NCBI GenBank assembly: GCA_030262715.1
Contig: JAJSZR010000008.1
Location: forward strand, 1 to 37,799
DNA length: 37,799 bases
Origin: Deltaproteobacteria bacterium
GTDB lineage: Bacteria > Desulfobacterota > Dissulfuribacteria > Dissulfuribacterales > UBA3076
Reading direction: 5' to 3'
Under the pieces are notes generated by a model. That model was not told the DNA's origin and made no database searches. It worked only from the letters and a program-made list of their open reading frames with translations. Made by a program: the position numbers and the translations under genes. This document shows, in pieces, positions 1 to 37,799 of this stretch (position 1 is the stretch's first letter; the number at the start of each line of letters is the position of its first letter).

Positions 1-1
1 C

Positions 2-325
2 ATGCAGAGTGACATTGCCAGCTTAAGTAAATTACATATCCTTGAGGCCCTTTTGGAGAAAGGATATAAGAGTGATCTTGTCGGAAAGGCTCTCAACAAA
101 TTAGTGGAGCTTGAGCTTGCCAAATTAAAACGTGAACTGACAGAAATTGAAACCAGAATAGAAAAACTAGAAGCAAAATACGATATGGATTCCGAGGAGT
201 TTGCTGAAAAATTTCATGCCGGTCTGGCGGATGATTCCGCGGATAATATCGAATGGATATCTTTTCTTGACATGCGGACGGCGCTTTTCCAGAAAATTGG
301 ACTTCTGCAGGAAGAAAGCGCTTGA
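2..325 (+). CDS. TumA-like antitoxin (putative), possibly 5' truncated by window edge
   Basis: The visible product is 107 residues, soluble, with a predicted coiled coil at about residues 35-60 (charged ELAKLKRELTEIETRIEKLE region). I see no catalytic motif. The reading frame is open to the first base of the window, so the true start may lie outside. Its stop TGA overlaps the ATG of the next gene by one base, so the two are translationally coupled. The downstream product looks like a TumE-family (DUF6516) toxin, and small helical partners encoded just upstream are what one expects for its antitoxin. The antitoxin role is therefore inferred mostly from position; the toxin assignment is stronger than this one. 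Confidence 0.6.
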   Translation: MQSDIASLSKLHILEALLEKGYKSDLVGKALNKLVELELAKLKRELTEIETRIEKLEAKYDMDSEEFAEKFHAGLADDSADNIEWISFLDMRTALFQKIGLLQEESA

Positions 326-741
326 TGAACGCTGAAACGTATTTGATGAACCTCAAGGTCAAGCTTGCGGTCAGCAGTTCCATCCAATCAGTTGAAATTA
401 TTGATGAGAGAATCGTTCTTTCCGACCGTGGTTATTTCAGGGCACGGCTTGTTCTGGCAAATAGTGATTTTCTGGAAATTTCAGAATATTTTGTATGTGA
501 AGATGAGGAGTGTTTTCCCAAAGCATACAGATATCAATGGATGGACAAGGAGCAAAAACAATTGATAAAGCGATGGGATAATGCCGAACACTTTCCCGGT
601 TTGCCTGGATTTCCTTATCATATCCATCTTGGCCGGGAGGACAATGTACAACCTTCCAAACCGATAAATAGCCTTGAACTTATTGATATTATCGAGGAAG
701 AAATCAAAGAAAAAATGTCCGTCAATCCCGAAGACACTTAA
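325..741 (+). CDS. TumE family (DUF6516) toxin of a toxin-antitoxin pair
   Basis: The 138-residue product has the layout I know for TumE/DUF6516 proteins: an N-terminal MNAETYLMNLK helix, a beta-rich middle, the YRYQWMDKEQKQLIKRWDNA block at about residues 72-91, and a PGLPGFPYHIHLG block at about 93-105 followed by an acidic tail. The conserved Arg-Trp-Asp-Asn and His-Ile-His residues are presumably functional, but the target is not known to me. A TTG three bases upstream is in frame; I chose the ATG because it overlaps the upstream stop codon (TGATG), the usual coupling arrangement in toxin-antitoxin operons. Calling it a toxin follows from the family name and the pairing, not from a visible active site. 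Confidence 0.7.
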   Translation: MNAETYLMNLKVKLAVSSSIQSVEIIDERIVLSDRGYFRARLVLANSDFLEISEYFVCEDEECFPKAYRYQWMDKEQKQLIKRWDNAEHFPGLPGFPYHIHLGREDNVQPSKPINSLELIDIIEEEIKEKMSVNPEDT

Positions 742-1319
742 GAGTGGATGATCCTTAAACCGGCAAGCCTTGCGCCTTCGCCGCCTTCCAAGGGGACCGA
801 AGACTTTTTAATTCGGAGAAAACTTGCTACTTTCAGGCTAAATGCAATGCACGCAAGATGACCCAAATCCCCAACAGTTTTCACCCGAGCAGTCAAGATT
901 TCAACGCCGCGATTGATATGTGCAAGAAACATCTTATCAATTCCTGTTAAAGGCAATCGGTCTTTCACGAGTCGTGTGGTCAGCAGGACGACAAAAAATT
1001 GGTCGTACTGCAACTTCTCAATAACTCAGGGTAAGATGTCTGGATTCCGGCTCTCGCCGGAATGACGTTTGGATGTTAACGCCCGTCATTCCTGCGAAAG
1101 CAGGAATCCAGTGAATAGTTGCAAAATGTAATCTACCCCAACTTATTGAGAAGTTACGTCGTACTTGTCCAACAGGGTATAATGGTTAACTTTCCTCCCT
1201 GTCTTGAAATTGTCAGGAAGTTCGGATGGTATTCCTGGTTCTTCCAGCGACAGACAAAAACCTATTCGGCAGAGGATATTTGGCGTGATCCCGGCTAATA
1301 TTACTGATATCCAATACAA
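738..1319 (-). pseudogene. Unrecognised reading frame split by a MITE insertion
   Basis: On the minus strand a frame runs 1319-1166, is stopped inside a 149-bp insert, and resumes in the same frame at 1009-738. Removing the insert and one copy of the 7-bp duplication restores an uninterrupted 141-residue frame, with LDKYDQFFVVLLTTRLVKD across the junction. The insert itself puts a TAA in frame a few codons after the junction. The first codon would be TTG at 1319, preceded by TGA, so the 5' end may be lost or this may be a remnant of a longer gene. I do not recognise the protein; the tail overlaps the toxin gene's stop region. It is either a decayed gene or a non-coding open stretch that happens to span the insertion. 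Confidence 0.4.
1010..1158. mobile_element. 149-bp MITE-like element with 7-bp target duplication
   Basis: Terminal inverted repeats AACTTCTCAATAA (1012-1024) and TTATTGAGAAGTT (1143-1155) are perfect over 13 bp, and similarity continues inward through GGGTA. The heptamer TCGTACT stands immediately outside both ends (1003-1009 and 1159-1165), as expected for a target-site duplication. The interior holds no coding region. It consists of two hairpins in mirror arrangement, 1044-1063 (ATTCCGGC/GCCGGAAT) and 1088-1107 (ATTCCTGC/GCAGGAAT). These resemble the widespread ATTCC-N10-GGAAT dRS3-like repeats. No transposase is present in the window, so it would be mobilised in trans. Confidence 0.7.
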
Positions 1320-1426
1320 TCAGCTAGATATTTGCTTTTGTGTATCTGAGAGTTAAACTCTAGATTAAAATCAATAAGTACCTTCAAATTCCTCAATTAT
1401 CAATTAATTAAGAAAGGAGTGTGGAG
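1320..1426. other. Short AT-rich leader of the HAD gene
   Basis: This AT-rich spacer precedes the HAD gene and ends in a strong ribosome binding site, AGAAAGGAGT at 1411-1420. That site lies 7 nt before the ATG at 1427 and decides that start over an in-frame GTG at 1421. I see no convincing promoter hexamers. Confidence 0.5.
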
Positions 1427-2533
1427 ATGCCTCAACTCAACATCGACTGTGAAGGCCCCATAACCCAGAATGACAATGCCTATGAGCTCTGTAATTCCCT
1501 GATACCTGAAGGAGGGAATTTCTTTGCCAGGGTCAGCAAATACGACGATTACCTTGCAGATATAGAGAGAAGGCAAGGCTACAAGGCAGGGGACACCCTC
1601 AAGCTGGTTCTTCCCTTTTTAATGACTTACGGGGCTACCAATAAGAAAATAGAAGAATTTTCAAAAAGGACCCTGATGCTCCTTCCAGGGGCAAGGGATA
1701 TGCTTTCCAAAGTAGCCGGTTTGATGCCTACTTTCATCATAAGCACAAGCTATTGTCCCTATCTCGAAGCACTCTGCAAGGTGACCGGTTTCCCTGAAGA
1801 TCAGGTCTACTGCACTTCTCTGGACCTGGACCAATACGAGCTCACAGAACAGGAACAAAACAGACTTAAAGAAATGGCTTCAGAGATTGCCGGCCAACCC
1901 CTTCTTTCGTGGCCTGAAGAGGCAGAAAATATCAGAGATCTCAGCAATGAGAACCAGGCCTTGGTGAGCCGTCTGGATACCATATTTTGGGAAGAGATCC
2001 CAAAAATGGGGATCGGAAAAATACTGTCCGATGTAAACCCGGTAGGTGGCTTTGAAAAGGCAAGGGCAGTTGAGGATAGCCTCAAAAAGACAGGGCTCAC
2101 CTTATCAGAAGTCCTATACGTAGGAGACAGTATTACTGATGTACAGGCCCTGGAGCTTATTAAGAACGCAGAAGGTGTGGCCATTTCCTTTAACGGGAAC
2201 CGCTATTCCATAAAAGCGGCCATGTGGGCGTGCATGTGTGGTAACACCGCAATCATTGTGGCCATTGCCAGGCTCTTGACCCTGAATGGCATGGAAGCCA
2301 TGGATGAACTCATGGCATATATGGATATTGACCAGGCTAAAGGGGCAGATTTTCTGGATGCCTTCGCCTCAATGGGGGTTGAACCTGCCTTTCTTGAGCC
2401 GCTCCGGCTGCTCAGAGGCGAAGACGCTCCAAGGATCTTCCTCATCAACAGCACTAATATCTCTGACGTAATAAAAGACAGTGAATACATGAGGAAAAAC
2501 GTGAGGGGCCTCAGTGTCGGAGAGCTTGGATAG
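1427..2533 (+). CDS. HAD-superfamily phosphohydrolase, archaeal EhaR-like (COG4030 type)
   Basis: The 368-residue product opens with the unusual HAD motif I IDCEGP (Asp nucleophile followed by Glu where most phosphatases have the second Asp). Motif II (FIISTS, about 105) and motif IV (YVGDSITD, about 230) follow, with a large helical insertion between them. The CEGPITQNDNAYEL opening and GYKAGDTLKL block match my memory of the family annotated in methanogens as subunit R of energy-converting hydrogenase A, a predicted phosphohydrolase of unknown substrate. No hydrogenase genes lie nearby, so the hydrogenase link should not be carried over. The gene is monocistronic, and the converging mtaB ends only 5 bp after its stop. 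Family call is fairly secure; substrate unknown. Confidence 0.65.
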   Translation: MPQLNIDCEGPITQNDNAYELCNSLIPEGGNFFARVSKYDDYLADIERRQGYKAGDTLKLVLPFLMTYGATNKKIEEFSKRTLMLLPGARDMLSKVAGLMPTFIISTSYCPYLEALCKVTGFPEDQVYCTSLDLDQYELTEQEQNRLKEMASEIAGQPLLSWPEEAENIRDLSNENQALVSRLDTIFWEEIPKMGIGKILSDVNPVGGFEKARAVEDSLKKTGLTLSEVLYVGDSITDVQALELIKNAEGVAISFNGNRYSIKAAMWACMCGNTAIIVAIARLLTLNGMEAMDELMAYMDIDQAKGADFLDAFASMGVEPAFLEPLRLLRGEDAPRIFLINSTNISDVIKDSEYMRKNVRGLSVGELG

Positions 2534-2538
2534 GATCG

Positions 2539-3846
2539 CTATTTTAATAATGTCCCAAAAGCCATTCCTTTTTCAGCCTTTGTGATCCGGACCGGAAGGA
2601 CCTGGTTTTTAAGGTCTGTCCGATCTCTTTCGGTCTCAATCAGCACAGGGATATAGTTTGGAGTGAGTCCTCGCCACAGACCAGACTCTTTGTCTTTCTG
2701 CTCCACAAGGCACTCAAATATTTTATCTACATGGGAACGGTAAAAGGCCTGTTTTTTCTCACTTCCCAGGTCCCTGACAGCCCGGCCTCTTTTCGCTTTT
2801 TCTTTTTTGGGTACCATATCGTTCATTGCTGCAGCCACAGTCCCGGGCCTGGGGGAAAATGGAAATGCATGGACATAAGTAATGGGGAGTTCTGAGATCA
2901 ATTCCATTGTCTTTTCAAAGGCAGGCCCATCTTCCCCTGGAAACCCGACCAGCACATCTGCCCCTATGGCTGCCTCAGGCATGGCAGCCCTCAATTCCAT
3001 AATCAGGTTTCTATAATAGGAAGATGTGTAATGTCGGTTCATCAGTTTCAGGATTTTATCAGAACCGCTTTGCAAAGGAATGTGCCAGTGCGGGCAGAAA
3101 TTTGGGGTGGATCTTGCCCACGATATCATGTCCGAAGTGAGTTCTGAGGGTTCTATGGAGCTTAAACGAAATCTCAACTGAGGAAAGACCGCGCATAGCC
3201 TTTTTAACAGGTCCAGAAGGGTGAACTTTTCCGACAGGTCCTCACCGTATATACCTATGTGAATCCCGGTAAGCACCACCTCCTTTATCCCTTCCTGAGC
3301 CACAGTCTTGACCTGTTTTTCCACCAACTCAGGGACGAGGCTCCTGCTCCTTCCCCGGGCATAAGGTACAATGCAGTAAGTGCAAAAGGAATTGCACCCG
3401 TCCTGAATACGCACAAAAGCCCTGGTCCTTCCCAATTGTCGTCTCACAGTAAAGGGCGTAATGGTTGTAACTCTGGAAATATTGCCAATATAGAATTCCA
3501 GGCCGTCTTCGATCTCAAAAGCAAGGTCTACAAGTTGCGCCTTTTGGTCATTTCCCACGAGACATACCTGGCCTGGAACAGCTTCCAGGATCTCCTGGGC
3601 TGCCACCTGGACATAACAACCAGTGGCTAAGACTCGTGATCTTTTTCGGGATCGCCTCAATCTTCTGAGTATCTGTCTTGACTGATAGGCAGCCCTTGAA
3701 GTCACAGTGCAAGTATTTACGACATAGATATCAGCTTCCTGAGTGTAATTGACAATATCCGCTCCTTTTGAGATAAAACCCTCTGCCAGGGCAGCAGTTT
3801 CAAACTGATTGACCTTGCACCCGAGAGTGTAAAAGGCTACCCGCAT
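2539..3846 (-). CDS. mtaB: tRNA (t6A37) C2-methylthiotransferase MtaB
   Basis: This radical-SAM enzyme converts t6A to ms2t6A at position 37 of ANN-decoding tRNAs. The 435-residue protein has the full methylthiotransferase layout. The N-terminal UPF0004 domain carries C10, C46 and C77 (TLGCKVNQFE, NTCTVT, TGCYVQ) for one [4Fe-4S] cluster. The radical-SAM motif CNSFCTYC (C151, C155, C158) binds the second. A C-terminal TRAM-like region follows. The short length and TLGCKVNQ start favour MtaB over MiaB or RimO. Its start overlaps the mnmA stop by 10 bp, so it is the last gene of the long minus-strand operon and is probably coupled to mnmA. Both products act on the tRNA anticodon loop. Confidence 0.93.
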   Translation of the reverse strand: MRVAFYTLGCKVNQFETAALAEGFISKGADIVNYTQEADIYVVNTCTVTSRAAYQSRQILRRLRRSRKRSRVLATGCYVQVAAQEILEAVPGQVCLVGNDQKAQLVDLAFEIEDGLEFYIGNISRVTTITPFTVRRQLGRTRAFVRIQDGCNSFCTYCIVPYARGRSRSLVPELVEKQVKTVAQEGIKEVVLTGIHIGIYGEDLSEKFTLLDLLKRLCAVFPQLRFRLSSIEPSELTSDMISWARSTPNFCPHWHIPLQSGSDKILKLMNRHYTSSYYRNLIMELRAAMPEAAIGADVLVGFPGEDGPAFEKTMELISELPITYVHAFPFSPRPGTVAAAMNDMVPKKEKAKRGRAVRDLGSEKKQAFYRSHVDKIFECLVEQKDKESGLWRGLTPNYIPVLIETERDRTDLKNQVLPVRITKAEKGMAFGTLLK

Positions 3847-4919
3847 ATCGGACCACCGCCAAGTACCAGATCATCCAGATAAAAGACTGCGAATTGACCT
3901 GGTGTTATGGCCCATTGATTTGAGAAAAAACGGACACGAACCTTACCGGATTCCAGAAGTTCCAACTTTGCCAAGCCCCCTGGGTGACGATAGCGTATCT
4001 TTACTGTACATGGCTGTTTAAGGGCCATATCAGGGGACACCAGCCAGTTTACATGTTCTACAAGGAGTTCTTCCGACCAGAGGCTGTGCTCTTTCCCCAC
4101 TACCAGCCGGTTGTTTTTCCTGTCCAGAGCAACCACGTAATACGGCGTTTTATCCGGGATACCAATACCCTGTCTCTGGCCTATGGTATACGCATATAGC
4201 CCTGCATGTCTTCCGAGAACCTTCCCATCTACGGTAATAATGTCTCCAGGCAGGTTATTGAAAAGACCTCTTTTTTCAAGAAAGGTCCGGTAATTACCTT
4301 TTAAAAAGCAAATTTCCTGGCTTTCTTTCTGAACTAAAGGAAAGAGGCCTGTTTCAGCAGCCCGTTTCATTACATCTTTCTTGGTGCGGTCTCCAAGTGG
4401 AAATATCAACCTCGGAATGGCCCCTTTAGGTATCTGGTGCAGAAAATATGACTGGTCCTTTTTTAGATCTTTTGCCTTGACAAGGCCTGTCTGACCATTT
4501 GAAAGCCTCTTTGTCCCGGCATAGTGGCCTGTGGCCAGATAATCAATGCCAAGCGAGTCTGCCAGAGAGAGACCAATGACTACCTTGATCCTGTTATTGC
4601 ATATTACGCAGGGGTTTGGGGTCAGACCCATATTATAGGATCTACTAAAGTATGAGATTACCTCGTTCTCGAATCTCTCTGCTTCATTCAGGCAGTGAAG
4701 TCTGATGCCGAGATGCTTTGCTACATTCTTTGCTGCAAGAAGACCTGTGCCGGATTGTCCTTCCGGAAGGATATTCAGGAAGAATGCCTCGGTATGCCAT
4801 CCGGCCTGAAGGAGATCATGGGCCGCGAAAGCGCTGTCCACCCCTCCGCTTAAGGCTACTAGAACAGATTTGTTTTTTGGCTCTGGGCTCTGGGCTCTGG
4901 GCTTTGAGCTTTTCGGCAT
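3837..4919 (-). CDS. mnmA: tRNA-specific 2-thiouridylase MnmA, CxxC-type
   Basis: MnmA adenylates U34 of Lys, Glu and Gln tRNAs and replaces the oxygen at C2 with sulfur. The 360-residue protein has the PP-loop SGGVDS (24-29), the NPCVICN block with C104 and C107, and the second catalytic-region cysteine C203 (SQEICFLKG), followed by the usual beta-barrel C-terminus. Classical MnmA has Asp at the C104 position; CxxC plus a distant Cys is the arrangement of [4Fe-4S]-dependent thiouridine synthetases. The first ~17 residues lie outside the domain and are partly encoded by a 7-bp tandem repeat. No alternative start lies before the PP-loop. It follows the ferredoxin gene by 6 bp and overlaps mtaB. 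Confidence 0.93.
   Translation of the reverse strand: MPKSSKPRAQSPEPKNKSVLVALSGGVDSAFAAHDLLQAGWHTEAFFLNILPEGQSGTGLLAAKNVAKHLGIRLHCLNEAERFENEVISYFSRSYNMGLTPNPCVICNNRIKVVIGLSLADSLGIDYLATGHYAGTKRLSNGQTGLVKAKDLKKDQSYFLHQIPKGAIPRLIFPLGDRTKKDVMKRAAETGLFPLVQKESQEICFLKGNYRTFLEKRGLFNNLPGDIITVDGKVLGRHAGLYAYTIGQRQGIGIPDKTPYYVVALDRKNNRLVVGKEHSLWSEELLVEHVNWLVSPDMALKQPCTVKIRYRHPGGLAKLELLESGKVRVRFFSNQWAITPGQFAVFYLDDLVLGGGPICG
4879..4906. repeat. 7-bp tandem repeat (x4) within the mnmA 5' end
   Basis: Four consecutive 7-bp units, GGCTCTG three times and then GGCTTTG, lie within codons ~5-14 of mnmA (CAGAGCC on the coding strand). The unit length is not a multiple of three, so gain or loss of one copy would shift the mnmA frame. 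Confidence 0.85.
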
Positions 4920-4925
4920 TCTGTA

Positions 4926-5354
4926 TCAGGCCAGGACTTTGTCCTTACTGAATCGGACTTCCATGGCCCTCACAGGGCAGACTGCCACACAGAGTTCGCA
5001 GCCTGTACATTCTCTGGGGTCAAAGATCACTTCCATGGTCTCCCGGTTCATGTACAGTGCATGACTAGGACAGATCCCGGTACAGACACCACACTGGTAA
5101 CACACATCATCATTCCTGCGAATTTCCTGTTCTACGGATTTAACGCCAACGCCCAGATCCTTCAGATAGCGAAGCCCATCCCTTACCTGTTTTTTGTGCC
5201 CGGAGAGTTCAAGTACCATAAGGCCTTCCCGGCCAGGGAGTATTTTTGCCTTGAGTATGTTAAAGCACAGATCATGTTTGCGACTGAGATTACAGATCAG
5301 GGGTTTATCTGTGATCTCCGGTGGAAAACGGAGGACAAGGACCTTTGTATACAT
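4926..5354 (-). CDS. NIL-domain 2[4Fe-4S] ferredoxin
   Basis: The 142-residue cytoplasmic protein has an N-terminal NIL (ACT-like) domain at about 1-75, as found in some methionine transporter ATPases and in ferredoxins. It is followed by two complete cluster motifs: CYQCGVCTGICP at about 84-95 and CTGCELCVAVCP at about 116-127. It should carry low-potential electrons. It starts 5 bp after mlaA and ends 6 bp before mnmA, so it is co-translated with the tRNA modification genes. A plausible but unproven job is electron or sulfur-related support for MtaB (radical SAM) or cluster upkeep in the CxxC-type MnmA. Similar proteins in other anaerobes are often annotated simply as 4Fe-4S binding protein. 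Confidence 0.9.
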   Translation of the reverse strand: MYTKVLVLRFPPEITDKPLICNLSRKHDLCFNILKAKILPGREGLMVLELSGHKKQVRDGLRYLKDLGVGVKSVEQEIRRNDDVCYQCGVCTGICPSHALYMNRETMEVIFDPRECTGCELCVAVCPVRAMEVRFSKDKVLA

Positions 5355-5359
5355 GTCAG

Positions 5360-6154
5360 TTATTCTTTAATTGCCTCTTCGCGGTTCTGGATATAGGCGT
5401 CTTTAAAAGCAGTGTAAGGATCGAGAGCGGATTCTTTAAGGTCTTCGTATTTGTTGATGGAAAGAGATGTCTCATTAACCCTTTCGTAAGATTTGACGCC
5501 CAAGGGAATGTAAAAAGGGTTTATATAGCTTACGGGTTGAAGGAAACAGTCGCCCGCAAGTCCTATTGAATTACGCAAGGTAGAAGGGCCAAAAAACGGC
5601 AAGACAATGTAGAAGCCATTGCCGATACCCCAGGTACCAAAGGTCTGTCCCGTATCCTCCGGCGGTGGGTTCAGCCACGAATACTTCTGGGCCGGATCGA
5701 AAAATCCAAGTACGCCGACCGTGCTGTTAAAGACAAATCGACATGTACCCTGTCCGGCCCTCTTGAATTTGGCCTGGAGGATATCGTTTACGAATCTTAT
5801 AGGATACCCGATATTGTAAAAGAAGTTTTTAACTTTAACCCGAACCGGTTCGGGAGTGATAAAGCCATAACCACGGGCAACGGGTTTAAGGGCCTTAAAA
5901 TAAAAGAAGTCGTTAAAGGTGAAAATTGCCCTGTTGAATCTTTCCAGAGGATCACGTACATAAGGTACTGGCCCCTCTTCTTCTAAGACGTCTATCCATT
6001 CATCGTATTCATCCTGGGAAGCAGTCTCTTCGCTTGTTTTTGCCGGCAGAGAGGTTTCCTGTGCAGAGACCTTTGGACAATTAGGATCATATCCGGCAAA
6101 GAAAAGCAAAAATACCAGTGTGAAAGAGATTAGAGTAATGCGATTTACCTTCAA
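5360..6154 (-). CDS. mlaA: MlaA/VacJ family outer-membrane lipid-asymmetry protein
   Basis: MlaA removes mislocalised phospholipid from the outer leaflet of the outer membrane and passes it to MlaC. The 264-residue product contains the family hallmark DPLERFNRAIFTFNDFFY (about 68-85), then the amphipathic helical core and the NSTVGVLGFFDPA and GQTFGTWGIGNGFYIVLPFFGPS blocks. The signal peptide ends near VSAQ (about 29-32) and has no lipobox cysteine: a Tyr stands in the LFFAGY position where E. coli MlaA has a lipoprotein Cys. The start is TTG, chosen because GGAGGTGA lies 4-6 nt upstream. It is the fifth mla gene in order, 35 bp after mlaC. Confidence 0.92.
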   Translation of the reverse strand: MKVNRITLISFTLVFLLFFAGYDPNCPKVSAQETSLPAKTSEETASQDEYDEWIDVLEEEGPVPYVRDPLERFNRAIFTFNDFFYFKALKPVARGYGFITPEPVRVKVKNFFYNIGYPIRFVNDILQAKFKRAGQGTCRFVFNSTVGVLGFFDPAQKYSWLNPPPEDTGQTFGTWGIGNGFYIVLPFFGPSTLRNSIGLAGDCFLQPVSYINPFYIPLGVKSYERVNETSLSINKYEDLKESALDPYTAFKDAYIQNREEAIKE

Positions 6155-6189
6155 GATTCACCTCCACATTTTCCGTTGAATAGAGCGGC

Positions 6190-6804
6190 TTAATCCGTTG
6201 GGATTTCTTCCTTGTTGACCTTATCGCGTAATTGCTGTAACAGGTCTTCCGGAGTCTTTTTCTGTAGGATCTTATTGAATTGGCTCCGGTAGTTCCTCAC
6301 CAAACTCACGCCCTCTATAATGACATCGTAACCCCTCCATTCTTCGTGTCGAAAGACGACTCTGTAATTTATCGGGATCTGTTTGGATGCCGTTACTATA
6401 TTGGTTTCCACTTCTGCCTTGTTTTTGGAAAGCATTGTTGCCTTGCCATAGACTATCTTTTCGTCAGTATAGTCCTGGATTCTATCCAAGTAGATCTCTT
6501 CCAAAAATCTGGTAAACAGGCCAGAGAATTCGTCCATCTGTTCAGGTGTAAACGCCTTCCTATTTCTGCCAAGCGCCCTTCTGGTGATTTCATCGTAATC
6601 GAAGAGTATCTCCACAAGGATCCTAAGTTTTTGACGCTGGACCTCTCTGGTCGATTCCTCTTTGTAGGCAGGGTTACGCAGTATGGTGAGCACTTTGTCT
6701 ACCGAGGTCCTGACAAAATCAAGAGCTCCATCAGTTTGAGCCGAAGCTGAAACCGGCAGGGCAAGAATGAGGATAAGTGAGATTATTATGGGTTGCCTTT
6801 TCAT
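6190..6804 (-). CDS. mlaC: MlaC family periplasmic phospholipid shuttle
   Basis: The 204-residue protein has a clear Sec signal peptide (residues 1-22, cleavage after ASA, SASAQ) and the MlaC/Ttg2D fold: an N-terminal helical part with FDYDEITRRALGRNRKAFTPEQ (about 69-90), then a beta-sheet with the VDVI-like strand GYDVIIEGVSLVRNYRSQF (about 158-176). It binds phospholipid in the periplasm and moves it between the outer-membrane MlaA complex and the inner-membrane MlaFED transporter. Its neighbours mlaD (39 bp upstream) and mlaA (35 bp downstream) fit this role exactly. Length is typical of the family. Confidence 0.93.
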   Translation of the reverse strand: MKRQPIIISLILILALPVSASAQTDGALDFVRTSVDKVLTILRNPAYKEESTREVQRQKLRILVEILFDYDEITRRALGRNRKAFTPEQMDEFSGLFTRFLEEIYLDRIQDYTDEKIVYGKATMLSKNKAEVETNIVTASKQIPINYRVVFRHEEWRGYDVIIEGVSLVRNYRSQFNKILQKKTPEDLLQQLRDKVNKEEIPTD

Positions 6805-6843
6805 ATTGCGCCTCTTTGAATATCAGATAAAGTCGAAAACAAA

Positions 6844-7290
6844 TTACACGCTCCCAAAAACATATTCGCTTATTAACTCCTCAAGGTCAATAGCTGATTC
6901 GGTTTCCGTAATGGTTTCGCCGGGCTGAAGCATAATATCCGAACCGCCCGGGGTGATTTTGACAAATTTATCTCCAATCATGCCGCTTGTCTTGATTGAT
7001 GCTATAGCATCGTCTGTGATTTGAACATCTTTACGGATCTTGAGTGTCACCAAGGCCATCTCTCTTTCCAAATCCAGGCCGATTTTGCTGACACGCCCAA
7101 TCTCAACACCGGCCATCTCCACACTGCTATCGGTTTTCAGACCGGAAACCGAATTGAATCGTGCGGATAGGATGTAATTATTACCCCCTATTAATTCCAC
7201 CTTGCCTAACTTGACAGTCAAATAGCCAACACAGAGAAGGCCTATAAAGACAAATATGCCTACGATTGTTTCCATGGAATACTTTTTCAT
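6844..7290 (-). CDS. mlaD: MlaD, MCE-domain subunit of the phospholipid ABC transporter
   Basis: The 148-residue protein has one N-terminal transmembrane helix (about 8-27, ETIVGIFVFIGLLCVGYLTV) and one MCE domain in the periplasm (about 36-115, with GLKTDSSVEMAGVEIGRVSKI). The short C-terminal tail IDLEELISEYVFGS matches the hydrophobic helix that lines the central pore of the MlaD hexamer in known structures. It overlaps the mlaF stop by 4 bp (ATGA), so the two are translationally coupled. Together with MlaE and MlaF it forms the inner-membrane complex. No mlaB (STAS subunit) is found in the cluster. Confidence 0.94.
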   Translation of the reverse strand: MKKYSMETIVGIFVFIGLLCVGYLTVKLGKVELIGGNNYILSARFNSVSGLKTDSSVEMAGVEIGRVSKIGLDLEREMALVTLKIRKDVQITDDAIASIKTSGMIGDKFVKITPGGSDIMLQPGETITETESAIDLEELISEYVFGSV

Positions 7291-8522
7291 GCAGTTTCAC
7301 CGTTTTTTGTACACTTGAGATGAGCGATTATTTTTTGATGTGATAAGACCTGTCCCATTAAGGAATCCAGGTCCGTCCCAGGTCTGGCTTCGGCCAGCCC
7401 TGCCAGTATGGAAAAGCTGAAGCAGGCTTTAGGATAGGTTTTTGCCTGGAAGATTTCCTGTTTCTGTAAGTCAGTTGCCAATTCGTCAAGGACCTGTTTG
7501 GCTTCTTTAAGACCTGTATGTGGCAGGACCATCAATATCTCGTTTTGACTATACCGTGCAGAAGTATCTGCAGTGTCGAAATGGTCCTTTATAAGCGTCC
7601 CAAGGCACTGGATGATTTCCTGGGCTGCAATATGGCCGATATGCTCATTGATTTGTTCCAGATTATCTATGGTGAACATTACAACAGGAAAGCTCTCCTG
7701 GAGGCGGTTGACTCGTCCCATTTCCTGAATGAGCATGTTCTCTATGTCTCGTCTGGTGTCCAATCCTGTCAACTCGTCCTTGAGGCTTGCCTGGCCTTTG
7801 ATGAACTCTTGAACAACCGGGTTTTCGGACTGCTCCAGTTCCATGGGTGTGCCTTGAAAGGGAATCCGGCCACTATCTATGATGGCTACACGATTGGAAA
7901 TGAAAAGGACGTCCGGGATGTCGTGACTGACCAGAATGGCTGTAAACCTGATTTTTCTCTGGTAATGGGCAATCATACTCAAGACCGTGTTTTTGCGGAG
8001 AGGGTCAAGGCCGGCGGTCGGTTCATCAAAAAGGATGATCTTGGGTTCGGTGACAAGTGACCGGGCCAAGGCTACACGCTTCTGCATGCCCCCGGAGATC
8101 TGAGACGGATACTTATAGGTGACCTCGGTAAGCTCCATCCGGTCAATTTGGGCCAGCACCTTGCTCCTGATAGCATCTTCATGCAGTCTGGTTTTTTCTC
8201 TGAGCGGCAGGGCGATATTCTCAAATACCGTGAGCGAGTCAAAAAGGGCGTTACTCTGAAACATGTAACTAACCTGCTGTTTAAATGATTTTCGCTCTTT
8301 CCGGGTCATGCCTTTTAAACGCTTGCCATTGAAAAGGATCTCTCCCTCATCAGGTTTGAGCAACCCGATAATGTGTTTCAGAAGTACGCTTTTACCCACG
8401 CCGCTTTTGCCGATAATTGTCGTGATGTCTCCTTCAAAGATAGTCAGGTTGACCCTGTCAAGGACGGTCCTTTTATCAAACCGTTTTGTCACGTTTTTTA
8501 ACTCGACCAGCGGAATAGTCAC
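7287..8522 (-). CDS. mlaF: MlaF ABC ATPase fused to a degenerate GGDEF domain
   Basis: Residues 1-240 are a standard MlaF ATPase: Walker A GKSGVGKS (38-45), signature ISGGM (142-146), Walker B ILFDEP with D166/E167, and switch His200. Residues ~247-400 form a GGDEF-like domain that opens with KDELTGLDTRRDIE and continues with VVMFTIDNLEQINEHIGHIAAQ. The active-site loop reads RYSQNEI (323-329) where a diguanylate cyclase has RYGGDEF, and the inhibitory RxxD site is replaced by DTAD. Catalysis is therefore unlikely; nucleotide or protein binding is more plausible. MlaF normally ends near residue 265. The start is GTG with a GAGG motif 6 nt upstream. It energises phospholipid transport by MlaE/MlaD. 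Confidence 0.93.
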   Translation of the reverse strand: MTIPLVELKNVTKRFDKRTVLDRVNLTIFEGDITTIIGKSGVGKSVLLKHIIGLLKPDEGEILFNGKRLKGMTRKERKSFKQQVSYMFQSNALFDSLTVFENIALPLREKTRLHEDAIRSKVLAQIDRMELTEVTYKYPSQISGGMQKRVALARSLVTEPKIILFDEPTAGLDPLRKNTVLSMIAHYQRKIRFTAILVSHDIPDVLFISNRVAIIDSGRIPFQGTPMELEQSENPVVQEFIKGQASLKDELTGLDTRRDIENMLIQEMGRVNRLQESFPVVMFTIDNLEQINEHIGHIAAQEIIQCLGTLIKDHFDTADTSARYSQNEILMVLPHTGLKEAKQVLDELATDLQKQEIFQAKTYPKACFSFSILAGLAEARPGTDLDSLMGQVLSHQKIIAHLKCTKNGETA

Positions 8523-8529
8523 GATGTCC

Positions 8530-9336
8530 TCATAGAAGAAATGAAGTCAAAACGTAGTCCACTATTAAAACCAACACGCATGAGAGGACTACTGCTGAAG
8601 TCGTGGCCAGGCTCACTCCCCTGGCACCAAAGCCTCCGGGACGCATGTGTGTAAAATAGCCCTGATAGCAGCAAATCGTTGAGACTATTATGCCAAAAAC
8701 GAGGGACTTGATAAAGCCGCCGCTCACGTCCTGCATGACTACGCTGCTTTCGATGCGGTAGAAGTAGATACCGGAGTTGATACCCAGAAGGACAACACCT
8801 GAAAGGTAGCCTCCTATAATCCCGATTACATCAAAGATTGCTGTAAGCAAGGGAAAACTGATTAGAGATGCAACAATACGTGGACTTACCAGGAAGCGGA
8901 TGGGATTGATGTCCATGGTGTCAAGTGCATCGATCTGCTCGGAGATACGCATGATGCCGATTTCTGCAGCCATGGATGAACCTGCCCTTGCGATAATCAT
9001 GATTGCCGTCATGACCGGTCCCAATTCACGTATGAGTGAGAGCGCCACTGCCGCGCCGAGTACTCCCTCAGATCCGAATTTGACCAGTGTATAGTAGCCC
9101 TGCAGCCCAAGGACCATACCAGTGAAAATACCCACCAGAAGAATAATCAGGATAGACTTGGCCCCGATGAAGAAGACCTGCTGTATGGTCTTGTTCACCT
9201 GAAGGGGCAGAGAAAAAATCAGGCAAAACGCGTGAATAAAAAAGATCCCAATGGCCCCTAGTTCACCAATAAAGGCAATAGAGAATCTGCCTAACCAATT
9301 GAACGGTGCGAATACGGAATTGGTCGTTTGATCCAT
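8530..9336 (-). CDS. mlaE: MlaE family phospholipid ABC permease
   Basis: The 268-residue membrane protein has the MlaE/TGD1 layout: an N-terminal amphipathic helix and five to six membrane segments. The conserved cytoplasmic stretch LSLIRELGPVMTAIMIIARAGSSMAAEIGIMRISEQIDALDTM (about 100-142) contacts the ATPase. It ends with the conserved HMRPGGFGARGV loop and a last membrane helix. It is the first gene of the minus-strand operon; mlaF starts 7 bp after its stop. It forms the dimeric transmembrane core of the Mla transporter in the inner membrane. Confidence 0.95.
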   Translation of the reverse strand: MDQTTNSVFAPFNWLGRFSIAFIGELGAIGIFFIHAFCLIFSLPLQVNKTIQQVFFIGAKSILIILLVGIFTGMVLGLQGYYTLVKFGSEGVLGAAVALSLIRELGPVMTAIMIIARAGSSMAAEIGIMRISEQIDALDTMDINPIRFLVSPRIVASLISFPLLTAIFDVIGIIGGYLSGVVLLGINSGIYFYRIESSVVMQDVSGGFIKSLVFGIIVSTICCYQGYFTHMRPGGFGARGVSLATTSAVVLSCVLVLIVDYVLTSFLL

Positions 9337-9396
9337 GGAATTGTTTTGATCAGTTTAGTTAGTGCTTGAACAAAAACCATCCAACTTACAGTTTTC

Positions 9397-9429
9397 CTGT
9401 CTTTGCGAGGGAGGTACGACCGAAGCAAT
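9397..9429. repeat. 33-bp intergenic repeat, copy 1 (half element)
   Basis: The 33 bases here are identical to the reverse complement of 37658-37690 near the end of the window. They correspond to one arm of the inverted repeat seen there (CTGTCTTTGCGAGGG... CGAAGCAAT). The other arm is missing here, so this is a truncated copy of a dispersed palindromic repeat. The rest of 9337-9567 is AT-rich, with no gene or clear promoter that I can support. Confidence 0.8.
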
Positions 9430-9567
9430 GACATCTCGGAACTAGGGATTTTCGTTCAGGTACTAGTTATAATTATTAATCCCAACCTAAATCTAGAATA
9501 ATACCTTAATATTCGACAAAACAAAAGAGGTTCAAAAGTAAATATTCGCTGACCTTGGGCTTTAAAC

Positions 9568-10275
9568 ATGATATTTCCTCTGTATAAAAAAACTTGTGGG
9601 TCTATGTTTCTACCTGCTATCTTTGCCTATATGTTGCAATGCATGCCTAAAGATAAAATCAACGCTGCAGAAAATGGGTTCGATTCTCTCGATCCCATTT
9701 CACCGTCTGAAATAGGTTTTGACATAGACGGTGTGGTTGCCGACACCATGGAGGCCTTCATACGGATAGCCAGAGATGAATTCGGCATAAATTACATCAG
9801 CAAGGGACAAATAACCTCCTACTGGATCGAGGAATGCCTGCCTATACCACTTGACATAATCAAGACCATTATTAATCGTCTCCTCGCAGATCCTTTTGGC
9901 ATTGAGCTTGAACCGCTTCCCGGAGCCAGAGAGGTCTTAACGAAATTTGCAGCCCACGGCAGGCTTACCTTTGTGACAGCCAGACCGGCAAAAGAAACGA
10001 TTGAGGCCTGGCTGGTCTCTCTCCTTTCTGAAGTGCCGCATGGAGACATCAGGGTAATCGCCACAGGTCATCACTCGGCAAAGGCCGAAGTGCTTGAGGA
10101 ACTGAAGCTAAAGTATTTTGTCGATGATCACCTGGAGACCTGCCAGGATCTCCACAGCAGAGGGATCAGGACCATTGTCTTCGACCAGCCATGGAACAGG
10201 GGACATGCGCCCTTTTTGAGAATCAGGACCTGGAAAGCTCTTTCAGGCATCATAGGAATGGCAAAAAATGAATGA
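9568..10275 (+). CDS. 5'-nucleotidase-like HAD hydrolase (NT5C/deoxy type)
   Basis: The conserved domain begins at IGFDIDGVVADTMEAF (about residue 49), HAD motif I with the DxDGV pattern of the 5'(3')-deoxyribonucleotidase/NT5C family. Motif II is TFVTARP (about 134) and the C-terminal KYFVDDHLETC (about 177) supplies the metal-binding Asp pair. It would dephosphorylate a small substrate, perhaps a pyrimidine nucleotide. Only about 190 residues are needed by the family, so the first ~45 residues are doubtful. ATG at 9643 is an alternative start; neither has a clear ribosome binding site. It overlaps the HD-domain gene by 8 bp, so the two probably form a nucleotide-handling operon. Confidence 0.7.
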   Translation: MIFPLYKKTCGSMFLPAIFAYMLQCMPKDKINAAENGFDSLDPISPSEIGFDIDGVVADTMEAFIRIARDEFGINYISKGQITSYWIEECLPIPLDIIKTIINRLLADPFGIELEPLPGAREVLTKFAAHGRLTFVTARPAKETIEAWLVSLLSEVPHGDIRVIATGHHSAKAEVLEELKLKYFVDDHLETCQDLHSRGIRTIVFDQPWNRGHAPFLRIRTWKALSGIIGMAKNE

Positions 10276-11086
10276 AGAAATCGTGGAAGAACTGGAAAAC
10301 TGGTTTACCAACTACGTTCATAAATTTAAATCCGGGAATCCCGACTGGCAGCCAAACATAATACTGAAAGAAGAACATAGCAGACGGGTATGCAAAGAGA
10401 TTCTGGCTATTGGGAGAAAAATTGGATTAAGTGATGAAGACCTCTGCCTGGCCAAGGTAATTGCCCTTTTTCATGATATTGGCCGATTTGAGCAGTTTGC
10501 CCGTTATCAGACCTTTGTGGATCGCAATTCCGTGAATCATGCTGTACTTGGCGTAGAAATACTTAAAGAAAATGGTGTGCTGAACAGCCTTGACAGATCA
10601 ATACGAGACCTGATTTTGCGAGCAATTCTATATCATAATCGTTTTGCTTTACCTCAAAAAGAGACAGAAAAATGCCTGTTCTTTGCGAAGTTGCTTCGTG
10701 ATGCTGACAAACTGGATATATGGCGGGTGGTTACTGATTACTACCGTCGGGAAGACGGAAAACGAAATGATGCAATTGAGCTTGGCCTTCCCGATACCCC
10801 AGGGATTTCAATGGATGTCTATAAGGATTTGATAGACGGAAGAATGGTAGATGTTACACATCTTAGAAATCTGAATGATTTTAAGCTGCTTCAAATTGGG
10901 TGGATTTATGATATTAATTTTGTGCAAACCTTCCAATGTATTCAGGAGAGGGGCTATCTGGAAATGATCCGTGATGTCCTGCCTAAATCGGAAAAAATTG
11001 CAGAAATTTTTAATGTGCTCCAAGCATACATGAATGAACAAATCCGGAAAAAGAGTACGGAAATCCCATCTACGTTAGTATGGTAA
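10268..11086 (+). CDS. HD-domain phosphohydrolase
   Basis: The 272-residue protein carries a complete HD metal-binding set: HSRRV (His ~39), LFHDIGRFEQ (His-Asp ~68-69), NHAVLGVEI (His ~91), ILYHNRF (His ~118) and LLRDADKLDI (Asp ~145). This is the pattern of metal-dependent phosphohydrolases acting on nucleotides or phosphate esters. The substrate cannot be read from the sequence. The N-terminal ENWFTNYVHKF segment and the C-terminal ~100 residues are typical of the stand-alone HD protein annotated as HD domain-containing in many bacteria. It is coupled to the upstream nucleotidase-like gene by an 8-bp overlap and converges with ptsI, overlapping its 3' end by 12 bp. Confidence 0.85.
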   Translation: MNEEIVEELENWFTNYVHKFKSGNPDWQPNIILKEEHSRRVCKEILAIGRKIGLSDEDLCLAKVIALFHDIGRFEQFARYQTFVDRNSVNHAVLGVEILKENGVLNSLDRSIRDLILRAILYHNRFALPQKETEKCLFFAKLLRDADKLDIWRVVTDYYRREDGKRNDAIELGLPDTPGISMDVYKDLIDGRMVDVTHLRNLNDFKLLQIGWIYDINFVQTFQCIQERGYLEMIRDVLPKSEKIAEIFNVLQAYMNEQIRKKSTEIPSTLVW

Positions 11087-12916
11087 GCACCTTTCGGTCA
11101 TCAGAGGCCCAGGGATAGCATCTCTGCCAACAAAATCCGGATATAACCCATGGTCGAGATCGAATTCCCCTGGAAAGTCAGAGGTAAGGAAGTCTAAAAG
11201 ATGCCCTCTTATCTTCTGTGCGGTAGAGTACTCAAGAAGATCTCGAACCAAAGCGCTACATCGGTTCTGGTTACTCATTCGAATCATGCGCTTGATCTTT
11301 GGTATATCCAAGGCGTTCATGCTCAGTTCGTCCAGACCCATGCCAATAAGTACAGGAAGATACATCGGTTCTCCTGCCATCTCTCCGCAAATTGCCGCCT
11401 CAATTCCTGCTTCGTGGGCCGCCTCTATGATACGATAGATCATCCTCAAAACCCCGGGGTGTAAAGGTTCGTAGAGATGTGCCACATATTCGTTACCTCT
11501 ATCAATTGCCAGGGAATATTGAATGAGGTCGTTTGTACCTATACTAAAGAAGTCCACTTCCCTGGCAAGGACATCCGCCAGAAGTACAGCAGAAGGGACT
11601 TCTATCATAATGCCTATCTTGATATCTTCGTCAAAGGGAATTCCCTCTCGCCGCAGATTATCTTTTGTCTTTTCCAGATGTTCCTTGACCTGAATTATCT
11701 CTGACCTGCCGGATATTAGAGGAAAAATTATCTTCACATCTCCGTATGCGCTGGCCCTGAGTATTGCCCTGAGTTGTGTGTGAAACAGATTTGACTCTTT
11801 CAAGCAAAGCCGAATCGCCCTCAGTCCGAGGGCTGGATTGGTTTCATCGTCCAGAGAGACTGATGACAAGAATTTGTCTCCGCCTATATCCAGAGTACGG
11901 ATTGTTGTCGGAAAAGGTGACATACGCTCTGCAACTTCTTTGCAAGCCAGAAAAAGGTCTTCTTCAGTGGGAAGTTCCTTGTGAGCCAGATACAGGACCT
12001 CGGTACGGTAGAGCCCTATCCCCTCAGCACCATTGGATATGACAGAGGAAATCTCCTCAAGGAACTCTATATTAGCCTTGATCTTAAACCTTAATCCGTC
12101 CCGTGTCTCTGCAGGGAGGTTGCTGTATTGGATTACATCCAGTCTATACCGTATGTAATCCTCCTGTTTTTCCCTGTAATGTCTTAAGAGCTCTGCATCC
12201 GGATTTACTACTACATCACCGTGTAGGCCGTCTACAATCAGAATCTCCCCGGAAAGTATGGAAGACATGGCGTTTTCCAGACCCACAACTACGGGAAGTC
12301 CGAGCGATCTGCCCAGAATTGCCGTGTGGGATGTTCGGCTCCCCATATCTATAACAAATGCCAGGATTTTTTCTTTGGCCATTTGGATCGTATCAGCAGG
12401 AGACAGATCGTGTGCCACCAGTATAACCGGCTCTTCCAGCTGGCTTAAATCCACAGAAGGACTCCCGGACAAGAGCTTTTGGACTCTCCGTACTACGTAC
12501 TCAAAATCTTCAATACGTTCCCTGATATACTGATCTTTTACTTGCTCAAATAATCCTCTAACATGGTCCAAAGCTTTATTGAGGGCCCATTCTGCATTAA
12601 TCTTCTCTTCAGAAATTAATTTTAAGGTCCGATCATAGACCGCACGGTCTTTGAGCATCAACAGGTGGGCTTCAAAAATCCCTGAATGTTCTCTGAGTTC
12701 CTCGGGGATCTCCGCAATCAACTGTTTTATCTGGTTTTCTGCCTCAGAGACAGCCTTTGCAAAGCGTTCTTTCTCCTGGTCAATCTCGCTTATCTCAATT
12801 TGTCTTCTTAAGATCTTAACCTTGTGGTAATCCAGCAAGAAGGCAGGACCAATGACAACTCCAGGCGAGGCACCTATTCCTTTTAGAATCACCGGATCAC
12901 ATTTTTTTTCTGACAT
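11075..12916 (-). CDS. ptsI: PTS Enzyme I (phosphoenolpyruvate-protein phosphotransferase)
   Basis: Enzyme I takes phosphate from PEP and hands it to HPr. The 613-residue protein has the N-terminal HPr-binding/phosphohistidine domain with GSRTSHTAILGRS (phospho-acceptor His197), and the C-terminal PEP-binding TIM barrel with IGLYRTEVLYL, IKIGIMIEVPSA, FFSIGTNDLIQYSLA and the catalytic Cys region AAICGEMAGEP. It is about 35 residues longer than the usual 575, because of a C-terminal tail after LLEYSTAQKIRG. It lies 4 bp after ptsH. No EII permease or IIA gene is in the window, so the sugar or regulatory target is not visible. Confidence 0.95.
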   Translation of the reverse strand: MSEKKCDPVILKGIGASPGVVIGPAFLLDYHKVKILRRQIEISEIDQEKERFAKAVSEAENQIKQLIAEIPEELREHSGIFEAHLLMLKDRAVYDRTLKLISEEKINAEWALNKALDHVRGLFEQVKDQYIRERIEDFEYVVRRVQKLLSGSPSVDLSQLEEPVILVAHDLSPADTIQMAKEKILAFVIDMGSRTSHTAILGRSLGLPVVVGLENAMSSILSGEILIVDGLHGDVVVNPDAELLRHYREKQEDYIRYRLDVIQYSNLPAETRDGLRFKIKANIEFLEEISSVISNGAEGIGLYRTEVLYLAHKELPTEEDLFLACKEVAERMSPFPTTIRTLDIGGDKFLSSVSLDDETNPALGLRAIRLCLKESNLFHTQLRAILRASAYGDVKIIFPLISGRSEIIQVKEHLEKTKDNLRREGIPFDEDIKIGIMIEVPSAVLLADVLAREVDFFSIGTNDLIQYSLAIDRGNEYVAHLYEPLHPGVLRMIYRIIEAAHEAGIEAAICGEMAGEPMYLPVLIGMGLDELSMNALDIPKIKRMIRMSNQNRCSALVRDLLEYSTAQKIRGHLLDFLTSDFPGEFDLDHGLYPDFVGRDAIPGPLMTERCLPY

Positions 12917-12920
12917 CTAA

Positions 12921-13214
12921 TCAATCCAATTCGCCAAAACGGCTTTCTACTAAGATCTTAAGATCTCTCACAGCCTGGTTTGCATCCAGACCAACTGCCC
13001 TGACTGTCAGGACGCTCCCATGAGGACAGGCAAAAGTCAAGACCTCAAGAATATTTTTCCCATCCACTTTCTCCCCATCTTTTACAAGCCACACATCGGC
13101 ATTAAATTCATTTGCCTTTTGAGCGAAACGTGAGGCTGCCCGGGCATGAAGTCCCAGCCTGTTAAGTATAGTTACAGTGGCTTCACATTCCATGATTTCA
13201 GACCAGTGAATCAT
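12921..13214 (-). CDS. ptsH: HPr phosphocarrier with Asn at the regulatory Ser46 position
   Basis: HPr relays phosphate from Enzyme I. The phospho-acceptor His lies in NRLGLHARAAS (His23 of this 97-residue translation). The site equivalent to Ser46, the target of HPr kinase in Gram-positives and many proteobacteria, is Asn54 (VDGKNILEV instead of KSI). That regulatory phosphorylation is therefore not expected. HPr is usually 85-90 residues; the ATG at 13193 would give 90 residues and a more typical N-terminus (MECEATVTILN). Neither start has a clear Shine-Dalgarno. It is the first gene of a two-gene ptsH-ptsI operon. Confidence 0.92.
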   Translation of the reverse strand: MIHWSEIMECEATVTILNRLGLHARAASRFAQKANEFNADVWLVKDGEKVDGKNILEVLTFACPHGSVLTVRAVGLDANQAVRDLKILVESRFGELD

Positions 13215-13421
13215 AAATTATATCAAAATAAAGGTTGCAGACCACTCTCGTCAAGTTAAATAGGACGCAGATTTTCGCAGATATACACAGATAATATCAT
13301 TGTTCATAAGTTTGAAAATCTGTGTCCAAAAATGGAAATTCCTATACTATGAACTTAGCTTCAGATATTGCTCACCCATCTAAATCATTAATCTTTTAAT
13401 TCCTATGCGTCGATTTGAATT

Positions 13422-13557
13422 TCACTGTACAAACAAAATTCGACTCGTACCAGTATCGGAGATGTCATCACGATAAAAATCTTCATCAAACAATACATTT
13501 ACGAAGACTTTATAGCCAGGATCGTTCCTTATATGTAAGATGTCATTAAAAAAAGTA
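13422..13557 (-). pseudogene. C-terminal remnant of an unrecognised gene
   Basis: A minus-strand frame of about 45 codons between TGA stops reads like real protein, with NDPGYKVFVNVLFDEDFYRD and then DDISDTGTSRILFVQ before the stop. It has no start codon and is cut off upstream by the inverted repeat at 13560-13613. The composition (acidic, well-ordered hydrophobics, no low complexity) argues for a decayed gene end rather than chance, but 45 codons is short. Family not recognised. Confidence 0.35.
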
Positions 13558-13559
13558 AT

Positions 13560-13613
13560 CGTTCACGGGTTCACGGTTCAGATTTTCAACGGTGAACTCT
13601 GAACCTGTGAACG
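13560..13613. repeat. Imperfect inverted repeat upstream of asnB
   Basis: CGTTCACGGGTTCACGGTTC on the left pairs imperfectly with GAACCTGTGAACG on the right across about 54 bp. It is built from GTTCAC/GTGAAC units. The rest of the 13215-13650 gap holds a GCAGATTTTCGCAGATATAC-type spacer repeat near 13265-13290 and the gene remnant at 13422-13557. I see no clear promoter. Confidence 0.6.
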
Positions 13614-13650
13614 CCTACAAGAAAAAGAATAACTGATAAGGATTCAGGAA

Positions 13651-15597
13651 ATGTGTGGCATTTGCGGTCTTTATGACTTGGAAGGTAACGATTTAGGAAA
13701 TAACTGCGAAGAAATAGTCCGGGCCATGACAGCACAGTTGCACCACCGTGGGCCTGACGAAAAGGGATATTACTTTGACGGTCCCATGGCTATGGGACAT
13801 GCCCGTTTGAGCATCATAGATCTCACCACAGGCCAACAGCCTATGAGCAATGAAGATGATTCCGTATGGATCGTATTTAACGGCGAAATCTTTAATTACA
13901 TAGAACTGCGGGCCGGACTTGAGGGGAAAGGCCACATTTTCCGAACTACATCTGATACAGAAGTATTGGTTCACCTCTATGAGGACCTGGGTCCGGACAT
14001 GCTGGACCAACTAAATGGTCAGTTTGCCTTTGCCATTTATGATAAAAAAGATAGGTCCCTTTTCCTCGCGAGAGATCCTTTTGGAATCTGTCCCCTGTTT
14101 TACTGCAAAAACGGAAAGTTTTTGATATTTGCCTCAGAGATAAAGGCAACGCGCGGGATTCCTGATTTGGAACTTGTGCTTGATCCTTTAGCTCTGAGCC
14201 AGATCTTTACATTTTGGTCGGTGCTCTCCCCCCGCACTCCATTTAAAGGCATAATATCCCTCCCCCCGGGGAATTGGCTCAAGATCGACCCTGAAACCGG
14301 ACTCTCTTCTCCCAGGTGCTATTGGCATCTGGACTTTCCCAGGGTAGATGAAGAAGATAAGAGCAAAACGGAAACAGCCTGGGTCGAAGAAGTTGAAGAT
14401 GCCATGATTGAAGCAGTCCGTCTTCGTCTCAGGGCAGATGTGCCGGTTGGAGTATATCTCTCCGGGGGCCTAGATTCCTCTATTATTGCCACCATAGTTA
14501 AAAAATTGACATCAACACCAATAGAGGCCTTTTCCCTGGCCTTTGCAGATGCATCCTATGACGAATCTGAATTTCAGCAAAGATTAGCCCGGTCAATAGG
14601 GGTCCGCTACAATGCTGTAAGGGTAAAAAACCATCAAATAGGTCAGGTCTTTCCAGAGGTGATCTGGCATGGAGAACGACCGATCTTAAGAGCAGCTCCG
14701 GCCCCGCTATTTCTTCTCTCTGACTTGGTGCAAAAAACAGGGTTTAAAGTGGTCCTTACCGGAGAAGGAGCAGATGAGCTCTTTGGAGGCTATGACATCT
14801 TCAAGGAAGATAAAATTCGCCGTTTCTGGGCAAAAGCCCCTGAGAGTCCTTACAGACCTCAGCTCCTAAACCGCCTCTATCCGCATGCACCCCTGACCAC
14901 AACAAAGGCCGGGCGCATGCTGACAGCTTTTTATCGCAAGGACCTGCTTCCCACCAACATCTTTGGCTATTCCCACCGTCCTACCTGGAACAATACACGG
15001 GCACTTAATGCCTATTTTAGCCATAATCTCAAGGACGCCATCGGAGATTACGATCCTGTGGAAGAACTCAAGGCCAGTGTACCTGATGCCTTCACTTCAT
15101 GGTACCCTTTGCACCAGGCCCAGTTCCTGGAAACCCGGCTGCTCTTGTCAGAGTATCTTTTGAGTTCCCAGGGAGAAAGGATGACCATGGGCCACTCGAT
15201 TGAAGGAAGATATCCTTTCCTTGACCCAAAAGTGACATCCCTGGCAACACGAATTCCGCCACATTTAAAGCTAAGGGGCCTAAATGAAAAATATATATTA
15301 CGTAAGGCATTTGAAAAACTCCTTCCTGCGGAGATAGCCCAACGTCCCAAACGGCCTTACCTGGCTCCGAACAAGGAGAGCTTTTTGGACCGACCGGATG
15401 TCTCCAAAATTTACGAAATCCTTTCACCTGACCGGCTATCCGAGAGCGGTTTTTTTGATGTATCAATGGTGGACAAACTCATCAACAAATGCGCTAAGGG
15501 CGGACAACTGGGTTTTCGGGACAATGCAGGATTTCTGGGGATATTGTCCGCACAGATATTATGGGAAAAATTCTTAGCCAAAGACCCTCTGTTTTGA
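13651..15597 (+). CDS. asnB: Asparagine synthetase (glutamine-hydrolysing)
   Basis: The 648-residue protein begins MCGICG, so Cys2 becomes the N-terminal nucleophile of the class II glutamine amidotransferase domain (1-~210, with HHRGPDEKG, FNGEIFNY and SDTEVLVHLYE). The synthetase domain follows with PP-loop VGVYLSGGLDSS (about 267-278) and LTGEGADELFGGYDIFK (about 369-385). It makes Asn from Asp, ATP and glutamine. The RDPFGICPLFY block differs from the usual RDRxGxKPLYY, which hints at the AsnB-like branch used in some cell-surface amide modification. However, no polysaccharide genes are nearby, so asparagine synthesis is the default reading. Monocistronic. Confidence 0.9.
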   Translation: MCGICGLYDLEGNDLGNNCEEIVRAMTAQLHHRGPDEKGYYFDGPMAMGHARLSIIDLTTGQQPMSNEDDSVWIVFNGEIFNYIELRAGLEGKGHIFRTTSDTEVLVHLYEDLGPDMLDQLNGQFAFAIYDKKDRSLFLARDPFGICPLFYCKNGKFLIFASEIKATRGIPDLELVLDPLALSQIFTFWSVLSPRTPFKGIISLPPGNWLKIDPETGLSSPRCYWHLDFPRVDEEDKSKTETAWVEEVEDAMIEAVRLRLRADVPVGVYLSGGLDSSIIATIVKKLTSTPIEAFSLAFADASYDESEFQQRLARSIGVRYNAVRVKNHQIGQVFPEVIWHGERPILRAAPAPLFLLSDLVQKTGFKVVLTGEGADELFGGYDIFKEDKIRRFWAKAPESPYRPQLLNRLYPHAPLTTTKAGRMLTAFYRKDLLPTNIFGYSHRPTWNNTRALNAYFSHNLKDAIGDYDPVEELKASVPDAFTSWYPLHQAQFLETRLLLSEYLLSSQGERMTMGHSIEGRYPFLDPKVTSLATRIPPHLKLRGLNEKYILRKAFEKLLPAEIAQRPKRPYLAPNKESFLDRPDVSKIYEILSPDRLSESGFFDVSMVDKLINKCAKGGQLGFRDNAGFLGILSAQILWEKFLAKDPLF

Positions 15598-15601
15598 CAA
15601 A

Positions 15602-15654
15602 AGAGCCTTTTGCAAAACCCATGGATTTTGTTCGAGGACAGGACGCAAGGCTCT
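15602..15654. terminator. Inverted repeat between convergent asnB and the DUF1992 gene
   Basis: AGAGCCTT at 15602-15609 is perfectly inverted at 15647-15654 (AAGGCTCT), with a long 37-bp loop. A run of T follows on the plus strand (tactttttt). It may act as a bidirectional terminator, but the long loop makes it weak. Confidence 0.35.
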
Positions 15655-16030
15655 ACTTTTTTCTAACTGTAGTACGCTCCACCACCTTCCGGTAATAGAT
15701 CTGATCCTTTTCCAGGTTGATGGGCCTCTTGCGTGACATGTTGACCTTGGTCACCATAAGATTTACTTTCTGGATCTGCCTGTAACGCTCCTGTTCGTCT
15801 TCCAGACTTTCCAGCAGGTCTGTTGCAGCCTTGATTTCTTTCTCACTCTGAAGCTCCGGGGGTATAAAACCGGCGTTCTTGAGCATCTTATATGCCATCC
15901 GAAGGTCTGGAGGTATAAACGAGTCGTCCTCAAAGACCAGTGGTTTGCCTCTACCCTTAATGTCATCAAAATCCCCCCGTTCAATAGCTTCCTTGATCCG
16001 GTTTTCCGCTATTTTATGAAAATTGAACAT
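15653..16030 (-). CDS. DUF1992 (DnaJ homologue subfamily C member 28-like) protein
   Basis: The 125-residue soluble protein matches the DUF1992 domain found in bacterial YhdN-like proteins and in the human DNAJC28. The signature is AENRIKEAIERGDFDDIKGRGKPLVFEDDSFIPPDLRMAYKMLKNAGFIPPEL spread over about residues 8-60, with a charged helical tail. Length is typical. Function is unknown; there is no J domain here. It is a single gene converging on asnB. Confidence 0.88.
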   Translation of the reverse strand: MFNFHKIAENRIKEAIERGDFDDIKGRGKPLVFEDDSFIPPDLRMAYKMLKNAGFIPPELQSEKEIKAATDLLESLEDEQERYRQIQKVNLMVTKVNMSRKRPINLEKDQIYYRKVVERTTVRKK

Positions 16031-16202
16031 GGCCGAGGTTTCTCCAGGTTGTTAGTAAAAGGACCATAGGGTAATAATATCTTACAGATAACAATTTAAA
16101 ATATTATAAAATAAGTCACCTGTAAAATACCAGATTTTTTTAAGGGCAGGAAGTAGTGTTTCGTAAGTGGTTTATAATAAAATACTCTGTGTCCCAGAAA
16201 TC

Positions 16203-17858
16203 ATGCTTTTAGAGCTTGGGTTAGAAAATTTCATACTCTTCGAAAGGGTTTCTCTTTGCTTATCAAATGGGCTTACTGTGCTTACAGGAGAGACTGGTGC
16301 AGGGAAGTCCTTACTTGTTCAGGCCCTGAAATTGATACTCGGGGCCAGGGCTGATTTACAGCAAATCAGGACCGGGACAAAGCAGGCCCTGGTGCAGGCA
16401 GTGTTTGAGGCCTCACCCGAAATCCGGGGCCAACTGGAGGATATGGGGATATCCTGTGACGATGAACTTGTCATAAGGAGGACAGTCCCCCGGACTGGAA
16501 AAGGGAGAATATATGTGAATGGGGCCATTATCAGCCTCCAGGATCTGAGACAAGTTGTATCAGGCCTCGCAAGCCTTGCCGGGCAGCACGAATACCAGGA
16601 ACTCCTTCGCCGGGAGAAACACGGACCATGGCTGGACCGCTTTTCCGGGCTTGGGCATGAAGTGGATCGAATAACCAGCTTATATCAAGAAATTAAGGGG
16701 CTTCAAACACATCTCCAAAAGGCTACGGCTGCAAAAGAAAAGACAGCAGAAGAGGTAGACAGGCTCCGGCAGGAAGCGCAGGAAATTGACAGAATTGCTC
16801 CAAAGCCAGGAGAGGAAGAAAGGCTTGAGCAGGAACTCAAGGTATTAAAGGCCGCTGAGGCGTTACGGACCTTGGGGGACACTTGCTATAAGACCCTCTA
16901 TGCTGATAAAGGATCGATCCAGGAGAAGTTGGCAAGCTGCATGCAGGACCTTAAACGCATGGCAGGCCTTGATTCCACCTTGGAAAAGACGGAAAAAGAA
17001 CTGGACTCTGTGGTCTATCAGGCAGGAGAGGTGGCTTGGACTATTCGTGAGTATATTCAGGGCATTCCAACAGATTTTTCCAAATTGGAACAAATTGAGG
17101 AACGAATCTATGTACTTCGAGAGCTTAAAAGGCACTTTGGTCCAACCATTGAGGACGTCCTGGTCTACAGAAAGGACATCGAGACAAAGCTTACGGCCAT
17201 TTACGAAAGTAGTGACCGTATAGAAAACCTGAAGACAAAACTCGAAGAAAAAGAGAAAAGGCTCGTAAATGCCGCCTTGGACCTAAGTAAGAAAAGATGT
17301 CAGGGAGCGAAAAAACTTTCCGATGCTATTAGAGCCGAACTATCTGACCTGAAGCTGGCCAAAACCGATTTCATGGTTGATGTCGAGGCTGCTGAAAGGC
17401 CCATAGCCTCTGATGTGGGTCCTAGAGGACTTGACAAGGTGCAGTTTCTCTTCAGTCCAAACGTCGGACAACCTCTTCGTCCCCTGGCGTCAATTGCTTC
17501 TGGAGGAGAGCTCTCAAGAGTAATGCTGGCTTTAAGGGCCGCCCTTGCCAAGCAGGCAGGCATCGAAACCATTATCTTTGACGAGATAGACGCGGGGATA
17601 GGGGGAGAGATAGCAGAAAAAGTGGGATTTAAACTCAAGGCCCTATCTTCTTTTAGTCAGGTTATCACCATAACTCACTTTCCACAAATAGCGGCAAGAG
17701 GCGACCATCACATAGCATTAGAGAAAGTAGTCAAGGGAGATAAAACAATCGTTATAATAAGGGAAGTAGAAGGAAACCAGCGTATTGAGGAACTTACGAG
17801 GATGCTTGGTGGAGACAAGGAAACAGCCAGGGCATATGCTGGGAAACTACTCAGGTAA
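16203..17858 (+). CDS. recN: DNA repair protein RecN
   Basis: RecN is an SMC-like ATPase acting at double-strand breaks. From the ATG at 16203 the protein is 551 residues. Walker A GETGAGKS is at 29-36, long coiled-coil arms span about 150-370, the ABC signature is SIASGGELSRVMLALRAAL (about 445-463), and Walker B is IIFDEIDAGIGGEIAEKV (about 471-488). A longer frame opens at a GTG at 16167, but the added residues are not part of the family, and MLLELGLENFILFERV is the usual RecN opening. No convincing LexA box is visible upstream. The next gene follows after 30 bp. Confidence 0.95.
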   Translation: MLLELGLENFILFERVSLCLSNGLTVLTGETGAGKSLLVQALKLILGARADLQQIRTGTKQALVQAVFEASPEIRGQLEDMGISCDDELVIRRTVPRTGKGRIYVNGAIISLQDLRQVVSGLASLAGQHEYQELLRREKHGPWLDRFSGLGHEVDRITSLYQEIKGLQTHLQKATAAKEKTAEEVDRLRQEAQEIDRIAPKPGEEERLEQELKVLKAAEALRTLGDTCYKTLYADKGSIQEKLASCMQDLKRMAGLDSTLEKTEKELDSVVYQAGEVAWTIREYIQGIPTDFSKLEQIEERIYVLRELKRHFGPTIEDVLVYRKDIETKLTAIYESSDRIENLKTKLEEKEKRLVNAALDLSKKRCQGAKKLSDAIRAELSDLKLAKTDFMVDVEAAERPIASDVGPRGLDKVQFLFSPNVGQPLRPLASIASGGELSRVMLALRAALAKQAGIETIIFDEIDAGIGGEIAEKVGFKLKALSSFSQVITITHFPQIAARGDHHIALEKVVKGDKTIVIIREVEGNQRIEELTRMLGGDKETARAYAGKLLR

Positions 17859-17888
17859 GTTTACAAGATATTCATACTTTAAACCAGC

Positions 17889-18908
17889 ATGTCCACCAAA
17901 TCACCAAATTCCCCCACCTGCCTGGTCCTTTATTCTGGCGGTCTCGACAGCATCATTGCCTGCAAAATTTTACAAGAGCAAGGGATTCATGTCATAGCCC
18001 TTTGTTTCATTACGCCATTTTTTGGTTATAAACTCAAAAGCAGAAAAAATACATCAAAGAAGAAAGTGCTTGCCGATCATGGTATACAATTCGAGGAAAT
18101 AGATATCTCCGATGCATACCTTAAAATGGTGAAGAATCCGAAACATGGCTATGGAAAATACATGAATCCATGTATTGACTGTAAAATTCTGATGGTCCAA
18201 AATGCCATAAAGAGGCTTGGGGAATTAAATGCATCCTTTGTCGCCACAGGAGATATCCTCGGCCAAAGGCCCATGTCACAGCGCAGAGATGCCCTCAGGA
18301 TAATAGAGCGGGACAGTGGTGCTGATGGACTGCTTTTACGTCCCCTCTCAGCCCTTCATCTCCCGGCCACAGACATAGAAAACAAGGGTCTGGTTGATCG
18401 ATCAAGGCTGCTGGGACTGAGTGGCAGAGGGCGAAAAGACCAGATAGTCCTTGCCGGCAGATATGGAATAAAAGAATATCCGGCTCCTGCTGGTGGATGT
18501 GTGCTTGCTGACCCCATACTGTCTCAGAGATTAAAACGCATGTTCGATCTTTGGCCCGAGCTTGATGTTAATGACTGCGTACTTGCCCAGATAGGAAGAC
18601 ACTTTTTCCTGCCTGGCGGATCATGGCTGGTAATCGGGAGAGACGAAAAGGAAAATGCGAAGATCATATCCCTGATAAGGAAAGGGGACATCAAGCTCGA
18701 TCTGGCACGAGTTCCTGGTCCAACCGGACTTTGGCGTAAGGTAAACACTGGCGCTTATACAGATATTGCGGCAAGCATCCTGTGCCGGTATACAAAAGTG
18801 AAAAAACATCCGGAAGAGGTCAAACTGTCAAGCCATGGAACTGAAAAGATAAAAATCATCAGAACTTTGCCAGCTTCAGATGATACTATAAATAGATATA
18901 GAATGTAA
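17889..18908 (+). CDS. ThiI/MnmA-like PP-loop tRNA thiolation enzyme with C-terminal NFACT-R-like domain
   Basis: The 339-residue protein has an adenylating PP-loop YSGGLDS (16-21 core), MNPCIDCK with C95 and C98, and a third cysteine in APAGGCVLAD (C204). This CxxC plus C triad is what [4Fe-4S]-dependent thiouridine synthetases use. The C-terminal part (about 225-300, with GRHFFLPGGSWLVIGRDEKEN) resembles the NFACT-R RNA-binding module. It is probably a tRNA sulfur-insertion enzyme paralogous to MnmA, often annotated as ThiI-like in Desulfobacterota; the modified base is not certain. It lacks the THUMP and rhodanese domains of classical ThiI. It sits 30 bp after recN. Confidence 0.75.
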   Translation: MSTKSPNSPTCLVLYSGGLDSIIACKILQEQGIHVIALCFITPFFGYKLKSRKNTSKKKVLADHGIQFEEIDISDAYLKMVKNPKHGYGKYMNPCIDCKILMVQNAIKRLGELNASFVATGDILGQRPMSQRRDALRIIERDSGADGLLLRPLSALHLPATDIENKGLVDRSRLLGLSGRGRKDQIVLAGRYGIKEYPAPAGGCVLADPILSQRLKRMFDLWPELDVNDCVLAQIGRHFFLPGGSWLVIGRDEKENAKIISLIRKGDIKLDLARVPGPTGLWRKVNTGAYTDIAASILCRYTKVKKHPEEVKLSSHGTEKIKIIRTLPASDDTINRYRM

Positions 18909-19011
18909 TTGGCAGGCTCCTAAACATTGCGTATCCGAACATTCTTCATGTCGAGGATTTCGTCAACCCCACGCATGAAAATAATTAGCCACCCGCTCGC
19001 TACGCTCGCTC

Positions 19012-19156
19012 GACCCACACAGACCTACACAGACAAAAGACCTTATCCGCTGGTGGGTCCACCAGCGGATAAATTGTCGGCGCTCCTTGGGTGCGTATTG
19101 TTTTTGCCCTGCCATGTGTCGGCAGGGTAAAATGTCTATGTGGGTCTGTGTGGGTC
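19012..19156. repeat. Nested inverted-repeat element
   Basis: Outer arms of 24 bp (19012-19035 and 19133-19156) are inverted copies with 22 of 24 matches, built from GGGTCTGTGT-type units. Inside are a perfect 14-bp hairpin with a 2-nt loop (TTATCCGCTGGTGG, 19043-19072) and a second hairpin CCCTGCC/GGCAGGG (19107-19127). No coding sequence is present. It could be a non-autonomous mobile element or a composite of dispersed repeats; I see no target duplication. It occupies most of the 389-bp gap between the PP-loop enzyme and the PpiD-like gene. Confidence 0.7.
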
Positions 19157-19297
19157 TGTGGCCAATAAAAGTATTTTCACGGTAAACTTGTTGTCATTGT
19201 CGTAAAAAAAAATTACTTTACAACAAACCATTTTTCACTGTTGAGCAAAAAATAGGAGTTTTGCAAGTGGCTCCCAAGAAAGGAATTTTTATAATCG

Positions 19298-21190
19298 ATG
19301 CTAAATAAAATTCGGAAGAGTACAGGCTCCTGGCTTATTAAATTCATACTCGGTATTATTGTAATAGTATTCATTTTCTGGGGTGTAGGGAGCTTCCGTT
19401 CCCAGAGGCTCAATGTCCTGGCCAAGGTGAATGGTGAAGAGATCCTTATGGAATCCTACCGCCTTGCTCATGCCAATATGCTGGATAACTACAAGCAGAT
19501 GTTCGGGGGGCAGATCCCTGAGGGTTTTCTGGACCGAATAGATATTAAGCAGCAGGTCCTTGGTGGCCTTATAAGTGAGACACTGATCCGCCAGGCAGCC
19601 AGTGAAATGGGCGTATTAGTCAGCGACATAGAGGTGCAGAACATTGTCCTCAACATACCTGCATTCAAACACAATGGAGTCTTTGACCAAAGACTCTATG
19701 AAAGGTCTCTAAGAGGGGCTCGATTGACACCCACGGCCTTTGAGGCACAAGTAAGACAACATCTACTCACTGATAAATTAAAAACCCTTCTGGGCTCCGG
19801 GCTTGCCGTGACTGAGGCAGAGGCCAAAGAGCACTACATGTACGAAAATGATGAAGTCAACCTTGCCTATGTATCAATTAATGCCTCAAAATGCGAAACG
19901 GAAGTAAATGCTACGGGACAAGACCTGACCTTCTGGTATGAATCACATAATGAAAACTACATAACTGAACCTCAGATAAAGCTACGCTACCTGGCCATTA
20001 ACGAGTCCGATGTTGACGATGCCAACATAACGGATCTGGAGATAAAGGCTTACTACCAGGATCACAGGAATGAATACGAGGTCAAGGAACAAAGGCGTGT
20101 AAGGCACATATTGCTCAAGATATCCGAAGGCACAGATAAAGACAAAACAGAAGAAATCCGAAAAAAGGCCAAAAAGATTCGCGACCGAATCGAAAAGGGC
20201 GAAGACTTCGCAAGGCTTGCCAAGGAGAATTCTGAGGATGCGGGGAGTGCCAAGAATGGTGGTGAATTGGGCTTTTTTGGCAGAGGCATGATGGTAAAAC
20301 CCTTTGAAGAAGCTGTATTCTCAATGAAGGAAGGGGAAGTGAGCAAGCCGGTTCTAACCCGCTTCGGCTGGCACATTATCAAGCTTGAGAAGATAGAGCC
20401 GGGCAGAGTAAAACCCCTGATCGAAGTAAAGAACTCCATCGCCGCCAAGCTCAAAGCCCAAAAAGCCAGAGATATGATATGGGATCGGGCCAATGAGGCC
20501 TACGACGCAATAATTCAACTGGGAAGCCTCAGCGCCTATGCGAAGCAACATGAAATTGAGCTTGAAACCACTGAACTCTTCAGCCAAAAAAAACCACCTG
20601 CTGTGATAGGAGGCGATCCGGAATTACTGAAGACTTTGTTTGTCCTGAATTCCGGCGAGCTGAGTTCCTTGCTCCAGATACATCAAGGTATCCTTATAGC
20701 CGAAGTACTTGAGAAAAAGGCACCTTATCTGCCCTCTCTGGAAGAGGTCAAAGAGCAGGCAAAAAAGGACTATGTACGTGAAAAGGCAAAAGAGCTGTGC
20801 CGCATGAAGGCCCAAGAATTACTTGAAGCGGCAAAAAAACAAGGTCTTGAAACTGCTTGTGCTTGCAAAGACAAGGGATTCAAAATCCAGCAGACAGGCC
20901 TTTTTAAAAGGACAGACAAGACCGCCAAAGGCAAGCTGCCCTCGACTGTTGCCCAGGCGGGACTCTCATTGTACGAAGGGAAGGCCTATCCTGATGAAGT
21001 GGCTGAAAGCGGAAACAGTTTCTACATCCTGGCATTCAAGGAAAAGAAAGATGCAGATATTGCCGACTTTTCCGCGCAAAAAGACGCTATTACCAAACGA
21101 ATACTTGAACAGAAGCAGCAGACCCTCTTTGAGGACTGGTTGAAAGATTTACGGGAAAGGGCGTCTATCAAGATGGTTGCAAAAATATAG
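19298..21190 (+). CDS. PpiD/SurA-like periplasmic peptidyl-prolyl isomerase chaperone
   Basis: The 630-residue protein is anchored by one N-terminal membrane helix (about 12-32, SWLIKFILGIIVIVFIFWGV), as in PpiD. The SurA-N-like chaperone region follows. One parvulin domain lies at about 267-367 (VRHILLKISEG, then NGGELGFFGRGMMVKPFEEAVFSMKEGEVSKPV and GWHIIKLE). The C-terminal ~250 residues form a second SurA-type helical region. It should help fold outer-membrane proteins at the periplasmic face of the inner membrane. Its stop codon is followed directly by a MITE hairpin that may end transcription. Confidence 0.88.
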   Translation: MLNKIRKSTGSWLIKFILGIIVIVFIFWGVGSFRSQRLNVLAKVNGEEILMESYRLAHANMLDNYKQMFGGQIPEGFLDRIDIKQQVLGGLISETLIRQAASEMGVLVSDIEVQNIVLNIPAFKHNGVFDQRLYERSLRGARLTPTAFEAQVRQHLLTDKLKTLLGSGLAVTEAEAKEHYMYENDEVNLAYVSINASKCETEVNATGQDLTFWYESHNENYITEPQIKLRYLAINESDVDDANITDLEIKAYYQDHRNEYEVKEQRRVRHILLKISEGTDKDKTEEIRKKAKKIRDRIEKGEDFARLAKENSEDAGSAKNGGELGFFGRGMMVKPFEEAVFSMKEGEVSKPVLTRFGWHIIKLEKIEPGRVKPLIEVKNSIAAKLKAQKARDMIWDRANEAYDAIIQLGSLSAYAKQHEIELETTELFSQKKPPAVIGGDPELLKTLFVLNSGELSSLLQIHQGILIAEVLEKKAPYLPSLEEVKEQAKKDYVREKAKELCRMKAQELLEAAKKQGLETACACKDKGFKIQQTGLFKRTDKTAKGKLPSTVAQAGLSLYEGKAYPDEVAESGNSFYILAFKEKKDADIADFSAQKDAITKRILEQKQQTLFEDWLKDLRERASIKMVAKI

Positions 21191-21316
21191 ATGATTCCGC
21201 TCAAAATACCCCATCTGCTGCGTTGCTTCGATTTTCCAGTCACTGCGACGTACGATAAGTACGCCTTTCCTCGGAAATCTCGCGCCTTGCATCTGGAGCA
21301 TTTTGAGCGGAATCAT
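21191..21316. mobile_element. MITE-like repeat, family A, copy 1
   Basis: This 126-bp element has perfect 17-bp terminal inverted repeats (ATGATTCCGCTCAAAAT at 21191-21207, inverted at 21300-21316). It is clearly related along its whole length to the copy at 26630-26757. The interior carries smaller inverted segments (CGTAC...GTACG). It starts one base after the ppiD-like stop codon. No target duplication is visible. Confidence 0.85.
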
Positions 21317-21387
21317 GTTTCAGACACTGGCAACGTGTGGAAGGGACAGCAAAGCCCCCTGTCCCTGTGATTGGTTACTCACAGATT

Positions 21388-22020
21388 ATGGTTGAAAAAA
21401 ATTCCTGCCCTTTCAGACTGGTAATTTTCGAGGAGGCAGGCTCAGGGGAATATAAGGTGGCTGGGATAGAGGTCTATGGCCGGAACATCACAATTGAACA
21501 AGTCTACGATATTCCGTCCTGCCTGTCAGGCATCATTGACGAGCCTGAAGAGTTTATTCCTGACGATTTTAAGGGCGACCTGATCCTCAATTTTCTCAGG
21601 CACCCGGACCTATCTGAGTATCTTGTTAAGATCTGTAAAACCAAGGAAATACCTGTAATAGCCTCGGGGCAACACATACCAGGAGCCATCTGCCCTTTTA
21701 CGTGCTGCGGTCTTGGGCGCAGGAAGGGTCTTGGTGCCTATGGAAAGCAGTTCGGCCTGCCTGAGTATGATGTTGAGGTAAAAGACGGCCGCATCACAGG
21801 GCTTCATGTAAGGCGCGGGGCTTCGTGCGGTGCTACCTGGCAGGTCATTCCCAGGATGATCGAGGTGCCTGTGGATGAGGCACTAAGTACCATTGGAAGA
21901 GAGATCCAGTATCTTTGCAAGGCCGATGGATCGGCCTTTGATCCTGTGTCAGGCAAGAGCCCACTGCACTTTGCAGGTGAGGTGCATATGACTGCCCTGA
22001 AAAAGGCCCTTTCCGTGTGA
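21388..22020 (+). CDS. DUF166 family protein
   Basis: The 210-residue product matches the DUF166 family known mostly from archaea and some anaerobic bacteria. It has an N-terminal Rossmann-like half with IEQVYDIPSCLSGIIDEPEEF (about 35-55) and GDLILNFLRHPDLSEYL, and a C-terminal half with RGASCGATWQVIPRM (about 148-162) and several Cys (CPFTCCG, LCKAD). Some annotations call this family thymidylate-synthase-like, but I see no thymidylate synthase active site, so function is open. The frame is open upstream to a GTG at 21337; I chose ATG 21388 because the conserved domain begins soon after. Neither start has a good ribosome binding site. The stop codon lies in a truncated MITE. Confidence 0.8.
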   Translation: MVEKNSCPFRLVIFEEAGSGEYKVAGIEVYGRNITIEQVYDIPSCLSGIIDEPEEFIPDDFKGDLILNFLRHPDLSEYLVKICKTKEIPVIASGQHIPGAICPFTCCGLGRRKGLGAYGKQFGLPEYDVEVKDGRITGLHVRRGASCGATWQVIPRMIEVPVDEALSTIGREIQYLCKADGSAFDPVSGKSPLHFAGEVHMTALKKALSV

Positions 22021-22068
22021 CTGGAAAATTGAAGCAACGCCGCAGATTGGATTTTTTCAGCGGAATCA
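22017..22068. mobile_element. Truncated family A repeat overlapping both convergent stop codons
   Basis: This is the reverse-oriented half of the family A element, from GTGACTGG to the terminal CAGCGGAATCA (compare copy 1 read on the minus strand). The TGA stop of the DUF166 gene (22018-22020) and the TGA stop of the alcohol dehydrogenase (22066-22068, minus strand) both lie within it. Confidence 0.75.
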
Positions 22069-23238
22069 ACTCTGGCAATAGGCTAAAACAGCCTTAATAT
22101 TCTCAACTGAATAGGTGCCGGATATCCCCCAGATCTCTGCCTGAAACACGGCATTTTCTGCCAGTCTTCCATGGTCCTCAGCCCTTATTCCGATATCAGA
22201 AAGATTCTTTGGACAACCGATACTATCAAACCATGATCTTAGGGCATCTATACTGGCTTCTGCTTCCCCTGAAAGACCTTTTCCTGATATGCCCCAAATA
22301 CGCTCTCCAAGCTGGGCTGGCTTCTCTGGATGATCCTGAGCCCACCAGGTCATCCAGCCAGGCAAGAGGGCCGCAAGACCTGCTCCATGAGCCACGGAGA
22401 ACAGTACGCTGACTGCATGCTCTATCAGATGTACCGGAAAATGATGGTCGCCGATCCCGGCCTTGGTCAGGCCGCAGAGGGCAAGGGATGACGCCCACAT
22501 CATGGTAGCCCTGCTCTCATAATCCTCAGGGGCCTTGATACAGGCCTCAGTAGCATCCATAATGGTCCTGATAAGCCCCTCGGCCATCCGATCCTGCAGC
22601 GGGGTATTTGGATCCGGACCATTGAAATATGGCTCAAGAAGGTGGCATACAGCATCCACGCCCCCATAGGCTGTATAGTCCGCAGGTACGGTATAAGTAG
22701 TTGTTGGATCAAGAATGGAGACCCTTGGGTACAGATGAGGGGAACCTGTAGATAACTTGTGTTTGCTCTCTTCATCTGTAATAACCATAAACCCGTTCAT
22801 TTCAGAACCGGAAGCCGCCAAAGTTGGAACAGTAATCACAGGAAGGGCCTTTTCAACAGTCCTTTTTCTGGTAAAAAAGTCCCACACATCTCCTTGTTCC
22901 ATAGCCGCACCTGCGGCAACTGCCTTTGCGGTGTCCATTACACTCCCACCACCAAAGGCAAGGACTACCTGAATCCCCTGATCCTTTATTATCCTGATGC
23001 CGTCATGGACCCTTGAAATCCGAGGATTGGACTGAACTCCATCGAGATCCGCAACAGTGATCCCTTCCTCTTCCAGCCAGTCTCTGACTCTTTGATAAAG
23101 ACCACTCTTTTTAAGACTTTCCTTACCGGTTACCAGCAAGATATTGCTTCCAAAGGGCCTCACTACCTTGCCTACTTTGGATACCTCACCTTTTCCAAAG
23201 ACTATGCGGGTGGAATTCTGATATTCAAAATTATCCAT
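22066..23238 (-). CDS. Iron-containing alcohol dehydrogenase (YqhD/BdhA type)
   Basis: The 390-residue protein is a group III metal-dependent alcohol dehydrogenase of the YqhD/butanol dehydrogenase branch. It has the cofactor motif FGGGSVMDTAKAVA (about 95-108), VPTLAASGSEMNGFMVI (about 137-153), and the metal-binding set Asp/His in YGGVDAVCHLLEPY (about 192-205) and two His in HLIEHAVSVLFSVAHGAGLA (about 267-286). It reduces aldehydes or oxidises alcohols with NAD(P)H in the cytoplasm; the substrate is not predictable. It starts 6 bp after the SYLF gene, whose last codons contain its ribosome binding site. Its stop is supplied by a repeat. Confidence 0.93.
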   Translation of the reverse strand: MDNFEYQNSTRIVFGKGEVSKVGKVVRPFGSNILLVTGKESLKKSGLYQRVRDWLEEEGITVADLDGVQSNPRISRVHDGIRIIKDQGIQVVLAFGGGSVMDTAKAVAAGAAMEQGDVWDFFTRKRTVEKALPVITVPTLAASGSEMNGFMVITDEESKHKLSTGSPHLYPRVSILDPTTTYTVPADYTAYGGVDAVCHLLEPYFNGPDPNTPLQDRMAEGLIRTIMDATEACIKAPEDYESRATMMWASSLALCGLTKAGIGDHHFPVHLIEHAVSVLFSVAHGAGLAALLPGWMTWWAQDHPEKPAQLGERIWGISGKGLSGEAEASIDALRSWFDSIGCPKNLSDIGIRAEDHGRLAENAVFQAEIWGISGTYSVENIKAVLAYCQS

Positions 23239-23244
23239 GTCCTT

Positions 23245-23982
23245 TCACCTGGCTTTCGAACAATTTCTGTTAAGAAATTCAAGAAACCTCCGGCCTTGCT
23301 CTGGAACAGAGACTGCGTCCTGGGACAGTATTTCTCCTGGAGTCAGGATCCGTCCGTAAAAGGCCTCGTCGGCCTTGTAATCGTGATGCAAGTACGCTCC
23401 CTCAAGGGATAGACCTGCAAAAAAGCCTTTGCTCCTGGAGTAAGAATACGCCTCTGCTTGGAGGGTCACATCAGTGCCGGCCTTTAACTTTCTACCAATA
23501 GGACCGGCAGCTACCGAAATATCGCCACCCAGGGTAAGGTTATTTTTGAAAAAGGCATTTACCCCCCTTTGATTCATTATCACCAAGACCAAGTCAGTGG
23601 CCTGAACTCCAATCTGCCAGCCAAAACTCCCGCTTCCAATTTGTAAAAAGGCCGGACCGCGCCAGTTCCCTATCTTGGGATCTCTGACCGCCATCAGGCC
23701 CTTTCCGTAACTGGCCCCGACAACAAATCCAGCTTTGTAGACAGAGGGAAATATCGCGAGCCCTTCGCATTTTGTCAGAAGCTCCTTTGGGATACCTCCC
23801 TCTGGCACATTCTTTATCTCTGTCAGCACAATTATGGCATTTTCAATGACTTTCTCAGGTCCTGCCGCCTTTGCAGCCGATCCATAAGGGAAAGCAACAA
23901 AACCTATAAGGACACTGAGCAACACGGCACAGGACAGGAATTTCAAAAAAAACAGGTGAATAAAACAGGGTTTTGCTTTCAT
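23245..23982 (-). CDS. SYLF/YSC84-domain secreted protein
   Basis: The 245-residue protein has an N-terminal signal peptide or anchor (about 10-38, ending GSAAKAAG). The SYLF (YSC84) lipid-binding domain covers the rest: CEGLAIFPSVYKAGFVVGASYGKGLMAVRD (about 70-99), SFGWQIGVQATDLVLVIMN (about 117-135), VAAGPIGRKLKAGTD and AEAYSYSRSKGFFAGLSLEGA (about 172-192). In bacteria such proteins are exported and bind phosphoinositide-like or other lipids; the role is unclear. The ATG at 23982 has a strong AAAGGAG site. It is the first gene of a pair with the alcohol dehydrogenase. Confidence 0.88.
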   Translation of the reverse strand: MKAKPCFIHLFFLKFLSCAVLLSVLIGFVAFPYGSAAKAAGPEKVIENAIIVLTEIKNVPEGGIPKELLTKCEGLAIFPSVYKAGFVVGASYGKGLMAVRDPKIGNWRGPAFLQIGSGSFGWQIGVQATDLVLVIMNQRGVNAFFKNNLTLGGDISVAAGPIGRKLKAGTDVTLQAEAYSYSRSKGFFAGLSLEGAYLHHDYKADEAFYGRILTPGEILSQDAVSVPEQGRRFLEFLNRNCSKAR

Positions 23983-24082
23983 GGTTTTCTCCTTTTTTGA
24001 TAATTATTTTGTTGCTCATGTACTTATACGCTTTCCCGTATTTTGTCTCAAGATAAGCTACGTTCTGTCCGTAATGTATCAA

Positions 24083-24349
24083 AATTTGTGGAAAAAAATA
24101 ATAGCACAGGCTATAATTATATAGCTTAGATTGGAAATAGACACTATTGTTCGCCGCATTTCTTCCGATGCGATGTCTGCATCCAGGCGTCCAGCATTTG
24201 TCCTAAGGGGAAACCCTTAAAGACAAAGTCAGGGAACTTTGAATTCCAAGGAGTCCCTTTACAGAAAATTTTCTCATATGAATATTAATACTGAGCAATT
24301 AACCCCGGATACAATAACTAGTCAGATGGCGAAGGAGTTGAGATAAAAA
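24083..24349 (+). promoter_or_regulatory. Possible structured 5' leader of aroC
   Basis: Three small hairpins lie close together: CGCAT/ATGCG (24155-24172), GATG/CATC (24172-24183), and AAGGG-GAAA-CCCTT (24205-24218), the last with a GNRA tetraloop. Downstream comes GGGAACTTTGAATTCC and a GAAGGAGTTGAG ribosome binding site about 12 nt before the aroC GTG. It matches no riboswitch class I know. It could be a regulatory leader or just an AT-rich spacer. Confidence 0.25.
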
Positions 24350-25420
24350 GTGCCAGGAAATACCTTTGGACAATACTTCCACATTACCACCTGGGGAGAG
24401 TCACATGGTCCCGCCCTGGGTGTAGTTATAGACGGATGCCCGCCGCGCCTTGTCCTGAATGAGGCAATCATTCAAGAGACCCTGGACAAAAGGCGTCCAG
24501 GGAAGGGAGGGACTGCGGAAAGCACGAGAAAAGAACCTGATCTGGTAGAAATCCTCTCAGGTGTCTTTGAAGGGCAGACCACAGGTACACCCATATTACT
24601 GATCATCAGAAACCGGGACGCCCAGAGCCAGGCATATGACCATCTAAGGGACGTATTCAGACCTGGTCACGGCGATTACACCTACTGGAAAAAGTATGGA
24701 ATTCGTGACCACAGGGGTGGAGGCAGGGCCTCGGGGAGAGAAACTGCGGCAAGAGTGGCTGCAGCCGCAGTAGCCCAGGTATTTTTAGATACAATGGGCA
24801 TCAAGGTTATCGCCTATACAGTTGCTCTGGGCGGAGTAAGTGCACAAAAACGTGATCTTGATGTGGTCAATCAAAACAGGCTCTTTTGCCCCGACCTTGA
24901 AGCAGCAGAAAAAATGGAAGAACGAATAGCCGAAGTGAGGTCCAGAGGTGACTCGGTTGGAGGAATTGTGGAGGTATTAGCAACAGGAGTGCCTCCCGGC
25001 CTCGGAGAGCCGGTTTTTGACAAGCTTGATGCCGATCTGGCTAAGGGACTTATGTCCATCGGTGCGGTAAAGGGCGTAGAAATTGGGGCTGGCTTCCGGG
25101 CTGCGGAGCTATTGGGGTCGGAGAACAACGACCCCATAGTCCCAGGGGGTTTTTTGAATAACAACTCCGGAGGCATACTGGCTGGCATCTCAAATGGTGA
25201 TGACCTGGTTGTAAGGGCCGCTGTTAAGCCTATCCCATCTATATCTAAAGAACAAGATACCATAACAGTGTCTGAGAAACCTGCTAAGCTCAAAGTGGGA
25301 GGTCGACATGATGCCTCAGCCATTCCCCGGATAGTACCTGTGTGCGAGGCTATGGTATGTCTGGTACTCACTGACCACATACTTAGAGCAAGGGCCCTTA
25401 CGCCTGATCTTTGGTCCTGA
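24350..25420 (+). CDS. aroC: Chorismate synthase
   Basis: Chorismate synthase makes chorismate from EPSP using reduced FMN, the last step of the shikimate pathway. The 356-residue protein has all family signatures: GESHGPALGVVIDGCPP (14-30), GDYTYWKKYGIRDHRGGGRASGRETAARVAAAAVA (about 103-137) and the C-terminal GGRHDASAIPR (about 318-328). The start is GTG with a somewhat distant GGAG. tyrA starts 16 bp after its stop, so the two aromatic amino acid genes form an operon together with the DUF167 gene. Confidence 0.97.
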   Translation: MPGNTFGQYFHITTWGESHGPALGVVIDGCPPRLVLNEAIIQETLDKRRPGKGGTAESTRKEPDLVEILSGVFEGQTTGTPILLIIRNRDAQSQAYDHLRDVFRPGHGDYTYWKKYGIRDHRGGGRASGRETAARVAAAAVAQVFLDTMGIKVIAYTVALGGVSAQKRDLDVVNQNRLFCPDLEAAEKMEERIAEVRSRGDSVGGIVEVLATGVPPGLGEPVFDKLDADLAKGLMSIGAVKGVEIGAGFRAAELLGSENNDPIVPGGFLNNNSGGILAGISNGDDLVVRAAVKPIPSISKEQDTITVSEKPAKLKVGGRHDASAIPRIVPVCEAMVCLVLTDHILRARALTPDLWS

Positions 25421-25436
25421 GTTTTTCAGAAAAACT

Positions 25437-26282
25437 GTGAAACCGCAGATACATGCAGATATCGACTCTGGCACCAGCCCGCCGACAGTCGGAATTGTAG
25501 GTGGACTGGGACGTATGGGAAGATGGTTTACCAAATTCTTCAATGGCGCCGGATTTCCAGTACTCATCTCTGATTTACACGCTGAACTCTCGTCTGAGGA
25601 TCTGGCCAGGAAGTGCCAGGTCCTTATACTCTCCCTTCCCATGGAAGCGTTCCCGGAGGTAGCAGCCAGATTAGGTCCGCTGCTTCCAGAGAATTCCTTT
25701 ATGACAGACCTCTGTTCACTTAAGCAGGCGCAGGTGGCATGTATGTTAGAACACTCGCGCTGTGAGGTGGTAGGGACCCATCCGCTTTTCGGGCCGGCTG
25801 AGGATTCCATTAAGGGCAAGAGGGTGGCACTATGTCCGGGACGTGGCAATAAGTGGTTTAGCTGGTGGGAAGGACTCCTACAGCAACATGGGGCTGTAAC
25901 ATCTGTCGTTTCACCTGAAGAACACGACCGCACCATGGCCTGGGTCCAGGCACTGAATCATTTCATACTTCTTTGTCTGGGAAAGGCCTTGGGTGAGCAT
26001 GGAATGGACCTTCAGCAAATACTGGCACTTGCACCCCCAAGTTTTGAACAACAGATGAATATAGTAGCACGGCTCTATCATCAGGACCCTGAGCTCTATG
26101 CAACCATTCAGATGTCCAATCCATATACGACCAGTATTCTTGAGACATTTAGCCAATATGGAGAAAATCTGAAAAAGATAATCAAAGAACGTGACCGTTC
26201 GGCATTTATAAAACTCTTTGAGGAAGTTCAGGATCTGGGACGTACAATCCTCTTATTAAAAAAAGATAAGTATGGAAGCTAG
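25437..26282 (+). CDS. tyrA: Prephenate dehydrogenase
   Basis: The 281-residue enzyme oxidatively decarboxylates prephenate to 4-hydroxyphenylpyruvate on the way to tyrosine. The NAD-binding motif is VGIVGGLGRMGRWF (about 18-31). The substrate site includes TDLCSLK (about 90-96) and VVGTHPLFGPAEDSIKG (about 111-127), then HDRTMAWVQALNHF (about 162-175). It resembles the dehydrogenase half of E. coli TyrA but lacks the chorismate mutase domain. The start is GTG; the first ~16 residues are outside the domain and are encoded by CCGCAGATACATGCAGAT, which looks like a common spacer repeat. No ATG is available before the domain. Overlaps the DUF167 gene by 11 bp. Confidence 0.92.
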   Translation: MKPQIHADIDSGTSPPTVGIVGGLGRMGRWFTKFFNGAGFPVLISDLHAELSSEDLARKCQVLILSLPMEAFPEVAARLGPLLPENSFMTDLCSLKQAQVACMLEHSRCEVVGTHPLFGPAEDSIKGKRVALCPGRGNKWFSWWEGLLQQHGAVTSVVSPEEHDRTMAWVQALNHFILLCLGKALGEHGMDLQQILALAPPSFEQQMNIVARLYHQDPELYATIQMSNPYTTSILETFSQYGENLKKIIKERDRSAFIKLFEEVQDLGRTILLLKKDKYGS

Positions 26283-26601
26283 TGTCTCTCAGGCCGAATC
26301 CCCCATGAAAATTCCCCCGTATCTGAAGGTAGTGGCAGAAGGCATCGTTCTGAATCTCCATGTGCAACCAAAATCCTCCCGTACGGCTTTTGCAGGCCTT
26401 CACGGTTCATCTCTCAAGCTCAAGGTCCAGCCACCTCCTGTAGACGGTGCGGCCAACAAGGCCTGCCGGCAGTTTCTGGCAAAACTATTTAAGGTCTCTA
26501 AATCCTCGGTTGTGCTGAAATCAGGTGCTAATTCCAATGAAAAGGTCTTTTTGATTGCAGACATATCGTTAAATTACGCCTTAGCCAGACTCCCCAAGTA
26601 A
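26272..26601 (+). CDS. DUF167 (YggU family) protein
   Basis: The 109-residue protein matches YggU/DUF167: VAEGIVLNLHVQPKSSRTAFAG (about 21-42), LKLKVQPPPVDGAANKACRQFLAKLF (about 48-73) and the SVVLKSGANSNEKVFLI block. This small alpha/beta fold has no established function. It overlaps the tyrA stop and is the last gene of the aroC operon. The N-terminal ~15 residues are probably not part of the fold. Confidence 0.9.
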   Translation: MEASVSQAESPMKIPPYLKVVAEGIVLNLHVQPKSSRTAFAGLHGSSLKLKVQPPPVDGAANKACRQFLAKLFKVSKSSVVLKSGANSNEKVFLIADISLNYALARLPK

Positions 26602-26629
26602 GCTTGGTTTCTTATCCACTTATTTACGT

Positions 26630-26757
26630 ATGATTCCGCTGAAAATACCCCATCTGCTGCGTTGCTTCAATTTCCTCGTCATTGCGACGTACACTAAGTA
26701 CGCCTCATTCCTAGGAAATCTCGCGCCTTGCATCTGAAACATTTTGAGCGGAATCAT
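26630..26757. mobile_element. MITE-like repeat, family A, copy 2
   Basis: This 128-bp relative of 21191-21316 has the same orientation and one mismatch between its terminal inverted repeats (ATGATTCCGCTGAAAAT against ATTTTGAGCGGAATCAT). Both copies are followed by GTTTCAG, so the element may extend 7 bp further. It separates the aroC operon from pilC. Confidence 0.85.
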
Positions 26758-26934
26758 GTTTCAGGGCTTTTTGCAGTGTAATCACGTATGATAAAACCTT
26801 TAATAGCTCGACACTAAATCAAGTCTATTCTGAAAATATCCGATAAAATTTAGAGGACGTGTTTGCATTTTTTTGTAGCCAAGTCCTATGCGTGTTCGCA
26901 TTTCGGACACCTACTAATTTTGTGGGGGGTCTTT

Positions 26935-28149
26935 ATGCCAGTCTTTATATGGAAAGGCACCGCGAGTAATGGTGAAATACAAAAGGGCGAGGTCAAGGCC
27001 CAGGACGAACAGGCGGTACGCCGTTTACTTCGACAACAACGAATATCTCCTTCTAAGATCAAGGCCAAGCCCAAAGACCTTTTTGAAAACATAGGATTTC
27101 TTCAAAAAAAGGTGTCGCCGAAGGAAATCGTTGTCTTTGTCAGGCAGCTATCCACGATGATAGATGCCGGCCTTCCCCTTGTTCAAGGGTTGGAAGTCCT
27201 TGCCAGTCAGCAAGAAAACAAGACCTTTAAGAAGATACTTCAGGATACGAAGTCTGATATTGAAAGCGGCTCCACTTTTGCCGATGCCCTAAAGAAACAC
27301 CCGAAGCAGTTTGATCGGCTCTTCTGCAATATGGTTGCAGCAGGAGAGACGGGAGGGATATTGGATGATGTCTTAAAGCGTCTTGCCGACTATATGGAAA
27401 AGGCACTGCGCCTTAAAAGAAAGATTAAGGGGGCACTAACTTATCCCATCATAGTACTTTCCATATCCGTCCTGGTAATTGGAGTAATCCTTATATTTGT
27501 AATACCTGTGTTTGAGCAGATGTTTGCCGGCCTCGGCAGTGCCCTGCCGGTTCCTACCCAGATGGTAGTCAACCTGAGTAACTTTGTAAAATCCTATTTC
27601 CCGTTCATAATTGGCGCCATGGTAGTTATGGTATTTCTGTTCAAGAAATATTACAACACAGAAAAAGGCAGGCGTGTTGTAGACAGGCTGATACTCAAAT
27701 CCCCTGTATTCGGGTCGCTATTGAAAAAAGTGGCAGTGGCAAAACTTGCCAGAACCTTAGGTACCTTGATAAACAGCGGTGTGCCTATACTTGAAACATT
27801 GAATGTCGCTGCCGGAACTGCCGGCAATAAGATAGTAGAAGAAGCCATATACAACGTGCGCTCCAGTATCAGTGAAGGGCGATCAATAGCACAGCCGCTT
27901 AGTGAAAGCGGGGTCTTCCCCGCTATGGTAGTGCAGATGATATCGGTGGGTGAAACTACAGGGGCATTGGACCAGATGCTGAATAAGATAGCGGATTTCT
28001 ATGACGAGGAAGTGGAAACAGCAGTCGATGCCTTGACCAGCATGATCGAGCCCTTCATGATAGTATTCCTCGGTGGTACCGTAGGTTCCATAATCATTGC
28101 CATGTATCTTCCCATCTTCTCAATGGCAGGGGTAGTATCAGGAGGTTAG
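26935..28149 (+). CDS. pilC: Type IV pilus / type II secretion inner-membrane platform protein (PilC/GspF)
   Basis: The 404-residue protein is a PilC/GspF platform. Its N-terminal domain runs PVFIWKGTASNGEIQKGEV, and there are two homologous GspF repeats (about 70-195 with FVRQLSTMIDAGLPLVQGLEVLA, and about 272-400 with LARTLGTLINSGVPILETLNVAA). Membrane helices lie at about 170-190, 220-240 and 375-395. I chose ATG 26935, with a GGGGGG-rich site 5 nt upstream. A frame opening at 26863 adds residues not found in the family. It anchors the extension ATPase at the inner membrane. No other pilus gene is in the window. Confidence 0.93.
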   Translation: MPVFIWKGTASNGEIQKGEVKAQDEQAVRRLLRQQRISPSKIKAKPKDLFENIGFLQKKVSPKEIVVFVRQLSTMIDAGLPLVQGLEVLASQQENKTFKKILQDTKSDIESGSTFADALKKHPKQFDRLFCNMVAAGETGGILDDVLKRLADYMEKALRLKRKIKGALTYPIIVLSISVLVIGVILIFVIPVFEQMFAGLGSALPVPTQMVVNLSNFVKSYFPFIIGAMVVMVFLFKKYYNTEKGRRVVDRLILKSPVFGSLLKKVAVAKLARTLGTLINSGVPILETLNVAAGTAGNKIVEEAIYNVRSSISEGRSIAQPLSESGVFPAMVVQMISVGETTGALDQMLNKIADFYDEEVETAVDALTSMIEPFMIVFLGGTVGSIIIAMYLPIFSMAGVVSGG

Positions 28150-28198
28150 AGGCTCATTAGCGTCAAATGTCTCTTACTAGAAATGGGGTTATGTCCCC

Positions 28199-29800
28199 CT
28201 ATTGTTCTTCAGCATTGACGAGCTCCTTCTCCGGCATGGCTGCAACGATATCATAGTGCTTCAGGTTGGTCCCCATAGCGCGGTAGAGATTTGCCAGACC
28301 CTGGTTAAAATCCACAATGGCACTGGTCTTTCGAATTCGTGCTTGAATAACGCTGTTTTGAAAAATCAGGATGCGAAAGGTATCGGAAAGCCCTTCCTTA
28401 AGGCGCTCCATTTCCTGCATTAGAGTAGTCTGTGCCAATCCTTCAAAGCGCTCAGCCACACCGACCCTCTCAAGGCTTCGCTTCACGGTTACTAAAGAAT
28501 TCTTGCACTCCTTCTCAGCGGTCTCTTCCAGGCGTTTAAGCCTGTATACCGCCTGGCGTTTTTCCAGTCCGGCACGCCGATAGCGGGCCTGTGTACCGCG
28601 ATTGCCCAAGGGATAGGAAAAGCGAAGGCCGGCATACCACTCGTATCCATCTGCGTCGGACATGCGGGAAAGGGAATCCCCATAGCTCCCTACCTGCGGA
28701 CTTGATACTGTGAGGTCAGCAAAGGATGTGGGGCGATCCCCACCAGACAGGCCGTTGGTCCCTAAAGTTGCCTCCAGGTCCAGTCGAGGGAGCCTCTGAT
28801 TGTCGTAGTATGCCAGTTTTATGTCTTGATGGGCGATTTCCAGGTGCTGCCGTTGGATATCAGGACGCTTTTCCAGAGCAGTAGCCAGGGTCTGTTCGAA
28901 ATCGGGAAAGGTCTGCTCCGTCCCAGGCATGTCCTCCGTTACGAAAGGTTCTTTATAGAATGGATCCTCTGGACGTATTCCCAGGAGGTCTCTCAATCGG
29001 TTGGCCACAATCTCCACTTGTTGCCGGGCGAAGATCACCTCTTCGTCCCTTGATGCCATAGCGGTCTCCGCCTGCTGTACCTCAGTGATGGGAACGACGC
29101 CTGCTTCAAATTTTTCCTTGTTACCTTCCAGAAGATCCCTGGCCAATTCACGGGATTCGATGCGATACCTGAGTATCTCCTGTGCCTCTGCGAGATCGTA
29201 ATAGACGAGCTCGATTTCCTCACCTATGCGCTGGGCCCGATCCATATATCCCCTTGCGGTTTGACGCACCAGATTTTGGCTCATGCGTAGATTCGCCGTG
29301 TTGACCCCGGTACCGAAGTCCCTGAGAAGCGGTTGGGTGAGGTCTAAGAGCAGGATGTTACGATATTGTGGACGGAGCGCATCCACGGAGGAGTTATTCA
29401 TGGAACGGTTGGTTTTAAAGGATAGACCTGACTCAAGGCCAAATTGGAACCTTTTCTTTATGCCTACATCCCCACCCGTCTCACGGTACAAGTCGAAGTC
29501 TTCGCTGGAAAAGGCTATGGCAGTGGGAGTCCTCATTTCCTGCGACGATATCCCCATCTCAATCACCGGATCAAACTCCGCTTTATCAACAGTAACGTTT
29601 TCCTGGCTGATGGGTATATTGAGCTCCTCTACCTGCAGATCCAAATTGTACTGAATGCCTCTTGCCAGGGCACTCTGCAATGTCAGGACCTTTGCCCCTG
29701 GCAAAATATCCTCCTCGCTCTCTTGAGCTGAGGCAAGGGTACTCAAGAAAATGATTACCAGAAAATTGGTAACACTTAATAGCAATGTGCGTTGCAACAT
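28199..29800 (-). CDS. TolC family outer-membrane channel protein
   Basis: The 533-residue protein has a signal peptide ending at about residue 26 (STLASAQ). Two outer-membrane efflux protein repeats follow (about 90-290 and 310-510) with the TolC pattern: LVYYDLAEAQEILRYRIESRELARDLLEGNKEKFEAGVVPITEVQQAETAMA in the first, and long coiled-coil helices in the second. It forms a trimeric outer-membrane exit duct for an efflux or secretion system. ATG 29800 is chosen; AAGGAG lies 8 nt upstream and a GTG one codon earlier is possible. It lies 25 bp after tetR and there is no adjacent membrane-fusion protein or pump gene. Confidence 0.9.
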   Translation of the reverse strand: MLQRTLLLSVTNFLVIIFLSTLASAQESEEDILPGAKVLTLQSALARGIQYNLDLQVEELNIPISQENVTVDKAEFDPVIEMGISSQEMRTPTAIAFSSEDFDLYRETGGDVGIKKRFQFGLESGLSFKTNRSMNNSSVDALRPQYRNILLLDLTQPLLRDFGTGVNTANLRMSQNLVRQTARGYMDRAQRIGEEIELVYYDLAEAQEILRYRIESRELARDLLEGNKEKFEAGVVPITEVQQAETAMASRDEEVIFARQQVEIVANRLRDLLGIRPEDPFYKEPFVTEDMPGTEQTFPDFEQTLATALEKRPDIQRQHLEIAHQDIKLAYYDNQRLPRLDLEATLGTNGLSGGDRPTSFADLTVSSPQVGSYGDSLSRMSDADGYEWYAGLRFSYPLGNRGTQARYRRAGLEKRQAVYRLKRLEETAEKECKNSLVTVKRSLERVGVAERFEGLAQTTLMQEMERLKEGLSDTFRILIFQNSVIQARIRKTSAIVDFNQGLANLYRAMGTNLKHYDIVAAMPEKELVNAEEQ

Positions 29801-29825
29801 CACGAAATCTCCTTCACTATGGGCA

Positions 29826-30434
29826 TCAGCCCTTTTTGGAAAGACTGTTATGACAAAAGTCCAGCACCTCCTGACAGAGGTCCGGGATCTTTAGAGGCCA
29901 CAGCAACTTCTGGCGCCCAAGGCCATTTAACATCCCCATCAAGATAAAGGCCATTTTCTCTGCTGAAACACTCCTTATGGATCCGTCCTTCTGGCCAACT
30001 TCGATGTAATCCCTGAAGAAGGTAACCAAGTGAAAAAAACGGGTGGTAACCACTTCCCGAAAAGGCGAATCTGCCTCCATCAACTGGAAGGGAAAATCAC
30101 GCAGAATGACCATAACTTCTCCGGATCTTTCTTCGATAAAACGAAAATGGAAACGAATTCCGCCCCTTATGGCTTCAAGTCCATTTCCCGCCTCTTGGGC
30201 CTGCACTTCAATTCCCTGAATATAGGCATCCAACATGTCCTTAACAATATATAACAGAATGCCTTCCTTAGTCTTGAAGTGATGAAAGATTGTGCCCTCA
30301 GCTACACAAGCGGCTTGCGCGATCTCAGACGTCGGTGTGGCACTATAACCCCGCCGGGCAAACAATTCGGTTGCAGCCCTTATTACGGCTTCCTTGCGAG
30401 TCATACGAGTCTTTTCTTCTGATTTTTGTTTCAT
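29826..30434 (-). CDS. TetR family transcriptional repressor
   Basis: The 202-residue protein has the TetR helix-turn-helix at about 14-60 (RAATELFARRGYSATPTSEIAQAACVAEGTIFHHFKTKEG) and an all-helical ligand-binding domain behind it. It is transcribed just ahead of the tolC-like gene (25 bp apart). A palindrome in its own promoter region suggests autoregulation, releasing both genes when a ligand binds. The ligand is unknown. Confidence 0.93.
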   Translation of the reverse strand: MKQKSEEKTRMTRKEAVIRAATELFARRGYSATPTSEIAQAACVAEGTIFHHFKTKEGILLYIVKDMLDAYIQGIEVQAQEAGNGLEAIRGGIRFHFRFIEERSGEVMVILRDFPFQLMEADSPFREVVTTRFFHLVTFFRDYIEVGQKDGSIRSVSAEKMAFILMGMLNGLGRQKLLWPLKIPDLCQEVLDFCHNSLSKKG

Positions 30435-30450
30435 TTCTCAGGCATTGCTT

Positions 30451-30480
30451 TTATAAAAGAGTGATTACTCAATCAGTAAT
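30451..30480 (-). promoter_or_regulatory. tetR-tolC promoter with candidate TetR operator
   Basis: On the minus strand ATTACT-GATTG-AGTAAT (30464-30480) is a 17-bp palindrome with perfect 6-bp arms. It overlaps a possible -35 (TTACTG) followed after 17 bp by -10-like TTATAA (about 30450-30455). The position, directly over the promoter of the tetR gene, is what one expects for an autorepressing operator. Confidence 0.5.
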
Positions 30481-30661
30481 ATACTGCGATAAACTCAGCC
30501 TGCAAGTGCTGTGAAATAATTTATGTAACCGTCACGGATTCAGGGTTGCTTTTCCGCGGCAGGGCCTTAGCCCACCTCCTTTCTGAATTGCTTTCCAGCA
30601 AGGCATAAAGTCTCCCCAAAGGCCAAGACGTCTATTTTTCCTCTTTTTTCACGATACGCCA

Positions 30662-30691
30662 TTGACAGGGAGATCAAAACGGTGCTACAAA
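30662..30691 (+). promoter_or_regulatory. Candidate sigma-70 promoter of the small gene
   Basis: A perfect -35 TTGACA (30662-30667) is followed after 18 bp by TACAAA (30686-30691, four of six matches). It lies about 90 bp upstream of the start of the 69-residue gene. The rest of 30481-30661 contains nothing else I can support. Confidence 0.4.
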
Positions 30692-30780
30692 ATATGATAT
30701 CGGTAGTTGGAAATGCCGCTTCGGTCCAGATCGTAAAAAGGCGATTTCTTATTAACTTTACAAGACATAAGGAGGCAAAG

Positions 30781-30990
30781 ATGACCGATCAACGCTTAAT
30801 GACCATGATTATCGTTTCAAACATTTTATCCGCTTATTATGGGAATAAAGCCAGCTTTTGCGCCGCGAATAATAAGGAACCAAATGAGGCGGAAAAGGAA
30901 GATTTATTGAAAAGAGTAATCACAATGTTCGAAAACTTGAGCACGAGTTATCTTAAGGATATTGAAGATATTGCTGAAGGTGCAAGATAA
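30781..30990 (+). CDS. Hypothetical small protein (69 aa)
   Basis: I do not recognise this protein. It is 69 residues from ATG 30781, which has a very good ribosome binding site (AAGGAGG, 5 nt upstream). The longer frame from 30682 is not needed. The N-terminal third is hydrophobic and helical (LMTMIIVSNILSAYYGN), and the C-terminal two thirds are charged and helical (EAEKEDLLKRVITMFENLSTSYLKDIEDIAEG). One Cys (about 27) is present. It is flanked by a possible promoter and a strong downstream hairpin, so it looks like a real, independently transcribed gene. Confidence 0.65.
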   Translation: MTDQRLMTMIIVSNILSAYYGNKASFCAANNKEPNEAEKEDLLKRVITMFENLSTSYLKDIEDIAEGAR

Positions 30991-31089
30991 TTAAAAAATG
31001 TTTCTTATTCACGTCTGGCGTCCGGCATCTGCAAGCTATAGATACCAGACCGAATAAGTGGGTTGATTAAGAATTGTTTATTTACAAAA

Positions 31090-31123
31090 TAAGCCCCTGC
31101 CGGAATCTACCGGCAGGGGCTTA
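31090..31123. terminator. Strong bidirectional rho-independent terminator
   Basis: A perfect 14-bp stem (TAAGCCCCTGCCGG with loop AATCTA) is flanked by AT-rich sequence on both sides. It separates the plus-strand small gene from the minus-strand sulfur-relay operon, which both end here. Confidence 0.85.
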
Positions 31124-31148
31124 TAATATTATAGATATATCTTTTAAT

Positions 31149-31337
31149 TTACCACCAGCTAATTACCTTATCTGCTTCCCAAATCATGTCAACGACCTTA
31201 TCATAATCAGGATTTTCTTCATAAAGCTTAACTTCCATAACTTCATTATCTTTGCTCATCATCTCACTTAACTTTTTTGTCACTTCTTCTCCAGCGCCTT
31301 CTGTAGGCTTAAAACGATATAAATATAAGAGCTTCAT
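31149..31337 (-). CDS. Small conserved-looking protein of the tusA operon (62 aa)
   Basis: The 62-residue product from ATG 31337 (AAGGAG 8 nt upstream) has a short beta-alpha-beta pattern: MKLLYLYRFKPTEGAGEEV, a helix, then EVKLYEENPDY and a final VDMIWEADKVISWW. It has no Cys. I do not recognise a family; it looks like a small alpha/beta partner of the DsrE-like proteins encoded before it. It is the fourth and last gene of the operon, 16 bp after its neighbour. Longer upstream extensions of the frame lack any ribosome binding site. Confidence 0.6.
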   Translation of the reverse strand: MKLLYLYRFKPTEGAGEEVTKKLSEMMSKDNEVMEVKLYEENPDYDKVVDMIWEADKVISWW

Positions 31338-31353
31338 CAAATCTACTCCTTTT

Positions 31354-31746
31354 TTACTCAGTTTTAGCACTTTCAACGGTCTTGCTGTCAGCACACATAC
31401 TTGGCAGTTCACGCAATTGATAGGGCAGTCCATAAGCTATGACGTAATCGGCCTCAAGGGCCATTTTGCTCAATTCTTCCAGAGTAATAGAGGTAAGACC
31501 AACTTCATCTACATTGTATTTCTTGGCCTCCTCATCCACAGTATCAACTACACAAAAAGCATCGCCTTCCAGATCACGCGACCACTCGAGATTCTCTGCC
31601 ATATATTCTGTGATTGGAGGCATTTTCTGATGTAAAATAGCTGCAAAACCATAATGATTTTCCACTGCTACCCCCAAGGTAGAACGCATAGCATCAGGGA
31701 TATACATCTTGTTGGGAATCAGGAACAAAAATTTATAAACAGACAT
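31354..31746 (-). CDS. DsrE-like protein of the tusA operon
   Basis: The 130-residue protein from ATG 31746 has a very strong site (AGGAGG, 6 nt upstream). The pattern of hydrophobic strands and helices (YKFLFLIPN at the start, VIAYGLPYQL near 112) fits the DsrE/DsrF-like fold loosely. Cys residues are at about 65 and 119. I am not sure of the family; placing it here rests on the fold pattern and on the neighbours (tusA and another DsrE-like gene). It would be a cytoplasmic sulfur-carrier partner or a scaffold for one. Confidence 0.5.
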   Translation of the reverse strand: MSVYKFLFLIPNKMYIPDAMRSTLGVAVENHYGFAAILHQKMPPITEYMAENLEWSRDLEGDAFCVVDTVDEEAKKYNVDEVGLTSITLEELSKMALEADYVIAYGLPYQLRELPSMCADSKTVESAKTE

Positions 31747-31757
31747 ATTATTACCTC

Positions 31758-32096
31758 CTATAAGCTGATATACTTGCCACATACATCAACGATTTCTCCA
31801 TGGTAGGCCTGTGTGCGCATTTGTTTCTCTGTCAATCCAGTTGGAACACCGTCGAATCCTTCACATGTATAGCTGTCAAGACAAATAGCAAAGTCTTCTT
31901 CTGGGATCGTCTTTGAAAATTCTGGAAAATCGGGCTGTTGAACAAGATGAACGGACTTAAAAGTAAAAAAGACCCTTACCTTTTTGCCTGCTTTTTGGAC
32001 AGCCTTCACAATTCCTTTTAAATGACGCCAGGTCTCTTGATGAGGATTTGTCACAAATATTCCCAACTTATTTATGTCTTTTTCTTCTTCAGGCAT
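31758..32096 (-). CDS. DsrE family-like sulfur relay protein
   Basis: The 112-residue protein has the DsrE-like fold pattern: LGIFVTNPHQETWRHLKGIVKAVQKAGKKVRVFFTFKSVHLV (about 11-52), then FAICLDSYTCEG (69-80) with C72 and C78, and C106 near the end. In DsrE proteins a Cys in this region carries the persulfide; C78 is the best candidate. The ribosome binding site (AAGGAGG) is made by the last codons of tusA, so the two are coupled. Together with TusA it could pass sulfane sulfur between cytoplasmic enzymes. The direction and end user are unknown. Confidence 0.6.
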   Translation of the reverse strand: MPEEEKDINKLGIFVTNPHQETWRHLKGIVKAVQKAGKKVRVFFTFKSVHLVQQPDFPEFSKTIPEEDFAICLDSYTCEGFDGVPTGLTEKQMRTQAYHGEIVDVCGKYISL

Positions 32097-32101
32097 CTCT
32101 A

Positions 32102-32353
32102 CTAACCTCCTTTTTTCACATAGAAGAGGAATGAACCATCTCCTGAATCGTCACAACCCAAATATTCATGCTTGTCTTTTTTACACATTACAGGCAAATC
32201 GTTTTTTGTCCCTGGATCAGAACCAATACCCAATAATATTTGACCTGATTCCATACTTTTCAGCTTCTTTTTCATCTTCAGTTGAGGCATAGGACAACTT
32301 AAACCCTTTAAATCTATTGTTTCATCAGGCTTTACACTATCACCTATTGCCAT
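32102..32353 (-). CDS. TusA family sulfurtransferase
   Basis: The 83-residue protein has the TusA signature DLKGLSCPMPQLKMKKKL (14-31) with the persulfide-carrying Cys20 and the CPxP motif. The typical C-terminal strand pair follows (HEYLGCDDSGDGSFLFYVKK). TusA proteins accept persulfide from a cysteine desulfurase or other donor and pass it on. This operon's DsrE-like neighbours point to a dissimilatory or trafficking role rather than only tRNA thiolation. Excellent ribosome binding site (AAGGAGG, 6 nt upstream). First clear gene of a four-gene operon; its final codons double as the next gene's binding site. Confidence 0.9.
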   Translation of the reverse strand: MAIGDSVKPDETIDLKGLSCPMPQLKMKKKLKSMESGQILLGIGSDPGTKNDLPVMCKKDKHEYLGCDDSGDGSFLFYVKKGG

Positions 32354-32384
32354 TTTAATACCTCCTTTTTTTAGTAGTTTCTAG

Positions 32385-32556
32385 TTAGATATTTACCTCT
32401 CTCTCACCAAGGTACTCATGACCGACACGGTCACACCATTCACAAGTGCCGAGCCTACGTAATTTTGGCCTCTATGATATCATGCATCATTAAGTGACCA
32501 TGTTCGCCTAAAAAACTATTAGTAACTTTGCCAACTTTACTGCAAGATGAACTCAT
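32385..32556 (-). pseudogene. Frameshifted mini-gene upstream of tusA
   Basis: From ATG 32556 a 33-codon frame (MSSSCSKVGKVTNSFLGEHG, then HLMMHDIIEAK) ends at TAG 32455-32457. One base later, in the +1 frame, coding-like sequence continues to TAA 32385: RRLGTCEWCDRVGHEYLGERE. The HEYLG match to TusA's C-terminus, two CxxC-like cysteines and the position directly before tusA suggest one gene broken by a frameshift. Programmed +1 shifting or a sequence error are alternatives. A weak GAGAGG site precedes the ATG. The rest of the 32557-32782 gap is AT-rich, with no gene. Confidence 0.35.
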
Positions 32557-32782
32557 CGCCTCTCTTTTAATACAAATAATCTCAAAAAAGCTTGCATCAC
32601 AGAAAAAAGGCGATAAAAAAGATTAAACTGTGTCCTAAAGTAAAAAACTAATAACCATTTGGTCTGTACCAAAATTCATTTACTGTGTCAAGCTTTCATT
32701 GAATGGCTATTCACACTTAAGGTCCAAGCTATCTTGTTGATTTAAATATTGAAATAAAAGCATCCTCCAAGGAGAACCTGAC

Positions 32783-35440
32783 ATGCTCTTAACTAGTAAA
32801 ACTATTACTCTGTGCCTGCTGTTCACCTTTTCAATTCTCCTCATCATGCCCTTTGGCTCTCTGGCAAGGGAACTTATTCCCGGGCTAAACAAGTCCAGGC
32901 TCTCTAACGGACTTACTGCTATTGTGAAAGAAAGCCACCGTGCACCTGTGGTAGCCGTACAGGTGTGGGTCCAGGCAGGCAGTGTATACGAAACCGAAAA
33001 GGAGAGAGGCATTACACACTTGATTGAACACATGATCTTCAAGGGCACGGAAAAAAGAGGGCCTGGAGAAGTGGCAAAGGAAATAGAATCTGTCGGAGGG
33101 TCCATTAATGCTTACACATCTCTTGATTATACAGTCTACCACTGCGTGGTCCCAAAACAGTTCCTGAACAATGCCCTGGACGTACTTTCTGACGCGGTAT
33201 TTCACTCATCATTTGATCCAGGGGAGTTAGAGCGAGAAAAAAAGGTCGTGCTTGAAGAAATAAGGATGAGAGACGACAGGCCAAAGACAAGACTTTCCAG
33301 ATTATTAATGGAGACAGCATATAAGGCACACCCATACGGATTCCCCGTAATCGGCTATCCTGAGACGGTCAAGTCTTTTGGACGCAAAGATATCCTGGCT
33401 TATATGGAAAGGAGGTATAGACCTTCACAAATAGCCGTTGTTGTTGTTGGAGATGTCGAGGCATCTCAGGCCTTCTCCGGTATCCAGGACACCTTCGGAT
33501 CAGTAACCAAAAAAGGGCCTCAAGAATTCACGTATCCATCAGAGCCACGGCAGGACGCCCCAAGGATCGCCATGGAGGCAATGGAAATCCAGGAAGGCTA
33601 CCTGACTATAGCGTTTTCAGGGCTGCCCAACTTCAACGCCCCGGATGTACCTGCCCTGGATGTTCTAGCTGCCTTGCTTGGAAAAGGGGAGAGCTCGCGT
33701 CTCACCTCATCTCTACGAAATTATTTGCAGATGGTCCATAATATTGATGCGGCTGCATTTACAACGGCAGGACCGGGAATTTTCGAGATCACTGCCTCTC
33801 TGGATCCGGAAAAGACCCAGGAGGCATTGCCGCAGATCTTCCATGAGATCTTCCGCCTGGAGAATGAAGAAATCATTGAGGAAGAACTGGAACGTGCAAA
33901 AGTCCAGGTAGAGACTGACTTTGTTTACAGCCAGGAGACCATGGAAGGAGAAGCAAGAAAACTTGGTGTCTTTGAGACCCTTTCAAAGGACCCTCATGCA
34001 GAAAAGCTCTATCTTGAGAAAGTCAGGGAGGTGACGGCCCAGGATGTCCAGCAGGTTGCCGGGCAGATTTTCAGACAGGAAAACATCAATGTGGCCATGG
34101 TAATGCCTGAGGACCGCCTGCCTGAGCTCACGAGCCAGGAACTGGCTGTGATGGTCAAGGAGGCAGAACTCCTGGCCAAGGGAATAGAGTATGATGGCGA
34201 CACTCTTATCCACCATGTCAAGAGATTTAGCCTTTCCAACGGCCTCACAGTCCTTGTCCAAGAGGCCCCGGGAGTACCTACTGTCAGTGTAGCACTGGTG
34301 TTCCCAGGAGGAGTAAGATACGAAAGTGAGAAGACCAACGGTCTCTTCAACTTCCTCGCAAAGGCCTGGACAAAAGGAACCAAGGCCAACAGCGCCCAGG
34401 GTATTGCCGAACTGATAGAAGGCTTGGGTGGTAATATTGGCGGCTTTTCCGGTCAGAATACCCTCGGACTTCAAGGCCGTTTTTTGAGTCAAAACCTGGA
34501 TAAGGGCCTTGCCCTCTTCACTGAGATCCTGCTCACTCCCACTTTCCCACCTGAAGAAATAAAAAAGCTCCGTCCATTGATACTGGCAGAGCTTAAACGT
34601 CAGGATGATTATCTGCCTGGAGTTGCAGTAAGAGAATTTCGTCGTCTGCTTTTCTCGCCCCATCCATATGGCATGAACCCGTTGGGCAAGGCCTCTGTCA
34701 TCAAAGCTATCAGTTCAAAAAATCTGCTTGAGACCTATCGGTATTTTGTAACACCTGACAGGGGAGTGCTCTCTATAGTTGGAGATATTCGTGCTGAAGA
34801 AATCATTGCGAGCATTGAGACCATGCTTGGTGCCTGGTCGGTGGAATCGGAGATATCACTTTCCACACCTCCTGAACCGAATTCCCTGATCGCACCCAGA
34901 ATTCTGACCCTGAAAAGGGAAAAACAGCAAGTGCACATTGTTCTCGGTTTCCCAGGAACTACTTTCAACGGCCCTGAACGCTATGCCCTTGAAACCTTGA
35001 ATGCGGTACTTTCAGGTCAAGGCGGCCGCCTGTTCATTAATCTCAGGGACAAGGAAAGCCTGGCGTATTCCGTGACCTCATTCCTGGGGCTTGGTCTGGA
35101 CTATGGATCCTTTGCCTCTTACATTGCCTGTGCGCCTGAGAAAAAGGACAGGGCTCTAAAGGGCCTGTGGCGGGAAATTTACAGTGTAACACGGGACCGT
35201 GTGACTGATGATGAGCTGGAAAGGGCAAAGAAGTGGCTTATCGGAACCCATGAGATAGGCCTTCAAACCAACAGGGCCCAGGCCATGGACATGGCTCTAA
35301 ATGAGCTCTATGGTCTTGGATATAACTTCGCGTCGGAATATGTTCGGAAAATAGATGGGGTAACTACGGATCAAGTACTTAATGTGGCCAAAAAACTTAT
35401 GAATTCGGAAGAATATGTGCTCGTAAGAGTAGGCCCGTAA
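32783..35440 (+). CDS. M16 family zinc metalloprotease (two fused insulinase-type halves)
   Basis: The 885-residue protein starts with a signal peptide or anchor (about 7-28). The first M16 half has the inverted zinc motif HLIEH (H79, E82, H83) and a distal glutamate in KKVVLEEIRM (about 153-162), so it should be active. A second, inactive M16 half follows from about residue 475 (SNGLTVLVQEAPGVPTVSVALVFPGG, with no HxxEH). Such fused pitrilysin-type proteases act in the periplasm on peptides or misfolded proteins. AAGGAG lies 9 nt before the ATG. NAD kinase follows after 9 bp. Confidence 0.93.
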   Translation: MLLTSKTITLCLLFTFSILLIMPFGSLARELIPGLNKSRLSNGLTAIVKESHRAPVVAVQVWVQAGSVYETEKERGITHLIEHMIFKGTEKRGPGEVAKEIESVGGSINAYTSLDYTVYHCVVPKQFLNNALDVLSDAVFHSSFDPGELEREKKVVLEEIRMRDDRPKTRLSRLLMETAYKAHPYGFPVIGYPETVKSFGRKDILAYMERRYRPSQIAVVVVGDVEASQAFSGIQDTFGSVTKKGPQEFTYPSEPRQDAPRIAMEAMEIQEGYLTIAFSGLPNFNAPDVPALDVLAALLGKGESSRLTSSLRNYLQMVHNIDAAAFTTAGPGIFEITASLDPEKTQEALPQIFHEIFRLENEEIIEEELERAKVQVETDFVYSQETMEGEARKLGVFETLSKDPHAEKLYLEKVREVTAQDVQQVAGQIFRQENINVAMVMPEDRLPELTSQELAVMVKEAELLAKGIEYDGDTLIHHVKRFSLSNGLTVLVQEAPGVPTVSVALVFPGGVRYESEKTNGLFNFLAKAWTKGTKANSAQGIAELIEGLGGNIGGFSGQNTLGLQGRFLSQNLDKGLALFTEILLTPTFPPEEIKKLRPLILAELKRQDDYLPGVAVREFRRLLFSPHPYGMNPLGKASVIKAISSKNLLETYRYFVTPDRGVLSIVGDIRAEEIIASIETMLGAWSVESEISLSTPPEPNSLIAPRILTLKREKQQVHIVLGFPGTTFNGPERYALETLNAVLSGQGGRLFINLRDKESLAYSVTSFLGLGLDYGSFASYIACAPEKKDRALKGLWREIYSVTRDRVTDDELERAKKWLIGTHEIGLQTNRAQAMDMALNELYGLGYNFASEYVRKIDGVTTDQVLNVAKKLMNSEEYVLVRVGP

Positions 35441-35449
35441 AGAGACTTT

Positions 35450-36268
35450 ATGCTCAAACACATCAGCCTTATTGTCAGGCATAAGACCAAACTCCCAAAG
35501 AGGATCAGAGAGGTCATGGAAGAGCTTTTCCGAAGGCGCGGGATCTCTGTCACTGAAGGGCAGGTAGATCCTCAGGCCGAGGCCATAGTGGTGCTGGGTG
35601 GAGATGGCACATTGCTACATGTGGCTGGAAAGGCGTATCAGCTAGGAATTCCTCTGTTGGGCATTAACCTGGGGGGCCTGGGATTCCTTACTGAGATCCA
35701 CATGAACGAGATGGAACAGGCCTTGGATTCCCTGATATCAGGAACTCTCGAGCTGGACAGGCGAGCAATACTCTCGGTTACGGTAAAAGTGTCTGATAGT
35801 AAAAGCCTAACTTACTATGCACTCAATGAAGCAGTGATCAGCAAAGGTCCTCTGGGCAAAATTATTACACTTCCTACCTGGGCTGGCGGCTCATTCCTCA
35901 CTACATACCGTGGTGATGGCCTGATCATCTCCACTGCAACCGGATCCACTGCGTATAACCTCTCTGCCGGCGGCCCTATTTTGCACCCTGGCATCGAGGC
36001 CTTTATACTGACCCCAATATGTCCCTTCGCCCTGAATGCACGTCCCCTTATACTACCAGGTCAGATGAAGGTGGCGATACAACTCAGAAATGCCACGGAA
36101 AAGATCAGCTTAATAGTAGATGGCCAGGTAGGCCACGAACTCAATGAAGGAGATCGAGTTGAGGTGCAAAAGGCCAAGGGGCACCTGAAACTCATAAAGT
36201 CCCCGCTTAGGGACTACTTCACAATTTTAAGGGAAAAGCTTGGATGGGCAAAGGGTGTGGGGATGTAA
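35450..36268 (+). CDS. nadK: NAD kinase
   Basis: NAD kinase phosphorylates NAD to NADP. The 272-residue protein has the GGDG motif (50-53, VVLGGDGTLLHVAG), INLGGLGFLTE, LNEAVISKGPLGKII (NE motif, about 124-138) and TATGSTAYNLSAGGPILHP (about 163-181). Length is typical. It is encoded 9 bp after the M16 protease gene, so the two are co-transcribed; there is no obvious functional link. Confidence 0.96.
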   Translation: MLKHISLIVRHKTKLPKRIREVMEELFRRRGISVTEGQVDPQAEAIVVLGGDGTLLHVAGKAYQLGIPLLGINLGGLGFLTEIHMNEMEQALDSLISGTLELDRRAILSVTVKVSDSKSLTYYALNEAVISKGPLGKIITLPTWAGGSFLTTYRGDGLIISTATGSTAYNLSAGGPILHPGIEAFILTPICPFALNARPLILPGQMKVAIQLRNATEKISLIVDGQVGHELNEGDRVEVQKAKGHLKLIKSPLRDYFTILREKLGWAKGVGM

Positions 36269-36273
36269 AGAAT

Positions 36274-36331
36274 AGCTGTTAGCCTTTAGCTGTTAGCCTT
36301 TAGCTAATCGCTAACAGCTAACAGCTAATCG
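36274..36331. repeat. Tandem and inverted AGCTGTTAGC repeat after nadK
   Basis: AGCTGTTAGCCTTT occurs twice in tandem (36274-36287, 36288-36301), and GCTAACAGCTAACAGCT (36310-36326) is its inverted counterpart. The RNA would fold into a long hairpin. It probably ends the nadK transcript and separates it from the convergent YtxH gene. Confidence 0.75.
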
Positions 36332-36350
36332 CTCAACTTAGGTATAAGTC

Positions 36351-36722
36351 TTAAGCCTCTTTCTTCTCCGAGGATGTTTCTTCACCCTCTTCACCCTTTT
36401 CATGCTTCATGCGGGCAACGAGGCGTTCTTTCTCCCGCTCCATGGCCTCTTTACCTGCTTCATAAGCAGATTCCAAGACGGCCTTCTTTTGCTCGATCAG
36501 ATCCTTGCTCTTATCAAGGAGAGCATCGGCTTTTTCACGGACATCATCTGCTACCCTATAGGCCTCACCACGGGCTGCATAGGCCTGCTCCCTTATCCGG
36601 CTTCTTACTTCAGGACCTGTTTTAGGAGTGAGTAACGTGGCCAAACCGGCTCCGACGGCACCTCCCAGTAAGAATGCTATGGCCACACAACCTGCGGAAT
36701 AACGACCTTCACTATTGCTCAT
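36351..36722 (-). CDS. YtxH-domain protein
   Basis: The 123-residue protein has one glycine-rich membrane helix (about 11-31, VAIAFLLGGAVGAGLATLLTPKTG) followed by a long charged, mostly Lys/Glu/Ala coiled-coil tail. This is the usual YtxH/gas-vesicle-protein-like layout. Function is unknown; often stress-linked in Bacillus. It overlaps the DUF948 gene by 4 bp, a pairing seen in many bacteria. Confidence 0.85.
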   Translation of the reverse strand: MSNSEGRYSAGCVAIAFLLGGAVGAGLATLLTPKTGPEVRSRIREQAYAARGEAYRVADDVREKADALLDKSKDLIEQKKAVLESAYEAGKEAMEREKERLVARMKHEKGEEGEETSSEKKEA

Positions 36723-37318
36723 TTCTTGCTACCTCCTTTAAATCTAAGGTTCTCGGAAAGAAATTCCAAAGACGTTTTCATGCCGGTAGCAATACTTGCC
36801 ACCTGCACAGCTAACCCGGAAAGCCCCGACTTGCCAATGCCTGTTGCAACCCGGACGGTCTCGCCTGCCTCGCGTGCAGCCTCAAAGAAATCCTGTGTCT
36901 GTTGAACCTTGACCTTAATATCACCGGTCAAATCCCGGACATCCCCGCTAATTTGATGAACATTATCCAAAATCGGGGGAAGATCCTTCTCGAAAGTCCT
37001 TCCAAGGTCCTGATAGGCCTTGGCAGTATTCCTGAGTTCTCCAAGGAGAGGCGTCAACTCATTCTCTATCAAAGCCAGACGCTGGTTTATCTCACTCAAG
37101 GTCCCCTGAGCTGTATCCTCCAGTTCCGACAGCTTAGAAACTACAGGATTAAACTGAGTCAACGTGTTGTCAATAGCAGCCTGGCTTTTGAATAATGCCT
37201 CGTCCAAGCTCCTCAACGTGCCTTGGATACTCTTTGACAACCTGACGAGATAAATTACAAGAAACACAAAGGCCACAGCTATGGTAAGGAATGCAAGCGA
37301 ACTTATTATGGATGGCAT
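36719..37318 (-). CDS. DUF948 family membrane protein
   Basis: The 199-residue protein has an N-terminal membrane helix (about 4-26, IISSLAFLTIAVAFVFLVIYLVR) and a long helical, coiled-coil-forming region (about 30-160) typical of DUF948. Function is unknown. It is co-translated with the YtxH-type gene (4-bp overlap). A good ribosome binding site (AAGGGGA) precedes the ATG. Confidence 0.85.
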   Translation of the reverse strand: MPSIISSLAFLTIAVAFVFLVIYLVRLSKSIQGTLRSLDEALFKSQAAIDNTLTQFNPVVSKLSELEDTAQGTLSEINQRLALIENELTPLLGELRNTAKAYQDLGRTFEKDLPPILDNVHQISGDVRDLTGDIKVKVQQTQDFFEAAREAGETVRVATGIGKSGLSGLAVQVASIATGMKTSLEFLSENLRFKGGSKK

Positions 37319-37452
37319 ATAATCCCCTTTATATTATAAAATATCAGTCCTTAAAGGAGAAGTCCCAAGGAAGAAAGCTTTTTTAAGTAACCCCTGTAAC
37401 GTTTGTAACATAAACATGGCTCACTGCCTTTGCAAGCACATTTACGTTGACT

Positions 37453-37468
37453 TTACAATTATTTGTAA
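37453..37468. promoter_or_regulatory. Palindrome upstream of the DUF948 gene
   Basis: TTACAA-TTAT-TTGTAA is a perfect 6-bp-arm palindrome about 135 bp upstream of the DUF948 start. TGTAAC occurs twice nearby (about 37397-37412). It may be an operator for an unknown regulator. The rest of 37319-37601 shows no gene. Confidence 0.3.
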
Positions 37469-37601
37469 TACGTTTTTGCCAGGTCCTAACCCGGATAAAC
37501 CGGAATAGTGCCTTAAGTGAACTAAAGTTTTAAGTGTCTAGAGTTAAGGTGTCACTTTGGTCCATTTACTTAGAGACTGAATGAAAACCCTCAGTTCCAA
37601 G

Positions 37602-37690
37602 CTGTCATTGCGAGGAGTGAGGAACGAGCGACGAAGCAATCCCTGTATTTTCAGGAGATTGCTTCGGTCGTACCTCCCTCGCAAAGACAG
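37602..37690. repeat. Dispersed palindromic repeat, full copy
   Basis: Two inverted arms, CTGTCATTGCGAGGAGTGAG through CGAAGCAATC (37602-37641) and GATTGCTTCGGTCGTACC through AAGACAG (37657-37690), form a long hairpin. The right arm is identical over 33 bp to 9397-9429. The GCGAGG...CGAAGCAATC wording is common in Desulfobacterota and other phyla. Beyond it, 37691-37799 is open in more than one frame but no start codon can be supported. Confidence 0.8.
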
Positions 37691-37799
37691 TAACCGTTCA
37701 CTCCCCCCCTCTATTTCTACCCTGGGATTATGGAAGGAGCGAGGCCTTTTCTACCAAGGGCTATCGTTTGAGCGATATACTGCCAGGGATCTTGATTAC

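Follow-up and report, generated by a model that had tools for sequence, protein, structure and literature searches.

A NIL-domain ferredoxin gene packed with C-type mnmA and mtaB: probably one form of a sulfur-use operon of Thermodesulfobacteriota

The NIL-Fd, mnmA and mtaB genes

In the window, a stretch of 37,799 nucleotides from a Deltaproteobacteria bacterium (assembly GCA_030262715.1, contig JAJSZR010000008.1), we identified three minus-strand genes that follow one another in the order of transcription as NIL-Fd (5354-4926), encoding a protein with a NIL and a ferredoxin domain, mnmA (4919-3837) and mtaB (3846-2539). Only 6 nt separate NIL-Fd from mnmA, which shares an overlap of 10 nt with mtaB. 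This bears out an earlier note on this DNA that had described MnmA as tightly packed with a 2[4Fe-4S] ferredoxin and MtaB, and the cluster recurs in other genomes. Upstream of the three genes lies an mla-type lipid transport set, with MlaA and MlaC identified by Pfam. No cysteine desulfurase gene adjoins mnmA at the locus, and a cysteine desulfurase-like gene is encoded elsewhere in the genome (G000:C104, 263 bits). The features of the locus, all on the minus strand, are as follows:

2539..3846 (-): mtaB, radical-SAM tRNA t6A37 methylthiotransferase, 435 aa (TIGR01579)
3837..4919 (-): mnmA (trmU), C-type tRNA U34 2-thiouridylase, 360 aa (NF001138, TIGR00420, Pfam HUP, PRC-barrel and C-terminal domains, fold)
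4308..4310 (-): Cys204 codon, equivalent to Cys199 of E. coli MnmA (2DER alignment), invariant in 31 relatives
4599..4601 (-): Cys107 codon, equivalent to Cys102 of E. coli MnmA (2DER alignment), invariant in 31 relatives
4608..4610 (-): Cys104 codon, equivalent to Asp99 of E. coli MnmA (2DER alignment), invariant in 31 relatives
4926..5354 (-): NIL-Fd gene, 142 aa (Pfam NIL and Fer4)
4962..5114 (-): 2[4Fe-4S] ferredoxin domain of NIL-Fd (Fer4 models; eight invariant cluster Cys)
5142..5342 (-): NIL domain of NIL-Fd, MetN C-terminal type, putatively methionine-binding (PF09383, residues 5-71)

The mnmA product scores above the cut-offs of the MnmA equivalog NF001138 (347.9 bits; cut-off 284) and of a second MnmA model, TIGR00420 (307.3 bits; cut-off 236.95), and contains all three MnmA Pfam domains (PF03054, PF20259 and PF20258), among them the central and C-terminal domains that bind tRNA. 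Its AlphaFold model (pLDDT 90.4) has a predicted fold most similar to MnmA crystal structures (TM 0.83-0.88; 0.88 to 2DET/2DEU), with the [4Fe-4S] thiolases TtuA, NcsA and LarE following further off. MtaB likewise exceeds the cut-off of its equivalog (TIGR01579, 411.9 bits against 357.05).

Among the six cysteines of the window MnmA (positions 76, 104, 107, 204, 304 and 359), only C104, C107 and C204 are invariant in the 31-sequence alignment. In a phmmer alignment with E. coli MnmA (2DER), NPCVICN and SQEICF of the window protein face NPDILCN and STGICF, where the corresponding residues are numbered D99, C102 and C199 (PMC11784392). The earlier note had correctly recognized C104 and C107, with Cys where the E. 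coli enzyme has Asp, as well as the presence of the ligand set of [4Fe-4S] C-type thiolases; the conserved third cysteine that it reported exists, but is C204 rather than C203, one position off.

Reviews divide MnmA into a D-type (C-DxxC-C) and a C-type (CC-CxxC-C), and C-type proteins without the CC motif have already been reported from Campylobacter and Helicobacter (PMC11784392). The window protein has CxxC in place of DxxC together with the third Cys, as is characteristic of the C-type, and the N-terminal CC motif is absent, with no Cys in loop residues 47-65. By its sequence, the window MnmA is an ordinary C-type enzyme of the CC-less variety, a member of a published class. B. subtilis MnmA (9HLN) also carries CxxC (NPCVMCN in the phmmer alignment).

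NIL-Fd and homocysteine synthesis

The NIL domain of NIL-Fd (58.9 bits, 4.5e-16) weakly matches MetN 2QRR (E 0.009) and precedes a ferredoxin domain with two Cx2Cx2Cx3C motifs, the cluster cysteines of which (C85, C88, C91, C95, C116, C119, C122 and C126) are invariant among 29 relatives. Within the NIL domain, no conserved Cys was found among these relatives, and a role of this domain as a persulfide carrier was rejected for this reason.

A NIL domain followed by a 2[4Fe-4S] ferredoxin is the architecture of the ferredoxin subunit of L-aspartate-semialdehyde sulfurtransferase (L-ASST). This enzyme consists of MA1821 (DUF39/COG1900) and MA1822 (NIL/ferredoxin), and the ferredoxin part of MA1822 is thought to provide electrons, whereas its NIL domain is described as methionine-binding (PMC12068725). 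Furthermore, mutants of Desulfovibrio vulgaris Miyazaki in DUF39, NIL/ferredoxin and COG2122 genes are rescued by methionine (PMC5764234). Besides NIL-Fd, the window's genome encodes no NIL protein; it has a single gene for the catalytic partner HcyBio (G000:C18:21221-22294, 501.6 bits) and no convincing MetB, MetC or MetY, only weak, non-specific Cys_Met_Meta_PP matches (best 32 bits). Thus, homocysteine synthesis in this organism plausibly depends on the window NIL-Fd, which is most likely the ferredoxin subunit of L-ASST, making homocysteine for methionine.

Co-occurrence and gene linkage across genomes

We surveyed 108 genomes drawn evenly from Thermodesulfobacteriota and found MnmA in 104 of them. 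All 104 proteins are C-type and no D-type MnmA was found among them; hence, adjacency to mnmA is uninformative with regard to MnmA type. NIL-Fd is missing from 24 of the 104 genomes, and the expectation that the ferredoxin neighbour tracks the CxxC type does not hold. NIL-Fd tracks HcyBio instead: both are present in 79 genomes and neither in 24, with one genome encoding NIL-Fd only and none HcyBio only (Fisher 1e-22), and independent contrasts on the MnmA tree point in the same direction in about six of six cases (p 0.03). In these counts, NIL-Fd calls were checked for the Fer4 part, a few of the 80 being judged on NIL match and length only. Among the control genomes, B. subtilis, which has a CxxC MnmA, lacks HcyBio.

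NIL-Fd is retained in one of the 25 genomes that lack HcyBio, the sole exception being G019, a draft genome with an mnmA-linked NIL-Fd and no HcyBio detected. G046 was rejected as a case of HcyBio without NIL-Fd, the NIL-Fd gene being interrupted at a contig end next to mnmA. Also rejected as NIL-Fd were the NIL proteins of G057, G082, G106, G013, G032, G050, G052, G080, G099 and G104 and the second NIL proteins of G004, G019, G041, G056 and G073, which are NIL-only, MoaD/SAMP1-like-NIL fusions or proteins in which no Fer4 was seen. In G056, a family-mate of G019, HcyBio fragments lie at contig ends.

The linkage to mnmA is nonetheless real. In 27 of the 104 genomes, from 15 families, NIL-Fd precedes mnmA on the same strand by at most 700 bp, compared with a chance expectation of well under one genome (a rough estimate for genomes of ~3 Mb); to account for this adjacency on the MnmA tree, 11 or more gains or losses are needed. 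At wider range, NIL-Fd is within 5 kb of mnmA on one strand in 40 genomes; it lies no more than 1.5 kb from HcyBio in 31 and adjoins both in 10. Directly downstream of mnmA, mtaB is found in 52 of the 104 genomes, 10 of which have no NIL protein of the right size, so that mnmA-mtaB is a pairing in its own right. Some loci join these genes into longer arrays: L086 and L116 read HcyBio-COG2122-NIL-Fd-mnmA, L116 continuing with mtaB, and L097 and L117 read COG2122-NIL-Fd-Rrf2-like regulator-cysteine desulfurase-mnmA-mtaB (COG2122 identified by PRK04334 matches).

Named genomes were scanned with a narrower NIL-Fd alignment, the broad one being too diverse, and the best 80 loci are accordingly biased towards relatives. 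The closest relatives are MAGs, UBA3076 and B4_G9 for example, that carry the label Deltaproteobacteria or Thermodesulfobacteriota. At 40 of these best 80 loci mnmA is present, in 39 of them near and on the same strand, and it is C-type wherever the motif is readable. At six loci (L235, L240, L241, L242, L256 and L265), NIL-Fd directly precedes mtaB in the absence of mnmA.

In the NIL-Fd tree, which is built on few columns and has many weak forks, members of one clade all adjoin HcyBio, some of them also mnmA, and those of a larger second clade are mostly mnmA-adjacent or unlinked. HcyBio is present in the genomes of the second clade as well, normally together with a single NIL-Fd, so that this clade must serve HcyBio too, and it is mainly for this reason that we read the mnmA link as operon membership and not as a separate function. 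The pattern of the second clade may also be compatible with a second function of NIL-Fd besides that with HcyBio.

The survey also bears on MnmA subtypes. The N-terminal CC loop is present in 33 of the 104 MnmA, was scored absent in 65 (including that of G056, which has a truncated N-terminus and in fact possesses CC) and is replaced by ACYG or ACFG in six. A cysteine desulfurase gene lies near mnmA in 24 of the 33 genomes with CC but in only 5 of the 71 others, G056 being counted among the latter (Fisher 1e-11). There are, however, only about five independent contrasts, 3.4 in the same direction and none against (p ~0.25); shared ancestry could account for so small a number, and the association is a lead only. 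One idea, weaker than that of a coupling role of NIL-Fd considered below, would be that the CC motif marks MnmA fed by a linked cysteine desulfurase, whereas CC-less enzymes would take free sulfide. In the six ACYG proteins, the third Cys is missing, with SQDF instead of SQxxCF; the two that were scanned are both equivalogs above the cut-off, and each is the only MnmA found in its genome.

A sulfur-use operon and its relation to known systems

We propose, with a probability of roughly 75%, that NIL-Fd, mnmA and mtaB represent one version of a sulfur-use operon widespread in Thermodesulfobacteriota, in which NIL-Fd is best assigned to homocysteine synthesis. MnmA enzymes adenylate U34 by means of their PP-loop. 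The window MnmA would use ATP to adenylate O2 of U34, and sulfide would be presented for attack by a [4Fe-4S] cluster that is bound to C104, C107 and C204 and has one iron site open, yielding s2U34. These three residues are predicted as the cluster ligands by comparison with the Thermus enzyme and from the conservation of the triad, and TtuA and NcsA, together with the lack of a desulfurase gene at the locus, point to sulfide as the donor. NIL-Fd would be the electron-donating, methionine-sensing subunit of L-ASST, acting with the HcyBio encoded elsewhere in the genome, and MtaB is predicted, by its family function, to add the methylthio group to t6A37. The genes are presumably co-expressed through their common use of sulfur and not as a dedicated ferredoxin/MnmA partnership.

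For the chemistry of MnmA, it is also conceivable, if improbable, that the window enzyme is cluster-free and employs a classical persulfide on C204, with C107 as the resolving Cys. In favour of this, whether E. coli MnmA works through a cluster or a persulfide is in dispute (PMC11784392), and the window's genome contains the desulfurase-like gene. However, no cysteine desulfurase gene lies beside mnmA, the weak ligand Asp is replaced by Cys, and the Thermus C-type enzyme, which has the same CxxC-C set, is oxygen-sensitive, carries a [4Fe-4S] cluster and depends on it (PMC8584467).

With regard to the ferredoxin, the earlier note had proposed an iron-sulfur module for the anticodon loop. The conserved, packed cluster stands, but our data do not support a ferredoxin that belongs to the CxxC MnmA. 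A dedicated module with NIL-Fd as the specific partner of this MnmA would agree with the adjacency, the translational packing and the fact that every adjacent mnmA with the motif region present is C-type; yet, in a phylum sample in which all MnmA are C-type, adjacency says nothing on type, NIL-Fd follows HcyBio and not MnmA, and B. subtilis combines CxxC MnmA with a lack of HcyBio, so we give this reading very little credence. As for CxxC specificity, an association of the ferredoxin with this kind of mnmA is effectively lacking, whereas the gene linkage persists. That linkage, which is tight, occurs in 15 families and was repeatedly gained or lost, leaves some room for NIL-Fd as a shared hub which, besides its role in homocysteine synthesis, supplies MnmA, MtaB or both with electrons or reduced sulfur, with selection maintaining the adjacency. 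Radical-SAM enzymes such as MtaB require an electron donor, and the loci where NIL-Fd immediately precedes mtaB fit this reading. Nevertheless, we consider it unlikely: NIL-Fd is absent from 24 genomes that have C-type MnmA, mnmA-mtaB pairs occur in its absence, it is almost always missing where HcyBio is missing, its NIL domain has no conserved Cys to carry sulfur, and sulfide-based thiolation requires no net electrons. Slightly less probable still is a variant in which NIL-Fd, as a methionine-responsive shared part, ties homocysteine synthesis to the action of MnmA and/or MtaB in anticodon thiolation or methylthiolation; if true, methionine supply and tRNA sulfur modification would be set together. 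A homocysteine-only role leaves unexplained that NIL-Fd is found beside mnmA more often than beside HcyBio and that one of its clades is mostly mnmA-linked or unlinked, and G019, with its mnmA-linked NIL-Fd and no HcyBio detected in the draft, is a further point against it. We still prefer the sulfur-use operon with NIL-Fd assigned to homocysteine synthesis, and do not favour an additional role in serving MnmA or MtaB.

The assignment to methionine synthesis corrects a misreading of the ferredoxin beside mnmA, and the survey documents a recurrent operon that brings together homocysteine synthesis, cysteine desulfurase, tRNA thiolation and methylthiolation in bacteria of the sulfate-reducing type. 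Among the papers that were searched in full text, none contains “NIL domain” together with “mnmA,” and to that extent the operon has not been discussed. Should the linkage prove functional, it would offer a simple genetic system in which to ask what supplies sulfur to C-type MnmA.

Compared with known systems, the window MnmA shares its family and the active-site CxxC plus third Cys with the C-type enzyme of Thermus thermophilus (Shigi et al. 2020, as described in PMC8584467 and PMC11784392), but has no N-terminal CC like that which defines the CC-CxxC-C form. With the D-type (DxxC-C) enzyme of E. coli it shares the fold (TM 0.84-0.88), the domains and the counterparts of C107 and C204, whereas the E. 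coli protein has Asp99 in the place of C104 and is supplied by the Tus relay. MtaB belongs to the same equivalog as known t6A37 methylthiotransferases, with no notable difference. Like the L-ASST systems (MA1821 with MA1822; DvMF_1464 with DvMF_0262 in Desulfovibrio), the genome combines one NIL-Fd of NIL plus 2[4Fe-4S] ferredoxin architecture with one HcyBio; unlike in those systems, the NIL-Fd gene lies beside mnmA-mtaB and not beside HcyBio, and the CBS domain is a separate ORF adjoining HcyBio (L140:6158-6760).

Cysteine variation among MnmA proteins

Across the phylum sample, a cysteine desulfurase gene adjoins mnmA at 24 of the 33 loci whose C-type (CxxC) MnmA carries the N-terminal CC motif, vs 5 of the 71 others (among which G056 was counted, although it has the motif). 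The CC motif is thus associated with an adjoining desulfurase gene; common descent could explain this association, as the independent contrasts are too few.

Six MnmAs have lost the last of the three conserved cysteines, equivalent to E. coli C199, in the following genomes:

G021, locus L134
G029, locus L101
G030, locus L107
G058, locus L129
G066, locus L118
G092, locus L120

In each genome, this is the one MnmA found, with SQDF in place of SQ(E/D)xCF and ACYG or ACFG in the N-terminal loop; on these grounds, a ligand or persulfide cysteine may have changed position. The MnmAs of loci L201-L204 display the active-site motif NCCCxCN, with an extra cysteine where proline precedes CxxC in the usual NPCxxCN.

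Other ORFs of the window

2-741, + strand: small ORF, then TumE-like toxin ORF
17889-18908, + strand: PP-loop protein, ThiI/MnmA-like HUP domain and C-terminal NFACT-R_2 RNA-binding domain

The first two ORFs are a possible toxin-antitoxin pair, the toxin scoring 60 bits against NCBIfam TumE (below the cut-off of 90). Every NCBIfam match of the PP-loop protein is likewise under cut-off.

NIL domains and HcyBio surroundings

At L235, L240, L241, L242, L256 and L265, mtaB directly follows the NIL-ferredoxin gene, with no intervening mnmA. In the window's genome (L140:4313-7961), the genes flanking that of HcyBio, the homocysteine-synthesis enzyme, encode a PP-loop sulfurtransferase of the LarE family, which contains a CxxC, as well as a CBS-domain protein and one resembling AIR carboxylase/LarB.

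A MoaD/SAMP1-like sulfur-carrier domain is fused to NIL at L145, L148, L273, L274, L275, L277 and L280, including these ORFs:

L145:2263-2778, MoaD/SAMP1-like-NIL fusion
L148:1834-2349, MoaD/SAMP1-like-NIL fusion

This domain architecture suggests that NIL is tied to thiocarboxylate-based amino acid synthesis.
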